A stretch of 64,000 nucleotides of DNA from Stenotrophomonas sp. ZAC14D1_NAIMI4_1 (GTDB taxonomy: Bacteria > Pseudomonadota > Gammaproteobacteria > Xanthomonadales > Xanthomonadaceae), in the NCBI RefSeq assembly GCF_003086775.1, contig NZ_CP026001.1, positions 2,816,407-2,880,406 on the forward strand, given 5' to 3'. Every line of letters starts with the position of its first letter. Position 1 is the stretch's first letter. The position numbers and the translations under genes were made by a program. This document shows, piece after piece, positions 1 through 64,000 of the stretch. The notes under the pieces are model-generated. The model was not told where the DNA came from and did not search any database. It saw only the letters and a list, made by a program, of their open reading frames with translations.

Positions 1-81
1 CAGATCGCCAAGGCCCACGGCGGCACGCTGAGCGTCACCAGTTCCGATGGCGCCGGCACGGTGCTTACGCTGCGGATCTGA
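1..81 (+). CDS. C-terminal end of a sensor histidine kinase (partial)
   Basis: Only the last 26 residues are present, entering from the left edge. They read AHGGTLSVTSSDGAGTVLTL followed by RI and a stop, which is the usual final part of a HATPase_c domain (G2-box tail and last beta strand). The gene runs rightward and its last 17 bases overlap the 3' end of the convergent monooxygenase gene. The family call rests on a short fragment, so partner and signal cannot be stated. Confidence 0.7.
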   Translation, partial: QIAKAHGGTLSVTSSDGAGTVLTLRI

Positions 82-1588
82 ACCAGCGCGACGCCGCCTC
101 ACGCACGTCGCCTGCCGCTTCACCGGTGTCGGCCGCCCAGGCGACGATGCCATCGGGCCGTACCAGCAGCGCCGCCAGTCCCATGCCATCTGTGGGCGGG
201 CGGGTAATGCACTGGACCTGCGGCTGCCACGCATCCAGCACGCCGCACAGCGGCGAACCTGCATCGAAGACCCAGTACACACCGCGTCCCGCGCGAAGCA
301 GTTCGCCCATGCGCAGCCCATCAGCCGACACGAAATCCGGCGCACTTCGCCCCACCAGCCGATGCGCGCCCCCGAGCTGCAGCTGCTGCGCAACGCCCCA
401 CACGCGCTCGGCCATGTAGGTCGCGCCCCCGGTGGTATCGAGCAGATCGGCCATCACCGCAGCCAGCGCACGCGAGCCCGCACCCGGCCGCATCAGCGCC
501 ACCTGCGCGCGCGACCAGTCCAGCACCTGCGCCCCGATCGGGTAGCGCTCGGCGTGGTAACTGTCCAGCAGCGCCTCGCCCGCCTCGCCACGCAGCACGG
601 CGGCCAGCTTCCAGCCCAGGTTCATCGCATCGCCCAGCCCGAGGTTCAACCCCTGCCCACCCAGCGGCGAATGCACGTGCGCGGCGTCACCGGCCAGCAG
701 AACGCGCCCGTGGCGATAGCGCTCGGCCTGGCGCGCGGCATCGGTCCAGGTCGTCGCCAGATGCAGTTCGCGCACCCGCACATCGCGGCCTGAAACGCGG
801 CGCAGCAGGGCCTCTGTAGTGTCACGATCAAGCGGCTGGCGGTGCCCGGCGCCACCATCGAAATCGGCCAGTGCCAGCGTGCCGGGCGGGTTGAAGTTGC
901 ACATGCCATGGTCGGTGTACTGGCGGCCAGGCGTCAGCACCGAAGGATCCTCCAGCGTGACGCTGAGGGAGTGGCCCGTGAACTCAGGCTCTGTGCCGAC
1001 GAAGGCAACACCGGCGCGCTTGCGCACCGTGCTGCGGCCGCCATCGCAGCCCACCAGCCAGCGGCCAGTGAAGCGTTGCCCGCCTGCATCAACCCGCACA
1101 TGGTCAGCCTGCGGCTGGATGTCTTCCACGGCCGTACTGCGCATGATCCGCACGCCCAGCGACTGCGCGCGCCCGGCCAGCACCGCTTCCAGCGCCGCCA
1201 GCTCCACCGGCATCTGGGTGGCCGCCGGACCAGGCAACCGGTACGGCCAGCGCCCGCTGTCGACGCGGTCCAGCGCGAACGGAATACCGGCGAAGTGCCC
1301 GCCCAGTGGCCGCGCCTGCGCCAACCAGTGCGCGGTGCCCGGCGGCGGCGCCCCCTTGGCGGGCATGCGCACCTGGGTGGCGGCCACCGCCTGCAGCAGG
1401 CCACGGCGGTCCAGCGCCTCCAGCGTGGGCGCGTTGAGGCCGCGCAGGCCGAACGGCAGCCGCTTCAGCGGCGTGTCGGCCACTGCCGCCTGCTCCAGCA
1501 CAAGCACCTGCGCCCCACCCCGGGCCAGCTCGGCCGCCAGAAACAGGCCGACCGGACCGGCGCCGGCGATGACCACGTCGTACTGCAT
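65..1588 (-). CDS. FAD-dependent aromatic-ring monooxygenase (PheA/TfdB/MhpA-like)
   Basis: Predicted flavoprotein monooxygenase of 507 aa, the normal size for single-component phenol or polyketide hydroxylases that use NAD(P)H and O2. Visible motifs are the N-terminal dinucleotide fold DVVIAGAGPVGLFLAAELA, the mid-protein DG motif GCDGGRSTVRK (about residue 180) and the FAD-ribityl GD motif LLAGDAAHVHSPLGGQGLNL (about residues 292-311). The open frame extends much further upstream across the neighbouring TetR gene, but homology starts at MQYDVVIAG, so the start at 1588 is chosen. It is divergent from a TetR gene with a palindrome between them, so it is probably repressed by that regulator and induced by its substrate or a related aromatic. 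The substrate is unknown. Confidence 0.88.
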   Translation of the reverse strand: MQYDVVIAGAGPVGLFLAAELARGGAQVLVLEQAAVADTPLKRLPFGLRGLNAPTLEALDRRGLLQAVAATQVRMPAKGAPPPGTAHWLAQARPLGGHFAGIPFALDRVDSGRWPYRLPGPAATQMPVELAALEAVLAGRAQSLGVRIMRSTAVEDIQPQADHVRVDAGGQRFTGRWLVGCDGGRSTVRKRAGVAFVGTEPEFTGHSLSVTLEDPSVLTPGRQYTDHGMCNFNPPGTLALADFDGGAGHRQPLDRDTTEALLRRVSGRDVRVRELHLATTWTDAARQAERYRHGRVLLAGDAAHVHSPLGGQGLNLGLGDAMNLGWKLAAVLRGEAGEALLDSYHAERYPIGAQVLDWSRAQVALMRPGAGSRALAAVMADLLDTTGGATYMAERVWGVAQQLQLGGAHRLVGRSAPDFVSADGLRMGELLRAGRGVYWVFDAGSPLCGVLDAWQPQVQCITRPPTDGMGLAALLVRPDGIVAWAADTGEAAGDVREAASRWFRSAA

Positions 1589-1635
1589 GGAAAACCCCCA
1601 TGAGCACCGGATCGGCGCTCTGTCGCCGCGAATGT

Positions 1636-1648
1636 TACACTCGGTGTA
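1636..1648. promoter_or_regulatory. Putative TetR operator between monooxygenase and TetR genes
   Basis: A perfect palindrome TACAC-TCG-GTGTA lies in the 81-bp gap between the divergent monooxygenase and TetR genes. Position and symmetry fit an operator through which the TetR protein represses both genes. The binding assignment is inferred. Confidence 0.55.
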
Positions 1649-1669
1649 CGTTTTCGATGTGAACCCGTC

Positions 1670-2317
1670 ATGAGCCCACCTGCTGGCCGCCGCGAGCAAC
1701 GCAAGGCCGAAACCCGGCAAGCCATTTCCGATGTGGCCACGCGCCTGATCATCGAGCGCGGCTTCGAGGCCGTGTCGATGGCCGAGATCGCCGAGGCCGC
1801 CGGGGTATCGCGCAAGACGGTGTTCAACTACTTCGCCAGCAAAGAACACCTGGTCTTCGACCGCGATGAAGAGGCACGGCAGCTGCTGCGTGAGGGCATG
1901 CACGCGCATGCCGGCCTGACCCCGCTGGCCGCCTTCAACACCCTGCTGCGCGAGCTGCTGCACAGTGGCCATCCCCTGCTGCGCATCCACCCCGGCGCCG
2001 CCGCGTTCTGGGCCACCGTGGCCGACAGCCCCGTGCTGGCCGACCACGGGCGGCGCCTGCAGGCGCAACTGACCGATGATCTGGCCCTGCTGATGGCCAC
2101 CGCTGCAGGCCGTGACGCCGGTGATGCCGAGGCCCGCCTGGGCGCGTGCATGCTGATGGGCCTGGTGGTGGCCGCCTACCAGCGCGGATTGCAGGCCCTG
2201 GCAGGCAATGAGGAACCGCGCGAGGCCATGCTGCAGCTGATCGTGCGCGGCACGACCGGGGTCCTGGTGGCACTGGCCGGCACGCCGTACACCGCCCCGG
2301 CCCTGCCGCCCGGGTAA
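1670..2317 (+). CDS. TetR/AcrR-family transcriptional regulator
   Basis: 215 aa. The N-terminal helix-turn-helix is clear: TRQAISDVATRLIIERGF, then AEIAEAAGVSRKTVFNYFAS and KEHLVF, the canonical TetR DNA-binding signature. The rest is an alpha-helical ligand/dimerisation domain with no recognisable ligand signature. It is transcribed away from the flavin monooxygenase and most likely controls that gene and itself through the TACAC-N3-GTGTA palindrome. The ATG start gives a short basic leader (SPPAGRREQRKAE) before the HTH, typical of the family. Confidence 0.88.
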   Translation: MSPPAGRREQRKAETRQAISDVATRLIIERGFEAVSMAEIAEAAGVSRKTVFNYFASKEHLVFDRDEEARQLLREGMHAHAGLTPLAAFNTLLRELLHSGHPLLRIHPGAAAFWATVADSPVLADHGRRLQAQLTDDLALLMATAAGRDAGDAEARLGACMLMGLVVAAYQRGLQALAGNEEPREAMLQLIVRGTTGVLVALAGTPYTAPALPPG

Positions 2318-2342
2318 ATCCCACACGGCACCGGGCCACGCC

Positions 2343-2368
2343 ATGTTCACGCAATGTTCCTGTAATAC
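2343..2368 (+). promoter_or_regulatory. Response-regulator box A and -10 upstream of the two-component operon
   Basis: Two copies of ATGTTC (2343-2348 and 2354-2359) lie 11 bp apart start to start, with ACGCA between them, and a -10-like TAATAC follows at 2363-2368. Hexamer direct repeats one helical turn apart are how OmpR/PhoP-type regulators bind. Related boxes occur at 4465, 5314 and 8612. The element sits about 50 bp upstream of the regulator's own ATG, so autoregulation is likely. Confidence 0.6.
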
Positions 2369-2410
2369 GGTGCGGCACCGCCGTTTCCCATCTGCCCCGC
2401 CGTACCGCCG

Positions 2411-3085
2411 ATGCATATCCTGCTGATCGAAGACGAAACCGAACTGGCCGCCACGCTGAAAGGCGCGCTGCAGCGCGAGCGCCACGTGGTGGATCTGGCC
2501 GGCACCGTGGCGATGGCCCGCGAGGCGGCGCTCTGCGGGCTGCACGACCTGGTGCTGCTGGACCGCACCCTGCCCGACGGCGATGGCCTGGCCCTGATCG
2601 CCCTGCTGCGCCAGCACAACCCCGGCGTACCCATCATCGTGCTCAGTGCGCTGGGCCAGCTGCCCGACCGCGTGGCCGGGCTGGATGAAGGTGCCGACGA
2701 TTACCTGGCCAAGCCCTTCGCGCTGGAGGAACTGTTCGCCCGCATCCGCGCCGTCGGCCGCCGCCCCAGCGGCCTCAACGCCGAGACCGTCACCGTCGGG
2801 CGCCTGAGCTTCGACCCGGTGTCCGGCGAAACCCGCGTGGGCGGCGAGCGGCTGGACCTGCCGCGACGCGAGATCCGCGTGCTGGCCGCGCTGGCGCGGC
2901 GCATCGGCCGCACCGTGCTGCGCGAATCCATCGAGATGGCCGTGTATGGCTTCGATGATGGCGTGCACTCCAACACCCTCGATTCGCACGTCTCGCGCCT
3001 GCGCCGCAAGCTGGCCGAGGCCGATGCCGGCGTGGAGATCCACGCCATCCGCGGCGTCGGCTACCTGATGCGGGAAATCAAGTAA
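2411..3085 (+). CDS. OmpR/PhoP-family response regulator
   Basis: 224 aa. The receiver domain has the acidic pocket E7-D8, phospho-acceptor D51 in LVLLDRTLPDGDG, and the conserved lysine in DDYLAKPF. The C-terminal winged helix (about 125-224) ends in HVSRLRRKL and IHAIRGVGYLM, typical of the OmpR family. Its stop overlaps the start of the histidine kinase by one base (TAATG), so the two are translationally coupled. A two-hexamer box upstream, repeated before three other transcription units in this block, suggests it controls itself and the adjacent membrane-protein/MacAB genes. It is PhoP-like in sequence, but I cannot assign orthology. Confidence 0.92.
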   Translation: MHILLIEDETELAATLKGALQRERHVVDLAGTVAMAREAALCGLHDLVLLDRTLPDGDGLALIALLRQHNPGVPIIVLSALGQLPDRVAGLDEGADDYLAKPFALEELFARIRAVGRRPSGLNAETVTVGRLSFDPVSGETRVGGERLDLPRREIRVLAALARRIGRTVLRESIEMAVYGFDDGVHSNTLDSHVSRLRRKLAEADAGVEIHAIRGVGYLMREIK

Positions 3086-4425
3086 TGGCGCGGCGTCCTT
3101 CGCTGAAGTGGCCGCTGATCATCAAGCCGCTGATCTTCCATCTGCTGGCCCTGCTGCTGGCGTTCTTCGTGCTGCTGATGGTGCTGGTGCGCGTGGACAG
3201 CGGTGGCTACTACACCATCCAGACCTTCGCGCCGGTGGCCGCCGATGCCGTGCATCGTGATGCCAGCGGCAGGCTGTTCGTGAAGAACACACCGGAGCTG
3301 GCCGAAGAACTGAAGATCGCGCCGGGCGCCTGGTTCATCGCCCAGGATGACAGCGGCCACCACGTGACCTTCGGCAACGTGCCGCCTGCCTACGCCTCAC
3401 TGGTGGGGCTGCTGGACGGCATTCCCTATGGAGACCTGCGCGGGCGCGAACGCGGCGACGGCCTGGCGGTGGTGGTGCGCCAGCACACCGGGCCGGCGGG
3501 CAAGCTGACGATCATGGCCCATGGCGAAGTAGATACCCTCACCTGGCAGATGGCGCTGGCCGCGCACATCATCACCGTGCCGATCTTCCTGCTGCTGGCG
3601 CTGGTGACCATCGTGCTGACGCCGATCATCGTGCGCCGCGCACTGGCCGGCGTGGAGCGCATCGCCGCCGAGGCCGGGAAGATTTCCGCCAACCACCGCG
3701 GCATCCGCCTCACCGCCACGGCGGTACCGGTGGAGATCGCACCGCTGGTGAACGCGGTGAACGACGCGCTGGACCGGCTGGACGAGGGCCACGAACGCCA
3801 GCGCCGCTTCATTGCGGCTGCCGCGCACGAACTGCGCACGCCCATCGCGATTCTGCGGGTGAAGCTGGACGCCGCCGACGATGCCACCTCACGCAGCCTG
3901 GCCCTGGAAGTAGCGCGCCTGGCCACGCTGGCCGAGCAGCTGCTGGACCTGCACCGCATGGACGAAGACGGGCCGAAGGAAACGCTGAACCTGGCGCGCG
4001 TGGCCAAGCGCGTGGTGGCCGACCTGGCGCCACTGCTGATCCAGTCCGAGCGCACGGTCGCGGTGTCGGTGGAGCAGCATTACCCGGTGCTGGGCGAAGC
4101 CGGCGCGATCGAGCGCGTGATCTCCAACCTGGTCTTGAACGCAGCCGAACACGGTGGCCGCAACGTGATCGTGCGCGTACAGGGCAGCTGCCTGGAAGTG
4201 GAAGATGACGGCCCCGGCATACCGGTGGCCGAACGCGAACGCGTCTTCGAGCCTTTCCAGCGCCTGCGCCCCCGGCAGAGCGGCGCGGGCCTGGGCCTGA
4301 ACCTGGTCCGGCAGGTGGTGGAGCGCCACGGTGGCCAGGTCACGATTCTCGACGCGCCCGGTGGCGGCGCGTTGATCCGCGTGGAGTTTCCACCGCACCC
4401 CGGTGCGAACCCGCCGGCGGCGTGA
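3085..4425 (+). CDS. Sensor histidine kinase partner of the OmpR-type regulator
   Basis: 446 aa inner-membrane kinase. Two transmembrane segments (about residues 10-35 and 156-185) bracket a sensor region of roughly 120 residues that should be periplasmic. HAMP and DHp domains follow. The phospho-acceptor is H248 in AAAAHELRTPIAILRVKL. The ATP-binding domain has the N box (VISNLVLNAAEHGG), G1 (VEDDGPGIP) and G2 (GAGLGLNLVRQVVERHGG). It overlaps the regulator gene by one base. Being next to a MacAB-type exporter suggests it senses envelope stress, cations or an antimicrobial, but the sensor region carries no recognisable ligand motif. Confidence 0.92.
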   Translation: MARRPSLKWPLIIKPLIFHLLALLLAFFVLLMVLVRVDSGGYYTIQTFAPVAADAVHRDASGRLFVKNTPELAEELKIAPGAWFIAQDDSGHHVTFGNVPPAYASLVGLLDGIPYGDLRGRERGDGLAVVVRQHTGPAGKLTIMAHGEVDTLTWQMALAAHIITVPIFLLLALVTIVLTPIIVRRALAGVERIAAEAGKISANHRGIRLTATAVPVEIAPLVNAVNDALDRLDEGHERQRRFIAAAAHELRTPIAILRVKLDAADDATSRSLALEVARLATLAEQLLDLHRMDEDGPKETLNLARVAKRVVADLAPLLIQSERTVAVSVEQHYPVLGEAGAIERVISNLVLNAAEHGGRNVIVRVQGSCLEVEDDGPGIPVAERERVFEPFQRLRPRQSGAGLGLNLVRQVVERHGGQVTILDAPGGGALIRVEFPPHPGANPPAA

Positions 4426-4464
4426 CTGCCACCTGTCTGCGGGCGCGTGCGGCACGCGCCGGCA

Positions 4465-4493
4465 AGCTTGCGGCAATGTTGGCTGCGCAGTAT
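4465..4493 (+). promoter_or_regulatory. Response-regulator box B with -10-like sequence
   Basis: Hexamers AGCTTG (4465-4470) and ATGTTG (4476-4481) are spaced 11 bp with CGGCA between, and a CAGTAT -10-like hexamer is at 4488-4493. The arrangement matches boxes A, C and D and lies about 50 bp before the membrane-protein start, so this gene probably has its own promoter under the adjacent regulator. Confidence 0.55.
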
Positions 4494-4543
4494 CGGGCGC
4501 AGGGCGCCTGTGCGCGTCCCTGTTCCGTACTGAAAGGACGCCC

Positions 4544-5296
4544 ATGCCGCAGGCCGCCGCTGCACCGCCGAAAAACACGCCCCGATCCGAACCCGGCGCT
4601 GCGGCCACTTCGCTGACCGTCGCCGCCTGGAACCGGCACCCGCAACCTCGGCGCCTGCGCGGGCTGGCACACTGGCCGCGCTGGCTGCGTGACCTGCCGG
4701 AGCCAGCACGGCCGATCGCACTGGCGCGACTGTTCGGCGCACTGTTCATGGCCCTGCCCGGCGCCGCCCTGGTGGTGTTCGTGGCACTGCACGCAGGCGC
4801 AGCGCTGGCGGCGGCCACATTGCTGCTCGTGGCGACGCACGGCACGCTGCATGCCATGGCCGCGTGGTCACTGGACCGCACCGGAGTGTCTTCACCGTGG
4901 CCGCAGCGGTTGGAAGCCCCTGCCCCGGCGCTGCTTTCGTGGACCAGCCTGCTGCCGTTCGCAACCGTCGCAGCCCCGGGTGCCAACACCCTGCTCGGCG
5001 CCAGCTTGGCCCTGCTGCTGCTCAACGCATGGCTGACTGCACACGGCCGCCATCGCCCCTGGCAGCGGCCGCTGCATGTGGCCACGGCCACGCTCTTGGC
5101 CGCCACCCTGGCCGGGCAGGCGGTGCTGTTGTCCCTGCCCGCGCGCGCTGCACTGCTGGCGGGCACGGCCTGCATCGGCGTGTCGGTGGCCGTGCAATTG
5201 CGTGCTGGCACGCATCGCATCACAGGGCATCTGTTGCTGGTGCTGGGCAGCCTGTGCGCGGCCGTCGCCGTGGCGCTGCAGGTCGGCAGCCACTGA
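4544..5296 (+). CDS. Multi-pass membrane protein of unknown function
   Basis: 250 aa with a proline/alanine-rich cytoplasmic start followed by several hydrophobic segments, for example around LFGALFMALPGAALVVFVAL and the Ala/Leu-rich stretches after it. No family is recognised. The open frame extends upstream to 4403, into the kinase gene, but the ATG at 4544 follows a good Shine-Dalgarno (AAAGGA, 4533-4538) and a promoter-like box, so it is taken as the start. It sits between the two-component genes and the MacAB exporter and shares the same control box, so it may belong to the same envelope response. Confidence 0.7.
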   Translation: MPQAAAAPPKNTPRSEPGAAATSLTVAAWNRHPQPRRLRGLAHWPRWLRDLPEPARPIALARLFGALFMALPGAALVVFVALHAGAALAAATLLLVATHGTLHAMAAWSLDRTGVSSPWPQRLEAPAPALLSWTSLLPFATVAAPGANTLLGASLALLLLNAWLTAHGRHRPWQRPLHVATATLLAATLAGQAVLLSLPARAALLAGTACIGVSVAVQLRAGTHRITGHLLLVLGSLCAAVAVALQVGSH

Positions 5297-5313
5297 GCAG
5301 GCCCGGCGCCGCA

Positions 5314-5338
5314 AGGTTGGCGCAATCCTGGACATAGA
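5314..5338 (+). promoter_or_regulatory. Response-regulator box C upstream of macA-like gene
   Basis: Hexamers AGGTTG (5314-5319) and ATCCTG (5325-5330) have GCGCA between them, and CATAGA is a possible -10 at 5333-5338. Spacing and core GCGCAAT match the boxes at 2343, 4465 and 8612. It would place the exporter operon under the same regulator. Confidence 0.55.
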
Positions 5339-5422
5339 GACTCGGCCCTGCCTGCACGCACAGGCACGCCCGTCATTCCTGCAAGGATTTCCGATGTTCA
5401 CCGCACAACGGGCAACGCGCCC

Positions 5423-6616
5423 ATGAGCGCCGCACCCCGCACCCGTCGCCGCCTGTGGATCGCCGCCGCCGCTGGCGCGTGCCTGCTGGCCCTGGCCGTG
5501 CTCTGGCTGATGCCCGCCGCACCACCCGAACTGGAGGTGTCGCCCGTTCAACGCGGCGATATCGAACAGGTGGTCGAAGCCACCGGCACCCTGAAGCCCT
5601 CGCGCCTGGTGAGCGTGGGTGCACAGGTTTCCGGCCGCATCGAAACCCTGCACGTGAAGCTCGGCGACAGGGTGAAGGCCGGCGACCTGATTGCCGAGAT
5701 CGACTCGCGTACCCAGCGCAACGCGCTGCAGAGCGCCCAGGCCGCACAACGCAGCGCCCGCGCCAACCGCGATGCCCTGGCTGCCGACCTGCGCCAGTAC
5801 CAGCTGACCCTGCAGCGCCAGCAGGCACTGGTTGCCCGCCAACTGGTGGCGCGTGCCGACTACGATGCAGCGAAAACCAAGGTCGATGCCACCCGCGAAC
5901 AGGTCGCTGCGCTTGATGGCGAAGTGGTGCAACGGCAGACCGATGTGGACGTGGCACAGACCAACCTGGGCTACACGCGCATCACTGCCCCCACCGACGG
6001 CACCGTGCTGGCCGTGGTCGCCCGCCAGGGGCAGACGGTCAACGCCGTGCAGAGCGCACCGACCATCGTGATGCTGGGCAACCAGGACGTGATGACCGTC
6101 TACGCTGAAATCTCCGAGGCCGACGTGGTGCACACCGCCCTGGGCCAGGAGGCGTACTTCACCATCCTCGGCGACAGCGGCCGGCGCTACAGCAGCACGC
6201 TGCGCGACATCGCACCGGCGCCGGAATCGATCACCAACGAAGACACCTCCGGCTTCGCCGCGCCCGGCGCGTCGGCCGGTGCCAGCCGCACCGCCATGTA
6301 CTACAACGGCCAGTTCGACGTGGACAACGCCGATGGCCGCCTGCGCAGCTACATGACCGCACAGGTGCGCATCGTGCTCGGCCGTGCCAAGGGGGTGCTG
6401 ACCATCCCATCGGCCGCCCTGGGCGCACGGGCAGCCGATGGCAGCTACAGCGTGCAGGTCCGTGGCGCCGATGGCCGGCCAGCCGCGCGGCGCATCACCA
6501 TCGGGCTGGATGACCAGATCAACGTAGAGGTGCGCAGTGGCCTGCAGCAAGGCGAACAGGTGGTGCTGGCACACACTGCCGAAGCCCCCGCAGCCACGGG
6601 CGCTGCACAGCCATGA
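5423..6616 (+). CDS. macA: MacA-like periplasmic adaptor (HlyD/RND-type membrane fusion protein)
   Basis: 397 aa. An N-terminal membrane anchor (residues about 8-30) is followed by the lipoyl/barrel-sandwich half-motif GAQVSGRIETLHVKLGDRVK, a helical hairpin (residues about 90-180) and the second lipoyl half beginning YTRITAPTDGTVLAVVARQG. This is the order in MacA, which bridges the MacB transporter to an outer-membrane TolC-type channel. The last four bases overlap the macB start (ATGA), so the pair is cotranslated. No outer-membrane factor gene is adjacent, so a TolC encoded elsewhere is presumably used. The exported substrate (macrolide, siderophore, peptide or lipid) cannot be told from sequence. 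Confidence 0.9.
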   Translation: MSAAPRTRRRLWIAAAAGACLLALAVLWLMPAAPPELEVSPVQRGDIEQVVEATGTLKPSRLVSVGAQVSGRIETLHVKLGDRVKAGDLIAEIDSRTQRNALQSAQAAQRSARANRDALAADLRQYQLTLQRQQALVARQLVARADYDAAKTKVDATREQVAALDGEVVQRQTDVDVAQTNLGYTRITAPTDGTVLAVVARQGQTVNAVQSAPTIVMLGNQDVMTVYAEISEADVVHTALGQEAYFTILGDSGRRYSSTLRDIAPAPESITNEDTSGFAAPGASAGASRTAMYYNGQFDVDNADGRLRSYMTAQVRIVLGRAKGVLTIPSAALGARAADGSYSVQVRGADGRPAARRITIGLDDQINVEVRSGLQQGEQVVLAHTAEAPAATGAAQP

Positions 6617-8583
6617 CCGACGCCGCGATGGACAGGGCGCTGCTGCGCGTGCGCGGCATCCGCCGCGAGTTCGCTGCGGGCGAGCAGACCCTGGTGGTGC
6701 TCGATGGCATCGACCTGGATATCCGCGCTGGCGAACTGGTGGCCATTGTCGGCCAGTCCGGCTCGGGTAAATCCACGCTGATGAACATCCTCGGCTGCCT
6801 GGACCGGCCCTCGGCCGGCACCTACTGCATTGCCGGCCGCGAGACCGCGCAGATGACGCCGGATGAACTGGCCGAACTGCGCCGCGAGCACTTCGGCTTC
6901 ATCTTCCAGCGCTACCACCTGCTGACCGACCTCACCGCACTGGGCAACGTCGAAGTGCCGGCCATCTATGCCGGCCAGCCAGCGGCCGAGCGCCACCGCC
7001 GCGCCCAGGCGCTGCTGCAGCGGCTGGGCCTGGGCGAACGCATGCAGCACCTTCCCGGCGAGCTGTCCGGCGGCCAGCAGCAGCGCGTGTCCATCGCCCG
7101 CGCCCTGATGAACGGCGGCGCGGTGATCTTCGCCGACGAACCCACCGGTGCACTGGATACGCAGTCCGGCAAGGAAGTGATGAAGATCCTCGGTGAGCTG
7201 CACGCCGAAGGCCACACCGTGGTGCTGGTGACCCATGACATGGCCGTGGCCGAGCACGCCCAGCGCATCATCGAGATCCGCGATGGGCGCATCGTGGATG
7301 ACCGCCCCACCGCGGCCGCCCTGGCCGCCAGTGCCAGCACGAGCGCCGTCCTGCAGACCCGCAGCGAGGGCAGCGGCTGGCTGGCACTGCGCGACCGCTT
7401 CACCGAAGCCTTCCGCATGGCTCTGCGCGCGATGAACGCACACCGCATGCGCACCTTCCTCACCATGCTCGGCATCATCATCGGCATCGCCTCGGTGGTG
7501 TCGGTGGTGGCGCTGGGCACTGGCGCACGCCAGGCCATCCTGTCCAACATCGCCTCGCTGGGCACCAACACCATCGAGATCTACCCCGGCTCGGGCTTTG
7601 GCGATGTACACGCCGCGCAGGTGGAAACGCTGACCCCGGGCGACAGCGTTGCTTTGGCCGGCCAGCCCTTCGTGGACAGCGCGACGCCCGGCGTGGCCAG
7701 CAGCGGCACCGCACAGCGCGGCAATCGTGCAGCAAACGTGCAGATCCAGGGTGTCAGCGAGCAGTACTTCCGCGTGCATGGGTTGAAGCTGGGCGCCGGC
7801 CGCTTCTTCGGCCAGCCTGCGGTGGCCGGCCACCAGCAGGTGGCGGTGATCGACGCCAACACGCGCGCACGCTTCTTCGCCGCCCAGGAGGATCCCATCG
7901 GCCAGAGCCTGCTGCTGGGCAACGTGCCGGTGCGGGTGGTGGGCGTGGTCAAGAAGGAAGCCGGCGCCGTGGGCGACGCCTCACTGCTGCAGGTCTGGGT
8001 GCCCTACACCACCGCCATGGCCCGCATGCTGGGGCAGAGCCACGTGTCGAACATCACCGTCCGCGTTTCCGATGCGGTGGGCATGCAGGCAGCGGAGGCC
8101 TCGATCAGCCGGCTGCTGGCGCGCCGCCATGGCCGCACGGACTTCTACATGAGCAACAACGCGCAGATCCGCCAGTCCATCGAACAGACCACGCGCATCC
8201 TGACGTTGATGATCAGTGCCATCGCCGCCATCGCGCTGGTGGTGGGCGGCATCGGGGTGATGAACATCATGCTGGTCTCGGTGACCGAACGGACCCGCGA
8301 GATCGGCGTGCGCATGGCCGTGGGTGCCCGGCGCAGCGACATCCTGCAGCAGTTCCTCATCGAATCGGTGCTGGTGTGCCTGCTCGGTGGCGTGCTGGGC
8401 ATCGGCGTGGCGCTGGCCCTGGGTGCGGTGCTGGCCTTGGCCGATATCGGCTTCAGCCTGGTGTTCTCCTCCGCCTCGATCCTGGCCGCGTTCGCCTGCA
8501 GCAGCCTGATCGGCATCGGCTTCGGCTTCCTGCCGGCACGCCGTGCCGCACAGCTCGACCCGGTGGAAGCCCTGGTCCGCTGA
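6613..8583 (+). CDS. macB: MacB-like ABC transporter (ATPase-permease fusion)
   Basis: 656 aa, full MacB length. The N-terminal ATPase has Walker [10 protein letters not shown] (K53), signature LSGGQQQRV (151-159) and Walker B with catalytic E176 in [11 protein letters not shown]. The permease half starts with a membrane helix at [20 protein letters not shown], continues with a large periplasmic domain, and ends with three helices of the FtsX type, including [20 protein letters not shown]. Such proteins act as mechanotransmitters that push periplasmic substrates through MacA and TolC. Its start overlaps macA by four bases. The operon carries response-regulator box C. Confidence 0.93.
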
Positions 8584-8611
8584 ACGGCATGCAGAACGCT
8601 GCAGTGACGGC

Positions 8612-8640
8612 AGGTTCGCGCAATGTCCGCGCGCTGTACT
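8612..8640 (+). promoter_or_regulatory. Response-regulator box D with -10-like sequence
   Basis: Hexamers AGGTTC (8612-8617) and ATGTCC (8623-8628) are separated by GCGCA, with a TGTACT -10-like hexamer at 8635-8640. It is the fourth member of the box set in this block and precedes the small secreted-protein gene at 8675. Confidence 0.55.
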
Positions 8641-8674
8641 GACCCTACCGACACAGCCGCACAGGAGCGGAACG

Positions 8675-9061
8675 ATGGTTGAGAAGACAGGACGCAGCGC
8701 ATGGCTGCTGGCGGCCGCCGTGCAGTTTCTGGTGCTGCTGCCCTATGCCGGCCCGGCACAGGCGCAGCACCGCGATGGCTACCGCGCCGGATGGGACCGC
8801 GGCTACGAGGACCGCCAGCGCGATGAACGCGAGCGCCGTGAGCGCGAACGGGAACGCGACCGCCGTGACGATGCCAAGGCCAAGGGCGTGGTGGTGGGTG
8901 TGGTGGGCGCGGCCGTGGTGGCCGGCGTGATCGCGGCCGCTGCCAAGCGTGAACGCGAGAACCGTGAGCGCGCCGACTACTGCATGAACCGCTACGGCAA
9001 CTACGACCGCCGCAACGACACCTACCGTGGCTCGGACGGCTACACCTATCCCTGCCGCTGA
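8675..9061 (+). CDS. Small secreted Arg-rich protein with a glycine-zipper-like segment
   Basis: 128 aa. An N-terminal signal peptide (LLAAAVQFLVLLPYAGPAQA, probable cleavage after AQA) precedes a highly charged segment of Arg/Glu/Asp repeats (DRQRDERERRERERERDRRD), then a hydrophobic glycine-spaced stretch GVVVGVVGAAVVAGVIAAAA and a Cys-containing C-terminal tail (YCMNRYG, YTYPCR). The ATG at 8675 has a strong AGGAG at 8663-8667; the frame is open further upstream but without such a site. No known function. It shares box D with the two-component regulon and may act in the periplasm or at the outer membrane. Confidence 0.75.
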   Translation: MVEKTGRSAWLLAAAVQFLVLLPYAGPAQAQHRDGYRAGWDRGYEDRQRDERERRERERERDRRDDAKAKGVVVGVVGAAVVAGVIAAAAKRERENRERADYCMNRYGNYDRRNDTYRGSDGYTYPCR

Positions 9062-9092
9062 ACTGCCCCGCAGCCTTCAAGGAAACCACCGC

Positions 9093-9470
9093 ATGAACAA
9101 GACCGCTCTACTGATTGCCCTCTGCACCGCACCGCTGCTTGGCCACGCCGCCAGCAACGACCCGAAGCAGGCTTACATTGATTCGAGTTTCGCCGCCATG
9201 GACAGCAACGGCGACGGCCGCATCGACAAGGCCGAGTACGCGAAATACCAGCAGGCGCGCTTCAGCAAGCAGGCCGATTCGATCGACGCCGCGTTCAAGG
9301 AAATGGACACCAACAAGGACGGGAAGATCAGCAAGCAGGAAGCGGCCGTCGTGCCGGAGATCGCCAAGTACTTCACCGGCCTGGACACCGATGGCGACGG
9401 CTATCTCTCGCTGAAGGAGATGCAGCAGGCGATGGTGGCCGCACAGACGGCGGACGCACCAGCGAAGTAG
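9093..9470 (+). CDS. Secreted EF-hand (calcium-binding) protein
   Basis: 125 aa. The signal peptide is MNKTALLIALCTAPLLGHAA. Three canonical EF-hand loops follow: DSNGDGRIDKAE, DTNKDGKISKQE and DTDGDGYLSLKE, each with acidic residues at positions 1, 3, 5 and 12. This is a periplasmic or secreted calmodulin-like protein that probably binds Ca2+. The start at 9093 follows a good AAGGA. It lies 31 bp behind the previous gene and may be in the same transcript, which would fit a divalent-cation-responsive regulon, but that link is inferred. Confidence 0.88.
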   Translation: MNKTALLIALCTAPLLGHAASNDPKQAYIDSSFAAMDSNGDGRIDKAEYAKYQQARFSKQADSIDAAFKEMDTNKDGKISKQEAAVVPEIAKYFTGLDTDGDGYLSLKEMQQAMVAAQTADAPAK

Positions 9471-9502
9471 CGCCGTGGTGGGTGCGCCCTCGCATCGCTG
9501 TG

Positions 9503-9578
9503 GTAGGTGCCCACCTTGGTGGGCACGATTCCGTCACCGCGCGCGCAAGCCGAAGCGCCCACCAAAGTGGGCATCTAC
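9503..9578. repeat. Inverted pair of SMAG (GTAG) palindromic repeats
   Basis: Two short hairpins face each other: one with GTAG at its left end and stem GTGCCCACC/GGTGGGCAC (9503-9526), the other with CTAC at its right end and stem GCCCACC/GGTGGGC (9555-9578). Short palindromes with a terminal GTAG are the Stenotrophomonas SMAG/REP elements. They sit between convergent genes and may stabilise the 3' ends of both transcripts. Confidence 0.8.
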
Positions 9579-9599
9579 CGGCCCTACAGCGCTGATGAA

Positions 9600-10055
9600 T
9601 CAACGCACCTTGTACAACACCGCCGCACCCGGCCGCGGTTCAAACGCCGGCACCGTCTGCTGGGTCAGCGCGGTGCCCTTGGCATCCCACACCAGCGTCT
9701 CCACCGGGTACTCATCCTTGCGGGTCATCTGGTCGATCTTCGCCACCACCACCGTCGCCGCCGCCGGCACGTCCGGGTTCCAGCCAAATACCCCCACACG
9801 GCCATAGAACACCGCCGGGGCAGTGGCATCAAGGCGGCGGTCCGGGCACATCACCAGGCCGCGATCAAGCATCACCCGCAGCGCACCCACCGGCACCTTC
9901 TTCACGGTCGGCGTGGTGCGTTCAGTGCTGTGGCCGGGGCAGACATTGGCGGCGCGGGTGACCATGTCTTCGGCCACCTGGCGGTCAGACTGGGCGAAGG
10001 CCAGCGCCGGGGCCAGGCAAAGGCAGAACAGGACAAGCGGGGACTTCCGGGTCAT
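9600..10055 (-). CDS. Exported protein of unknown function
   Basis: 151 aa with a typical signal peptide (MTRKSPLVLFCLCLAPALAF, cleavage probably after AFA-Q). The mature part has two cysteines (VCPGHS, MCPDRR) and a C-terminal half rich in beta-strand-like hydrophobic alternation (AATVVVAKIDQMT, YPVETLVWDAKG). No family is recognised. The open frame continues upstream, but the signal peptide marks the ATG at 10055 as the start. It is convergent with the EF-hand gene, with a SMAG pair between. Confidence 0.7.
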   Translation of the reverse strand: MTRKSPLVLFCLCLAPALAFAQSDRQVAEDMVTRAANVCPGHSTERTTPTVKKVPVGALRVMLDRGLVMCPDRRLDATAPAVFYGRVGVFGWNPDVPAAATVVVAKIDQMTRKDEYPVETLVWDAKGTALTQQTVPAFEPRPGAAVLYKVR

Positions 10056-10330
10056 TGCAGAGTTCCTGGAGTGGATACCCAGCGAACTTAGCAATGGCTC
10101 GACGCGAAGTTGCAAAGACTGCGTGAGGCCCCGGTTACGCGCGCGCTGCACCGTGCGGCGGCACCGCAACGTGGAAGCAGGCGTAGCGATTCAGGATGTG
10201 CTCAAGGGCCGGCTGCTAACACAGCAGCCAGGAACTGCCGGTGGCGCCCTCGCCCACCGCAGCAACGGAATGCCCCGCCCATGCCATGGCGCGGACACCT
10301 GATTGCCCCATTGGATTGAGCCGACCACCG

Positions 10331-10777
10331 ATGCTTCCCCCGTTCGAGCCGCTCAGGCGTTACTTCGATTTCTCCGGCCGCTGTGACCGCACGGAGTTCT
10401 GGTCGTACCTGCTGTTCGTACTCGCGGTGTTCGGCGCATGCCATGCCCTGATCGAGCTGCCCCATGGGGAGAACGCCTACAGACTGGCTGCCGCCGGCTG
10501 GTTGCTGGGCATGGCGGCAGCCGTGCTGCTGTTCATCCCGACCCTGGCCGCGATCGTGCGCCGGCTGCACGATATCGACGAGTCAGGCTGGTACGCGGTG
10601 ATCGTTTTCGTACCGTTGGGCGTGTTCGTCCTGTTCCCGGTGATGCTGCTGCCGGGAACCGGCGAGGACAATCGATTCGGCCCGGAACGCACCGCGCAGA
10701 CCCGTTCGCTGCCCGGGCTGAGCCTCAAGGCACCAGGCAGCGCTCCACCTGCAGCGACAACACCTGGCAGGCGTTGA
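10331..10777 (+). CDS. DUF805 inner-membrane protein
   Basis: 148 aa. The family signatures are present: RRYFDFSGRCDRTEFW at the N-terminus and IVRRLHDIDESGWYA in the centre, with three to four membrane segments (around YLLFVLAVFGACHALI, GWLLGMAAAVLLFIP and VIVFVPLGVFVLFPVML). DUF805 proteins (YhaH-like) are small inner-membrane proteins of unknown role. The start at 10331 matches the family N-terminus. Its 3' end overlaps the convergent downstream gene by 53 bases. Confidence 0.88.
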   Translation: MLPPFEPLRRYFDFSGRCDRTEFWSYLLFVLAVFGACHALIELPHGENAYRLAAAGWLLGMAAAVLLFIPTLAAIVRRLHDIDESGWYAVIVFVPLGVFVLFPVMLLPGTGEDNRFGPERTAQTRSLPGLSLKAPGSAPPAATTPGRR

Positions 10778-11132
10778 ACAGGCCCTCCACCACGGCAGCC
10801 GACGGGTAGCCATCCGGGGTCTCGCTCTCCCGCGCCACATGCGCAGCGTGCAGCACGGCAGTCAGTGCGGTAATGCCCGAGGCGCTGCGGGTGGCCAGGG
10901 CCATCTCAAAGGCGCGCCCGGGGCTGAGGCGGGTTTCGGTCCAGGGTTCGCCATCGGCACGCAGGTTCGCGCCATGGCCCTTCAAGTGCGCAAGGAATGT
11001 GGAAGGTACGGCGCGCTCGGCAGAGTCGCAGAGGGCCTCCTCGAGCTTCTCTGCGAGGGTGTTGGGAAGATCGCGCAGGGCAGCGCCGAGCAGCGCGTGC
11101 AGGCGGGGATAATCGGGAAGACGGTCAGGCAT
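10725..11132 (-). CDS. Hypothetical cytoplasmic protein
   Basis: 135 aa, soluble and mostly helical by composition, beginning MPDRLPDYPRLHALLGAALR. No motif or family is recognised. The start at 11132 is the first ATG after a plausible GAGGTTGCCGTC leader; the upstream extension of the frame crosses a repeat-rich spacer and is not credible. Its last 53 bases overlap the convergent DUF805 gene. Codon use is like its neighbours, which supports it being real. Confidence 0.6.
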   Translation of the reverse strand: MPDRLPDYPRLHALLGAALRDLPNTLAEKLEEALCDSAERAVPSTFLAHLKGHGANLRADGEPWTETRLSPGRAFEMALATRSASGITALTAVLHAAHVARESETPDGYPSAAVVEGLFNACQVLSLQVERCLVP

Positions 11133-11762
11133 GACGGCAACCTCACGGTGTGGCCACCTGCAGATGCAAGGTGGCGGACGGTGCGGGTTGGCGTGCCGGA
11201 TACGTAGTACGAAAGCCGGCGGGTCCTGAGACCCCCACACACCGTCCGCCATGGACTGGCAGAAGGTGCATTGTCGTGACTGCAGGTTCGACCGCAACCA
11301 CGACGCCGTGTACTACGTAAGTTCGGGACGCCAATCCCGGCCAGGGCGAGTGCCTTGGCGAGGCGATGATTGGCGTACTCGTGCGTGGAAGAGAAGTAGG
11401 GAAATTCCGCATTGGCGCGCAGTCACGGCGCTTGCGTCATGTGGTGGCGAGTTCTCCATCAAACGCGCCCGATGGGGCGGGAACGTTCGCGTGCAGATGG
11501 CATGCCGCCGTGCATGCGGGAAGGCCGACCGCGACACACCTGACTCACCTTTCCCTAGAAGCCGCTCACGTCGGAACAGATCAGGTGTCGCAATCGACCC
11601 TTGAACACCCTGCGGATCCGGCATCAGAGAGCAGGCCTGCGCCTCCAGAGAATCCGCAATCGCCCGTTGCAGTGCGATTCCGGCGGGCATGTCGCAAAAG
11701 ACACTCGAATCCATTCCGAATTGCATCGGATTCTCCCGGCCGATCAGCAATGGAAGCGATTC
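11133..11762. other. 630-bp spacer without a convincing gene; nested inverted repeats
   Basis: Several short frames are open here but none has a good start, homology or codon pattern. The left part contains a perfect 11-bp inverted repeat GGCGGACGGTG (11173-11183) / CACCGTCCGCC (11240-11250) and a second perfect 10-bp inverted repeat TACGTAGTAC (11201-11210) / GTACTACGTA (11310-11319) whose left arm lies inside the first. This could be a structured RNA, a mobile-element remnant or a regulatory region. The right part should hold the promoter of the PAAR gene. Confidence 0.5.
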
Positions 11763-12959
11763 ATGGCACGGAACTGGATTGTGATGGGAGACCCGACCTC
11801 CAGCGGAGGGCGTGTAATCACCGCGTCGAACCGAACCGATATCGAGGGCATGGGCGTTGCACGCGTGGGCGACAAGGCGACCTGCCCGCAGATGCACAAA
11901 GGGGTATTTGCGATTGTCGAAGGCGACAGCACGATCATCATCGATGGCCAGCCTGTTGCGTTGGACGGATGCGCGCTCGCGTGTGGCTGCAGGGTGATGT
12001 CCAGCCAGCAGCTCCGGGTGTATGTATCCAATTCGGCCACCACAGGCGGAACTGCCAGCCGCAACTCAGCCGGTACGCAGCCTGCTGCAACACCGCTGCA
12101 CAGCGGCCGCCACCTTCAGTTCGACCAGGCCATCCGTTTCACCGGCTCACAGGGCATGCCGTTGCGTGAGCTTCCCTACACGCTCCACCTGTCGGACGGC
12201 CAGACCTTCTCCGGCATCACCAGCGCGCTGGGCGAGACCTCACGTGTATCAACCCGGGAAAGCGTGGCAGTGGTGCGCGCGGAGTTGCGCCCACCCAGTA
12301 CCACGAGCGGCTGTTGCGAACGCACTCTGTTGGCCGGGATCGATGATGTAGAGATTTTTGAAGTTGACGGTGTGATCACCACCTCTGACACCTTGGGAAC
12401 GTCGATCGTACCGGTGCAGGTGCCAAGCCATGAACGCCGCTTGACACAAGGCGAGATCGAGATGGCACAGCTGGTATTCGGCGATGCGATTGACTACAGC
12501 CTGGTGAGGATTCACAACCATGGCTACTGGATGCTGCTTGGGATGCAACCGGAGGACACTGTGGTTGCACCCAATGGCGAGATCTATTTTCCAAAAGGTC
12601 TCTATCTTGATGATTATTTCTCTGGCGAACTTCGAGATCAGCACCTTTTCATCCATGAAATGACCCATGTCTGGCAGTATCAGCTTGGCTACAACGTGAA
12701 GCTGGTGCGTGGACCGCGGCCGAACATGAGCTACGACTACGTGCTCGATGACGTGCGCCTGCTCCACGACTACAACATGGAAGCGCAAGGCGACATCGTC
12801 GCAGACTATTTCCTCGTCGCCTTCCGTGATTCACAAAGCTTGATGAGCAACAAAATGTATCGCACCACATTCGGCATCCATGCCCAGTTGAAACGCGTCC
12901 TCTCACAATTCCTCGGCTCCACGGCCGGCAAGCGCAACCTCCCGAGAACGACCCGATGA
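11763..12959 (+). CDS. PAAR-domain protein with zinc-metallopeptidase-like C-terminus (candidate type VI secretion effector)
   Basis: 398 aa. Residues 1-80 form a PAAR domain (GDPTSSGGRVITASNRTDIE, then ARVGDKATCP, HKGVFAIVEGDS and IDGQPVALDGCALACGC), which caps the VgrG spike. The C-terminal part has the zincin motif H298-E-M-T-H302 in FIHEMTHVWQYQLG, with E340 in YNMEAQGDIVADYF a likely third zinc ligand. PAAR fused to such a zincin is known among type VI cargo effectors. The stop overlaps a lipoprotein gene by four bases, the usual effector-immunity arrangement. The start at 11763 matches the PAAR N-terminus. No VgrG or structural T6SS gene lies in the window, so delivery is inferred. The protease target is unknown. 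Confidence 0.82.
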   Translation: MARNWIVMGDPTSSGGRVITASNRTDIEGMGVARVGDKATCPQMHKGVFAIVEGDSTIIIDGQPVALDGCALACGCRVMSSQQLRVYVSNSATTGGTASRNSAGTQPAATPLHSGRHLQFDQAIRFTGSQGMPLRELPYTLHLSDGQTFSGITSALGETSRVSTRESVAVVRAELRPPSTTSGCCERTLLAGIDDVEIFEVDGVITTSDTLGTSIVPVQVPSHERRLTQGEIEMAQLVFGDAIDYSLVRIHNHGYWMLLGMQPEDTVVAPNGEIYFPKGLYLDDYFSGELRDQHLFIHEMTHVWQYQLGYNVKLVRGPRPNMSYDYVLDDVRLLHDYNMEAQGDIVADYFLVAFRDSQSLMSNKMYRTTFGIHAQLKRVLSQFLGSTAGKRNLPRTTR

Positions 12960-13456
12960 TCAAACAGTCATGGCCCCTTTGGGCGATGCTGCTGCTACCC
13001 CTCGTGGCAAGCTGCTCACCACCGCCCGGGCGCTACCAGAAGGCCACGGTCAGCACGTCTGACGGCAGGCTGTGTTTTGGTGTTCCTGACACGCGGGAGA
13101 CTCGATCCGCGCCCCCTGAGATCGCTGTCATCGGAGTGAGCGCTGCTGGGCAAGGACTCTACCCGCAGTGGGAGCGGGTCTTCATGGACGAGCACATTCC
13201 CGAACCTGCGCTCCCACCTGACCAGTGCATACCCTACGGGTCCGGCCCCACACCTGCCCCGCCGCTGCAGGTGGGCGCGTACTACCAGGTGGTCCTTTCT
13301 GGGTACACGCCAGACAACCTGGACAATGGAACTGTGGGAAAGATGCGTGTGTTCAAAGCATGCTTCCACCTCCGTCAATCCGCCGATGGCCGCGAGTTGA
13401 ACCCTGTCGTGGTGACCTGCGGGGAGGTGCCGCCATCCTCGCTGCCCCCTTCATAA
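12956..13456 (+). CDS. Lipoprotein, candidate immunity protein (copy 1)
   Basis: 166 aa. A lipoprotein signal with lipobox V-A-S-C20 (WPLWAMLLLPLVASC) and the following SPPPGRYQKAT predict a lipid-anchored periplasmic protein. The mature part has a conserved core, including GRLCFGVPDTRE, VFMDEHIPEPALPPDQC and a C-terminal CFH...VVTCGEVPPSSLPP, with several cysteines that could form disulphides. It overlaps the PAAR-metallopeptidase gene by four bases, so it is probably made with it and may protect the periplasm from it. A second, nearly identical copy follows. The immunity role is inferred from context; no biochemical function is known to me. Confidence 0.72.
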   Translation: MIKQSWPLWAMLLLPLVASCSPPPGRYQKATVSTSDGRLCFGVPDTRETRSAPPEIAVIGVSAAGQGLYPQWERVFMDEHIPEPALPPDQCIPYGSGPTPAPPLQVGAYYQVVLSGYTPDNLDNGTVGKMRVFKACFHLRQSADGRELNPVVVTCGEVPPSSLPPS

Positions 13457-13547
13457 GCGGCGGACCAGTGGCTCGGGTGGCGCAGTGAGCGGCCCGGTCC
13501 TGCGGAAGGTCCGCCTGGCGACACGTACACCTTCCAAAGACGACACG

Positions 13548-14042
13548 ATGACCAGACAAGCATGGCCGCTCTGGGCGGTACTGCTACCCCTCGTGGCCAG
13601 CTGCTCACCACCGCCCGGGCGCTACCAGAAAGCCACAATCAGCACGTCTGACGGCAGGCTGTGTTTTGGCGTTCCCGACACCCGCGAGAATCGATCCGAG
13701 CCGCCTGAGATCGACTCCATCGGAGTGAGCGCTGCCGGGCAAGGCCTCTACCCGATGTGGGAACGGGTCTTCATGGACGAGCACGTTCCCGAACCTGCGC
13801 TCCCACCTGACCAGTGCATACCCTATGGGTCCGGCCCCACTACTGCCCCACCACTGCAGGTGGGCGCGTACTACGAGGTGGTCCTTTCCGGATATAAGCC
13901 TGATAGCCCACACAATAGCGGCGTGGGAAAGATGCGTGTGTTCAGTGCTTGCTTTCACCTACATCAATCCGTCGATGATCGCGAATTGAAGCCTATCGTG
14001 GTGACCTGCGGGGACGTGCCCCCATCCTCGCTACCTCCCTGA
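13548..14042 (+). CDS. Lipoprotein, candidate immunity protein (copy 2, tandem duplicate)
   Basis: 164 aa, a tandem paralogue of the previous gene with the same lipobox (LPLVASC19), the same SPPPGRYQKATISTSDGRLC core and the same C-terminal VVTCGDVPPSSLPP. Long stretches are identical at DNA level in the first two thirds, so the duplication is fairly recent. Differences cluster around AVI/DSI, the YTPDNLDNGT/YKPDSPHNSG loop and HLRQSADG/HLHQSVDD, which may be the effector-contact surface. The ATG at 13548 aligns with the start of copy 1; a longer open frame exists but adds an unrelated leader. Duplicated immunity genes often reflect protection against several effector variants; that is inference here. 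Confidence 0.72.
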   Translation: MTRQAWPLWAVLLPLVASCSPPPGRYQKATISTSDGRLCFGVPDTRENRSEPPEIDSIGVSAAGQGLYPMWERVFMDEHVPEPALPPDQCIPYGSGPTTAPPLQVGAYYEVVLSGYKPDSPHNSGVGKMRVFSACFHLHQSVDDRELKPIVVTCGDVPPSSLPP

Positions 14043-14100
14043 TGAGAGGAGCGCAGCCATATAGACCGTTGCAGCAGGAACCTCACCAGGCTCCCAACCT

Positions 14101-14448
14101 TCAACTGTCCCCGCGCGTGCTCTGGTACCCGCGATAGGTTTCGCCCCACTCGCGCATCGCCAGCAGCACCGGCACCAGCGAACGCCCGAATTCGGAAAGT
14201 TCGTATTCCACCTTCGGCGGCACTTCCGGGTACACATGGCGGATCAGCACGCCGTCCGCCTCCAGTTCACGCAACTGGCTGGTCAGCATCGATTGCGTGG
14301 CGTTGGGCACCAACCGGGTCAATTCCATGAAACGCCGCTTGCGCTTCATCAGGTGAAACAGGATGACCGGTTTCCACACGCCGCCCATCACCGACAGCGT
14401 GACCTCAACCGCGCACCCGCTCTTGCCATCCCAACGCTTGCTGCGCAT
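14101..14448 (-). CDS. HxlR-family winged-helix regulator
   Basis: 115 aa. It has the family signature: a Cys near the N-terminus in SGCAVEVTLSVMGGVWKPVI, the recognition region FMELTRLVPNATQSMLTSQL, and wing/C-terminal PPKVEYELSEFGRSLVPVL. HxlR proteins bind as dimers, and the subgroup with this Cys (HypR, YodB types) can sense reactive electrophiles by thiol modification. It is divergent from an AcuI-type oxidoreductase with a short symmetric sequence between, so it most likely controls that gene and itself. Signal unknown. Confidence 0.9.
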   Translation of the reverse strand: MRSKRWDGKSGCAVEVTLSVMGGVWKPVILFHLMKRKRRFMELTRLVPNATQSMLTSQLRELEADGVLIRHVYPEVPPKVEYELSEFGRSLVPVLLAMREWGETYRGYQSTRGDS

Positions 14449-14474
14449 ACATACTCCGGAAAACCATAGTACCT

Positions 14475-14486
14475 ACGAAAAATCGT
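14475..14486. promoter_or_regulatory. Short palindrome in the HxlR/oxidoreductase divergent promoter
   Basis: The inverted repeat ACGA-AAAA-TCGT lies centrally in the 101-bp gap between the divergent genes. It is a plausible HxlR binding half-site arrangement. The element is short, so confidence is low. Confidence 0.35.
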
Positions 14487-14549
14487 CGTTCTTGTTGCAA
14501 TAACGGTGCGAGCCTAGCATGGGGCCATCCACTGATCGTGAGGCGCTTC

Positions 14550-15539
14550 ATGAAGTTCAAGGCTCTGCTTTCCAGCAAGACCAACGACCGTGTTTCCACC
14601 GAACTGGTGGATTTTGACGAGGCCGACCTGATGGACGGCGATGTCCTGGTGCAGGTCGATTATTCGACCCTCAACTACAAGGATGCGCTGGCGCTGACCA
14701 ACGAGCGCCCGGTCATCCAGAGGTTTCCGCTCATTCCCGGCATCGACCTTTCCGGCGTGGTGCTGGAATCCAGCAATGCCGGTTTCAAGGCGGGTGATCG
14801 CGTGGTGCTCAACGGCTGGGATCTGAGCATGGGCCACCACGGCGGCCTGGCCCAGCGCGCCCGCGTGCGGGGTGAGTGGCTGAACAGGATTCCCGGCAAC
14901 CTGAGCACCCGCGATGCCATGGCCATCGGCACCGCCGGCTATACCGCCATGCTGTGCGTGCTGGCACTGGAAGACGCGGGCGTGACCCCGGAAAAGGGCG
15001 ATGTGCTGGTAACCGGCGCCAATGGCGGCGTGGGCTCGATTGCCGTGGCCATTCTTTCCAAGCTGGGCTACCGCGTCGTGGCCGCCACCGGCCGCCCCGA
15101 ACATGCCGCGTACCTGCACAGCCTGGGCGCGGCGGAGATCATCGACCGCGCAGAGCTTTCCGAGCCGCGCAAGAAGCCGATCAGCGCCGAGCGCTGGGCT
15201 GGCGTGGTGGACGTGGCCGGCGGCCCGACCTTGGTCAACGCACTTGCCGAGACCAAGTACCGCGGCGCCGTAGCGGCCTGCGGCCTGGCACAGAGCGATG
15301 CGCTGCATGGCTCGGTGCTGCCCTTCATCCTGCGCAACGTCACCCTGGCCGGCGTGGATTCGGTGAACGCACCGCAGGACGTGCGCCAGCGTGCATGGGA
15401 TCGCCTGGCCACCGACCTGGACCCGCAGAAGCTTGAGAGCACGGTGCAGCAGATCGGCCTTGCCGAGGTGCTGGACGTGTACGAGCAGATCATCCCGGGC
15501 AAGGTGCGCGGGCGGATCGTGGTCGACGTGAACGCCTGA
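14550..15539 (+). CDS. acuI: AcuI/YhdH-type zinc-independent medium-chain reductase (acryloyl-CoA reductase-like)
   Basis: 329 aa. Medium-chain dehydrogenase/reductase of the YhdH/AcuI group, which reduces acryloyl-CoA or related alpha,beta-unsaturated carbonyls with NADPH. Visible are the N-terminal substrate domain (VDYSTLNYKDALALT, PLIPGIDLSGVV), the cofactor fold VLVTGANGGVGSIAVAILSK, and the C-terminal IIPGKVRGRIVVDVN. No zinc ligands are present, as expected. A GTG 12 bases upstream is in frame, but ATG 14550 with GAGG seven bases before it and the family N-terminus MKFKALL is preferred. It is divergent from an HxlR regulator, which suggests induction by reactive electrophiles. Confidence 0.88.
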   Translation: MKFKALLSSKTNDRVSTELVDFDEADLMDGDVLVQVDYSTLNYKDALALTNERPVIQRFPLIPGIDLSGVVLESSNAGFKAGDRVVLNGWDLSMGHHGGLAQRARVRGEWLNRIPGNLSTRDAMAIGTAGYTAMLCVLALEDAGVTPEKGDVLVTGANGGVGSIAVAILSKLGYRVVAATGRPEHAAYLHSLGAAEIIDRAELSEPRKKPISAERWAGVVDVAGGPTLVNALAETKYRGAVAACGLAQSDALHGSVLPFILRNVTLAGVDSVNAPQDVRQRAWDRLATDLDPQKLESTVQQIGLAEVLDVYEQIIPGKVRGRIVVDVNA

Positions 15540-15682
15540 CGCCTGTTACGCCAGCGGTGGTGCAACGCCATCGCTGGCAGCGGGCCCGCCAGTCCAGAAG
15601 CCCTGCGCGCGACACCAAGCCCCCTTATCATGGGGCTGTAAGGGCGCTTTACGCCCAGTGACGTACGCAAGGCAGTATCTGG

Positions 15683-18442
15683 ATGTCTATGGAATGGTGC
15701 CCCTCGGGCTGGGGCCAGCGTGTGACCCGCTCGCCGGACTGGCGGCTGCGGCTGGACGGCGAGCATGTTGAGCTGCTGATTGCGGGCCGGCAGTACTCCC
15801 AGCGCGTGGATGACGACCAGCGTGTGCGAGTGCTTCCGGGCCTGTTCTGGGCCACGGTGGCGCTGCAGACCGGGGACGGCGAAACGCTGTCCGTGGATGG
15901 CCTGCCCAACCGCCAGGCTTCGCAGCTCTCGGCCGCGGTTCAGCAGGTGCTCTTTGCGCGCACCACGCGCGGGCGCAAGGCGCTCTTTGAGGACATCCTG
16001 GAGCAGATCCAGTCATGGCTGGCCGACGCCGACGCACTCACCGACCGGGGCACTGGGGGCCGCCGCTGGATCACCCACGAACAGCAGCAGGCGCTGCTGG
16101 CCGAGCGCCCCGCCCTGCCCTTGTCGCCGGCCGAGCTGGAGCGACTGTTCCTCGATGAGGACGTGCACGACGATCTGCAGGCGCACAGCCACCGCGTCGC
16201 GCTGGATGCCCTGCACGACTGGCAGCTGGATTGGCCCGCCGTGTGGGCAGACGCCAATGCGACCATGACAACGCGGGAACTGGTGCTGGCCAAGGACTTC
16301 CTGGACCGGGTGGAAAGCAGGCCGCTGACCGAGGAACAGGCCCGTGCGGTCATCTGCTTCGACAACTGCGTGCAGGTCGTCGCCTCGGCGGGATCCGGCA
16401 AGACCTCCACGATGGTCGCCAAGGCCGCTTATGCCATTGATCGCGGGTTCGTTGAACCCGAGCGGATCGTGATGCTCGCCTTCAACAAGGATGCCGCCAA
16501 GGAACTGGAAGAGCGCGCGCAGCGGTCCTTCGAACGGCTCGGCATGGGCGACACCGTGGTCGAGGCACGCACCTTCCATGCGTTGGGCCTGGCGATCATC
16601 GGCAAGGCCACCGGCCGCAAGCCCGACATTCCCGAGTGGGCCATCGACGCGACGCAGGGCTTCAACAAGCTGGCCGAGCTGGTGGATGACCTGAAGGATC
16701 GCTCGATCCACTTCCGCACCCAGTGGGACATGTTCCGGCTGGTGTTCGGGCGCGATCTTCCGCCGTTCGGTGCCCAGATGATGGCCGACGGCTACGACCG
16801 CGATGGCACGCCCTACATCCGCACCCTGCAGGGCGAGCGGGTAAAGAGCCTGGAAGAGTGCGTCATTGCCGATTGGCTGTTCTACAACGGCGTGGCGTAC
16901 GACTACGAGCGCCGTTACGAATTTGATACCGCCACCGATACCCACCGCCAGTACCGACCGGACTTCTATTACCCGGACGCAGCGCTGTATCACGAGCACT
17001 TTGCGCTGGATGCCAATGGCCAGCCGCCGAAACACTTCGACAACTACGCTGAAGGCATGCAGTGGAAACGCCAGCAGCACGTGGCGCGCGGCACTGCGCT
17101 GGTCGAGACCACTTCGTTTGGCCTGCGCAGCGGGCACGCACTGGAACACCTTGCCGGGAAACTCGGCGATTCCGATGTCCGGCTCGACCCGAACCCCGAC
17201 CGCGAGCTGCCGACCGAGGGCGCAAAGCCCATGCCGGATGCCGACCTGATCGGCCTGATGCGGACCTTCATTGCCCACGCCAAGAGCAACTGCCTGACGC
17301 TGGACGATCTAGCCGCGCGTCTGCAGCAGATGCCCGAGGACCAGTTCAAGGAACGGCATCGGCGGTTCCTGGAAATCGCCGCGCCGGTTTTCCAGGCCTG
17401 GGACAACGCGCTGGCCGACGAGCGCGGCATCGACTTCGAGGACATGCTCAACATGGCCGCCGGCATCCTGGAGCAAGGGCATTACCAATCGCCCTACGAG
17501 CTGGTGATGGCCGATGAGTTCCAGGACGCCTCGCGCGCCCGCGCCCGCCTGTGCCGTGCACTGGTCAGCCAGCCGGGTCGCCACCTCTTTGCAGTGGGTG
17601 ATGACTGGCAGTCGATCAATCGCTTCGCTGGCGCGGATGTTTCGGTGATGACCGGATTCCGCGAATGGATGGGCCATGCCCAGTTGCTGAAGCTGGAGCA
17701 GACCTTCCGCTGCCCGCAGGAACTGTGCGATATCTCCAGCCGTTTCATCAGCCGCAACCCTGCACAGATTGCCAAGGCGGTGCGTTCTGCTGCGCCGGCG
17801 ATGGGGCCGGTGCTGCAGGCGTTCCAGATGACGCGGCGTGAGGAAGTACAGGACGGTGTTCGCCAGTACCTGACCAAGCTGCACCAGCAGTTGGTTTCTG
17901 GAGCCGTACCACGGGGGCGCGATGGGCGCGTTCGCGTGTTCGTGCTGGGCCGCTACCGGGCGGATCGCAATGCGCTGCCTGCGGACTGGAAGACGCTGTT
18001 TGGCAGCACGATGGAGGTTGAGTTCCTGACGGCCCATCGCTCGAAAGGCCGCGAGGCGGACTACGTGATCCTGCCGGGCATGGTGAATCGTGGATTCCCC
18101 AGCCTGCGCGCGGATGACCCGGTGCTGTCGCTGGCGATGCCGGATGGGGATACGTACCCGCTGAGCGAAGAACGGCGGTTGTTCTATGTGGCGCTGACGC
18201 GTGCGCGGCGCAGCGTGGCGATGTTCACCTTGCAAGGCAAGCACTCGCCCTTCCTGGATGAGCTGGTGGAGGAAGGGGTTGTGGAGGTGACCGGGATTTC
18301 AGGTGCGACCATCAACGAGGAGCGCTGCCCGGTGTGCAAGGTGGGTGTGTTTGTGGAGCGGAATGGGCCCCATGGGGCTTTCAGATCGTGTTCTAGTTAT
18401 CCGTTGTGCCATAACAAGCCGAAGGGTGCGCGCCGCCACTAG
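15683..18442 (+). CDS. UvrD/Rep-type superfamily 1 helicase with nuclease-like insert and C-terminal zinc finger
   Basis: 919 aa, DNA helicase IV-like. After about 200 residues of unfamiliar N-terminus come motif I ASAGSGKTST (K240), motif Ia/Ib (RIVMLAFNKDAAKELEERA), motif II DEFQDASRAR (about residue 611), motif III GDDWQSINRFAGAD, motif IV LEQTFRCP, motif V FLTAHRSKGREADYVILPG and motif VI RLFYVALTRARR. Between Ia and II, RYEFDTATDTHRQYRPDFYY followed by HEHFALD resembles a PD-(D/E)XK nuclease core, an assignment I hold loosely. The C-terminus CPVCKVGVF...CSSYPLCHN is a topoisomerase-type C4 zinc finger. The likely role is DNA repair or recombination. Two ATGs (15683, 15689) are possible. 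Confidence 0.88.
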   Translation: MSMEWCPSGWGQRVTRSPDWRLRLDGEHVELLIAGRQYSQRVDDDQRVRVLPGLFWATVALQTGDGETLSVDGLPNRQASQLSAAVQQVLFARTTRGRKALFEDILEQIQSWLADADALTDRGTGGRRWITHEQQQALLAERPALPLSPAELERLFLDEDVHDDLQAHSHRVALDALHDWQLDWPAVWADANATMTTRELVLAKDFLDRVESRPLTEEQARAVICFDNCVQVVASAGSGKTSTMVAKAAYAIDRGFVEPERIVMLAFNKDAAKELEERAQRSFERLGMGDTVVEARTFHALGLAIIGKATGRKPDIPEWAIDATQGFNKLAELVDDLKDRSIHFRTQWDMFRLVFGRDLPPFGAQMMADGYDRDGTPYIRTLQGERVKSLEECVIADWLFYNGVAYDYERRYEFDTATDTHRQYRPDFYYPDAALYHEHFALDANGQPPKHFDNYAEGMQWKRQQHVARGTALVETTSFGLRSGHALEHLAGKLGDSDVRLDPNPDRELPTEGAKPMPDADLIGLMRTFIAHAKSNCLTLDDLAARLQQMPEDQFKERHRRFLEIAAPVFQAWDNALADERGIDFEDMLNMAAGILEQGHYQSPYELVMADEFQDASRARARLCRALVSQPGRHLFAVGDDWQSINRFAGADVSVMTGFREWMGHAQLLKLEQTFRCPQELCDISSRFISRNPAQIAKAVRSAAPAMGPVLQAFQMTRREEVQDGVRQYLTKLHQQLVSGAVPRGRDGRVRVFVLGRYRADRNALPADWKTLFGSTMEVEFLTAHRSKGREADYVILPGMVNRGFPSLRADDPVLSLAMPDGDTYPLSEERRLFYVALTRARRSVAMFTLQGKHSPFLDELVEEGVVEVTGISGATINEERCPVCKVGVFVERNGPHGAFRSCSSYPLCHNKPKGARRH

Positions 18443-18444
18443 GT

Positions 18445-18467
18445 GCGTGCAGCGCGTGGCTGCACGC
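18445..18467 (+). terminator. Strong hairpin after the helicase gene
   Basis: A perfect 9-bp stem GCGTGCAGC/GCTGCACGC with a 5-base loop begins 3 bases after the stop. There is no T-run, so it may be a Rho-dependent or processing structure rather than a classical terminator. It also marks the point where base composition begins to change to the AT-richer island. Confidence 0.5.
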
Positions 18468-18853
18468 GGGCGATTCAACCGACATGACGCAGATGAATCA
18501 GAGGATACGGACGGCCGTGCGAATCCACCGGTGAACGGCCGGTATCAACAAAGCCCATGCGCGGTGTTGAAAGTGAACGGCTTCTGGAGTTGGCAGCTCG
18601 ACGCAGATCGTTTCATTGATCGGCACGAAGGCTCGCGCGCCGAACCAAAGAACACCAGCTAATCGCACTCAACTCCGGAACTCTTCACAATGTAAGCAAA
18701 CAGCATCGAGAGTACTACTGGAAGCGCCTCAATGTTTTGAGAAGCAAGCAAAAGTTCAGTACGCGCCTATGCCAACACTGCAAGGACAGACAGTTTTCGC
18801 ACGCCACACCATGGATTGAGACGCACGCTCTAGACACCTCCAAACCAATGCTC
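18468..18853. other. 386-bp gene-free stretch at island edge
   Basis: No credible coding frame. Composition drifts from GC-rich to AT-richer. No copy of the nearby tRNA-Ser 3' end and no obvious direct repeat was found here, so the left boundary of the island is not defined by a visible attachment site. Confidence 0.5.
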
Positions 18854-21064
18854 CTAGCCATCCAAACGCCCAGCGAAGTAAAGAAATCCTAGAAGCGGGC
18901 TAGGCTCACCACGCCCCAAAAGTGCCTTGCACGCTCCCTCAAGCAACTCATCCGCATGGTGAGATTGAAGTTTGATCCTCCCGGTTAGCAACGCTGCGGC
19001 AAACTCAAGACCGGCACCTCCGTAGGCGTAGTCCTGTCGTTCAAAGACCTTTGCGAGCAGCTCCTTCATCAGCAAACTCACGTCAGGACTAGCAGCGTAG
19101 TCAAGCTCTGATGGCAACGCTGCCCTAAGAAGACACGCCTGAAGAATATTGTCGTTGAAGCGCTGGAAGTTTTCAGGCGCCAACACCACCGACTCATACC
19201 CCGTGGACTTCAACTGGATTGCCGGATTCTTCAACTCACGTGCCGCTTGAAGCACGGCGGAAATGATCAAGAAAGTCAGACTCTCCGTAGGCAGCCCGGT
19301 CTCAGTAAACTCTACGGGCAGAAATACGAAACCTGGCGTATGGTCCAGAGCCGCGCCATTGGGCTTGCACAAGAACGAGCCAGCTGAAGCGCGGATACAG
19401 TTAACCGCCATGGCCACCGACTTCTTCACCAATTCCTTGGAAGCGTCGTCGGGTACAGCCGCATTTTGGAGTCTGGCTGCCACATCTCCATAAAGATCCC
19501 AAGTGTCGGCGATCGCGTTGGTGCCGATAGGCAAACTCAGCCAGGACGAGAACCCATAGCTTCGCTCCGTCGGGTTCCTTACAAGAAATTGCTCCAAGCG
19601 TTGTCCCGACTCGCCTGAAGTTGGGCACGAAACACCACAGAGAAAGTGTCGAGGACAATGCGTATCGATGTACTCACGCAAATCACGGCTAACCTCTCGA
19701 AGCAGCCCTCCATCGCCAACGACCGCCTGCACCACAACCACTCCACTAGCCCCTCTCACGGCGTCGGCAGTGAGCATTCCATCACTCACCACATGGGGTC
19801 GCCTTCCCGTTATACTCAAAATCTCATCAGCGATCAACGCCGCCAGTTCACAGGAACCATTGCCATCCGCCGCAATGACATAATCCACCGTTAACGGGAG
19901 GTGCCATCGCACTTCCTCCCGGACCCAGGACACGAACTCGCTGTCCTCGACGACCGCACGGCCATCGAGGCAGAGAGGGCGGACCTTTCCGGAGACGGCT
20001 GGAGTGTGATTCAGGGATAAAGTTGCCTCTCGACCAACAGTCAGAAGGAATCGTTTCAAAAGTTTGGGTTCGTGAAGAATACCGAGGGTCACTACCCGGG
20101 GCGGTTTGGACTTTGACGAAAAGTGTTCACCAACTAACTCAATCTGGGTGTCACTTCGTTCCGAGTCAATGGCCAACAGGCTCGGAGCGTGATCCGCTAA
20201 CGCGATCAGCACTTGGCCGTGTCGACTCTTGCGCTTCAAGTCAACAATGGTTGCGACCCGATCGGATTCAAAGCCCATATCTTCAACACAGCGGCGAGCC
20301 ATTCCGCCGGTAGTAGAAGCTGAAATGACTACAGCATAGGGCTCGACCGGTCGAGACAGCTTTGAAAAGTTGGTGTACGACCGAAAACTCTCAATGCGTG
20401 CCTGGGCCGATCCCAATGCGAGAGCTGCACGGACAATGGGATAGATACCCATGCTGTCAACGAATACCACTTCCAGGTCAGCCTGCCGTAGGGCGGGCAG
20501 CAACTGGGCCAGAGCGCGTGCTGCGAAGCCTAGCTCGGCTTCGCCTGAGACAAGTTCCCTGGCCTGTATAAAAATTTTCCCCACCGTTCCTGACGGATGG
20601 CGAAAAGTATGACCGGCTGGGGCAAGCTGAACTACGCTGTTCGCTTCCACCAGCTGCCTCAAGCCCTCGGCTACGACTCTTTTGGGCTTCAATTCCGGCC
20701 AATCCCTTCCGGCGTCGGGCATAGCCTGACGGTAGACCAGTCCCTTTTTCAAACTCCATCCGCCAAAGCGACAGCTCTTCACGAACAAAGACTCACCTCG
20801 CTCACCGCGACCCATGAACGTTTTTCTAGCTGCGGAATCCTTCGCCCAAAACTCCAAAAGATTATCTAGCAGGAGTTCATCAGCCATCACCAAGACCCCG
20901 TCCGGCAGGATCTGCACACTCTTCAATGCTAAGGTTAATTCGTCGAAAAACTGATGAGCCGTCCACTTTGGGCGCTCATCAAAATAGATACAGAGCCAAT
21001 CTATTGCTGGCGAATCTTGATCACCAGGTCCATTGGCAGTGAACGCAAAAGACTTCCTAGTCAT
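18854..21064 (-). CDS. Large protein with two phosphoribosyltransferase-like domains (candidate conflict-system component)
   Basis: 736 aa. Two regions look like type I phosphoribosyltransferase folds. The first has HTFRHPSGTVGKIFIQAREL (152-171), an orotate-PRTase-like entry, and a PRPP-loop-like VVISASTTGG (245-254). The second has TVDYVIAADGNGSCELAALI (392-411) and VVVVQAVVGDGG (442-453). The remaining N- and C-terminal regions are unrecognised, and there is no signal peptide or membrane segment. It overlaps the upstream GHKL-ATPase gene by four bases (ATGA), so the two are a coupled unit. Codon use is AT-richer than the core genes, indicating transfer. PRTase-like domains occur in predicted bacterial conflict systems; whether this one uses PRPP, NAD or a nucleotide cannot be told. 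Confidence 0.7.
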   Translation of the reverse strand: MTRKSFAFTANGPGDQDSPAIDWLCIYFDERPKWTAHQFFDELTLALKSVQILPDGVLVMADELLLDNLLEFWAKDSAARKTFMGRGERGESLFVKSCRFGGWSLKKGLVYRQAMPDAGRDWPELKPKRVVAEGLRQLVEANSVVQLAPAGHTFRHPSGTVGKIFIQARELVSGEAELGFAARALAQLLPALRQADLEVVFVDSMGIYPIVRAALALGSAQARIESFRSYTNFSKLSRPVEPYAVVISASTTGGMARRCVEDMGFESDRVATIVDLKRKSRHGQVLIALADHAPSLLAIDSERSDTQIELVGEHFSSKSKPPRVVTLGILHEPKLLKRFLLTVGREATLSLNHTPAVSGKVRPLCLDGRAVVEDSEFVSWVREEVRWHLPLTVDYVIAADGNGSCELAALIADEILSITGRRPHVVSDGMLTADAVRGASGVVVVQAVVGDGGLLREVSRDLREYIDTHCPRHFLCGVSCPTSGESGQRLEQFLVRNPTERSYGFSSWLSLPIGTNAIADTWDLYGDVAARLQNAAVPDDASKELVKKSVAMAVNCIRASAGSFLCKPNGAALDHTPGFVFLPVEFTETGLPTESLTFLIISAVLQAARELKNPAIQLKSTGYESVVLAPENFQRFNDNILQACLLRAALPSELDYAASPDVSLLMKELLAKVFERQDYAYGGAGLEFAAALLTGRIKLQSHHADELLEGACKALLGRGEPSPLLGFLYFAGRLDG

Positions 21065-22194
21065 CGTCTGATCGGCAAGATAATTGAGACAACAGTTCCA
21101 GTAACGGGGGCGAGAAGCTCTTCCGACCAGCTATCAAAGGCAAAGACATCACGCTCCTCGTTTGGGAAAAAAGCCTGAAACAATCTTAGCCGCCCAGTAC
21201 GAATCGACATCAGCCCGCCAACTTGACGAAGTCTTTCCAGAACCTCTGGATATCCATTTCCAGCTCCAGTCTCTCGCTTTGTAGAAGCATTCTTCCTCAA
21301 GCTACGCAGCAATGCTTCTCGCTCGACAGCCTGAGTGATGTCACTGAGCTCCCGGCCGGTCGCTCTACCCGCAATTCCAGGACCAGTATCGAAAAAGCTA
21401 ACCTGCAGTGACCTGAGGGGTTGTGCGCCCGCAGCGCCCGTCTCCCTTTCCCAGAACTCCCGAAGCCGAGGGTGCCCTTGAAAATCCCGCTCATAGCTTT
21501 CACCCTCCAACTGGGTCCAGCTAATGATGAAGCCCTCCGCGTGCTCAATATATGCGCGCCCGTAGCAGTCCTTGGTTGCGTGCTCTTGCGTATTTCTGAT
21601 GAGCTCGCTTGCGAACACCGAGCAGGCCTCCAAAAACTCCCGAGGCACCCTGAATTCATCCAATTGCGAGACCTCTGAATTTAGCTTTTGAAGGAGATCA
21701 AACATCTCCTGCTTGCCCTTTACTGAGGCAGGGTCCCTCGCGTGGAACAGGGGACGCAAGTACTGAATCTTAGCTCCGCTTACACATGTAAAATCGAGAG
21801 ATCGACCTTTGATTAGTTTCTCGAAGTCAAGAGAGTCTGTGCGAAGCATCTTGAATGCGGCAGGCTCCAACGCTTCTCGCCTGTCTACGATCTCTTCACC
21901 TACGCTAACACCGTCACAAAGTCGCAATGCGACAATTCCGGGGGCATAGTCGCACCACTCTTCAAGAACGCCATTCACACTATTTGCTGCATGAAACTGG
22001 AGCAAATTACCGGGTGATTGGCGGGCCCAAGTGGAAAGCAGTTGCAGTCGGGCGGCATCGTAGAACGCACCAATTCGTTTGGATGCGAAGTCTTTCATTA
22101 CGGCCAGATTCCCTGGTGGGGACGCGCTGATCTCCCTAAGGACTCCCTCCATTTCGAGTAGCGATCGATGCGTCGTTGGAGAAAGCTGGACCAT
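21061..22194 (-). CDS. GHKL-fold (HATPase_c-like) ATPase, first gene of the PRTase operon
   Basis: 377 aa. The C-terminal half has the GHKL Bergerat-fold motifs in order: N box ELIRNTQEHA (E197, N201, E204), G1 box FFDTGPGIAG (D269-T-G-P-G-I), G2 box ETGAGNGYPEVLERLRQVGG (310-328) and a closing strand GTVVSIILPIRR. The N-terminal ~180 residues are unfamiliar. There is no DHp domain or phospho-acceptor His, so it is not a two-component kinase; it resembles stand-alone ATPases of the Hsp90/MORC/MutL class. The start has AGGAG five bases upstream. It is followed by the PRTase-like gene with a four-base overlap. A role as ATP-driven sensor or switch for the partner is inferred. Confidence 0.78.
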   Translation of the reverse strand: MVQLSPTTHRSLLEMEGVLREISASPPGNLAVMKDFASKRIGAFYDAARLQLLSTWARQSPGNLLQFHAANSVNGVLEEWCDYAPGIVALRLCDGVSVGEEIVDRREALEPAAFKMLRTDSLDFEKLIKGRSLDFTCVSGAKIQYLRPLFHARDPASVKGKQEMFDLLQKLNSEVSQLDEFRVPREFLEACSVFASELIRNTQEHATKDCYGRAYIEHAEGFIISWTQLEGESYERDFQGHPRLREFWERETGAAGAQPLRSLQVSFFDTGPGIAGRATGRELSDITQAVEREALLRSLRKNASTKRETGAGNGYPEVLERLRQVGGLMSIRTGRLRLFQAFFPNEERDVFAFDSWSEELLAPVTGTVVSIILPIRR

Positions 22195-22508
22195 TCTGCT
22201 CCTACCGGGGGGAGTGGGGGACTAGGTGACGATGTTCAATGATATTGCTCACCATAGCGTGAACAGGGGCTAGGTTGCCAGCACCCGCATACGAGCCCAC
22301 CTTCGCCCCCCCAAGTAAACGATGCCCGCACCCTTGACGACCATTGCATTGCGTTCGGCTCCATACAGAGCACCCTTGTCCTGAGATCGCCGTCAACGAC
22401 CATCAGCGGATGCTCCATCAGTAAACGATGGCAGCACCCGTGTTTCGAAGTTGCAGAGCGCCCGGTTATGGATGAAGATCACTTCAGGACATCCTGAGGG
22501 GGCGGGTC
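22195..22508. other. Divergent promoter region with a 20-bp direct repeat
   Basis: The space between the leftward GHKL-PRTase operon and the rightward TcmP operon has no gene. It holds two copies of AGTAAACGATGxCxGCACCC (22314-22333 and 22420-22439; 18 of 20 positions identical, 106 bp apart). They could be regulator sites shared by both operons or recombination scars. A tiny frame ATG at 22469 encodes only nine residues and ends just before the TcmP Shine-Dalgarno. Confidence 0.5.
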
Positions 22509-23336
22509 TTGGACGATCACTACGAGGCAGATGAGGACGGCTATCCTAGGGAGATAGTTGGCCCTTGGGTCTTGGATAAGCATCATTTTTTAAGGCACTA
22601 CGTCACTGCCTCACAAGGGGCCCGTGGGAAGATGGGCGGCTCTCATTGCCTCATTGACCTCTACTGTGGGCCAGGGAAAGCGCGCATCCGGGAGACCCAC
22701 GGTTCGCTGTCCGGCGGAACACTGGCGGCCGTTGACGCAGCGGCGCGGAGCCATCGAGGCCGAGCAGTTCCTTTTAGTCGAGTTTTTATCGCGGACTTGC
22801 TGGAAGATAACGTAGTTGCCTGCAAAGCCAGACTCTCTGCGGCCTCGAACGTTCAAGTGACTTCATTCGTAGGAGCAGCGGAGACTAGCGTCCACAAAGT
22901 GGTCATGAACCTGCCAAAGCGAGGCATTCACCTGGCCTATCTCGACCCTTACTCCCTTCCCCAACTTCCCTTTTCAGTCCTGAAGGCGTTGGCAGACGCA
23001 CCTAGAGTGGATTTGCTCATCCATTTCGCAGCGTCTGACATGGCTCGCAACTTAGAGCGCCGCGACCTTTGGCCCAGATTTGATGCCGTAGCACCAGGGT
23101 GGAAGGATAGCTGCGACACAAATCGCGGAAAATCCGTTGTTCGCCAACAGTTCTTCGCTCACTGGACGAAGCTAATCCAAGACCTCGGCTATCATGTCTC
23201 GGATCGTATTGTTTCAGTAAAGAACACCCGACGTCGAGAGATCTATAGACTGGTGCTGGCATCCAAGCACAAACTTGGAGACAACATCTGGCGAACATTA
23301 AACGATCGCTCGGGACAAAAGGGCCTCTCTCTCTGA
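22509..23336 (+). CDS. tcmP: Three-Cys-motif partner protein TcmP
   Basis: 275 aa. It matches the TcmP family, defined by its neighbour, a three-Cys-motif protein of the Gp37/Gp68 type. A methyltransferase-like motif I, LIDLYCGPGKARI (residues 48-60), and HLAYLDPYSLPQLPF (141-155) suggest a Rossmann fold binding a nucleotide cofactor, although activity is unproven. The start is TTG at 22509, supported by a strong GAGGGGG just upstream; the first in-frame ATG is about 40 residues in and would remove the conserved VGPWVLDKHHFLRHY. Nine bases separate its stop from the partner ATG. The pair occurs sporadically, mostly on mobile DNA. Biological function unknown. Confidence 0.85.
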   Translation: MDDHYEADEDGYPREIVGPWVLDKHHFLRHYVTASQGARGKMGGSHCLIDLYCGPGKARIRETHGSLSGGTLAAVDAAARSHRGRAVPFSRVFIADLLEDNVVACKARLSAASNVQVTSFVGAAETSVHKVVMNLPKRGIHLAYLDPYSLPQLPFSVLKALADAPRVDLLIHFAASDMARNLERRDLWPRFDAVAPGWKDSCDTNRGKSVVRQQFFAHWTKLIQDLGYHVSDRIVSVKNTRRREIYRLVLASKHKLGDNIWRTLNDRSGQKGLSL

Positions 23337-23345
23337 GACGCGGTG

Positions 23346-24086
23346 ATGGCAACGAACTCGCGCATCGAATGGACCGAAGCCACGTGGAATCCGATTGTCG
23401 GATGCACGAAGACATCGCCTGGCTGCAAGCACTGCTATGCCGAAGTCATGGCCCGACGTCTGCAGGCGATGGGCACACCTGGCTACGAATACGGATTCAA
23501 GAGGATTGCCCTTCGCAGTGAAAAGCTGGGTGAGCCGCTAGCACGAACCAAGCCAACGATCTATTTCGTTAACTCAATGAGTGACCTTTTCCACCCAAAG
23601 GTTCCCTCGGCCTTCGTAGAATCTGTATTCGCCACCATGCTTGCCGCAGATTGGCATACATATCAGATTCTCACCAAGAGAGCTGATCGCATGGCGGACT
23701 TTCTGAAAGGAAGAAAGGTGGCAGATCATATCTGGATTGGAACATCTGTGGAGAACAGGAGGCACGGCGTTCCACGCATCAATCACCTGAAGCGAATTGA
23801 CGCAAGAACTCGATTTATTTCCGCGGAACCGTTACTGGAAGACCTTGGCACTTTGAATCTAGAAGGGATTTCTTGGCTCATCGTTGGTGGGGAATCTGGC
23901 CATGGAGCTAGACCAATGAGGCCCGAATGGGCGAGATCACTTCAAAAGCAGTGCTGCGCGGCTGAAGTAAGTTTCTTCTTTAAGCAATGGGGTGCTCATG
24001 GCGAAGATGGCGTTCGTCGTTCAAAGAAGGCGAACGGCAGGGAGTTAGATGGCAGAAGCTGGAGCGAAATGCCAGCTGCCTTTTAG
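23346..24086 (+). CDS. Three-Cys-motif protein, phage Gp37/Gp68 family (DUF5131)
   Basis: 246 aa. The N-terminus IEWTEATWNPIVGC20 leads into C20-x6-C27-x2-C30 (CTKTSPGCKHCYAE), a cluster resembling the iron-sulphur ligands of radical-SAM enzymes but with non-standard spacing. Also visible are VNSMSDLFHPKVP, QILTKRADRM, WIGTSVENRR, RFISAEPLLEDLG and WLIVGGESGHGARPM, all family signatures. A GTG three bases upstream is the alternative start. It follows tcmP with nine bases between and is surely cotranscribed. The chemistry and target are unknown; a radical-SAM-like modification of tRNA, DNA or protein is conceivable but not shown. Confidence 0.88.
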   Translation: MATNSRIEWTEATWNPIVGCTKTSPGCKHCYAEVMARRLQAMGTPGYEYGFKRIALRSEKLGEPLARTKPTIYFVNSMSDLFHPKVPSAFVESVFATMLAADWHTYQILTKRADRMADFLKGRKVADHIWIGTSVENRRHGVPRINHLKRIDARTRFISAEPLLEDLGTLNLEGISWLIVGGESGHGARPMRPEWARSLQKQCCAAEVSFFFKQWGAHGEDGVRRSKKANGRELDGRSWSEMPAAF

Positions 24087-24337
24087 AGGTGAGCTTGACC
24101 TGACCCCGCTTTACGTTGGTGCTTTCCAATCAAGCCGGCCCAGAACAGGGCCGCGACGTAAATCCCCGCCCGGACGTCCTGCTCCATGAGCTGCCCATAC
24201 AGCTTCAAATCCTTCGCACTACCGATCTGCCACTACTCGATCAAGGTTCAGTCTGGTTGCTGAGTGCGTTTCCGGAACATCTCGGCGGTTCGCGAGAGCC
24301 GTTGATTCCAACTCAAAATCAACAACCCAGGATCGAT
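24087..24337. other. Spacer between island genes and tRNA-Ser; possible gene remnant
   Basis: No complete gene. On the minus strand one frame reads LYGQLMEQDVRAGIYVAALF continuously for about 40 residues and stops near 24087, which looks like the 3' remnant of a protein gene I cannot identify. No integrase is recognisable. The tRNA gene begins directly to the right. Confidence 0.4.
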
Positions 24338-24427
24338 TGGCGGAGAGAGTGGGATTCGAACCCACGGAAGGTTTAACCCTTCGCCGGTTTTCAAGACCGG
24401 TGCCTTAAACCGCTCGGCCATCTCTCC
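24338..24427 (-). tRNA. tRNA-Ser (anticodon UGA), CCA encoded
   Basis: Read on the minus strand, the gene has acceptor arms GGAGAGA/TCTCTCC, D-arm GCCGAGCGGTTTAAGGC, anticodon stem-loop CCGGTCTTGAAAACCGG with anticodon TGA, a long variable arm (GAAGGGTTAAACCTTC, typical of tRNA-Ser), the T-arm GTGGGTTCGAATCCCAC, discriminator G and an encoded CCA. It decodes UCA. tRNA-Ser genes are common insertion sites, and the AT-rich island lies at its 3' side. Confidence 0.96.
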
Positions 24428-24552
24428 AATCGGGGTCCCGGTTGCCCGGGCAGCGGCGTATTCTCGCACGTGAAGCGCATTTGCCCAAGACCACCCTTGC
24501 CCCTGCCCTTCGCATCCGGCACGGTGGGGCATCATCTGCAACCGGAGCCGCC

Positions 24553-25611
24553 ATGGCCCACCTCGATCTGGCGAACCTGCGCACCTGCCTGCTGGACGAC
24601 ACCCAGCTGGCCGCGGTCGCCCTGACCCGCAGCTTCGCCGGCCATCTCCCGGTCAACAGTGGGCACCTGGTGGTCTGCGATCCGCTGGTCCAGGCCGAGG
24701 CCCCAGCGCTGGCCGACTACACCGCCCCGGTGGGCCTGCATCCGGTCGAGATCATCGTGCACAGCGGCCGCCCGGCACTGGCCGTGGTCTGGTTCAAACC
24801 GCGCCAGGCACTGACGGTATCGGCCCTGCACTGGCAGATGGCGCGCTGGACCACGCAGGACCTGACCGGCTTGGACGAGGACAGCTTCATTGGCTACCCG
24901 GTCGACGCCGGCATCGGTTGCTTCATGGACACCGATACCCAGCAGGCGCTGCTTGCGCTGATCGATCAGGGCAACGAAGCATGGTCCGATGCGCTGATCG
25001 ACCACGACGGCCTGGATGAAGGCGCTGAGTACCGTCCTTGGGGCCAGGATTCGCCGCATGGTCTGGTCGTGTTCACCAGCGGCTGGGGCGACGGCGTCTA
25101 TCCCAGCTACTGGGCGCTGGATACGTCCGGCATTCCGGTGGCACTGGTCACCGATTTCCTGTGCATCGAAGGCGGTGATGGGCGCGACGAGCGTGAGATT
25201 GCCGACCAGGCCTATCGCGACAGTCTTGCGCCCGAGGAAGCCGAGGCATTGGCGCAATTGGTGGCAGCGGTGAAGCGTGATGACGCGGATGCGCTCCGCG
25301 CGCTCCTGAAGGATGCACCACAGCGGGCCAACCAGATCGAGCCCGGCTGCGGCGGTACTGCACTGTTCGAGGCGATCCGCCTGGACCGCCCGCAGGCGCT
25401 GCGGGAACTGCTGCAGAGCGCCGCGCTACCGGCAATGCCCCAGAGCCTGCACACGAGCAAGGTGACCAGTTATCTGGACTACGCGCACCTCCTTAAGAAG
25501 CCACGCAGCCCGGAGCTGATGGCCATGCTGGAGGCGCCGGTCGTTGCCACGCCTGCAACGGTGGCAAAGGCTCGGCCTGGCTTCTGGGCTCGGTTGTTTG
25601 GGCGCAGGTAG
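24553..25611 (+). CDS. DUF4241 domain protein with C-terminal helical repeat region
   Basis: 352 aa. The N-terminal two thirds carry DUF4241 signatures: LVVCDPLVQ, VGLHPVEIIVHSGRPALAVV, YPVDAGIGCFMD and WGDGVYPSYWALDTSGIPVA. The C-terminal part (about 240-340) has the composition of one or two degenerate ankyrin-type repeats (DADALRALLKDAP, GTALFEAIRLDRPQALRELL). It is cytoplasmic by prediction, with no signal peptide. The domain is widespread and its function is unknown; it is sometimes found near toxin-immunity genes. The start at 24553 is where homology begins, with CCGGAG upstream. Core-like GC content marks the return from the island. Confidence 0.82.
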   Translation: MAHLDLANLRTCLLDDTQLAAVALTRSFAGHLPVNSGHLVVCDPLVQAEAPALADYTAPVGLHPVEIIVHSGRPALAVVWFKPRQALTVSALHWQMARWTTQDLTGLDEDSFIGYPVDAGIGCFMDTDTQQALLALIDQGNEAWSDALIDHDGLDEGAEYRPWGQDSPHGLVVFTSGWGDGVYPSYWALDTSGIPVALVTDFLCIEGGDGRDEREIADQAYRDSLAPEEAEALAQLVAAVKRDDADALRALLKDAPQRANQIEPGCGGTALFEAIRLDRPQALRELLQSAALPAMPQSLHTSKVTSYLDYAHLLKKPRSPELMAMLEAPVVATPATVAKARPGFWARLFGRR

Positions 25612-25630
25612 CAGGTGCCGGAAACAGCAA

Positions 25631-25653
25631 CGCCGGGCATGGCCCGGCGCTAC
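25631..25653 (-). repeat. SMAG palindrome
   Basis: Minus-strand GTAG followed by the self-complementary CGCCGGGCCATGCCCGGCG, a common SMAG variant, between the convergent DUF4241 and LysR genes. Confidence 0.75.
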
Positions 25654-25687
25654 CTTTCAAAGCTCAGCGTGAGCGGTGAGGCAGGCC

Positions 25688-26680
25688 TCAGCCTGCATCC
25701 ACCGCCAGCGCACCCAGCGCACTGGCCTTGATCTTCTCCTTGGCCTTCTCGCACGCGCCGCCGCAATCCAGGCGCGAGGCCTCCAGCTGCGGCGGCAGGT
25801 GTTCGGCCAGGAAATCGATGAACACGCGCACCGCCGGCAGCAGGCCGCGGCGCGAGGCGAACACGGCGTGGCACACGCCCTGCGGCAGCGACCAGTCCGG
25901 CAGCACCACTTCCAGCTCGCCATTGCGCACGGCTTCGGCGCAGACGGTTTCCGGCAGCATGGTGATGCCGAAGCCGTCCTTCACCATGCTCTGCAGCAGC
26001 GGGAAATCGAAGCCGGCCACGCGCGGCTGCAGGTCCACCCGGCGCACTTCGCCTTCGGGGCCATGCAGTTCCCAGCGCTGGCGCGCTTCGTCCTCGCTGA
26101 TGCTGAGGGTGACGTGCTGGGTCAGCTCTTCCGGGTCCTTCGGGCGGCCGGCGCGGTCCAGGTACTTCGGGCTGGCCACCAGCAGTTCCTGCACCTGGCC
26201 GAAGCTGCGCATCACCAGGCTGCCGTCGTCATCCAGGCGCGAACGCACGCGCAGGGCCACGTCGTAGCCTTCATTGATGATGTCCACGCGGCGGTTGCTG
26301 ATGTTCAGCTGCAGGCGGACCTTCGGGTACTGCTCGAGGAACTTGGGCAGCAGCTTGGGCAGCTGCATCTGCGCCAGCGAGACGGGTACGCTGGCACGCA
26401 CGACGCCGCGCGGCTCGGCGCTGAGGCGATCGACCACCTCGCGCGCGGCCTGGGCCTCGGCCAGCATGGTCTGTGCGTGGCGGTGCACGCTGGTGCCAAC
26501 GTCGGTAACGGCAAAGCGGCGCGTGGAGCGCTGCAGCAGGCGCACGCCCAGGTCTGTCTCAAGCTGGCTGATACGGCGGCTCAGGCGCGATTTGGGGATG
26601 CCCAAGGCGCGCTCGGCGGCAGCGAAACCACCGTGGTCGACGACCATGGCGAAGTAGTACAGGTCATTCAGGTCATGCAT
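25688..26680 (-). CDS. LysR-family regulator divergent from azoreductase
   Basis: 330 aa. The N-terminal HTH is FAMVVDHGGFAAAERALGIP then SRLSRRISQLETDLGVRLLQ, typical of LysR regulators. The C-terminal effector domain has the two-lobe pattern (IINEGYDVALRVR; DGFGITMLPETVCAEAVRNG). An unusual Cys-containing tail (LDCGGACEKAKEKIK) follows. It is divergent from an FMN azoreductase, with a partial palindrome between them, and likely activates that gene in response to quinone- or azo-type stress. It resembles the QseD/AzoR-adjacent LysR group, but orthology is not claimed. Confidence 0.9.
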   Translation of the reverse strand: MHDLNDLYYFAMVVDHGGFAAAERALGIPKSRLSRRISQLETDLGVRLLQRSTRRFAVTDVGTSVHRHAQTMLAEAQAAREVVDRLSAEPRGVVRASVPVSLAQMQLPKLLPKFLEQYPKVRLQLNISNRRVDIINEGYDVALRVRSRLDDDGSLVMRSFGQVQELLVASPKYLDRAGRPKDPEELTQHVTLSISEDEARQRWELHGPEGEVRRVDLQPRVAGFDFPLLQSMVKDGFGITMLPETVCAEAVRNGELEVVLPDWSLPQGVCHAVFASRRGLLPAVRVFIDFLAEHLPPQLEASRLDCGGACEKAKEKIKASALGALAVDAG

Positions 26681-26686
26681 ACCCGA

Positions 26687-26702
26687 GTTCCATATCTAGA
26701 AC
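26687..26702. promoter_or_regulatory. Candidate LysR operator
   Basis: The dyad GTTC-N8-GAAC (GTTCCATATCTAGAAC) lies just upstream of the LysR start in the divergent gap with the azoreductase gene. LysR proteins usually bind such an interrupted palindrome close to their own promoter. Confidence 0.45.
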
Positions 26703-26805
26703 AATTCGTGGCATTGAACCATCTTTATCCCGCCCATGCAACAACCTATCGTTCTCTCCGTCGGCGGCAAACACCGCCCCTCCTTCCAGAACATAGGTGA
26801 CTGCC

Positions 26806-27390
26806 ATGAAGCTTCTGCATCTCGACGCCAGCGTGCTTGGCGACAACTCCGTCTCCCGCCAGCTGACCGCCGCGGTGGTCGCTCAGTTCAAGAACCAGAT
26901 CGACGGCCTGCAGGTCGATTATCGCGATCTTGACGCCAATCCGGTACCTCATCTGCGCAGCAGCTCGCTGGCTGGTGTGGATGCCGCCGAGGCGACCGAT
27001 GCTGAACAGGTGATGCAGCAGTTCCTGGCAGCGGACATCCTGGTCATCGGCGCGCCGATGTACAACTTCAGCATTCCGTCCACGCTGAAGGCCTGGATCG
27101 ACCGCGTTGCCGTGGCCGGCCGCACCTTCAAGTACACCGAGAACGGCCCGGTGGGCCTGGCCGGCGGCAAGCGCGTGATCGTGGTCAGCGCCCGTGGCGG
27201 CATCTACACCGATTCGCCGGCTGACTTCCAGGAGCCCTTCCTGCGCCAGGTGTTCGCCTTCATGGGCATCGACAACGTCGAGTTCGTGCGCGCCGAGGGC
27301 ATTGCCTACTCGCCGAAACACCGCGAAGACGCCATTGCCGGCGCGCTGTCGGCACTGCCGTCGCACGCTGCCGAAGAAGTGGCTGCATAA
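26806..27390 (+). CDS. azoR: FMN-dependent NADH-azoreductase
   Basis: 194 aa flavodoxin-fold quinone/azo reductase that uses NADH and FMN for two-electron reductions. Signatures: MKLLHLDASVLGDNSVSRQL at the FMN phosphate loop, IGAPMYNFSIPSTLKAWIDR and the C-terminal VVSARGGIYTDSPADFQEPF. Start ATG 26806 is preferred over an in-frame GTG nine bases upstream, because AGGTGA (26795-26800) then sits at proper distance. It is divergent from a LysR regulator and followed by a good terminator, so it is a single-gene unit. Likely role: quinone and electrophile detoxification. Confidence 0.92.
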   Translation: MKLLHLDASVLGDNSVSRQLTAAVVAQFKNQIDGLQVDYRDLDANPVPHLRSSSLAGVDAAEATDAEQVMQQFLAADILVIGAPMYNFSIPSTLKAWIDRVAVAGRTFKYTENGPVGLAGGKRVIVVSARGGIYTDSPADFQEPFLRQVFAFMGIDNVEFVRAEGIAYSPKHREDAIAGALSALPSHAAEEVAA

Positions 27391-27482
27391 GTACTGCGTT
27401 CCAGCGATCGGCGCCCTCCCCCCTCCTCGTCGGGGGCGCTGATTGCGGGCCGGGAGTCCCTCCCCCATCCTGGCCCACCCCG

Positions 27483-27510
27483 ACGGCTCCGCTTTGCGGG
27501 GCCGTTTTTT
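27483..27510 (+). terminator. Rho-independent terminator after azoreductase
   Basis: A 10-bp stem ACGGCTCCGC/GCGGGGCCGT with one G-T pair and a TTT loop is followed directly by a run of six T. It ends the azoreductase transcript. Confidence 0.8.
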
Positions 27511-27537
27511 GTTGCGCGCTGCCGGTAGGCTGGGGGC

Positions 27538-27888
27538 ATGGACTACATCGTGACGGCTGCGCACCGCAGCGAATTTCCGCACCCGATCACCCTGCGCCGT
27601 GGGCAGGCGCTGGTGGTGGGCGAGCGTTATGAAGGCCCCGAGGGCTGGGAAGACTGGTTTCTGTGCCAGGCCGAGGGGCAGGAACCGGGGTTCGTGCCTG
27701 CGCCGGTAATCGGGCGCAGTGCGCAGGGTGACGCGTTTGCCACGGAGGATTACTGCGCGCGGGAGCTGGATGTCGAGCCGGGGCAGCGGCTGCGCGGGGT
27801 GCGCACGCTCAATGGTTGGGCGTGGTGCGTGCCGGAGACGGGCGAGCCCGGGTGGGTGCCGTTGGAGAAGGTGCAGGTTGTGGGGTGA
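27538..27888 (+). CDS. Small SH3-like domain protein
   Basis: 116 aa. It contains two SH3-like repeats: RRGQALVVGERYEGPEGWED with WFLCQAEGQEPGFVPAPVIG, and VEPGQRLRGVRTLNGWAWCV with PGWVPLEKVQV. Each has the ALYDF-like start and the GWVP end of bacterial SH3-type folds. There is no signal peptide, so it is probably cytoplasmic. Function unknown; annotated elsewhere as a ligand-binding SH3 protein. It starts 27 bp after the azoreductase terminator, so it has its own promoter, and it is followed by a cluster of SMAG repeats. Confidence 0.72.
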   Translation: MDYIVTAAHRSEFPHPITLRRGQALVVGERYEGPEGWEDWFLCQAEGQEPGFVPAPVIGRSAQGDAFATEDYCARELDVEPGQRLRGVRTLNGWAWCVPETGEPGWVPLEKVQVVG

Positions 27889-27897
27889 TCGCGGGGT

Positions 27898-28092
27898 TCA
27901 TCCACGCATGGCGTGGATCTACTGCATCGGCGCGTAAATCCACGCCGTACGTGGATGCGGGACCGCGCAATGCGCGACCAGTTCAGTAGATCCACGCCAT
28001 GCGTGGATGCCTTGCCACGCCATGCGTGGATGCGGGACCGCGCAATGCGCGGTTCCCCACCCCAAAACGCCGGGCATGGCCCGGCGCTACCG
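27898..28092. repeat. Cluster of SMAG/GTAG palindromes with tandem units
   Basis: At least five palindromic units lie between the SH3 gene and serS. One in minus orientation (27900-27922), a GTAA variant (27934-27957) and a GTAG unit (27986-28009) carry the CCACGCC/GGCGTGG type stem. Another copy lacks GTAG (28015-28034). The spacer GCGGGACCGCGCAATGCGCG occurs twice (27957 and 28032). A GCCGGGC-type unit closes the cluster (28069-28091). These are not CRISPR repeats: the units are palindromic, variable and in both orientations. Confidence 0.8.
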
Positions 28093-28095
28093 GGT

Positions 28096-29418
<1,323 letters not shown>

Positions 29419-29489
29419 TTATACGGATTTCTGCCGCCCGGTTCATTCCCGCCATGGCAGAATCGGGGCATTCCCTGCTGGTCCGGTCC

Positions 29490-30128
29490 ATGTCTGCACC
29501 CCGCTCATCGCCTGCCAAGTCGTTCACCGTGCATATCCCGCGCAACGCCCTGAAGATCGCCGGCATCGCCTTCGGCGTGGGCGTGCTGCTGTTCGTGGTG
29601 GTCTGGTTGACCGGCCGCGACAAGGAATTCTTCCGCGCCGATGATCCGGCCACGCAGACCCCGCAGGAAACCGCGCAGGTCGAGCCGCTGCCCGAGCCCC
29701 TGGCCGCGGCGGCCGGTTCCAGCGACATGCCCGATGCCAAGCCGGCGCCGGTGCAGGAGGAAGCGCCGAAGCTGGTGGAAACCGCCCCGCCGCCGCCGGC
29801 CAGCATTGAGCCGGCCCCGGCCGCACCGGGCGGCACCGCCCCGGCCACGGGCAACAGCCAGCCGATGCCCGTGGCGGGCCAGTCGCCGCCGCCGGCCTAC
29901 CCGTCCGGCGCCCTGCGTCGTGGCGAGTCCGGCAGCGTGGTGGTGCGGGTGGACGTCGATGCCACCGGCTACGCCAACAACATCACGGTGATCCAGCGCA
30001 GCGGCTCGCGTGACCTGGACCGCGCGGCCACCGACGCGGTGCGCCGCTGGCGCTTCACCCCCGCGCTGAGCAATGGCCAGCCGGTGCCGGGCTCCATTGA
30101 AGTGCCGTTTGACTTCAAGCCGCAGTAA
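29490..30128 (+). CDS. TonB-like protein (TonB C-terminal domain, energy transducer)
   Basis: 212 aa. Architecture is that of TonB: a short cytoplasmic start, one membrane helix (IAGIAFGVGVLLFVVVWLTG), a Pro/Ala/Glu-rich periplasmic linker (residues about 55-125) and a C-terminal TonB domain beginning PPAYPSGALRRGESGSVVVR and ending DAVRRWRFTPALSNGQPVPG. It probably passes inner-membrane energy to outer-membrane receptors or is a TonB paralogue. No ExbB/ExbD genes are adjacent. An in-frame ATG at 29454 is an alternative start; neither has a good Shine-Dalgarno. Stenotrophomonads carry many TonB-dependent receptors, and one is in this window at 49.8 kb. Confidence 0.82.
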   Translation: MSAPRSSPAKSFTVHIPRNALKIAGIAFGVGVLLFVVVWLTGRDKEFFRADDPATQTPQETAQVEPLPEPLAAAAGSSDMPDAKPAPVQEEAPKLVETAPPPPASIEPAPAAPGGTAPATGNSQPMPVAGQSPPPAYPSGALRRGESGSVVVRVDVDATGYANNITVIQRSGSRDLDRAATDAVRRWRFTPALSNGQPVPGSIEVPFDFKPQ

Positions 30129-30246
30129 CTGAACGCATCCCGGCAGGCAACCTGAACCCTGCCGGTTGCGTTGACGCAACGCTGACACACCGCTACACCG
30201 GCTCGGGCAAGACTCTGGGCGTCGTTACTGACGCGAGGAGTCTGCA

Positions 30247-30810
30247 ATGAGTGCTACTACCCATGAACACCTTCATTCCCCGCATCTGCAGCAGGACGTG
30301 AGCGAGCGCCCGCAGCGCACGTCGCCGTGGCTGTGGATGGCCCTCATCGTGGCGATGTTTGCTGCTGCGCTGATGTGGCTGCGTTTTTCGGGCCAGGAAG
30401 ACGTGGCGCCGGCCCCGGTGGGCGAGCGCATGCTGCCGGCCAGCGAGACCCCTGTGGCAACGGCCCCGGCAGCCCGCAACGCGGCCCCGGCCAGCGAGCA
30501 GCGCAAGGCGGCCCCGGCCGTACGCAACCGTGAGGCGCGTCCGCTGGCCAGCAATGGCAAGCCGAGCTACCCGCCCACTGCGCTGCGCAACGGCGTGCAG
30601 GGCAGCGTGATTGCCAGCCTGGACGTGGATACCCGCGGCAACGTGACCAACGCGAGCATCGTGTCGCGTAGTGGCGAGCGCAGCCGTGACCTGGATCGTT
30701 CGGTGCTGAACACCGTGCAGGGCTGGAAGTTCCAGCCGGCCATGCAGGACGGCCGTGCGGTGGCGAGTGTGGTGCGCGTGCCGGTGGATTTCCGTACCGA
30801 GCAGCGTTGA
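30247..30810 (+). CDS. Second TonB-like protein
   Basis: 187 aa with the same plan as its neighbour: one membrane helix (WLWMALIVAMFAAALMWLRF), an Ala/Pro-rich linker and a TonB C-terminal domain (KPSYPPTALRNGVQGSVIAS to VQGWKFQPAMQDGRAVASVV). The start has a strong AGGAG at 30236-30240. The two genes are about 120 bp apart with a GTTGCG-TTGA-CGCAAC hairpin between them, so the second may be expressed separately. A clear terminator follows. Divergence of the TonB domain suggests a different receptor set. Confidence 0.82.
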   Translation: MSATTHEHLHSPHLQQDVSERPQRTSPWLWMALIVAMFAAALMWLRFSGQEDVAPAPVGERMLPASETPVATAPAARNAAPASEQRKAAPAVRNREARPLASNGKPSYPPTALRNGVQGSVIASLDVDTRGNVTNASIVSRSGERSRDLDRSVLNTVQGWKFQPAMQDGRAVASVVRVPVDFRTEQR

Positions 30811-30836
30811 TCGCGAGCGAGGGGTTCGTGATCGGG

Positions 30837-30866
30837 AGACGGAGGCTTCGGCCTCCGTCTTTTTTT
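30837..30866 (+). terminator. Rho-independent terminator after the second TonB-like gene
   Basis: A perfect 10-bp stem AGACGGAGGC/GCCTCCGTCT with a TTCG tetraloop is followed by a run of T. The stem is flanked by T and A tracts, so it may serve both strands. Confidence 0.9.
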
Positions 30867-30888
30867 GCCGGCCAGCGGCCGGCACTAC
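30867..30888 (-). repeat. SMAG palindrome
   Basis: Minus-strand GTAG followed by TGCCGGCCGCTGGCCGGC, the GCCGGCC-type SMAG variant, directly behind the terminator and before the aroA stop codon. Confidence 0.7.
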
Positions 30889-30891
30889 CGA

Positions 30892-32202
30892 TCATGCCGC
30901 CAGGTTGAAACCGGCGCTGCGGGCCAGTCCGTCGAAATCCGGGAAGGACGTGGCGACGTTGGCGATGTCGTTGATGCGCACTTCGCCGCCGCTGATCTGG
31001 CCGGCAATGGCAAACGCCATCGCGATGCGGTGGTCACCGTGGCTTTCGATGGTGCCGCTGCCCAGGGTGACGCCACCGTGCAGCGTGGCGCCGTCCTCGG
31101 TTTCATCCACCTGCATGCCCAGCGCGCGCAGGCCGGTGGCCATGGCCGCCAGGCGGTCCGATTCCTTCACCCGCAGCTCGGCAGCGCCGGTCACCACGGT
31201 CTGGCCTTCGGCTGCGGCGGCAGCCACGAACAGGGCCGGGAATTCGTCGATCATGTCCGGCACAAGCGCTTCGGGAATGCGCGCGCCCTTCAGCGGGGCG
31301 TAGCGCACCACCAGGTCGGCCACCGGCTCACCGCCCTGCTCGGCCGGATTCTCTTCGGTGATGTCCGCGCCCATCAGGCGCAGCGCGTGCAGCAAGCCAG
31401 TGCGGCGCGGGTTGAGGCCGACCTGCTTCAGGCGCAGCTCGGACCCCGGGATGATGCTGGCGGCCACCAGGAAGAAGGCCGCAGAAGAGAAATCGGCCGG
31501 AACAACAATGTCGGTGGCGCGCAGGCGCTGGCCGCCATGCAGGCGGGCCTTGCCCGGCGAGAACTCGATGTCCACGCCGAAGGCCGACAGCATGCGCTCG
31601 GTGTAATCGCGGGTCGGGTGCGGTTCGAGCACGCTGGTTTCGCCCTGTGCGTACAGGCCGGCCAGCAGCACGGCCGACTTCACCTGCGCGCTGGCCACCG
31701 GCGAGGCGAAATCAATACCCTGAAGCGACTGGCCGCCATGGACGTGCAGCGGCGGCGTGCCATCGCTTTCGGTGTCGATCTTCGCGCCCATCTGCGCGAG
31801 CGGGCCGGTGACGCGGCGCATCGGCCGGCCGGACAGCGATTCATCACCCACCAGGGTGCAGTCGAACGCCTGGCCTGCCAACAGGCCGGCCAGCAGGCGC
31901 ATGCCGGTGCCGGCGTTACCGCAGTCCAGCGGCGCGCTGGGGGCCTGCAGGCCGTCGATGCCGACACCGTGGACGACGCGCTGCGACGCACTGGGGGTCT
32001 CGATGCGCACGCCGAGCTGGCTGAAGATGCGCGCGGTGGCACGGGTGTCTTCGCCTTCCAGGAAGCCCTCGATATGCGAGGTGCCATCGGCCAGCGCGGC
32101 AAACATCACCGAGCGGTGCGAGACCGACTTGTCGCCGGGAATGGTCAGGCTGCCCTGCAGCGGCTGGCCCTTGCGGGCGATCCAGTGTTGCGCGTTGCTC
32201 AT
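30892..32202 (-). CDS. aroA: 3-phosphoshikimate 1-carboxyvinyltransferase (EPSP synthase)
   Basis: 436 aa. It joins PEP to shikimate-3-phosphate in the sixth step of the shikimate pathway. Signatures: PGDKSVSHRSVMFAALADG, DCGNAGTGMRLLAGLLAG, KSAVLLAGLYAQGET, RVKESDRLAAMATGLRALG and HGDHRIAMAFAIAG. The sequence NAGTGMR has the usual alanine/glycine pattern of the glyphosate-sensitive class I/II site. The frame is open to 32274 but homology starts at MSNAQHWIARKG. It is the last gene of a leftward serC-pheA-aroA run, 72 bp after pheA, the classical mixed-function aromatic/serine operon of gammaproteobacteria. Confidence 0.96.
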   Translation of the reverse strand: MSNAQHWIARKGQPLQGSLTIPGDKSVSHRSVMFAALADGTSHIEGFLEGEDTRATARIFSQLGVRIETPSASQRVVHGVGIDGLQAPSAPLDCGNAGTGMRLLAGLLAGQAFDCTLVGDESLSGRPMRRVTGPLAQMGAKIDTESDGTPPLHVHGGQSLQGIDFASPVASAQVKSAVLLAGLYAQGETSVLEPHPTRDYTERMLSAFGVDIEFSPGKARLHGGQRLRATDIVVPADFSSAAFFLVAASIIPGSELRLKQVGLNPRRTGLLHALRLMGADITEENPAEQGGEPVADLVVRYAPLKGARIPEALVPDMIDEFPALFVAAAAAEGQTVVTGAAELRVKESDRLAAMATGLRALGMQVDETEDGATLHGGVTLGSGTIESHGDHRIAMAFAIAGQISGGEVRINDIANVATSFPDFDGLARSAGFNLAA

Positions 32203-32274
32203 CGTTCGATCATTCCGTAAACGCCGGCACGCCGGCGGTGCATCAAAGGGCGCGGCACGCGGCCGCAACGGCAA

Positions 32275-33480
32275 TCAGGGCACGGCCACCGGGTAGGAAC
32301 CCAGCACCTTGATCTGCGCCGAGTGCGCTTCCAGCTCGGCCAGCGCGGCCTGCATCGGCGCATCGTCGATATGGCCGGCCAGGTCGATGAAGAAGCCGTA
32401 TTCCCACTTGCCGTGGTGCGAGGGGCGCGACTCGATGCGGTTCATGCTGATGCCGTGGCGGGCGAACGGGCTGAGCACATCGAACAGCGCGCCGGGCTTG
32501 TCATGGATGAACACCAGCACCGAGGTGCGGTCGTGGCCGGAGGTCGGGAAGATGTTGCGGCCCACCACCAGGAAACGGGTGGTGTTGTCGGCATCGTTCT
32601 GGATGGGCTTGGTGACGACCTTCTTCAGGCCGTACACGTGGCCGGCGCTTTCGCCACCAATGGCGGCCGCGTCGTCGGCATTGCGCGCACGGCGCGCGCC
32701 TTCGGCGTTGCTGGCCACCGGGATCTTTTCGGCCTTGGGCAGGTTGGCGCGCATCCACGCCGAGGTCTGCATGAAGGACTGCGGGTGGCCGTAGACGCGC
32801 TCGATATCCTCCAGGCGGCCACTGCGCGACATCAGGTACTGCTGCACGCGCAGTTCCACTTCACCGCAGATCTTCAGGTTGGAGGTGAGGAACATGTCCA
32901 GGGTGATCTGGATGGTGCCCTGCCCCGAGTTTTCCACCGGCACCACGCCGAAATCGGCGCTGCCCGCTTCCACTTCCTGGAACACTTCTTCGATGCTGGC
33001 CATCGGCAGGCCCATCGCCGAGCGGCCGAAGTGCTTGAGCACGGCCTGCTGGCTGAAGGTGCCTTCCGGACCGAGGTAACCGATCTTCAGCGGTTCCTGC
33101 TGGGCCAGGCAGGCCGACATGATTTCGCGGTAGACGTGCACCAGCACTTCATCGCTGAGCGGGCCTTCGTTGCGGTCCACCACCATGCGCAGCACCTGGG
33201 CTTCGCGCTCGGGGCGGTAGTAATCGACGGCGGCGGCAAGCTTGCCCTTGGCCTTGCCGACCTGGTGGGCGAACTGCGCACGCTCGGCGATCAGGCTCTG
33301 GATGTCACGGTCGATCTGGTCGATCTTGGAGCGTACGTCGGCCAGTGCCAGCGGCGCCTGGGTCGGCACCGGGGTGGTCTTGGACGAGGCCTTGCCCTTG
33401 GCCGCGGCGGCGGCCTTGGCCGGTTCGGCCTTGGCGGACTCGCCCTTCTTCGGCGACTTCTTGCTGGGTTTGCTTGCCAT
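32275..33480 (-). CDS. pheA: Bifunctional chorismate mutase / prephenate dehydratase (P-protein)
   Basis: 401 aa. A Lys/Ala-rich N-terminal extension of about 45 residues precedes an AroQ chorismate mutase domain (VRSKIDQIDRDIQSLIAERA), the prephenate dehydratase domain (KIGYLGPEGTFSQQAVLKHF, VPVENSGQGTIQITLDMF, TTRFLVVGRNIF) and a C-terminal ACT domain with the phenylalanine-binding NRIESRPS. It converts chorismate to phenylpyruvate and should be feedback-inhibited by phenylalanine. The start at 33480 has AAGGA upstream. It lies 51 bp behind serC and 72 bp before aroA. The charged extension is longer than in E. coli PheA. Confidence 0.95.
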   Translation of the reverse strand: MASKPSKKSPKKGESAKAEPAKAAAAAKGKASSKTTPVPTQAPLALADVRSKIDQIDRDIQSLIAERAQFAHQVGKAKGKLAAAVDYYRPEREAQVLRMVVDRNEGPLSDEVLVHVYREIMSACLAQQEPLKIGYLGPEGTFSQQAVLKHFGRSAMGLPMASIEEVFQEVEAGSADFGVVPVENSGQGTIQITLDMFLTSNLKICGEVELRVQQYLMSRSGRLEDIERVYGHPQSFMQTSAWMRANLPKAEKIPVASNAEGARRARNADDAAAIGGESAGHVYGLKKVVTKPIQNDADNTTRFLVVGRNIFPTSGHDRTSVLVFIHDKPGALFDVLSPFARHGISMNRIESRPSHHGKWEYGFFIDLAGHIDDAPMQAALAELEAHSAQIKVLGSYPVAVP

Positions 33481-33531
33481 CGGAATTCCTTGTTGCGGGG
33501 CACGCACCCGACGGTGCGCGCCGTTCATTGC

Positions 33532-34617
33532 TCAGCCGTTGCGCTGCTGGAAATCGGCCATGAAGGCGACCAGCGCCTCGGCTCCGGCCAGCGGCATGGC
33601 GTTGTACAGCGAGGCACGGATGCCACCGACCACCTTGTGGCCCTTCAGCGCCAGCAGGCCGGCGGCCTTGGCCTCGGCCACGAAGCGGGCATCGAGATCG
33701 GCGTTGGGCAGGAAGAACGGGATGTTCATCCGCGAGCGCGCCGAGTGCGCCACTTCATTGCGGTAGAAACCGCCGGAGGCATCGATGGCGCCGTACACCA
33801 GCGCGGCCTTGGCGGCATTGCGCTTGGCGAACTCGACCACGCCGCCTTCGGCCAGCATCCACTTGAACACCAGGCCGGCCAGGTACCAGTTCCAGGTGGG
33901 CGGGGTGTTGAGCATCGAATCGCGGGCGACGTGCGAGCGGTAATCGAAGATGTCCGCGCGGGCCTGGCCACTGCGCTCGAGCAGGTCGCGGCGGATGATC
34001 ATCACCGCGATGCCGACCGGGCCCAGGTTCTTCTGCGCGCCGGCATAGATGACGCCATAGCGGCGCACATCCAGCGGCTCGCTGGCGATGGACGAGCTGA
34101 AATCGGCCACCAGCGGGACGTCACCGGTGTCGGGCACATCACGGAACTCGACGCCGTGGATGGTCTCGTTGGCGGTGATGTGGACGTAGGCGGCATCGCT
34201 GGAAAGCTGCCAGCTGCTGCGCTCGGGCAGCGCGCGGTAGCCATTGGCCTCGCTGCTGGCGGCGATGTTGACGCCGACATAGGGGCTGGCCTGCTTGACC
34301 GCCGTCTTGCCCCAGTGGCCGCTGACCACGTAGTCGGCACGCTGGCCGGCCTGGGCGAAGTTGAGCGGGATGAGCGCCTGCTGGGTGGTGGCACCGCCGG
34401 GCAGGAACAGCACGGCGTAGTCATCGGGGATATCGAGCAGGCGGCGCAGGTCGGCCTCGGCCTCGGCGGCCACGGACATGAATTCCGGGCCGCGATGGCT
34501 CATTTCCACGATCGAGGCGCCGGCACCGTGCCAGTCCAGCATTTCCGCCTGCGCCTGGCGCAGGACCGATTCCGGCAAGGTTGCAGGGCCGGCACTGAAG
34601 TTGAACGCGCGCGTCAT
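33532..34617 (-). CDS. serC: Phosphoserine aminotransferase
   Basis: 361 aa PLP enzyme of serine and pyridoxal phosphate biosynthesis, converting 3-phosphohydroxypyruvate to phosphoserine with glutamate. Signatures: [20 protein letters not shown], the SHRGPEF substrate loop, [31 protein letters not shown] and the PLP lysine in [15 protein letters not shown]. It is the first gene of the leftward serC-pheA-aroA operon; the promoter should lie in the 34618-34758 gap, which also holds a SMAG repeat. Confidence 0.96.
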
Positions 34618-34728
34618 GTCACACCTGTGGGGCAAGACGCCTAGTATGCCGCAGTGCACCAGCCTTGCGGCCTGGTGCGGCAAGGGAAATTTGGTTTCAT
34701 TGGAATCCATTTTCCACGCGCGGCACCG

Positions 34729-34751
34729 GTAGCGCCGGGCCATGCCCGGTG
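34729..34751 (+). repeat. SMAG palindrome
   Basis: GTAG followed by CGCCGGGCCATGCCCGGTG, in the gap between the FHA gene stop and serC. Confidence 0.7.
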
Positions 34752-34759
34752 GACGCAGA

Positions 34760-35569
34760 TCAGCGCGCGCCGAACCAGAGCAGCAGGCTGAGCACACCGG
34801 CCAGCAGCAACGCACTGGCCAGCAGCCACGGCCAGCGCCGTACCCGGCGCGGGGCCGCGGGGGCATCGGCCACCTGCTCGGCGTCCTGGCTGGCGTCGTC
34901 CTCGGCCGGCAGCGGGCGCCGGCGCGGATCGTGCGGTACTTCCAGCACGAAGCGGTGCTGGCCATCGAACACGATCTGGTCGCCTGGCTGCAGCCAGCAG
35001 TGGCGCACTGCCACGCCGTTGACCCGGGCACCGTCGGCACTGCCGAGGTCACGCAGCAGCACGCGGTCGCCGTGCACTTCCACCCGCGCGTGCTGTTCGG
35101 CAAACGCAGGATCGTCAATCCCGATATCGGCATCGCCACCACTGCCCACCAGGCGCGGGCGCGACAGGGTGTAGCTGCGGCCATGGTGCAGGCCGCCGAC
35201 ACCCCGCAGCAGGCGCTGCTCATCGGCGTTGCCCTCGCTGGCCGGCGACGGCGACGGTGCCTGCAGCAGGCTCTCGACCTCACCCTGCAGGAGCATTTCC
35301 ACGCCATCCACATACACCGCATCGCCTGCACGCAGCAGGGCCATGCGCCGCACCGGGCGGCCGTTCACGTGGATGCTGCGGATGCCGTTGCCAACCTGCA
35401 GCCAGAGGCCGCGGTCGTCCATGCAGAACTGGGCCAGCAGGAGCGCGCCATGGCCGGGATCGCCCAGCCGCACGCTGCCGTTTGCCTGGCGCACGATGCG
35501 CTGCACCCCGGGCCGCAGGGGCTGGTCGGGCTGTTGTTGTTGACTGAAGTGAACTAGCAGGTTCTGCAC
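34760..35569 (-). CDS. FHA-domain membrane protein
   Basis: About 269 aa from a GTG start at 35569 ([12 protein letters not shown]). The first domain looks like a degenerate FHA/ring-type module ([20 protein letters not shown]). The second is a clear FHA domain ([58 protein letters not shown]), which binds phosphothreonine peptides. The C-terminus is a single membrane helix ([20 protein letters not shown]) with a short tail. No kinase or secretion genes are adjacent, so the partner is unknown. The start is uncertain because no ATG with good Shine-Dalgarno precedes the first domain; the open frame continues through a shadow of the rightward genes. Confidence 0.75.
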
Positions 35570-35693
35570 GCGGCGCAGACTAGCAGGTTGCTCGCCAACG
35601 CAGAAGAACCGGCGACGGGCGCTTGGCGTGGCGCCCGCCGATGCGCACAATGGCCGCCCTCTTTGATATCCCCGCCCAGCGCCAGGAGCCTGC

Positions 35694-35969
35694 ATGTCCA
35701 CCATCGATGTCCGCCACGCCCACGCCCTGCCCGATGCACAGGCCCGCGAGGCGATCGAACAGGTTGCCGCCAAGCTGGGCGAGCGCTTCGGCCTGAAGTC
35801 CAGCTGGGCCGCCGACGTGCTGAACTTCAGCGGCAGCGGCGTGGACGGCGCCATCGAGCTGCAGCCGGGCGCGGTGCGCGTGACCGCCAAGCTGGGCTTC
35901 CTGCTGTCGGCCATGAAGGGCATGGTGGAAAGCGAGATCCAGCGCGTGCTGAAGGAAAAGCTGGGCTGA
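35694..35969 (+). CDS. Polyhydroxyalkanoic acid system family protein
   Basis: 91 aa. It matches the small PHA-granule-region family: an alternating beta pattern with STIDVRHAHALPDAQAREAI, LKSSWAADVLNFSGSGVDG and TAKLGFLLSAMKGMVESEIQ. Proteins of this family are found next to PHA synthesis or phasin genes; the biochemical role is unknown. Here it is 80 bp before a phasin-like gene, which supports the assignment. It is cytoplasmic, with no signal peptide. Confidence 0.85.
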   Translation: MSTIDVRHAHALPDAQAREAIEQVAAKLGERFGLKSSWAADVLNFSGSGVDGAIELQPGAVRVTAKLGFLLSAMKGMVESEIQRVLKEKLG

Positions 35970-36049
35970 ACCCTGGCCGCGGCCATCACGGCCCAGCAAC
36001 GTTCGTGCGCGCTACCCTCGGGGGCAGGTCCAACTCCCCGGGAAGCGCG

Positions 36050-36541
36050 ATGAACCAGTACGAGAATGACGACCGCCGCGACGACGACGCTTCGTTCGGC
36101 GAACAGGCCGAGCGCTTTTCGCGCCGATTCAGCGATTCGGCACAGCAGGTCTGGCTGGCCGGCCTCGGTGCCCTGGGCCGCGCACAGGCCGAAGGCAGCC
36201 GCTTCTTCGATGGCCTGGTGAAGGAAGGCGAAGCCTGGGAAGCCCGCCGCCGCGAACGCAGCGGTGAGCAGGGGCCGGGCTGGCGCGACAACGTGGAGAC
36301 CTCGCTGGACGAGGCCCGCGAAAAGGCGTCCGGCACCTGGAGCAAGGTCGAGAAGGCATTCGATGACCAGGTACAGGGCGTCCTCAAGCGCCTGCACGTA
36401 CCCACCGCCGATGAACTGGCCGCGCTCGAAGCGCGCCTGGATGTGCTGCATGCGCGCCTGGCCAAGCTGGAGAACCGCGCGGCCTCGGGCAGCGATGCGC
36501 CCGCACCGGGCAGCCACCAATCGCCGGGCGGCGTGCCCTGA
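36050..36541 (+). CDS. Phasin-family (PHA granule-associated) protein
   Basis: 163 aa, helical and amphipathic. The core SRRFSDSAQQVWLAGLGALG with RAQAEGSRFFDGLVKEGEA is the phasin PhaI/PhaF signature, followed by a heptad-like region (ELAALEARLDVLHARLAKLE) that should form a coiled coil. The C-terminal tail is short and lacks the Lys/Ala-rich DNA-binding repeats of PhaF. It probably coats polyhydroxyalkanoate granules or acts as a related stress protein. The start at 36050 follows GGAAG; the longer frame is a read-through of the upstream gene. Confidence 0.85.
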   Translation: MNQYENDDRRDDDASFGEQAERFSRRFSDSAQQVWLAGLGALGRAQAEGSRFFDGLVKEGEAWEARRRERSGEQGPGWRDNVETSLDEAREKASGTWSKVEKAFDDQVQGVLKRLHVPTADELAALEARLDVLHARLAKLENRAASGSDAPAPGSHQSPGGVP

Positions 36542-36587
36542 CCGCCGATTGTTGCAATGCAATAAAGATTGCCTGACAATCGCGACG

Positions 36588-36654
36588 AACCCGCCAATCG
36601 CTTCGCCTGCCGTTTGTTCCCTCCCCTCACGGCTTCAGGATTGGCGGGTTTTTT
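36588..36654 (+). terminator. Long-looped terminator after the phasin gene
   Basis: A perfect 12-bp stem AACCCGCCAATC (36588-36599) / GATTGGCGGGTT (36639-36650), with a 39-base loop, ends in a T-run (36649-36654). The long loop is unusual for a simple terminator; a small RNA ending here is conceivable. A small hairpin GATTG-CCTGA-CAATC lies just upstream (36567-36581). Confidence 0.65.
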
Positions 36655-36779
36655 CGTGCCTGCGCCACGCGGATCTGCGGGCTGCATCACAATCCGTGTC
36701 AGGAACGTCCTGACGCAATCGGACGGCGCGGCCTTTACACTGTGGTCTTCCGTTTTCGCCCCTTCCGCTCTCTTCCTGC

Positions 36780-37832
36780 ATGCTCCCTTGGATCCTGGCC
36801 CTGCTGTCGGCCCTGCTTACCTGCACCCTGGCAATCGTCTATCTGTGGTGGATCAAGCGGCGGCGAACGGAAATGCAACTGGGGCTGCAAGCCCTGGCGG
36901 GCATGCATTGGCGTGAGTTTTCGACGCTGATCAAGCGGATGCTGCGCGAGCAGCGCGGCCTGCGCGAAGTGGCCGACCCGACCGAGGAGGTCCGCGAACC
37001 GAGCAGTGATTTCCTGCTGAGCGATGGTCCCAACACCTGGCTGGTGTCCTGCAAGCATGGCCTGGCCTACCGCATCGGTACGGCTGCCGTGAACGAGCTG
37101 GGCGCGGTCGCGCGCCTGGGCGGCGCCAAGGGCGGCCTGCTGATTACCGAAGGCCGCGTCGAGCGCGATGGCCTGGCCGCTGCGGAAAAGCAGTCGGTGG
37201 AAGTGCTGGACGGCCCGCGCCTGTGGCCGCTGCTGCAGGCCTACCTGCCGGGCGAGATTGAAACGCGCGTACGCGCCACGGCGCGGCATGAAGCCCTGCG
37301 CCGCATTGCCATTGCCGCGCTGGGCGCGGTGACCCTGGGCCTGCTGGTCGGGCTGGGCCTGCAGGGGCTGCATGTGGAGCCCACTGCGACGGCGGCGGAA
37401 AGCACGCCAGTGCCGGCCCCTGCACCGTCACCCGCACCCGCACCCGCCGCAGCCGAGGCGCAACCGGCCGCAACGCCGATGGCGAGCGCGGAGGATGTGG
37501 CCGCGCCGGTCGCACCGGCTGCACCCACCGAAGCCGCACCCGCTGCAGCGGCCGATGGCGACCGCAACGACCTCAATCCGGATACGGCCACCCTGGACCG
37601 TTACCAGGCCGAAATGGCCCGCGCGTTGTCCCGCCAGCCGGGCATTGCCAGCGGCGTCTGGCTGACCCGGCAGACCCTGGCCATCAACCGCACCGGCGAG
37701 CTGGAAGCGGTGTGGCCGCGCGTGTGCCAGGAAGTGCTGCGCTACCCCGCCCTGCGCAACGTGCGCGTGCAGATCAATGCCCGCCCCGGCGTGGACGAGC
37801 CGGTGCGCTGGCGGCAGTGCGCCACGTATTGA
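36780..37832 (+). CDS. Membrane protein with Mrr-like restriction-endonuclease fold
   Basis: 350 aa. A first membrane helix (WILALLSALLTCTLAIVYLW) is followed by an Mrr-type domain: HWREFSTLIKRMLREQRGLR, then SSDFLLSDGPNTWLVSCKHG, where D and C-K occupy the usual D...(E/Q)xK nuclease positions, but S replaces the E/Q. A second helix (IAIAALGAVTLGLLVGLGL) leads to a Pro/Ala-rich linker and a C-terminal domain (about 275-350). The missing acidic/Gln residue makes nuclease activity doubtful. It could be an envelope protein that reuses the fold. There is no methyltransferase nearby, so this is not a restriction-modification gene. Confidence 0.75.
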   Translation: MLPWILALLSALLTCTLAIVYLWWIKRRRTEMQLGLQALAGMHWREFSTLIKRMLREQRGLREVADPTEEVREPSSDFLLSDGPNTWLVSCKHGLAYRIGTAAVNELGAVARLGGAKGGLLITEGRVERDGLAAAEKQSVEVLDGPRLWPLLQAYLPGEIETRVRATARHEALRRIAIAALGAVTLGLLVGLGLQGLHVEPTATAAESTPVPAPAPSPAPAPAAAEAQPAATPMASAEDVAAPVAPAAPTEAAPAAAADGDRNDLNPDTATLDRYQAEMARALSRQPGIASGVWLTRQTLAINRTGELEAVWPRVCQEVLRYPALRNVRVQINARPGVDEPVRWRQCATY

Positions 37833-37840
37833 TGGGGCAA

Positions 37841-37863
37841 CATCCACGCACGGCGTGGATGGA
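37841..37863. repeat. Degenerate SMAG-type palindrome
   Basis: The CATCCACGCACGGCGTGGAT stem has the CCACGCC SMAG core but no GTAG end. It separates the convergent nuclease-like and HicB genes. Confidence 0.5.
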
Positions 37864-37880
37864 TAAACGATTCCGCGGCT

Positions 37881-38273
37881 TCAACCCAACGCGGCAAGGT
37901 GGGCGATGTAGCTTGAACGCGATTCGCCGGCCGCCTTGGCCTGCGCATCCAACCTTGCAAGGATCCGCCGCGGCAGGCTGATGTTGACCCGCTCGACGGT
38001 ATCGTCCAACAAGGCTGGATCAATGTTGATGTAAGCAAGAATCCAGTGCGTGCCGGTGGCAGCTTCGGCCACGAGCTTCTGCGGCGCAGACGGCGTCGGG
38101 ATGGAGTTCCCCGCATCCAATGCGGCGTCAATCCAGGCAAGCGCGGCCTCCTCCGCCGAACTGAGCGCTTCATCAAGCGTGTCAGCAGCAGAGAAACAGC
38201 CCGGCAGATCGGGCACGACCACGCCCCAGGCTGTACGTTCGTCACCGGCTTCGATCAAGACTGGATATCGCAT
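37881..38273 (-). CDS. hicB: HicB-family antitoxin-like protein without adjacent HicA
   Basis: 130 aa. The N-terminal HicB partial RNase-H fold is visible (RYPVLIEAGDERTAWGVVVP then DLPGCFSAADTLDEALSSA). The C-terminal ribbon-helix-helix is VNISLPRRILARLDAQAKAA. This matches antitoxin HicB, which blocks the HicA mRNA interferase and represses the operon. No HicA-like frame (about 60 codons with GSHxxF) is present on either side within 400 bases. It is thus an orphan HicB or its toxin has been lost. The start at 38273 is supported by homology; the upstream frame crosses a SMAG repeat. Confidence 0.8.
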   Translation of the reverse strand: MRYPVLIEAGDERTAWGVVVPDLPGCFSAADTLDEALSSAEEAALAWIDAALDAGNSIPTPSAPQKLVAEAATGTHWILAYINIDPALLDDTVERVNISLPRRILARLDAQAKAAGESRSSYIAHLAALG

Positions 38274-38366
38274 GGGACCCGTCCGGCACCTCGTCAAAGG
38301 CACGCTAAGCGCCCGTGTGTCGTTGCGGTAGAGGCATCCGCGACAGTCGACGCGCCTTGGCGGAGA

Positions 38367-38389
38367 AGCCGAACATGGCTCGGCGCTAC
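38367..38389 (-). repeat. SMAG palindrome
   Basis: Minus-strand GTAG followed by CGCCGAGCCATGTTCGGCT, between hutC and the hicB gene. Confidence 0.7.
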
Positions 38390-38403
38390 AGGGAACGCGC
38401 GCC

Positions 38404-39132
38404 CTAACGCGCGCCCGGCGCGAAACGCGCCACCAGGTCCCAGGCATCGCCCAGGAACATCTGCCGCACGCGGGTGATGGGCTGGTCGCCGCGCCAGGTC
38501 AGGCGCTCGATCACCAGGCAGGCGGTGCCCGGCTTCACCTCCAGCAGCTTGGCCGCGCCCGCGTCCGCGCCCCACGCGCTGATGCGGTGCTGGGCGCGGG
38601 TCCAGGACACGTTCTGCAGCAGCCAGCTGCCCGGCGCGGTGGTGCTGAAATCCACCTCCAGCACCTCGGGCACGCCCACCGGGCTGATCAGGCGGTGTTC
38701 CAGCGCCAGTGGCCGGCCGTCGGCCAGGTGCAGGCAGCGCATCGCCAGCAACGGCTCACTGCCGGCCAGCTCCCTCTCGCCGGCATTGCCGGGCTCGGCC
38801 AGGCGCAGGTCGCGCTGCAGCAGCCGGTAGGCGTACTGGTGGCCGCGCGAGCCGACCTCCATGGCGATATCGGGGATCTCCAGCGCCACCTGTTCCAGGT
38901 GCGGGGGCTGCCGCGCCACGAACGAACCGGCACGGCGGCGGCGCTCGATCATGCCGCTCTCGGCCAGCGCGGTCAGTACCTTGTTCACCGTCATCCGCGA
39001 GCAGCCGTACTGCTCCATCAGCTCGTGCTCGTACGGGATGCGGAAACCCGGCGCCCATTCGCCGCTGAGGATGCGGCTTTCCAGATCGCTGCGGATACGC
39101 TGGTTGAGCGTGGCGGACTTGCTGGCCTTCAC
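38404..39132 (-). CDS. hutC: Histidine utilisation repressor HutC (GntR family)
   Basis: 242 aa from a GTG start at 39132 (VKASKSATLNQRIRSDLESR). The N-terminal GntR winged helix includes IPYEHELMEQYGCSRMTVNK and VLTALAESGMIERRRRAGSF. The C-terminal UTRA domain binds urocanate in known HutC proteins and has PLLAMRCLHLADGRPLALEH and LTWRGDQPITRVRQMF. Binding of urocanate releases repression of the hut genes. It lies 31 bp behind hutF on the same strand. No ATG fits the homologous start, so GTG is inferred. Confidence 0.9.
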   Translation of the reverse strand: MKASKSATLNQRIRSDLESRILSGEWAPGFRIPYEHELMEQYGCSRMTVNKVLTALAESGMIERRRRAGSFVARQPPHLEQVALEIPDIAMEVGSRGHQYAYRLLQRDLRLAEPGNAGERELAGSEPLLAMRCLHLADGRPLALEHRLISPVGVPEVLEVDFSTTAPGSWLLQNVSWTRAQHRISAWGADAGAAKLLEVKPGTACLVIERLTWRGDQPITRVRQMFLGDAWDLVARFAPGAR

Positions 39133-39163
39133 GGGTGTGGGGGTCTCAATGAGCGGGAGGCGG

Positions 39164-40534
39164 TCAGCCCAGCACGCCACGCAGGGCAGCGGCAAAGGCG
39201 GTGGTGATGGCCTCGCGCTGCAGGTGGCGGCCGTCGGCCACGACCTGGCGGCCATGGCGCCAGACCGAACGCAGCGCGCCATTACGTGCAGCGAAGACCC
39301 AGCTGTCAAGCCATGCGTCACCTTGTCGCACCTGCAGCGCCGGGTGCGCGGGGTCCAGTTCAAGCAGATCGGCGCTGGCCCCGACCTGCAGCCCGGCAGC
39401 CACGCCCAGCGCCTGCGCGCCGCCCTGCAGGGCACCGTCGAACAGGAAACGGCCGCTGCTGCGCGAGGCATCCGGGGCCAGCACGTTGCGCCCGCGCAAG
39501 GCCAGGCGCTGGCCGTACTCGAGCAGGCGCAGCTCCTCGGCGGCGTCGATCAGCACGTTGGAATCGGAGCCGACGCCGAAGCGTCCGCCTTCGCGGGCGA
39601 ACGCCTGCATCGGGAACAGGCCATCGCCCAGGTTGGCCTCGGTGATCGGGCACAGGCCGGCCACGGCCTTGCTGGCCACCATCTGCGCGCGCTCGGCATC
39701 GGTGATGTGGGTGGCGTGCACCAGGCACCAGCGCGCATCCACCGCCGCGTGTTCGTACAGCCACTGCACCGGCCGCTGGCCGCTCCAGGCCAGGCAGGCC
39801 TCGACCTCGCGCACCTGCTCGGCAATGTGGATATGTACCGGGCCGGTGGTCAGCGGCAGCAGCGCATCCAGTTCCTCGCCGGTGACCGCGCGCAGGCTGT
39901 GCGGGGCAATGCCCAGCACCGCGTCGGGCAACGTGGACAAGGCGGTCTTCGCCCCTTCCAGCAGCCGCGCGAACCCGTCCACGTCGTGGATCAGCCGGCG
40001 CTGCGCGGGATTGGGCGGCGCGCCGCCAAAATCGGCGTGGGCGTAGAACACCGGCAGCAGGGTCAGGCCGATGCCGGTCTGGTCGGCGGCGGCGGCGATG
40101 CGCGCGCTCATCTCGGCCCGCAGCGCGTAGGGCTGGCCGTCAGCCTGGTGGTGCAGGTAATGGAACTCGCCGACCCGGGTGAAGCCGCTTTCCAGCATTT
40201 CCATGTAGGCCTGGGCGGCGATGGCCTGCACCGCGTCGGGGCGCAGGTGGGCCAGGAAGCGGTACATCAGCTCGCGCCAGCTCCAGAAACTGTCGCCGTC
40301 CCCCCCGCCGATCTCGGTCAGGCCGGCCATGCCGCGCTGGAAGGCGTGGCTGTGCAGGTTGGGCAGGCCCGGCAGCAGCAGGCCGACGCGGGTATCACCG
40401 TCCTGCGCGCCCTGCCCCGCGTCAATGCGGGCGATGCGGCCGCCCTGCACCTGCAGGCGCACATCGCGCGCCCAGCCCTCGCCCAGCAGGGCGTGGGCGG
40501 CATGGAAACTCTGCGGGGAACGCGAATCGGACAT
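39164..40534 (-). CDS. hutF: Formimidoylglutamate deiminase
   Basis: 456 aa amidohydrolase that turns N-formimino-L-glutamate into N-formyl-L-glutamate plus ammonia, the first half of the two-step branch of histidine degradation. The metal-binding start LLPGLPNLHSHAFQRGMAG carries the HxH motif. Further signatures are FWSWRELMYRFLAHLRPD, GEFHYLHHQADGQPY, HIHIAEQVREVEAC and VGSDSNVLIDAAEELRLLEY. Its presence with hutG shows that histidine is degraded through formylglutamate rather than by direct HutG formiminoglutamase. It is divergent from hutI, with a HutC-like operator between. Confidence 0.95.
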   Translation of the reverse strand: MSDSRSPQSFHAAHALLGEGWARDVRLQVQGGRIARIDAGQGAQDGDTRVGLLLPGLPNLHSHAFQRGMAGLTEIGGGDGDSFWSWRELMYRFLAHLRPDAVQAIAAQAYMEMLESGFTRVGEFHYLHHQADGQPYALRAEMSARIAAAADQTGIGLTLLPVFYAHADFGGAPPNPAQRRLIHDVDGFARLLEGAKTALSTLPDAVLGIAPHSLRAVTGEELDALLPLTTGPVHIHIAEQVREVEACLAWSGQRPVQWLYEHAAVDARWCLVHATHITDAERAQMVASKAVAGLCPITEANLGDGLFPMQAFAREGGRFGVGSDSNVLIDAAEELRLLEYGQRLALRGRNVLAPDASRSSGRFLFDGALQGGAQALGVAAGLQVGASADLLELDPAHPALQVRQGDAWLDSWVFAARNGALRSVWRHGRQVVADGRHLQREAITTAFAAALRGVLG

Positions 40535-40558
40535 GGCTGGACAACCCGAAATGGACGC

Positions 40559-40579
40559 CTATATTGTATAGACATATAA
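40559..40579. promoter_or_regulatory. HutC operator and divergent hut promoter
   Basis: An AT-rich imperfect palindrome centred on TTGTATAGACATATAA lies in the 67-bp gap between hutF and hutI and stands out from the GC-rich surroundings. Known HutC sites have a TTGTATA-x-ACA type core, so this is the likely operator controlling both directions. Confidence 0.65.
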
Positions 40580-40601
40580 GCACAGCCGCGTTGTGGATGC
40601 C

Positions 40602-41825
40602 ATGCACGTCGATATTCTCTGGTCCAACGTCCACCTGATGACCCTCGATGGCCCCGGCCTGGGGATCATCCGCAACGGCGTGCTGGCCTGCGCCGAAGGG
40701 CGCATCGTCCACGTCGGCACTGCCGGCAGCGACGCGCACCTGCGGCCGACCACCCGCATCGATGGCGAAGGCCGCTGGATCTCGCCGGGCCTGGTCGACT
40801 GCCACACCCACCTGGTCTACGCCGGCAACCGCGCCAACGAGTTCGAACAACGCCTGCAGGGTGTCAGCTACGCCGACATCGCCCGCGCCGGCGGCGGCAT
40901 CGTCTCCACCGTGCGCGCCACCCGCGCCGCCTCGCCGCAACAGCTGGCCGACGAAAGCCGTCCGCGCCTGCTGGCCATGCGTGCCGAAGGCGTGACCACG
41001 GTGGAGATCAAATCCGGCTATGGCCTGACCCTGGACGATGAGCGCAAGCAGCTGCAGGTGGCACGCGCGCTGGGCGAGGAATGCCGGGTGACCGTGGTGC
41101 CGACCTTCCTCGGTGCGCATGCGGTACCCCCGGGGCGCGAGGCCCAGGACTACACCGACGAAGTGTGCAACGTGATGATTCCGGCCATCGCCGCTGACGG
41201 CCTGGCAGAAGCAGTGGACGTGTTCTGCGAGAACATCGCGTTCTCGCCCGCGCAGGCACGCCAGGTCTTCGAAGCCGCACGTGGCAACGGGTTGGCGGTG
41301 AAGATCCACGCCGAGCAGATGAGCAACCAGCATGGCGCCGAACTGGCCGCCAGCTTCGGCGCGCTGTCGGCCGACCATATCGAGCACCTGGACGATGCCG
41401 GCATCGCCGCGATGGCCGCGGCTGGCACCGTGGCGGTGCTGCTGCCCGGCGCCTTCTATTTCACCCGCGATACCACCCTACCCCCGATTGCCGCGCTGCG
41501 TGCGGCCGGCGTGCCGCTGGCCCTGGCCACCGACAGCAACCCCGGCACCTCGCCGCTGACCAGCCCGCTGCTGGCGATGAACATGGGCGCGACCCTGTTC
41601 CGCCTGACCGTGGACGAATGCATCGCCGGCTTCACCCGTGAAGCGGCGCGCGCGCTGGGCCATGGCGAGCGCATCGGCCGCCTGGCGGTGGGCATGGACT
41701 GCGACCTGGCGATCTGGGACATCGACGCGCCGGCCGACCTGGTCTATCGCATGGGATTCAATCCGCTGCACGCGCGCGTGGTGCGCGGGCAGCCCGACCT
41801 GCCTGCTTCCTGGAGCAACACATGA
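40602..41825 (+). CDS. hutI: Imidazolonepropionase
   Basis: 407 aa amidohydrolase that opens the imidazolone ring to give formiminoglutamate. Motifs: metal ligands in [76 protein letters not shown] and [20 protein letters not shown]. Start ATG 40602 is used; a GTG nine bases upstream is in frame. Its last four bases overlap hutH (ATGA). It is the first gene of the rightward hutI-hutH-hutG-hutU operon. Confidence 0.95.
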
Positions 41826-43363
41826 GCAACACCCTGGTTCTTCGCCCCGGCCATGTCACCCTCGCCCAGTGGCGGCAGGCCTATCGCGGTGCGCCGCTTG
41901 CGCTGGACCCGGCCGCGCTGCCGGCAGTGCGCGCCAGTGCGGCGGCGGTGGCCGCCATCGTCGCCAAGGGCGCGCCGGTCTATGGCATCAATACCGGCTT
42001 CGGCAAGCTGGCCAGCGTGCGCATCGAGCGCGAAGACCTGGCCACCCTGCAGCGGAACATCGTGCTTTCGCATGCCGCCGGCGTGGGTGAGCCGATGCCG
42101 GCCAGCGTGGTGCGGCTGATGATGGCTCTGAAGCTGGTAAGCCTGGCCCAGGGCGCTTCGGGCGTGCGCGAGGAAACCCTGCTGCTGCTCGAAGCGATGC
42201 TGGTGAAGGGCGTGCTGCCGGTCGTGCCGGCACAGGGCTCGGTCGGTGCCTCCGGCGATCTGGCACCGCTATCGCACCTGGCCAGCGTGATGCTGGGCGT
42301 GGGCGAGGCCTTCATCGGCGACGAGCGCATGCCGGCGCTGGACGCACTGGCGCGTGCCGGCCTGCAGCCGGTGGAACTGGGTGCGAAGGAAGGCCTGGCG
42401 CTGCTCAACGGCACGCAGTTCTCCACTGCGTATGCGCTGGCGGGCCTGTTCGAGATCGAGACCGTGTTCCAGGCCGCGCTGGTCACCGGCGCGCTGTCGG
42501 TGGAAGCGGCGAAGGGCTCGGACACGCCGTTCGACCCGCGTATCCACGCCATCCGTGGCCAGCGCGGGCAGATCGCCACCGCCGCCACGCTGCGCTCGCT
42601 GATGCAGGGTTCGGATATCCGCGAATCGCACCGCGACAACGACGTGCGCGTGCAGGACCCGTACTGCCTGCGCTGCCAGCCGCAGGTGATGGGCGCGGCG
42701 CTGGATATCCTGCGCCAGGCCGCGACCACGCTGGAAATTGAAGCCAATGGCGTGTCCGACAATCCGCTGGTGTTCACCGATACCGGTGAAGCGCTGTCCG
42801 GCGGCAACTTCCACGCCGAGCCGGTGGCCTTCGCTGCCGACATGCTGGCGATGGCGGTGTGCGAGATCGGCTCGATCAGCGAGCGTCGCCTGGCCATGCT
42901 GGTGGACCCGGCGCTGTCCGGCCTGCCGGCGTTCCTGACCCCGCGGCCCGGCCTCAATTCGGGCTTCATGATTCCGCAGGTGACCGCCGCCGCGCTCGTC
43001 TCTGAAAACAAGCAGCGCGCCTACCCGGCCAGCGTTGACTCGATCCCGACCTCGGCCAACCAGGAAGACCACGTCTCGATGGCCGCGCATGGCGCACGCC
43101 GTCTGATGCAGATGGCCGAGAACGCGGCCAACGTGATCGGCATCGAGCTGCTGGCCGCCGCGCAGGGCTGTGATTTCCACGCGCCGCTGCGCTCCAGCGC
43201 CGCGCTGGAGACCGTGCGCGCCACCCTGCGCGCGCAGGTGCCGACGCTGGAAGAAGACCGCTACTTCCACCCCGACATGGTGACCGCCACGAACCTGGTG
43301 CGCAGCGGCGCACTGGCACAGGGCCTGGCGGAACTGCTGCCGACCGTGGAGCCACAGGCATGA
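41822..43363 (+). CDS. hutH: Histidine ammonia-lyase
   Basis: 513 aa. It removes ammonia from histidine to give urocanate. The MIO prosthetic group forms from A143-S144-G145 in [20 protein letters not shown]. Other signatures: [33 protein letters not shown] and [20 protein letters not shown]. Overlaps of four bases with hutI upstream and hutG downstream show tight translational coupling. It is cytoplasmic and tetrameric in known cases. Confidence 0.97.
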
Positions 43364-44214
43364 ATGCCCGGCCCGAATGGCTGACGGTGCACGAGGGCGA
43401 TGCCCCGTTGATCGTCAGTTTCCCGCATACCGGCAGCGAGCTGCCGCACGAGCTGATGGGTGACTACCACTCGCCGTGGCTGGCACGTCGTGATGCCGAC
43501 TGGTGGGTGCACGAGCTGTACGACTTCGTGCGCGGCATGGGGGCCACCACCGTGCGTTCGGCGATCTCGCGTTCGGTGATCGACCTCAACCGCGACCCCA
43601 GTGGCGTGTCGTTGTACCCGGGCCAGAACACCACCGGCCTGTGCCCGCTGACCACCTTCGACAACCAGCCGCTGTACCACGCCGGGCGCGAGCCGGATGA
43701 CGCGGAAATTGCCCGCCGCCGCGACACGTATTTCGCGCCCTACCACGCTGCGCTGGCCGCACAGATCGCGCGCCTGCGCGAGCGCCACGGCACGGTGGTG
43801 GTCTATGACGCACATTCGATCCGCTCGCATATCCCGCACCTGTTCGACGGTGAGCTGCCGCAGTTCAACCTGGGCACGGCCGGCCCGTCCGGTGCGCCGG
43901 ACACCTCCTGCGACAACGCGCTGAGCGATGTGGTGGAAAACCTGCTGAAGATCAGCGGCATGAGCCAGGTGCGCAACGGCCGCTTCAAGGGCGGCTGGAT
44001 CACCCGCCACTACAGCGACATCGCCGGCGGCGTGCACACGCTGCAGATGGAGCTGGCCTGCCGTGGCTACATGCACGAGCCCCTGCCGGACCAGGTGGAC
44101 GAGCACAGCTGGCCCACCCCGCTGGACCCCGACCACGCCGCACCCCTGCGCCACACCCTGGCGCAGGTGCTCAACGCCTGCCTTGAATTTGCTACCAACC
44201 GGAGCGCCGCATGA
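43360..44214 (+). CDS. hutG: N-formylglutamate deformylase
   Basis: 284 aa member of the N-formylglutamate amidohydrolase family (also called FGase), which releases formate and glutamate. Signatures: [72 protein letters not shown] and [20 protein letters not shown]. It pairs functionally with hutF. It overlaps hutH and hutU by four bases each. Confidence 0.95.
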
Positions 44215-45878
44215 CCCGCAACGACCCGAGCCGCACCATCATCGCGCCCACCGGCACCACGCTGAACGCCAAGAGCTGGCTGACTGAAGCGCCGCTGCGC
44301 ATGCTGATGAACAACCTGCACCCGGACGTGGCCGAGCGCCCGCAGGAACTGGTGGTTTACGGCGGCATCGGCCGCGCCGCGCGCGACTGGGAAAGCTTTG
44401 ACGCCATCGTCGAAACGCTCAAGCGCCTGGACGACGACCAGACCCTGCTGGTGCAGTCGGGCAAGCCAGTGGGCGTGTTCCGCACCCACGCCGATGCACC
44501 GCGCGTGCTGATCGCCAATTCCAACCTGGTGCCGCGCTGGGCCAACTGGGACCACTTCAACGAGCTGGATAAGAAGGGCCTGGCCATGTACGGCCAGATG
44601 ACCGCTGGCAGCTGGATCTACATCGGCGCGCAGGGCATCGTGCAGGGCACCTACGAAACCTTCGTGGAAATGGGCCGCCAGCACTTCAGTGGCGACCTGA
44701 CCGGCAAGTGGCTGTTCACCGGTGGCCTGGGTGGCATGGGTGGCGCACAGCCGCTGGCCGCGGTGATGGCCGGCGCATCCTGCCTGGCCGTGGAGTGCCG
44801 CAAGAGCAGCATCGACATGCGCCTGCGCACCGGCTACCTGGACACCTGGACCGACAACCTGGACGAAGCGCTGCGCCTGATCGACGAAGCCTGCAAGGCC
44901 GGCACGCCGAAGTCGGTGGGCCTGCTGGGCAACGTGGCCGACGTGCTGGCTGAACTGCTGGAGCGCGGCATCCAGCCCGACCTGCTGACCGACCAGACCT
45001 CCGCGCACGACCCTGTGAACGGCTACCTGCCGCAGGGCTGGACCGTCGAGCAGTGGGACGAGAAGCGTGTCTCTGCGCCGAAGGAAGTGGAAAAGGCCGC
45101 GCGCGCCTCGATGGCCAACCACATCCGCGCCATGCTCGGTTTCCACGCACTGGGCGTGCCCACCGTGGATTACGGCAACAACCTGCGGCAGATGGCGCTG
45201 GAAGAAGGCGTGGCCAATGCCTTCGATTTCCCGGGCTTCGTGCCGGCCTACATCCGCCCGCTGTTCTGCCGTGGCATCGGCCCGTTCCGCTGGGCCGCAC
45301 TGAGCGGCGACCCGGAAGACATCGCCAAGACCGATGCCAAGGTGAAGGAACTAATTCCGGACAACCCGCACCTGCACCGCTGGCTGGACATGGCTGCCGA
45401 GAAGATCAAGTTCCAGGGCCTGCCCGCGCGTATCTGCTGGGTGGGCCTGGGTGATCGCGATCGACTCGGCCTCGCCTTCAACGAGATGGTCGCCAACGGC
45501 GAACTGAAGGCGCCGGTGGTGATTGGCCGTGACCACCTGGACAGCGGCAGCGTGGCCTCGCCGAACCGCGAAACCGAAGCGATGGCCGACGGCTCCGACG
45601 CGGTGTCCGACTGGCCGCTGCTGAATGCCCTGCTCAATACCGCCAGCGGCGCCACCTGGGTGTCGCTGCACCACGGCGGTGGCGTCGGCATGGGCTTCTC
45701 GCAGCACGCCGGCATGGTGATCGTCTGCGACGGCACCGAGGCGGCGGCGAAGCGGATTGGCCGCGTGCTGTGGAACGACCCGGCCACCGGCGTGATGCGC
45801 CATGCGGATGCCGGGTATGAGATCGCGGTGGAATGCGCGAAGGAGAAGGGGCTGGATCTGCCGGGGATTCTGAGCTAG
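44211..45878 (+). CDS. hutU: Urocanate hydratase
   Basis: 555 aa NAD-dependent enzyme that converts urocanate to imidazolonepropionate. Signatures: [59 protein letters not shown] and the conserved Cys region near [20 protein letters not shown]. It is the last gene of the hut operon, overlapping hutG by four bases. Immediately downstream the composition becomes AT-rich where the reverse-transcriptase module is inserted. Confidence 0.97.
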
Positions 45879-46106
45879 AGCTACACCACTTCGAATCTCA
45901 ATGATGGGGACAAATGAACTCAGCCGTTGCTGCTATTCACAATGCTTTGGGGGCAGACAATTCGCTACGATCCATTGGTAACAGGTCATGCACATGTTCA
46001 TCAATGAACCAAATAGGTGGCAATACCGCGATATACGGCGCAAGCTAAACCAACCCAACCTTTCCGGCAGCCTCAAAGACAACGGACGAACGTAGGGAAT
46101 CACGAC

Positions 46107-47363
46107 ATGCATCGCTCGGGTTTGATCGCACACAACATTAGGAAGGAAGTTCGAAGGATCGACTTTTTTCTCGAACCGCACCTGAAAGACCCCGAGCATC
46201 TGTCCCAATCAATTGAAGATGCAGTCCAACTCTTGGCAGCACCATCGAAGCTCTCGTCCAAGATTGCTTATGCCCACTCGGGCGGAAAGTCCGTTGCTCG
46301 AGCGACTGACCACGCCTCAACCATAGCCCTCAGAATGCTTAATCGAGGACTGCATGACAAACATCGAGTGCCGGGCAATCGAGACGATATCGTACTCGCG
46401 CTAAAGGCCGTGATTTCGGAACAAGTCCCTTTCTTGATTATAAAGCTGGATGTCAAGAGCTTCTATGAATCCTTTACAGCCGACTATGTTTTGAACCACT
46501 TGGTCGGTAGTAGAACAATTTCCTCCAGCACCAGAATCGCGATCAAATCCATTATTGACAACCATGTAGTCCTTGGCAACTCGGGGTTGCCCCGTGGACT
46601 CGTGATAAGCCCAACCTTGGCCGATTCCATGATGCGTGAATTTGACGCGCAACTGCACTCGAACCCGAAGGTCTTTTTCTACAGGCGTTTTGTAGACGAC
46701 ATCGTCGTCATCATGAACTCCGGGGCGAACAGCTCAGTATCCATTTCAGAGTTCGAGACCGTCCTTCCGAACGGACTGCAGTTCAAGGAAACAAAAAAGA
46801 CCGTCCTTGCATTTGAAAAATGCAAGCCAAAAGAAAATGCAACCGGAAAGGCAACCAAGTTTCTATCATTTAACTATCTTGGATACGCATTTCACTGTGC
46901 CAACGCTGATCACAACTACCGTGCCGACCAGACACGTGACGTTTGGCTCGATATCGCAGAGAGCAAGATCACTAGAACAAAGACTCGGCTGATGAAGTCA
47001 TACGTAGATTTCATTAGGACATCTGATTTCGACTTATTGGAACGCCGAGTTCGACACCTGACGAGCAACATTAGTCTCCGAGATAGAAGCAAAGGAATCA
47101 CTAGACTTTCGGGAATACACTTCAATTACCCTCTAATCGACTTGGAGAGGAGCAAAGCCCTCCCCGAGCTCGACAGATTCCTTAGAAACACGCTCCATTC
47201 GACCAAAGGTCGCATCTTCTCGAAGTTGTCGAGCAAGCTGTCCTCATCTCAGAGAGCTCAACTGTTGCGCCACAGCTTCTATTCGGGAGCAAGGTTTAAA
47301 CGCTTTTACCAATTCAATCCAAAAGAGCTGGCGCGAATCCAGAGGTGCTGGAAACATGAGTGA
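46107..47363 (+). CDS. drt3a: Reverse transcriptase Drt3a-like (DRT3 anti-phage system, UG3 group)
   Basis: 418 aa. Reverse transcriptase motifs are clear: motif A LIIKLDVKSFYESF (D115), motif B GLPRGLVISPTLAD (160-173), motif C RRFVDDIVVIM (F195-V-D197-D198) and the motif D/E region NYLGYAF. There is no maturase, HNH or retron partner. The gene overlaps a second, distinct reverse transcriptase by eight bases; a tandem pair of unequal RTs is the DRT3 (UG3 + UG8) architecture known to protect against phages. The start at 46107 has AGGGA eight bases upstream; an upstream in-frame ATG (46017) lacks one. AT-rich codon use differs from flanking hut genes, showing transfer. Confidence 0.82.
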   Translation: MHRSGLIAHNIRKEVRRIDFFLEPHLKDPEHLSQSIEDAVQLLAAPSKLSSKIAYAHSGGKSVARATDHASTIALRMLNRGLHDKHRVPGNRDDIVLALKAVISEQVPFLIIKLDVKSFYESFTADYVLNHLVGSRTISSSTRIAIKSIIDNHVVLGNSGLPRGLVISPTLADSMMREFDAQLHSNPKVFFYRRFVDDIVVIMNSGANSSVSISEFETVLPNGLQFKETKKTVLAFEKCKPKENATGKATKFLSFNYLGYAFHCANADHNYRADQTRDVWLDIAESKITRTKTRLMKSYVDFIRTSDFDLLERRVRHLTSNISLRDRSKGITRLSGIHFNYPLIDLERSKALPELDRFLRNTLHSTKGRIFSKLSSKLSSSQRAQLLRHSFYSGARFKRFYQFNPKELARIQRCWKHE

Positions 47364-49338
47364 AAAGACCAGAGTCAAGGTGCGGAAGTCCGATAAGTTT
47401 AGATCACTTGTAACGGAAACCTCTCCCGCCGAGACGCCAATTGTCTTCTCGAACGACGGCCTCTACCTGCGCGCAATCAAGAACAGCTCCACTTCTACCG
47501 GCTTATCAGAAAGCGTCTTCGACAAGCTAATAAAGCAGGAGGGACAGGACCTTTGGCACATCCCATATTCCTACAAAATCAAGAAGAACGCGCTATCACA
47601 CCGACAGCTATCGGTTCCTCACCCTGGATCACAGTGGAGGATGATGGATTTTTATAGTAAATACTCTCCGCTCATTACAAACTACACTAGCCGAAGCACA
47701 TCGAGTCTCAGGGCACCAAAATCAATAGCCGGATCGTACTTCACAAGATCCAATGGAGAGGGTGTGTCTCGTTACAAGAGATCACAGGTATCAATCGACA
47801 CCCTGGACAAGCATCTTTCCCACAGCCCCTCCTACTTCTCGTATTTCGGCCATGGCAGGCTTTACAAATTCTTTGATTCCAAGGAGTTCATTGAACTAGA
47901 GCGCCGACATTCACACCTATGGATGCTGGATGTCGCAAAGTGCTTTGACAGCATTTACACGCATACAATCCTTTGGGCAGTAAAAAGCAAAGAGTTCTCC
48001 AAAGAAAATATCAGACTTAATTCTTTCGGAAATGCGTTTGACGCGCTCATGCAGAGCTCAAACTTCGGCGAGACCAGCGGGATATTGATCGGACCAGAAG
48101 TAAGTCGAATATTTGCAGAGATAATACTTCAACAGGTCGACGTTAGAGTAAAATCAAAACTCCAAACTCAAAATTTAGTGGACCGGGTTGATTTTGAAAT
48201 TCGGCGGTATGTCGACGACTATTTCATATTTGCGAACGACCCCAGCGTTTCACGACGCGTATTTGCAGAAATCGAGTCCGAACTCACATTACTCAAACTG
48301 AGCGTGAACGACAGCAAGGTCCGCAAATACGAACGCCCTTTCATGACCGAGAAGTCGAAATCAATACTCGACTCGAAGTCCTTGCTTTCAGCATTTGTCA
48401 GCAAGTTCACCAAGAAGACCAAGGCAAACTCAAATGGTCTCCGCTCAACCACAATTTACAAGCATGACCGCCTCTTCCTCAGTTTCTGCAATGACGTGAA
48501 GTCTTGCTGCTCGACGAACGAATGCGGGTATGACGAGGTCTCCGGATACCTCATTTCAGGCTTGAAGAATCGTGCAATCTACCTCATGGACTCATACCCA
48601 GAGGAATTCAACACAAATAAAGGTGACGAAAAAGAACTTACGCATGACACATATGAAGCTCTCGCCCTAATCATAAAATGCGTATTTTTCCTATACAGTG
48701 TCGCCCCTTCCGTTACCGCGTCGTATAAAATTTCCATGCTGATTGTAGTGATCAGCCGATTCTCGAAGCAACACCTTCCCCAGTATGCGCAAGCGCTTTC
48801 GACCGCACTACTTGGTGAAGCGACGGTCGCGATAGATCGATCAGTGATTGAGCCACGCACAGACGGCTTTATTGATTTGGAGACCCAGAACATTCTCCTT
48901 GCCGTTAGCGAGTTCAGCGACGAACTTAGCATCAGCCCAAAAACACTAGAGAAGGCGTTTATTAACCCCAGCCGCCCCGCCTCTTATTTCAATCTAGTGT
49001 CCGCCATTTACTACATCAAATCGGGACCAACCTTTTCAACCCTTAGAAAATGGGTGTGCGACGGCGTCGACGATATACTCAGCCGATCAACCAGCTTCAC
49101 CAAGGACTCCGAGAAGGCACTCACTGCATTGGATTTCATTGGATGTCCACACCTAGATATCCAGCGCCGCCTAAGCTGGGCCAAGTCCCTGCTGAGTGCC
49201 CTGGATCTTCCATCAACTGATCCAGCGGCTTTGGCCGAACTAGTTAAGGACTTCGAATCTCTACCATGGTTTGTTGACTGGAGAGAGATCGACCTCCTCA
49301 ACCTCCTTGAGAGGAAGGAGTTGCGCGTCGTTTACTGA
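47356..49338 (+). CDS. drt3b: Reverse transcriptase Drt3b-like (DRT3 anti-phage system, UG8 group)
   Basis: 660 aa. RT motifs: A LWMLDVAKCFDSIYTH (D192), B-like SGILIGPEVSRIFAEI (241-256), C IRRYVDDYFIFAN (Y285-V-D287-D288). The C-terminal ~300 residues, after the polymerase, are mostly helical and unrecognised, similar in layout to the helical extensions of DRT/Abi-type RTs. The gene overlaps the first RT by eight bases, so both are coexpressed. A structured RNA-like element follows directly. In DRT3 both RTs and a noncoding RNA are required for defence; that this locus is active is inferred. AT-rich codon use supports recent acquisition. Confidence 0.82.
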   Translation: MSEKTRVKVRKSDKFRSLVTETSPAETPIVFSNDGLYLRAIKNSSTSTGLSESVFDKLIKQEGQDLWHIPYSYKIKKNALSHRQLSVPHPGSQWRMMDFYSKYSPLITNYTSRSTSSLRAPKSIAGSYFTRSNGEGVSRYKRSQVSIDTLDKHLSHSPSYFSYFGHGRLYKFFDSKEFIELERRHSHLWMLDVAKCFDSIYTHTILWAVKSKEFSKENIRLNSFGNAFDALMQSSNFGETSGILIGPEVSRIFAEIILQQVDVRVKSKLQTQNLVDRVDFEIRRYVDDYFIFANDPSVSRRVFAEIESELTLLKLSVNDSKVRKYERPFMTEKSKSILDSKSLLSAFVSKFTKKTKANSNGLRSTTIYKHDRLFLSFCNDVKSCCSTNECGYDEVSGYLISGLKNRAIYLMDSYPEEFNTNKGDEKELTHDTYEALALIIKCVFFLYSVAPSVTASYKISMLIVVISRFSKQHLPQYAQALSTALLGEATVAIDRSVIEPRTDGFIDLETQNILLAVSEFSDELSISPKTLEKAFINPSRPASYFNLVSAIYYIKSGPTFSTLRKWVCDGVDDILSRSTSFTKDSEKALTALDFIGCPHLDIQRRLSWAKSLLSALDLPSTDPAALAELVKDFESLPWFVDWREIDLLNLLERKELRVVY

Positions 49339-49340
49339 TT

Positions 49341-49480
49341 GTGCAAGGATTCATTGACGGCGGGGTGGCCAATAGGCTTTGTCGGATTTCTCTACTGCGG
49401 CGCATGGTTTCTGTGCTCCGGAGGGCGGCATTCGTGCCGCACACACTATTGAGATGAGGCCACCCCACCGTCTTGCAGAT
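49341..49480 (+). ncRNA. Candidate DRT3 noncoding RNA with exposed ACACAC
   Basis: Immediately after drt3b lies an ordered fold. Outer helix: TGCAAG (49342-49347) with CTTGCA (49472-49477), then GACGGCGGGGTGGCC (49356-49370) with GGCCACCCCACCGTC (49458-49472), 14 of 15 pairs. Next helix: AATAG (49371-49375) with CTATT (49446-49450). Inside are GCGCA/TGTGC and a perfect GCGGCA-TTCG-TGCCGC hairpin (49425-49440). The stretch ACACAC (49441-49446) sits between that hairpin and the AATAG/CTATT helix, largely unpaired, where a template could be read. Exact ends are not determined. The rest, to 49765, has no gene apart from the likely promoter of the receptor. Confidence 0.68.
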
Positions 49481-49765
49481 CTCCCATGATGATCTGACTC
49501 TCAGTCTGAGATTCCTTTCCCTGTTAACTTCAGCGATTTCTCTCATCCGATCGACCGGTGCTGGTGCTCACCACTTCCCGACGACCCGGCTGAAGCTGCG
49601 TACGGCAATCATCTATCAGCGATGCCCAATTGACGCCACTGTCCCGGCGCACCCCGACGTACAGGGTGACGACGCGGGTGCAACCTGTTAACTTGCGCGA
49701 CCTCATTGCGGTTGACAGGGCATGACCTGCCATCCGCGGCCCCGTTCCGCCTTGATGTCAGACGC

Positions 49766-51886
49766 ATGCCCTCTTCCCGTTCGCTGCACCGTCCCACCCT
49801 GTCCCCGCTGGCCCTGGCCGTTGTCGCCACGCTGACCCATCCCGCCTTGGCCGCCCCGGCGGATGCCCCGACCACCCTCGATGCGGTCAAGGTCACCGCC
49901 GCCAGCGACGTCGAACAGGCCCGCGAGGCGCTCAAGCGCGTGCCCGGCGCCAGCAACGTCATCGATGTCGCCAAGGCGGACAGCCGCCTGTCCAGCAGTG
50001 CCGATGTGCTGGCCTTCCAGCCGGGCATCAGTGCGCAGTCGCCGGGCAACGAGGGCACCAAGGTGTCGATCCGCGGTTCGGGCATCAACCGCGGGCCGGG
50101 CGCGCATGCCTCGGGCATCGCCGTCTCCCTCGATGGCCTGCCGCTGACCGGCCCGGGCGGCACGCCCTACGAACTGCTGGAACCGCTGTGGCTGTCACGC
50201 GTGGAAGTCCTGCGCGGCGCCAACGGTTTCGAGCGCGGCGCGCTGGCGCTGGGCGGTGCCATCGACTACGTCAGCCGCAGCGGCCGTGATTCGGCCGGCG
50301 TGCAGCTGCATTACGAAGCCGGCAGCCGCGGCTACCAGAAGCGCGGGATCAGCTGGGGCGGCGTCAGTGGTGATGTCGACTACTTCCTGGCCTACACCGA
50401 CAGCGAATTCGACGGTTACCAGCGCCACGCGCGCGGTGATGGCAAGGGCGCGATGGCCAACATCGGCTGGCAGGTCACGCCCGATCTGCAGACGCGCTTC
50501 TTCGTGCGCTACCGCGAAACCAACCACGAAACGCCCGGGCGCCTGACCCGCGAGCAGATCCGCAACGACCCGCGCGCGGCCAACCCGGCCAACCTGGCCA
50601 TCGATGCGCGCCGTCCGCAGCCGGGCAGCACCTGGATCGGCAACATGACCACGCTGCAGATCGACGAGGATTCTTCGCTGCAGGCCGGGCTGGTCTACCA
50701 CACGTACCCGATGGACCTGGGCGAGAGCCTGTACCGCCAGCAGCTGGACTACGCCGACCTCAACGCCACGCTGGACTACCGCCATCGCCACACTCTGTTC
50801 GGCCGGGACAGCGAAACCACCGTCGGCCTGCGCGTGGCCCACGACCTGGATGCCAACGTTCGCGAGTCGCTGCGTTTTGCCAGCAATGGCTATGCCGCCG
50901 GCACGCGCACGCGCGACTTCCGCCATCTCGGTACCAACAGCACGCTGCACATCGGCAACAACCTGGCCGTGAATGATCGCCTGCGTGTGCAGACCGGCCT
51001 GGCGCTGATCAACACCCGCAGCGATGTGCAGGTGACCTGGCCCACCAGCGGCGGCCGCCTGCGCGACCACGACTGGGATTACGCGCCGCGCCTGGGCTTC
51101 ACCTGGCAGCACAGTGCGCAGACGCAGTGGTTCGGCAACCTCAGCCGCTCGGTGGAAGCGCCGCACCCGTGGTCGATGATCTGGGGTTCGAACCAGTTCT
51201 TCGGCACTGGCAACGGTCCGTCGACCGGACGCCAAAGTACGCCGGTGGCGATGCAGAACCAGACCGCCACCACGCTGGAACTGGGCGCGCGCGGCGAAGC
51301 GGTACTGGGCCGCTGGGAACTGACCGGCTACTACGCACACGTCAACCACGAACTGCTGAGTGTGGAGCTGCAGCCGGTGCCAAACCTGTTCGTGGCCGAA
51401 AACAACGCCAGCCCTACCGTGCACCGCGGCATCGAGGCCGGCCTGGACAGCACGCTGTGGCAGTCCGCACCGGGCCGACTGTCACTGCGCCAGGCCTACA
51501 CCTTCAGTGATTTCCGCTACCGCCATGACACGCGCTTCGGCAGCAACCGCCTGCCCGGCCTGCCGCAGCACAGCTACCAGGCCGAACTGCGCTTCGACCA
51601 TGCCTCCGGCCTGTACGCCGCACTCAACACCGAGTACGCCTCGCGCATTGCCGTGGATTACGCCAACAGCTACTGGGCTGACAGCCATGTGATCTTCGGC
51701 AGCCGCATCGGCTACGACGCACCGGGTGGCCGCTGGCAGGCCTGGGCGGAAATGCGCAACATCGGCGACCGCCACTACGCCGCAACGGTGACGCCGGGCT
51801 ATGACGATGCCGGCAAGGATGTCGCCCGCTCCACGCCGGGCGAAGGCCGGGGTGTCTACGCGGGGGTGCGTTGGCGCTTTGATTGA
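49766..51886 (+). CDS. TonB-dependent outer-membrane receptor
   Basis: 706 aa. A signal peptide (SPLALAVVATLTHPALAAPA) precedes the plug domain (LAFQPGISAQSPGNEGTKVS, IRGSGINRG, VEVLRGANGFERGALALGGA, IDYVSRSG), and a C-terminal beta-barrel ends in the aromatic VYAGVRWRFD. No TonB box is certain; DAVKVTAASD near the mature N-terminus is a candidate. Sequence style is like ferric-siderophore receptors (FecA/FhuA group). The substrate cannot be assigned. Start 49766 is chosen at the signal peptide; an upstream in-frame ATG at 49706 would add 20 residues. Energy may come from TonB-like proteins such as those at 29.5-30.8 kb. Confidence 0.88.
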   Translation: MPSSRSLHRPTLSPLALAVVATLTHPALAAPADAPTTLDAVKVTAASDVEQAREALKRVPGASNVIDVAKADSRLSSSADVLAFQPGISAQSPGNEGTKVSIRGSGINRGPGAHASGIAVSLDGLPLTGPGGTPYELLEPLWLSRVEVLRGANGFERGALALGGAIDYVSRSGRDSAGVQLHYEAGSRGYQKRGISWGGVSGDVDYFLAYTDSEFDGYQRHARGDGKGAMANIGWQVTPDLQTRFFVRYRETNHETPGRLTREQIRNDPRAANPANLAIDARRPQPGSTWIGNMTTLQIDEDSSLQAGLVYHTYPMDLGESLYRQQLDYADLNATLDYRHRHTLFGRDSETTVGLRVAHDLDANVRESLRFASNGYAAGTRTRDFRHLGTNSTLHIGNNLAVNDRLRVQTGLALINTRSDVQVTWPTSGGRLRDHDWDYAPRLGFTWQHSAQTQWFGNLSRSVEAPHPWSMIWGSNQFFGTGNGPSTGRQSTPVAMQNQTATTLELGARGEAVLGRWELTGYYAHVNHELLSVELQPVPNLFVAENNASPTVHRGIEAGLDSTLWQSAPGRLSLRQAYTFSDFRYRHDTRFGSNRLPGLPQHSYQAELRFDHASGLYAALNTEYASRIAVDYANSYWADSHVIFGSRIGYDAPGGRWQAWAEMRNIGDRHYAATVTPGYDDAGKDVARSTPGEGRGVYAGVRWRFD

Positions 51887-51921
51887 GCGGCAATCGCCGG
51901 CCTGCAGGCGCAGCCAGGAAA

Positions 51922-52704
51922 CTACAGCGCCTGCACCACCTGCATCAGGCTGACCGCACCCGGCGCCAGCTGCTGCGCCACCCAGCCCAGCCCGGCGAAG
52001 AACACCAGCAGGCCCAGCAGCGGCCAGAACGTGTGCGACAGGCACAACCGCCACCAGCCCTGCGCCCCCATGCCCTGCATGCGCCGGTACAGGCCGCCGA
52101 CAATCGCAGCGTCCACCAGCAGCTCGGCCATCAGCACCGGCGCCGACCACACCACCCACGCACTGGCCAGCAGCACGCTGGCCACCAGCGCGAGAATGCC
52201 GAGCACGGCCAGCAACGGCAGGCCGGCTTCATGCTCGGTGGCGGCATCGATCAGGGATGCGCCGTCGCTGTCCATGACCGAGGCAGCCGAGGCCTCGCCC
52301 CAGGATGCCGACGCGCCACCACCGCCGGAGTGACCGCCGTTGCCGCCCCAGGAGGGACCGCTGCGCGGCGTACTTCCACCACCGCCACCATTGCTGGCGA
52401 CTTCGCCTGCCCCGTCCGCCACCGCATCCCAGCGCCAGCGGATCCAGATCCACATCAGCAGCAGGAACACGGCATAGGCCAGCAGCACCGCCAGCGGGTA
52501 ACGCAGCAGCATGCTGTCCAGTCCGGCCAGCCGCAGCACATGCGAGGCCAGGAAGCCCGCGCCGCCGGTCAGCAGCACGATCAGCGCCATCTGCAGGCGC
52601 GGCCATCCCTGGTGCTGAAGTTGCCGCCGCGCGCGTGCGACTTCGCTGCTGCGGGTCATCGGCAGCTTCAGCGCGCTGCCGCCGAAACGCCTGGTCCGCT
52701 TCAT
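51922..52704 (-). CDS. Membrane protein with glycine-rich loop, unknown function
   Basis: 260 aa. Two membrane helices (ALIVLLTGGAGFLASHVLRL, YPLAVLLAYAVFLLLMWIWI), then a long Gly/Ser-rich low-complexity stretch (NGGGGGSTPRSG, GGNGGHSGGGGAS), then three more hydrophobic segments (LLAVLGILALVASVLLASAW and two near the end). A Gly-rich loop of this kind is seen in some TPM/YgcG- and Lema-adjacent proteins, but no family is recognised. It overlaps the upstream VOC gene by four bases, so they are cotranscribed. Confidence 0.68.
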   Translation of the reverse strand: MKRTRRFGGSALKLPMTRSSEVARARRQLQHQGWPRLQMALIVLLTGGAGFLASHVLRLAGLDSMLLRYPLAVLLAYAVFLLLMWIWIRWRWDAVADGAGEVASNGGGGGSTPRSGPSWGGNGGHSGGGGASASWGEASAASVMDSDGASLIDAATEHEAGLPLLAVLGILALVASVLLASAWVVWSAPVLMAELLVDAAIVGGLYRRMQGMGAQGWWRLCLSHTFWPLLGLLVFFAGLGWVAQQLAPGAVSLMQVVQAL

Positions 52705-53081
52705 GCCGGCAGCGCCTTGGTCACCGCTTCGATGTGATGGCCATCGGGGTCGACCACGAACGCCGCGTAATAGGTATCGCCGTAATCGGGGCGCAGGCCC
52801 GGCGGACCGTTGTCACGCCCTCCGGTCGCCATGGCCGCTGCATGGAAGACATCGACGGCCATGGCAGAGTCGGCGGCAAATGCCAGATGGAAGCCCGGGC
52901 CTGGCGGCGTGGCATCGTCGCGCAGCTTCAGGCACAGCGCGTCTTCATCATCGGCCACGCCGTAGCCGATCGCGGTGTCATCCTCGAACACACGGCGGTA
53001 ACCGAGTGCGGCGAGCACTGCGTCGTAGAAGCGACCGGCGGCATCCAGATCACGGACGCCGAGGGAAAGGTGATGCAGCAT
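52701..53081 (-). CDS. VOC-family (glyoxalase/dioxygenase superfamily) protein
   Basis: 126 aa, one VOC fold of two beta-alpha-beta-beta-beta modules. Signatures: MLHHLSLGVRDLDAAGRFYD with AVLAALGYRRVFED, and YGDTYYAAFVVDPDGHHIEA. Metal ligands are likely the first His and the Glu near the end of HHIEAV. It is the size of glyoxalase-I-like, fosfomycin-resistance-like and catechol-dioxygenase-like small proteins; substrate unknown. The start at 53081 has AAGGA upstream. It is followed by the membrane-protein gene with four bases of overlap. Confidence 0.85.
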   Translation of the reverse strand: MLHHLSLGVRDLDAAGRFYDAVLAALGYRRVFEDDTAIGYGVADDEDALCLKLRDDATPPGPGFHLAFAADSAMAVDVFHAAAMATGGRDNGPPGLRPDYGDTYYAAFVVDPDGHHIEAVTKALPA

Positions 53082-53125
53082 GCGGACATCCTTGCCGGAC
53101 AAGCGTGGGTACGTTCGGGTCGATT

Positions 53126-53707
53126 CTAGCGTGCAGGTGGCGCAGCGGCCGTCAGCAGCTGCGCGGCCACCTGGTCGAACGGGGCGATGTCCTGCAGCGC
53201 GCGACTCATTGCCACCGCACCTTCCACGCTGGCGATGACAAGACTGGCCAATCCGGCCGCCTGCGCCGGCACGTGCCCATCGGCGACGAAGGCTTGGGCG
53301 AGGTGCCCCTGCCAACGCACGAACACCTCGGCGGCGGCCGCGCGCGGCTGGCTCGCTACGGCGTCGACCGGTTCTTCCACTGCCGCGGCCAGCACCGGGC
53401 AGCCGGCACGGAACTGCGAGCGCAGCAGGCGTTCGCGCCACATCGCCAGGAACTGCTGTAGGCCCTGCACCGCGCCGTCGCGCAGCAGCTCCACCAGCAG
53501 GGCCTCCACTTTGTCGCCGGCCATGTGGGTCGCCCTGGCCAGCAGTTCCTGCTTCCCTCCCGGGAAGTGGTGGTAGGTGGAGCCCAGCGGCGCTTCGGCC
53601 AGCTTGGTCACCTCGCGGATGCTGGTGGCATTGAGCCCTACCCGCGCCAGCATCTGGGCGGCGGCATCGATCACACGCTGCGGGGCTTCGGACGCTCGCG
53701 GGCTCAT
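53126..53707 (-). CDS. TetR-family regulator (LmrA/YxaF-like)
   Basis: 193 aa. N-terminal HTH: QRVIDAAAQMLARVGLNATS, then IREVTKLAEAPLGSTYHHFP and GGKQELL, the form seen in the LmrA/YxaF subgroup. The C-terminal domain is helical, with a Cys in RAGCPVLAAAVEEP. It is divergent from a thioesterase gene with repeated ACAGTCGT elements between. It probably represses itself and the thioesterase. The start at 53707 has AAGGAG upstream. Confidence 0.88.
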   Translation of the reverse strand: MSPRASEAPQRVIDAAAQMLARVGLNATSIREVTKLAEAPLGSTYHHFPGGKQELLARATHMAGDKVEALLVELLRDGAVQGLQQFLAMWRERLLRSQFRAGCPVLAAAVEEPVDAVASQPRAAAAEVFVRWQGHLAQAFVADGHVPAQAAGLASLVIASVEGAVAMSRALQDIAPFDQVAAQLLTAAAPPAR

Positions 53708-53723
53708 GCCGCTCTCCTTGCTA

Positions 53724-53768
53724 GGACAGTCGTCATAGATTAGCGTATCGGCTGTTCTATAACAGTCG
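53724..53768. promoter_or_regulatory. TetR/thioesterase divergent operator region
   Basis: ACAGTCGT occurs twice (around 53726 and 53762), and the second overlaps the palindrome CTGTT-CTAT-AACAG (53752-53765). Together they form a good candidate for binding by the adjacent TetR protein. Confidence 0.5.
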
Positions 53769-53776
53769 TTATAACC

Positions 53777-54322
53777 ATGAATCTCTGGTTCCGCCTGCTC
53801 CACCTGCTGCTGTGCAGCCTGTTCCGGCCGAAGCTGCAGGCCCCGTTCGGGGTTTCGCGCCTGCCGTTCCGCGTGCTGCCCAACGATCTGGACAGCAACC
53901 TGCACATGACCAACGGGCGCTACTGGAACATCTTCGACCTCGGCCGGCTGGACCTGATCCTGCGCATGGGCCTGGGCAAGGTGGCGCTGCGCGAGAAGTG
54001 GGCGCCCATCGTCGGCGCCGGCACCATCCAGTTCCGCCGCGAGCTCAAGCCGTTCCAGCGCTTCACCCTGGAAACGCGGCTGGCCGGCTGGGTCGGCACG
54101 CGGATCATCATGGAACAGCGCGTGCTGGTCGGGCCGGAGCAGAAAGTCGTCACCCGTGCCCTGCTGGTCACCGGCATCTACGACCGCCGTGCGCGCAGCT
54201 TCGTGGGCATGGAACGGATGATGGCGGCCATCGGCTGCGATACGCCGCCGTCGCCGCCATTGAGTGCGGCCGCCGAAGCGCTGCTCGCCGCCGATGCGGC
54301 ACTGAAGCGCGACGACGACTGA
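53777..54322 (+). CDS. Hotdog-fold acyl-CoA thioesterase family protein
   Basis: 181 aa. Hotdog signatures: FRVLPNDLDSNLHMTNGRYW with NIFDLGRLD, typical of the 4-hydroxybenzoyl-CoA thioesterase/THEM6-like group, then GTIQFRRELKPFQRFTLETR and ALLVTGIYDRRARSFVG. The first 17 residues are hydrophobic (NLWFRLLHLLLCSLF) and may anchor it to the membrane. It likely hydrolyses acyl-CoA esters; chain length unknown. It is regulated with the divergent TetR. Confidence 0.82.
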   Translation: MNLWFRLLHLLLCSLFRPKLQAPFGVSRLPFRVLPNDLDSNLHMTNGRYWNIFDLGRLDLILRMGLGKVALREKWAPIVGAGTIQFRRELKPFQRFTLETRLAGWVGTRIIMEQRVLVGPEQKVVTRALLVTGIYDRRARSFVGMERMMAAIGCDTPPSPPLSAAAEALLAADAALKRDDD

Positions 54323-54334
54323 GCGGGCCCCCGC

Positions 54335-55456
54335 TCAGGCCCGGGGCATGTTCTTGGTCACGCAATGGATGCCACCGCCACCACCGGCGATCGCATCAAT
54401 GTCCACCTGCTCGATCACCCGCCCCGGGTACAGCCCCTGCAGCAGGTCGCGGCAGTAGCCATCGGCCCGCGCATCGCCGAACTGCGGGGCGATGACCGCA
54501 CCGTTGACCGGCAGGTAGTTGATGTAGCCCCGGGCCAGATCATCGTTGTCGCGGGTATGCACGTTGCTGCGCCCGCCCAGCGGTGGCGGCAGCGTATGCA
54601 CCTGCAGGCGGCGCCCGTCGGCATCGGTTGCCGCACGCAGGATGCGCAGGTGTTCGCGCGTCAGGCCGTGGTCGTAGGAGTCCGGGTCGTTGTCCAGATT
54701 GGCGATGACCACGCCCGGGCGCACGAAACGGGCATAGAAATCGACGTGCGCATCGGTGATGTCTTCGCCGGCGATGCCTGGCAGCCAGATCACCTTGCGC
54801 AGGCCGAAGTGGTGTTTCAGCTCGGCTTCGATATCGGCGCGTGACCACCCCGGATTGCGGTTGCGGTTCACCCAGCAGCTTTCAGTGAGGATGGCGGTGC
54901 CCTGCCCGTCCACTTCGATGCCACCGCCCTCGCCCACCAGATCGCTTTCCAGCAGGGTGGCACCGGTGGCCTGCGCCAGCCAGGGCGCCACCGCGCCATC
55001 GTTGCGCGCGGACTGTTTGCAGCCCCAGCCATTGAAGTTCAGATCGACCAGGCCCAGCCCGCCGCGACCGTCTGTGACGAAGCAACCGCCGTAGTCGCGT
55101 ACCCAGATGTCATCCAATGGCACCTCGAGGAATTCGATGTTGTCATGGCCACAGCGGTCCTGCGCCTGGCGGCGCTGCGCGGGGCGGCACAGCAGGCTGA
55201 CCGGCTGGTAGCGGGCGATGGTGCGGGCCAGTCGGGCCACGGCGTCGTTCACCGCTGCGGCCTGCGCACCCCAGACCCGGGGCTGGGCGGCGAAGGCGAG
55301 GAACACGCGCTCCTGTGGCCCATGCTCGTCGGGCATGTGCCAGCCAGCAGGCACGGCGGCCCGCACAGTACCGGTGGCGCCCAGGCCCAGCGCCGCCAGG
55401 CCACCCAGACCTGCGGCCCCAGCCAGTTGTGAGAGAAAGTGACGACGGGTCGACAT
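54335..55456 (-). CDS. Tat-exported agmatine deiminase family protein (peptidylarginine deiminase fold)
   Basis: 373 aa. It begins with a twin-arginine signal (STRRHFLSQLAGAAGLGGLA, then GATGTVRAA). The catalytic core is of the agmatine deiminase/PPAD family: W-H-M-PDEHGPQERVFLAF, PLDDIWVRDYGGCFV, GEGGGIEVDGQG, HVDFYARFVRPG and the nucleophile Cys in GGGGGIHCVTKN. Known members hydrolyse agmatine to N-carbamoylputrescine or deiminate arginine peptides; the Tat signal places this one in the periplasm, where agmatine deiminases are not usual. It is divergent from a LysR gene. No N-carbamoylputrescine amidase gene is adjacent. Confidence 0.88.
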   Translation of the reverse strand: MSTRRHFLSQLAGAAGLGGLAALGLGATGTVRAAVPAGWHMPDEHGPQERVFLAFAAQPRVWGAQAAAVNDAVARLARTIARYQPVSLLCRPAQRRQAQDRCGHDNIEFLEVPLDDIWVRDYGGCFVTDGRGGLGLVDLNFNGWGCKQSARNDGAVAPWLAQATGATLLESDLVGEGGGIEVDGQGTAILTESCWVNRNRNPGWSRADIEAELKHHFGLRKVIWLPGIAGEDITDAHVDFYARFVRPGVVIANLDNDPDSYDHGLTREHLRILRAATDADGRRLQVHTLPPPLGGRSNVHTRDNDDLARGYINYLPVNGAVIAPQFGDARADGYCRDLLQGLYPGRVIEQVDIDAIAGGGGGIHCVTKNMPRA

Positions 55457-55581
55457 GACGATGAAGGCCAGCTGATGAGTGGGTACAAGCGCCTGCAGCG
55501 CGATGAACCATGCTGCGCTTGTGTGCGCGCAGCGACAAACGATAGATTCAGCGCACAACTGAACAGTTTTCCTTATCAATC

Positions 55582-56448
55582 ATGCTCAAGCACTGGCCCC
55601 CGCTGACCGCTCTGCGTGGCTTTGAAGCCGCCGCCCGGCTGGGCAGCTTCCACCGTGCCGCAGAGGAACTGCACCTGAGCCAGTCGGCCATCAGCCAGCA
55701 GATCCGAGGGCTGGAGGATTATCTGGAACAGCCGCTGTTCTTCCGCCAGGGACGCAGTGTCAGCCTGACCGATGCCGGCACCGATCTGCTGGCCACGACC
55801 CAGGCCATGTTGCGCCAGCTGGCCGGCGGCATCCGTCGCCTGGACCAGTACCGGAAGCCGCACCAGCTCATCGTCAGCGCCAGCCCGGCCTTCGCCCGCC
55901 ACTGGCTGGTGCCACGCCTGGGCGATTTCCGCAGGCGGCACCCGGGAGCGGACCTGTGGCTGCTGACCAGTGAAACGCTGCCGGACATGGCCAGCCAGAC
56001 GGTGGATATCGCACTGGGCGATGAGCTGCAGCCACAGCCGCAGTGCCAGCACCGTGTGCTGCTGCAGGACCGCCTGTACCCGGCCTGCCACCCCAGCGTG
56101 ATGGCGCAGCCGGCGACCGAGCGCACCACCCTGCATGGTGAGCGCGAATGGGACTGGAGCCAGTGGCAGGTGCAGGGCGGCGCCGATGTCGGGCAGCAGC
56201 GCGCGGGCCTGAACTTTTCCGAGCCAGGGCAACTGCTGGATGCGGCCTGCCAGGGCCTGGGCATCGCACTGGTGAGCGAACTGCTGGCCGCCAGTGCCTG
56301 CGCGCAAGGGCTACTGCAGCCACTGCACGCGTATCGAGTGGATGGGCCGCAGTGGAGCTGGTTGCTGCACGACGACAGCGCCCGCGATCCGCTGGTACTC
56401 AGCTTCTGCGAGTGGGTGCTGGCGTTGCTGACGCCTGGCGACGACTGA
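55582..56448 (+). CDS. LysR-family regulator (GcvA-like)
   Basis: 288 aa. HTH: LRGFEAAARLGSFHRAAEEL then HLSQSAISQQIRGLEDYLEQ and PLFFRQGR, the GcvA/AmpR-like pattern. The effector domain is of usual length, with a WDWSQW region. It is divergent from the agmatine deiminase homologue across a 125-bp gap, so it likely controls that gene. Signal unknown. Confidence 0.9.
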   Translation: MLKHWPPLTALRGFEAAARLGSFHRAAEELHLSQSAISQQIRGLEDYLEQPLFFRQGRSVSLTDAGTDLLATTQAMLRQLAGGIRRLDQYRKPHQLIVSASPAFARHWLVPRLGDFRRRHPGADLWLLTSETLPDMASQTVDIALGDELQPQPQCQHRVLLQDRLYPACHPSVMAQPATERTTLHGEREWDWSQWQVQGGADVGQQRAGLNFSEPGQLLDAACQGLGIALVSELLAASACAQGLLQPLHAYRVDGPQWSWLLHDDSARDPLVLSFCEWVLALLTPGDD

Positions 56449-56457
56449 GCAAGACGG

Positions 56458-56925
56458 TCAAAGCGCCTTCCGGAGCACGTCCTTCAAGCGCCGCTTGTGC
56501 GATTCCACCACGTTCCAGTTCCAGTCGCACACGGGCGGAACATCCAGCGCGCCCCGCTCCCGGCCCAGCGCAGCGCGCTCGGTGAGGGCGTGCACTTTCG
56601 CGGCGCAGTTGGCATCGACGGCCATCGGCAGCAGGATCGAGATCAGCCCCCAGCCGGAGACCGTGAAGCGCGCAGATTCACCGCGCCCGGTGTCGAACGG
56701 GCGCACGCGCACGGCACCGCCCATGTCCGCGTACTGCACGCCTATCAGCAGCATGCCGCCGGACACCCACTGCAGGGCCCGGCCATGTTCACAGAGCGCC
56801 TCGGCCGACGCGTAGCGGCGCGGCTGCGCACCGGCGCTCGAGTAAAGCTCGGTGACCAGCACCGGGTTGCGCTTGAACACGGCGCGCGCCACGGTCTCGA
56901 CCAGCCTGTTGGAAACAGCTGCCAT
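56458..56925 (-). CDS. Hypothetical protein
   Basis: 155 aa, soluble, beginning MAAVSNRLVETVARAVFKRN. There is a mixed alpha/beta composition with no motif recognised; DVPPVCDWNWNVVESHKRRL near the end is distinctive. It is convergent with the LysR gene and followed upstream, on the same strand, by the SGNH hydrolase with 15 bases between, so it may be the last gene of that operon. Confidence 0.62.
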   Translation of the reverse strand: MAAVSNRLVETVARAVFKRNPVLVTELYSSAGAQPRRYASAEALCEHGRALQWVSGGMLLIGVQYADMGGAVRVRPFDTGRGESARFTVSGWGLISILLPMAVDANCAAKVHALTERAALGRERGALDVPPVCDWNWNVVESHKRRLKDVLRKAL

Positions 56926-56940
56926 GCCCAGCGAATGCGA

Positions 56941-57744
56941 TCAGCGCGCGCCAGGCGGCGTGGCGGCCAGCGCGCGCTCGATGGCGCGCTCCGCCAACGG
57001 TGCCATCACGGCATAGCCCTTCGCGGTGGGATGCACGCCATCGGCCGCCAACGCAGGATCCAGTCCACCGGCCGCATTGGCCATGGCCGTGTAGTAATCC
57101 AGGTACACCAGCCCCTGTGCATCGGCATACTGCTTGAGCGCCGCATTCAAGGCGCGCACCTTCGGCGCCGGTTCGATGCCGGGCATCCACGGGTACTCGC
57201 TCACCGGCAGCACCGAGGCCAGCACCACGGCGATGCCGTGTGCACGGGCCAGCTCCACCATCGCGTGCAGATTGTCCTCGATCATCGCCTGCGTGCTGGG
57301 CCCGGTGTTGCCAGCAATATCGTTGGTGCCGGCAAGGATGAGCACCACGTCCGGCTGCAAAGCGATGACGTCCTGGCGGAAGCGCAGCAGCATCTGCGGC
57401 GTGGTCTGCCCGCCGATGCCGCGGTTGAGGTAGCCCTTGCCGGGGAAGAACGCCGCAGGATCTTTTTCACCCCAGCCCTGGGTGATCGAATCGCCGTAGA
57501 ACAGCACGCGTGGCACGCCGGCCTGCTTGGCCGGTACGCGCGCGTTGGCCTCGCGGTAGCGCGCCAGCTCTGGCCAGTCGGACAGGCGCTGCTGCAGATA
57601 GCGCACCTCATCCGCGGTGACCTGGTCGACCGGTTTCACCAGCAGCGGATTGACCGCCTGCGGCGGCTGCGCCTGCACACAGGACGCGGTCATGGCGAGG
57701 GCCAGGGCGGCAGCGCAGCATCGGGCGTGAAGGATGTAGCTCAT
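56941..57744 (-). CDS. SGNH/GDSL-family hydrolase, exported
   Basis: 267 aa. An N-terminal signal (ILHARCCAAALALAMTASCV) has a possible lipobox TASC. SGNH blocks: I with nucleophile Ser in RVLFYGDSITQGWGE, II Gly in NRGIGGQTTPQMLLRFR, III Asn in VVLILAGTNDIAGN and V Asp/His in ALAADGVHPTAKGYAVM. It is probably a periplasmic esterase or lipase/acetylesterase acting on acylated carbohydrate or lipid. It overlaps the next upstream gene by four bases. The nearby GH92 mannosidase suggests a role in glycan processing, which is inference. Confidence 0.88.
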   Translation of the reverse strand: MSYILHARCCAAALALAMTASCVQAQPPQAVNPLLVKPVDQVTADEVRYLQQRLSDWPELARYREANARVPAKQAGVPRVLFYGDSITQGWGEKDPAAFFPGKGYLNRGIGGQTTPQMLLRFRQDVIALQPDVVLILAGTNDIAGNTGPSTQAMIEDNLHAMVELARAHGIAVVLASVLPVSEYPWMPGIEPAPKVRALNAALKQYADAQGLVYLDYYTAMANAAGGLDPALAADGVHPTAKGYAVMAPLAERAIERALAATPPGAR

Positions 57745-58160
57745 GAATTTTCCAGAAGGAACTGGCTGATCTCGCGCCGCAGATCGAGGTCGTCGGTCTG
57801 CCGTGCGGCTTCGTCCGCGCGCAACGCGAACTCGTAGCCGCGCTCCTTTTCACCCTGGTCGATGTGGCGCCGCGCCAGCTCCAGGCAGATCGACGCTTCG
57901 CCTTCGATCACGCCCAGCTGGCGCGCCTGTTTCAGCGCGCGTTCGTAGTAACCGATCGCTACGCCACTGTCGCTGGTGAAGTCGCCCAGGGTTTCCCACA
58001 GGAAAGGATGGTCGCGGCCTTCCACCGCCATCGCATCGCAGTACTGCCGCAGTTCGTCATGCAGCCGCCACTGGCTGCGGGTATCACCGTGGGTGCTGGC
58101 ATTGGCCATTTCGACCGCCACGCCCAGTACGTGCTCGTACACGTCCTGTGGAATTTCCAT
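57741..58160 (-). CDS. Helical TPR-like protein, unknown function
   Basis: 139 aa, all-helical. It has TPR-like repeats (HPFLWETLGDFTSDSGVAIG, then YYERALKQARQLGVIEGEAS, ICLELARRHIDQGEKERGY), with length and spacing close to 34-residue units. No signal peptide. It is the first gene of an operon with the SGNH hydrolase (four-base overlap) and the hypothetical at 56458. The start at 58160 has AGGAGG upstream. Possibly a scaffold or regulator; function unknown. Confidence 0.72.
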   Translation of the reverse strand: MEIPQDVYEHVLGVAVEMANASTHGDTRSQWRLHDELRQYCDAMAVEGRDHPFLWETLGDFTSDSGVAIGYYERALKQARQLGVIEGEASICLELARRHIDQGEKERGYEFALRADEAARQTDDLDLRREISQFLLENS

Positions 58161-58194
58161 GGGAACCTCCTGCCGCTTGTCTGTTGCACGGTCA

Positions 58195-58336
58195 GGCTAG
58201 CACGGCCGGGTGGTGCCCGGCCGTGCGAAGGTTCATCCACGCATGGCGCGGCACCGCATCCACGCATGGCGTGGATCTACTGGCCGGGTGGTGCCCGGCC
58301 GTGTGGTGGTTCATCCACGCATGGTGCGGATTCAAC
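58195..58336. repeat. Cluster of tandem SMAG-related palindromes
   Basis: Two tandem copies of a compound unit: a CGGCCGGG-x-CCCGGCCG hairpin followed by a CATCCACGCATGGCG type hairpin. One CTAC end (58277-58280) marks a GTAG element in minus orientation. The cluster lies between the TPR-like and GH92 genes. Confidence 0.75.
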
Positions 58337-60719
58337 GGGGGCCGTGCGAAGGCGGTACGTCCTGTGCGCCCCACTGCTCGTTCTTCGTGGTGCCCAGTTC
58401 GAAGTCCAGGGTGCCGCCGCGCTGCACGAAACTGGCGGGCAGCCAGCTCGCGTTGCTGGCCTTGCCATCCACCTGCAGCGACTGCACGTACGGCGCATCC
58501 ATCGCTGCGCCGCGCGCACGCACCACGATCTTCGCGCCCGGGCGGGTGATCACCGCTTCGGTGAACAGCGGGCTGCCGATCACCAGGTCCGCGCGGCCCG
58601 GGTACACCGGGTACAGGCCCAGCGCCGACCACACGTACCACGAGGACATCTGCCCGAGGTCATCGTTGCCGGGCATGCCTTCGGGCGTGTTGGTCCAGAT
58701 CTGGCGCATCGCCTGGCGCACGGTTTCCTGGGTCTTCCACGGCTGGCCGAGGAAGTTGTAGAGCCACGGCGCGGCGATGGACGGTTCGTTGTCCAGCTCG
58801 GCGTGCAGCGGGCCGGACTTGGTCACTGCCCAGGCACCATCCTCCTTGCGGAAGAACGCGTCGAGCCGCGCGATGCTGGCCTCGCGGCCACCGAGCGCCT
58901 CGAACAGGCCGGCCGGATCGAACGGCACCATCCACAGGTACTGCGCGCCGCTGCCCTCGACGAACCCATCGTCGGCGGCCGGGTCGAACGCGGGCCAGCT
59001 GCCATCGGCGTTGCGCGGCTGGATGTAGCCCTGCTGCGCGGTGGCCTTCGGGTTGTAGAGGTTGCGCCACCAGCCGGAACGCTCGCGGAACTGCTTTGCG
59101 CCCTGCGCATCGCCGGCCGCCAGGGCCAGCTCGGACAGGCCGAAATCGGCGCTGACCATTTCCAGCGTGTCGGCCGCACTGCCCCAGCCCGGTGCGCCTT
59201 CCGGCATGTACTTCAACGCCAGCCACTGGTCCAGGCCCGGGCGCTGGCCCACGCACAGCACCGGGCAACCGCGCTTGTCCAGATCGCGCGCGGTGGGCAC
59301 GGTGGCGGCCTTCTTCAGCGAGGCGTAGGCGCGCTGCAGGTCGAAGCTGCGGCCGCCAAAGGCATGGATGGCCGCCACGGACGGCGGCGACGGATCGCCG
59401 TTCATCACCCCGGTGGCACCGGTGATATGCGTCCAGCGATCCCACACGCCGCCATTCTGGTCGGCCTGGTTCAACAGCGACTGCGCCACGTCAGAGCCCA
59501 CCTGCGGCTGCAGCAGGGTCAGCAGCTGCAGCTGCGAGCGGTACACATCCCAGCCCGAGTAGTTGGCGTACTGCGCCTGCTGTCGTTTGGACAGGCTATG
59601 CACCTTGCCATCCATGCCGCGGTAGCGCCCGTCGCCATCGCTGTGCAGGTTGGGCGCCAGCATGGCGTGGTAGAGCGCAGTGTAGAACACGGTGCGCTCG
59701 TCGGCCGTGCCGCCCTGTACCCGCACCTGGCCCAGCAGTTCGTTCCACTTCGCACGGGTGGCGGCCTGCGTTGCAGCCACCGTCGTGCCCTGCGGGCTCT
59801 CGCGGCGCAGGTTGGCCCGCGCGCCGGCTTCATCCACGTACGAAATGCCGATGCGTGCGGTCACCTGCGGCGTGCGCTTGGCATCAAAGCTGATCCAGCC
59901 GCCCGCGCCCTTGCCGGCCGGCGGGTGGCCCTTGCTGCCATAGGTGGTGCCACCGCTTCCTTCACGCGCGCCGGCCTGCACCGTGTCGTCGCGCCAGGTG
60001 CCACCCACCTCAAACGGCTGGTCAAATTCGGCGACGAAATGCAGGGTGTAATAGCTTTCGCGGCGGTCCTCGGCGAGGTAGCCGCAGAAGTTGCCGCTGG
60101 TGACCGAACCGCGCACGGTGCGCGTGGCCGGGTCGATGATGATCGTCGAATCGCTGCTGCCCACTTCGCTGTCGGACGTGCGGAACAGCAGGTTGGCCGG
60201 CTTGTCGGCCGGGAACTGGAACTGGCCCACGGCCGTGCGCGCGGTGGCCGCCAGGCTGACGGCCACGCCGTTGTCCAGGGTGAGCGTGTAGGCGCCGGGG
60301 CTGGCGGTTTCCTTGGCGTGGTCCAGCAGGCTGGTGTAGCGCACCCCGGCATCGGCGGATGAGGGCGACAGCTCCACTGGCAGGGTCACTGGCATCAGCG
60401 GGATATCGCCGCTGGCGCCGGTACAGCCGGTGCCATTGACGTGGGTCAGGCTGAAACCACGCACACCGTTGCTGCGCCACTCGTAGCCGCCGGGTGCGGC
60501 GATCGGGAAACGCTTGCCCGGCAATGCGGTCATTTCCGGGCTGAAGGCCACCATGCCGAAGGGCACCGTCGGCCCAGGGTAGACGTTGCCGGCATTGGTG
60601 GTGCCGATGAACGGATTGACCTCGGCGGCCAGGTCCTGCGCAGGTGCCCTGGCGGCCAGCAGCGGCAGCGGGGACAGCGTCAGTACAGCGGAAACGACGA
60701 CCAGCAACGAACGGGACAT
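58332..60719 (-). CDS. GH92 family alpha-1,2-mannosidase, exported
   Basis: 795 aa. A signal peptide (RSLLVVVSAVLTLSPLPLLA) is followed by the two-domain GH92 fold. Signatures: VNPFIGTTNAGNVYPGPTVP then FGMVAFSPE, GFSLTHVNGTGCTGASGDIP, YSGWDVYRSQLQLLTLL and the catalytic region EGMPGNDDLGQMSSWYVWSA then LGLYPVYPG. GH92 enzymes are calcium-dependent exo-mannosidases that trim alpha-1,2-mannose, often from host N-glycans. Periplasmic or outer-surface location is predicted. A TTG at 60725 is in frame, but ATG 60719 has GGAG at good distance. It is not in an evident polysaccharide-utilisation locus. Confidence 0.93.
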   Translation of the reverse strand: MSRSLLVVVSAVLTLSPLPLLAARAPAQDLAAEVNPFIGTTNAGNVYPGPTVPFGMVAFSPEMTALPGKRFPIAAPGGYEWRSNGVRGFSLTHVNGTGCTGASGDIPLMPVTLPVELSPSSADAGVRYTSLLDHAKETASPGAYTLTLDNGVAVSLAATARTAVGQFQFPADKPANLLFRTSDSEVGSSDSTIIIDPATRTVRGSVTSGNFCGYLAEDRRESYYTLHFVAEFDQPFEVGGTWRDDTVQAGAREGSGGTTYGSKGHPPAGKGAGGWISFDAKRTPQVTARIGISYVDEAGARANLRRESPQGTTVAATQAATRAKWNELLGQVRVQGGTADERTVFYTALYHAMLAPNLHSDGDGRYRGMDGKVHSLSKRQQAQYANYSGWDVYRSQLQLLTLLQPQVGSDVAQSLLNQADQNGGVWDRWTHITGATGVMNGDPSPPSVAAIHAFGGRSFDLQRAYASLKKAATVPTARDLDKRGCPVLCVGQRPGLDQWLALKYMPEGAPGWGSAADTLEMVSADFGLSELALAAGDAQGAKQFRERSGWWRNLYNPKATAQQGYIQPRNADGSWPAFDPAADDGFVEGSGAQYLWMVPFDPAGLFEALGGREASIARLDAFFRKEDGAWAVTKSGPLHAELDNEPSIAAPWLYNFLGQPWKTQETVRQAMRQIWTNTPEGMPGNDDLGQMSSWYVWSALGLYPVYPGRADLVIGSPLFTEAVITRPGAKIVVRARGAAMDAPYVQSLQVDGKASNASWLPASFVQRGGTLDFELGTTKNEQWGAQDVPPSHGPR

Positions 60720-60856
60720 CGACAACTCCAGTGGAAGGAGGCACCCACGCGCCTTGAACCGCTGAGAGTAGTACGCGGCCGGACACCCGGCGACGGGCCG
60801 GAGGTCATGGTTACCGGTACAGGGTCACGAACCGCAGCCTTCTGCTGGCGCGTCAA

Positions 60857-61198
60857 TCAGAACAGCGTACCCAGCTTGAACAGCGGCAGATAGGCCGCGA
60901 ACAGGGCCACCGGCGTCGCCAGCATCAGCGCGATACAACCGATCAGCGCCGACGTGCGTGCCCGCCCCGCCAGCCAGGTGGCAACCACCGCCAGCGGTGC
61001 AAGCCATACCAGCCCGTAGCTGCCTGCAAAGACCTGGGTGATCATGGGCAAGGGCTGCCCCGCTTCGGCGAAACTCTCAACGAACTGCGGTATCGCAAAG
61101 CGGCCCAGCACCGTGCAGCCCACTGCAGCCACGCCACTGCACAGCAGGCCGATCAGCAGCCATCCGATTCCGGTACGACCGGTTGCAACAGATGTCAT
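60857..61198 (-). CDS. Small multi-pass membrane protein
   Basis: 113 aa with three or four hydrophobic segments (GWLLIGLLCSGVAAVGCTVL, GLVWLAPLAVVATWLAG, LIGCIALMLATPVALFAAYL). No family is recognised. It lies 18 bases behind a small exported-protein gene on the same strand, so the two are probably cotranscribed. Confidence 0.62.
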   Translation of the reverse strand: MTSVATGRTGIGWLLIGLLCSGVAAVGCTVLGRFAIPQFVESFAEAGQPLPMITQVFAGSYGLVWLAPLAVVATWLAGRARTSALIGCIALMLATPVALFAAYLPLFKLGTLF

Positions 61199-61216
61199 GG
61201 CGGTATCCGTGGCCGA

Positions 61217-61543
61217 TCAGTAGGTGCCTTGTACGTACGGCTGCCCCGCTTGGGTGGTGCCGATGATCATCGCCACGGTTTGATCGTCCTTGTGGAAGCC
61301 GGCCGAGCACACCGCATCGCGGCCCTGGCCGCATTCGATCTCGGGGAAATCCGGCAGTGCGGCCTGCGCTGATTCCGTCGGCGTGACGCGCCAACCGGCC
61401 GCATCAAGCAGGCGCTTGGCCTTGGCATAGGGCATGCCGGCGGTAATGCCCAGCGCGGCCAGTTCACCGGTCAGCTCCTGCGCCGGCGCGATGGCCGGTG
61501 CGATGGCCAGTGACAGGGACACAGCAAGAACGATGGCTTTCAT
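61217..61543 (-). CDS. Small exported protein of unknown function
   Basis: 108 aa. Signal peptide MKAIVLAVSLSLAIAPAIA with cleavage near APAQ. The mature domain has ALGITAGMPYAKAKRLLDAA with GWRVTP, a pattern found in small periplasmic proteins of xanthomonads, and two Cys residues (IECGQG, AVCSAG) that could pair. The start at 61543 is used; an ATG three codons upstream is possible. It is probably in an operon with the membrane protein at 60857. Confidence 0.68.
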   Translation of the reverse strand: MKAIVLAVSLSLAIAPAIAPAQELTGELAALGITAGMPYAKAKRLLDAAGWRVTPTESAQAALPDFPEIECGQGRDAVCSAGFHKDDQTVAMIIGTTQAGQPYVQGTY

Positions 61544-61615
61544 TGGACGCATCCGTGGCGAACACCAGAGCTGCAGCGTACCGCAGCTTTGCGGCAACGC
61601 AATGGCAGGGCCTTT

Positions 61616-61663
61616 GTAGAGTCGAGCATGGCTCGACTCTACAAGGGCAGTCGAGCAGGCTCG
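61616..61663. repeat. SMAG palindrome with both GTAG and CTAC ends
   Basis: A perfect palindrome GTAGAGTCGAG/CTCGACTCTAC around CATGG (61616-61642) is followed by a second, shorter GTCGAG/CTCGAC hairpin (61651-61664). It is located between the small exported-protein gene and the S9 peptidase stop. Confidence 0.7.
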
Positions 61664-61666
61664 ACC

Positions 61667-64000
61667 TTACTTCGCGTTCTTCACGTAGGTGTCGAACCAG
61701 TTCAGCATTTCCGACACCAGCTGTTCGTTCGATTCCAGCGCGGTGTACCAGTGCGGTTCGTTCGGCAGCATCACCAGGCGGGTCGTGCCACCGTTGCCAC
61801 GGATGGCCTGGTACAGCTTGCGCGACTGGAACGGTTCGGTGCCCGGGTTGGCATCATCCTCGCCGTGGACCAGCAGCAGCGGCAGCTTGATCTTGTCGGC
61901 GTAGAAGAACGGCGACGCCTTCAGGTACACGTCCTGCGCCTGCCACACCGAGCGACGCTCGTTCTGGAAACCGAACGGGGTGAACGTCTTGTTGTACGAA
62001 CCGCTGGTCGCCACGCCGGCCTTGAACAGGTTGGTGTGCGCGATCAGGTTGGCGGTCATCAGGCCGCCATGGCTGTGGCCGGTGACGCCGATGCGGTTGC
62101 GATCGACCACGCCCATGTCCACGGCCTTGTCCACCGCCGCCTTGGCGTCGGCTTCCAGCTGCTCCAGGTAGGTGTCGTAGGCGGTCTTCGGGTCGCCGAC
62201 GATCGGGAACGAGGCGTTGTCGATGATCGCGTAGCCGGCCAGCAGCATCAGGCGGTACGGCTGCAGGCGGGTGAAGGTCTGCTGCGAACCGGACACCTGG
62301 CCGGCCTGGGCGGCGTTGGCGAAGTCGGCCGGGTACGCATACAGGATCGCCGGCACGCGCTGGCCTTCCTTGTAGCCCGGCGGGGTGTACAGGGTGAAGG
62401 ACAGATCCACGCCGTCGGCGCGCTTGTAGGTCACCAGCTGCTTCTTGATCTGGCGCACTTCCGGCGTCGGGTCGACCAGCTTGGTCAGCGCAGTGGCCGT
62501 GGACGCGTATTGCGCCTCACCGTCCTTGGCGGCGGCAACCGCCTCGCCCTGCTGGCGCACGAACGCATTCGGCGCGTCCACCACCGACTGGTGCCAGGTG
62601 AGGTAGCGGCCCGGGGTGTTGCTGAAGCCCAGGAACTGCTCGTAGGCATCGGCGCTGCTGCGGAACAGGCGCTCGCTCTTCAGCGTGCCCAGGTCCAGGC
62701 GGTCCAGGAACGGACGATCACCCTGCGGCGATGCGCCCTGCCCGCGCAGGAACACGAAATTGCCTTCCTGGCGCACGACCGCCGCGCCGTTGGGCAGGCG
62801 CTTGAACACCAGGTTGCCCGGGTCGCCGTACAGCTCATCGCTGGACATGTCCCACAGCAGGCGGCCTTCCTTCTTCGGCTGGTCGACATCGACGATGCGG
62901 GTCTGCACCCAGTGGCGGTTCTCGTCGTTCTCGAACATGAAGGACACGGCCGGGTCCGCCGACCAGGCCAGGCCTTCGAAACGCTGCGCGGTACGGGCGA
63001 TTTCCACCGGCTTGCCGTTGAACGGGGCCTTCAGCATCAGCACGCGATCGCGGTGCGGCACGGTCACCTTCCAGTCGCCCTTGTCCAACGCTTCGGCGTA
63101 GACCAGGGTGGCCGGGTCGGTGGAGCGCCAGTCGAAACCACGCGGGCCTTCCGGCACGCCGTGCACCGGCACGCGGTCGGCCAGCGGCAGGCTGGCGATG
63201 GCGGTGGCCTTGCCCGTGGTGATGTCCAGCACCGCCACATCGTTGGCGAAGCGCTGGTAGGTCACCGCATGCGAGAACGGCGGCTTGATCGATTCGGTCA
63301 GCACGTGCACGCCATCGGGTGCAGCGTTGACGTCGTTGAAGATGGCGGCGCTGCCGACCGGGCGGACGCTGCCGCTGGCGGTGTCGACCACGGCCAGCTG
63401 CGAAGCGCCGTAGTAGGCGAACAGCTTTTCGTCATGCGCGCTGGTCAGCGTGTCGCGCGCTTCATAGGTGCTGCTTTCGCCGCTGCTGCCCAGCGATTCC
63501 TGCGCGTCCGGGCCGGTCGGCACGCCGCCGTCGGTGGGGGCCGCGCCCTGGTTGGCCGGCACCAGCTTCACCAGCAGGTTCTGGCTGCCGCCGAGCCACT
63601 GCACGGTGCTGCCGAAGATCGGGTTGAGCTGCACGCCCGGCACCTGCTTGACCTGGCCGGTGGCTGCATCGCCCACCCACAGCTGCACGCTGGTATCGAC
63701 CGCATTCTGGAAGGCGAAGTGGCTGCCATCGGCCGACCACTGCGCTGCACCGGCGCAGCCCTGCGGCAGGTCGACCTTGGTGGTCTTGCCGCTGGCAATT
63801 TCAACCACGCTGAAATCGGCTACGCAGGCCGGAATGCCGTAACCACCGGGGGTATCGTGGCGGCTGCGGTTCTTCGGCTCCAGGCGCACACCGGCCAGCT
63901 TCAGGTACGGCTGGGCCACGCGGGCGATGGACGGATAGGTCTGCGCGGTGGTCAGCAGCAGGCGCTGGCCGCTCGGATCGACATTCGGTGCCGGCGGCGG
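61667..64000 (-). CDS. S9-family prolyl oligopeptidase-type peptidase (5' end beyond the window)
   Basis: At least 777 residues, reading leftward and entering from the right edge. The ATG at 63919 is internal; the frame continues to 64000 (PPPAPNVDPSGQRLLLTTAQ then TYPSIARVAQP), so the true start is outside. The N-terminal part is a beta-propeller of 7-8 blades. The C-terminal alpha/beta hydrolase has nucleophile Ser in GVTGHSHGGLMTANL, Asp in LLLVHGEDDANPGTEPF and His in LPNEPHWYTAL. It resembles the glutamyl-/acylaminoacyl-peptidase group common in Xanthomonadaceae. A signal peptide cannot be seen. Confidence 0.9.
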   Translation of the reverse strand, partial: PPPAPNVDPSGQRLLLTTAQTYPSIARVAQPYLKLAGVRLEPKNRSRHDTPGGYGIPACVADFSVVEIASGKTTKVDLPQGCAGAAQWSADGSHFAFQNAVDTSVQLWVGDAATGQVKQVPGVQLNPIFGSTVQWLGGSQNLLVKLVPANQGAAPTDGGVPTGPDAQESLGSSGESSTYEARDTLTSAHDEKLFAYYGASQLAVVDTASGSVRPVGSAAIFNDVNAAPDGVHVLTESIKPPFSHAVTYQRFANDVAVLDITTGKATAIASLPLADRVPVHGVPEGPRGFDWRSTDPATLVYAEALDKGDWKVTVPHRDRVLMLKAPFNGKPVEIARTAQRFEGLAWSADPAVSFMFENDENRHWVQTRIVDVDQPKKEGRLLWDMSSDELYGDPGNLVFKRLPNGAAVVRQEGNFVFLRGQGASPQGDRPFLDRLDLGTLKSERLFRSSADAYEQFLGFSNTPGRYLTWHQSVVDAPNAFVRQQGEAVAAAKDGEAQYASTATALTKLVDPTPEVRQIKKQLVTYKRADGVDLSFTLYTPPGYKEGQRVPAILYAYPADFANAAQAGQVSGSQQTFTRLQPYRLMLLAGYAIIDNASFPIVGDPKTAYDTYLEQLEADAKAAVDKAVDMGVVDRNRIGVTGHSHGGLMTANLIAHTNLFKAGVATSGSYNKTFTPFGFQNERRSVWQAQDVYLKASPFFYADKIKLPLLLVHGEDDANPGTEPFQSRKLYQAIRGNGGTTRLVMLPNEPHWYTALESNEQLVSEMLNWFDTYVKNAK

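Follow-up and report, generated by a model that had tools for sequence, protein, structure and literature searches.

Two adjacent reverse transcriptase genes, drt3a and drt3b, and a structured element directly 3' of the second occupy the plus strand of the stretch of DNA analysed here, which is 64 kb long and is referred to as the window. Both genes are full length and their reading frames overlap by 8 bases; the core of the RNA element starts 17 nt past the end of the drt3b stop codon, on the same strand. The cassette is situated between a gene ending at 45878, which we take to encode urocanate hydratase, and a gene starting near 49706. The G+C content of the reverse transcriptase gene pair is 48%, as compared with 65% for the window. 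The features of the locus are listed in Table 1.

Table 1. Features of the drt3a-drt3b locus and of the RNA element 3' of drt3b (window coordinates)
Feature	Position	Strand	Remarks
drt3a	46107..47363	+	418 aa reverse transcriptase; NF041747, PADLOC and PDB matches
drt3b	47356..49338	+	660 aa reverse transcriptase; NF041748 and PDB matches
Core of DRT3 noncoding RNA	49355..49475	+	sole match of the held-out model R1 in 64 kb and in the genome
P1 closing helix, 5' strand	49356..49370	+	GACGGCGGGGTGGCC; pairs with 49458-49472; covariation in 15 loci
AATA adjoining P1	49371..49374	+	conserved; the one exception among 15 aligned rows is AAGA
Possible P2 5' strand, TCTC	49389..49392	+	partner GAGA 49451-49454; from minimum-energy fold; uncertain
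Inner stem-loop, multi-branch region	49396..49423	+	from minimum-energy fold; putative
Template-proximal hairpin GCGGCA-TTCG-TGCCGC	49425..49440	+	perfect; pair probability 0.69-1.0
ACACAC, likely Drt3a template	49441..49446	+	conserved 3' of drt3b; analogy with E. coli
TGAGG facing AATA, continuing into P1	49455..49459	+	invariant in 15 aligned rows; motif also used to select those rows
P1 closing helix, 3' strand	49458..49472	+	GGCCACCCCACCGTC; pairs with 49356-49370; covariation in 15 loci

Drt3a scored 323 bits against the NCBIfam equivalog NF041747 (cut-off 200) and matched the PADLOC Drt3a model with an E-value of 1.7e-117; Drt3b, likewise matched by PADLOC, scored 622 bits against NF041748 (cut-off 350). 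Regarding proteins of known structure, residues 59-417 of Drt3a aligned with PDB chain 9z6y_A (Drt3a; E 1e-64) and residues 1-660 of Drt3b with 9z6y_H (E 1.3e-129), the likeness to the DRT3 system of 9z6y/9z6z being one of sequence alone; the match of Drt3b to 26cz_A had an E-value of 9e-86. Structure 9z6y/9z6z, which comprises Drt3a and Drt3b chains of a DRT3 system, is reportedly the subject of a paper by Deng et al. (2026). The active-site motif of Drt3a is FVDD (residues 195-198), a usual form that occurs in 36 of 105 DRT3 loci. Drt3b contains E26, R83, R251, YVDD (residues 285-288) and a C-terminal Y660; according to the alignment with 26cz, read by eye, E26, R83, R251 and Y660 correspond to E22, R71, R241 and Y666 of the E. 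coli protein. Within a Drt3b alignment of 98 rows (the window being represented twice), the position of R251 is Arg in all 98 and that of R83 in 95, that of Y660 is Tyr in 95, that of E26 is Glu in 77 and Asp in 17, and the final Asp of YVDD is replaced by Asn in 7. With both genes and the selector and priming residues present, Drt3a and Drt3b are predicted to belong to a DRT3 defence system. The top-scoring named relatives of this Drt3b are from Stenotrophomonas and Xanthomonas.

The upstream flank of the cassette was matched in 29 congener loci. Four of these (L133, L134, L136 and L145) have the downstream flank only 121-212 nt away, as compared with approximately 3.8 kb in the window, and in one (L135) it is approximately 1.2 kb away; for 24 of the 29, the fetched stretch, which measured only 91 and 181 nt in two cases, contained no match to the downstream flank. 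The cassette (45879-49660), with its lower G+C content, occupies the site at which the flanks are nearly joined in those four loci. Across the genus, 2 of 91 genomes have a Drt3b above the cut-off, and across the family 4 of 395, the window's own genome being included in both counts. Low G+C content, close flanks in congeners and patchy occurrence fit a horizontally acquired defence cassette. A megablast search of 45850-49760 against E. coli genomes, a mode that needs near identity, yielded no match, and none of the nine phage records examined matched 80% of Drt3b. Within the literature collection searched there was no paper pairing DRT3 with Stenotrophomonas and none pairing it with Snodgrassella.

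The element 3' of drt3b was originally predicted to be a candidate template RNA with several helices and an exposed ACACAC, and all of its pieces are present on the plus strand as described. The closing helix P1 forms the predicted 14 of 15 pairs (lone mismatch C49361 x A49467). A 6-bp helix proposed outside it, TGCAAG (49342-49347) with CTTGCA (49472-49477), is indeed complementary, but it shares C49472 with P1 and is skipped by both minimum-energy folds. The perfect hairpin was found as stated, and the first base of ACACAC follows it directly. The hexamer is, as proposed, mostly unpaired (probability 0.61-0.95 per base), although a further helix of the original prediction, AATAG (49371-49375) with CTATT (49446-49450), would occupy its last C. 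This helix was rejected: it is complementary, but its ensemble probability is 0.17, and among the relatives it shows no both-side changes and 42.6% paired cells, compared with 43.5% in shuffles. AATA itself is probably single-stranded.

Regarding P2, the second helix of the related RNAs, the ensemble of the window holds no strong candidate: TCTC/GAGA reaches pair probabilities of 0.22-0.25, and the homologous position offers only CUU/GAG with a probability of 0.03; AATAG/CTATT, counted as a third option, stays at the 0.17 given above. The spacing between AATA and TCTC (14 bases, 49375-49388) is longer than in the aligned relatives, three of which (L015, L016 and L022) have a CTCTAC motif 2-6 bases past AATA. 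A tiny hairpin, GGC-TTT-GTC, may form within 49375-49388.

Compared with shuffled sequences, the fold of 49330-49500 had a z-score of -2.6 on the plus strand (3 of 200 shuffles as good) and of -3.4 on the minus strand (none of 200), and the single-sequence fold of the plus strand is thus only moderately unusual. ACACAC occurs eight times on the plus strand of the window, so that its presence by itself means little. Because the evidence from the single sequence is not decisive, the case rests on comparison among loci; it is conservation and covariation, rather than the fold, that bear out the view that the arrangement is unlikely to have arisen by chance. A search of 45879-49760 against Rfam 15 gave no matches at E ≤1.

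Further DRT3 loci were collected with a 40-sequence Drt3b alignment as the query: the best 80 of 332 loci from genome contigs, 20 from viral contigs, and a remainder taken from whole genomes and plasmids. Out of 110 sources examined, six (L055, L062, L082, L106, L108 and L158) were set aside because Drt3b was unmatched at its end, and 104 were kept, including the window. Of the 104 loci, 99 carry ACACAC no more than 250 nt 3' of drt3b; with the limit set at 400 nt the count rises to 101 (median offset 142, range 24-366). Antisense GTGTGT occurs in 2 of the 104 over the 250 nt downstream. Comparison alone, including the best 80 of the 332 contig loci, thereby places the template 3' of drt3b in 101 of 104 loci. 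When eight near-identical stretches were removed, ACACAC lay within 200 nt in 83 of 96, and an earlier count over 250 nt gave 91 of 96 rows as against 5.5 expected from dinucleotide shuffles (the window being counted twice, as itself and as L001). The loci that bear ACACAC span what we take to be Pseudomonadota, Bacteroidota and Acidobacteriota. A location of the RNA upstream of drt3a was considered and discarded, since ACACAC occurred in only 4 of 92 upstream stretches of 250 nt.

In 64 of 90 loci a perfect hairpin whose arm has at least 4 pairs ends at ACACAC, whereas 39 would be expected for anchors placed at random within these stretches; with at least 6 pairs required, the corresponding numbers were 25 observed and 10 expected. 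The hairpin at ACACAC is therefore enriched, but not universal under such strict criteria. Complementarity of the flanks of ACACAC was only moderate per locus, with 34 of 86 loci beating all 60 of their shuffles (median z -2.5).

A motif search yielded 18 rows with TGAGG soon after ACACAC, 15 of which were aligned (set A2); L001 (the window itself) and L031 and L101 (near-copies of L030 and L022) were left out. The conservation of AATA is not independent evidence, because the aligned rows were anchored by it, and the motifs used for selection and anchoring overlap just the two innermost, near-invariant pairs of P1, the covarying pairs being located outside them. Compensatory changes, which the original prediction had proposed to look for in other DRT3 loci, were strong in P1: 10 of the 12 counted pairs changed on both sides and 90.6% of the cells were paired. 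The corresponding values for P2 were 3 of 4 pairs and 85.0%, which amounts to both-side changes in 13 of 16 pairs overall. The covariation score of P1 and P2 was 0.706, as compared with 0.252 (sd 0.028) in shuffled alignments, none of 500 being as high, and with a maximum of 0.227 for slid partners. To judge from these substitutions, the closing helix P1 is under selection; a covarying secondary structure of the DRT3 noncoding RNA is present in the window's relatives, and the window's own P2 appears weak. The middle of the RNA is highly variable among loci.

Twelve other DRT3 loci, the window not among them, went into the covariance model R1; relative to A2, set A3 and R1 omit the window, L045 for its length and L092 as nearly a copy of L091. 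In the window R1 gave a single match up to E 10, at 49355-49475 on the plus strand (28.6 bits, E 5.6e-5), and in the whole genome the same single match up to E 1 (E 0.004), which together with P1 and the conserved hexamer upholds the reading as a DRT3 template RNA and gives no indication of an RNA encoded elsewhere. Of the 92 further DRT3 loci, 78 were searched with R1, and three of these (L050, L057 and L033) were matched at E ≤0.01; weaker matches were to L045 (E 0.16) and to a stretch of L060 inside drt3b (E 0.72). R1 is a subgroup-specific model; in G052, the one further genome of the genus that carries drt3b, the RNA escapes it. Its lack of matches in 198 genomes of the family, obtained with stricter filters, carries no weight, because the window's own copy was missed too.

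The mechanism of DRT3 was published in 2026 for the E. coli system (PMC13174585). The noncoding RNA is encoded in cis, downstream of drt3b, and displays a conserved 5'-ACACAC-3' in a loop that adjoins a stem-loop, from which DRT3a synthesizes poly-(dTdG); mutation of ACACAC abolishes both poly-(dTdG) and defence (PMC13174585). DRT3b alone produces poly-(dCdA) without a nucleic-acid template; Y666 is its primer, and E22 and R241 act as selectors (PMC13174585). The two strands pair to give dsDNA, which RecBCD holds at a low level until the enzyme is blocked by a phage protein such as Gam (PMC13174585). The GT/AC repeat cDNA that the original prediction had mentioned for DRT3 is thus in print for E. 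coli. The window shares with this system (structure 26cz representing its DRT3b) the order drt3a, drt3b and noncoding RNA, the 5'-ACACAC-3' beside a stem-loop, and the selectors and C-terminal Tyr of Drt3b (PMC13174585). It differs in its distant Drt3b and in an RNA of the subgroup with the AATA/TGAGG loop.

Both genes, a covarying RNA architecture, a conserved template and conserved Drt3b residues are observed at the locus. We hold it to be very probable that the element 3' of drt3b serves a complete DRT3 anti-phage system as its noncoding RNA and would present ACACAC to Drt3a, a confidence that covers the explanation as a whole, mechanism included. Since the key residues of Drt3b and the motifs are kept, the E. 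coli mechanism is the best reading for this locus, and it is from the published E. coli system that we infer the chemistry, the resetting on the template, the dsDNA product and the outcome for defence. The RNA would fold into a multi-branched structure closed by the long helix P1 and offer ACACAC, just 3' of the stable hairpin, to Drt3a, of which it is the likely template by analogy. Drt3a would read ACACAC into GTGTGT, and the hairpin on the 5' side of the template would mark the end of copying; the product could then slip back by at least one dinucleotide and be extended again, giving poly(TG). Resetting on the template is put forward as a hypothesis in PMC13174585 as well. Drt3b would start from its C-terminal Tyr660 as primer, select bases through Glu26 and Arg251, and generate poly(CA) without a nucleic-acid template. 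Annealing of poly(TG) and poly(CA) would yield dsDNA that is harmful on build-up, e.g., when a phage blocks RecBCD. The window would accordingly hold a DRT3 system that is complete and whose template RNA can be identified; that one polymerase copies RNA and its partner copies no nucleic acid is remarkable, but this biology is already published. The templates of DRT9 and DRT10 differ from that of DRT3, and we know of no Drt3b-type partner in either. They resemble DRT3 as reverse transcriptases with a template noncoding RNA that directs repeat DNA synthesis (PMC13174585).

The element might also be read as an ordinary 3' UTR, or as an attenuator or terminator of the operon, in which ACACAC is incidental, as its position directly after the last gene and the eight occurrences of the hexamer in the window would allow. 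This is highly improbable in view of the recurrence of ACACAC 3' of drt3b across the presumed phyla named above, the covariation of P1 in 15 loci and the held-out match of R1. A weak scan for promoter- and terminator-like sites found none adjoining the RNA and one of each kind overall, fewer than in shuffles, and the E. coli counterpart is described as a template RNA (PMC13174585). Equally far-fetched is a decayed DRT3 locus with the RNA as its relic: the patchy distribution of DRT3 in the genus would agree with decay, but neither frame is truncated, the active-site, selector and primer residues are in place, P1 retains 14 of its 15 pairs and the template is intact.

The least credible alternative places a functional RNA on the minus strand. 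In the 15-locus alignment P1 and P2 contain 23 G-U/U-G cells, which would be mismatched on the minus strand, as against 10 A-C/C-A cells, mismatched on the plus strand, so that the plus strand is favoured, even though the minus strand folds slightly better relative to its shuffles. Synthesis of poly(TG) needs ACACAC, which is on the plus strand, and the noncoding RNA of E. coli is reported downstream in cis (PMC13174585). The reading as a plus-strand template RNA of DRT3 is therefore retained.

Three of the 104 loci, L026 and L039 (both Snodgrassella) and L152 (same genus as L026), have no ACACAC within 400 nt 3' of drt3b, nor within 1.5 kb downstream. They derive from the 3 of 14 genomes of the Snodgrassella-type genus with Drt3b above the cut-off; L039 is close to L152, which leaves approximately two independent cases. 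All three have a Drt3a with a YVDD motif, and their Drt3b retains the Glu, both Arg, its own YVDD and the terminal Tyr. Alignments of three downstream and of two upstream stretches gave no clear candidate for another template; L026 has one antisense ACACAC upstream of drt3a, which L039 lacks. R1, which misses most other subgroups, found nothing at E 1 in the three genomes, with 150 of the 357-391 candidates per genome scored. That the DRT3 template is not universal, and that these loci rely on another template RNA or on one that has been relocated, is a tentative and rather unlikely suggestion; if true, it would show how an RNA template and a protein-templated partner can drift apart, a matter that concerns the relatives and not the window.

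Some further variation was seen among the Drt3b relatives. At the position of the dATP-selector Glu, L085 (Moraxella caprae) has His and L077 (Desulfospira joergensenii) has Asn, both loci retaining CACACAC; the match of L077 starts late and its alignment is doubtful. In an E. coli plasmid record (L155, 2462-4505), Drt3b is split into two annotated hypothetical proteins, and ACACAC lies 42 nt past its end. Drt3b of L065, L070, L071, L074 and L076 ends in YNPPYSG, the last Tyr being followed by two residues, and in L019, L029 and L040 one residue follows the last Tyr.
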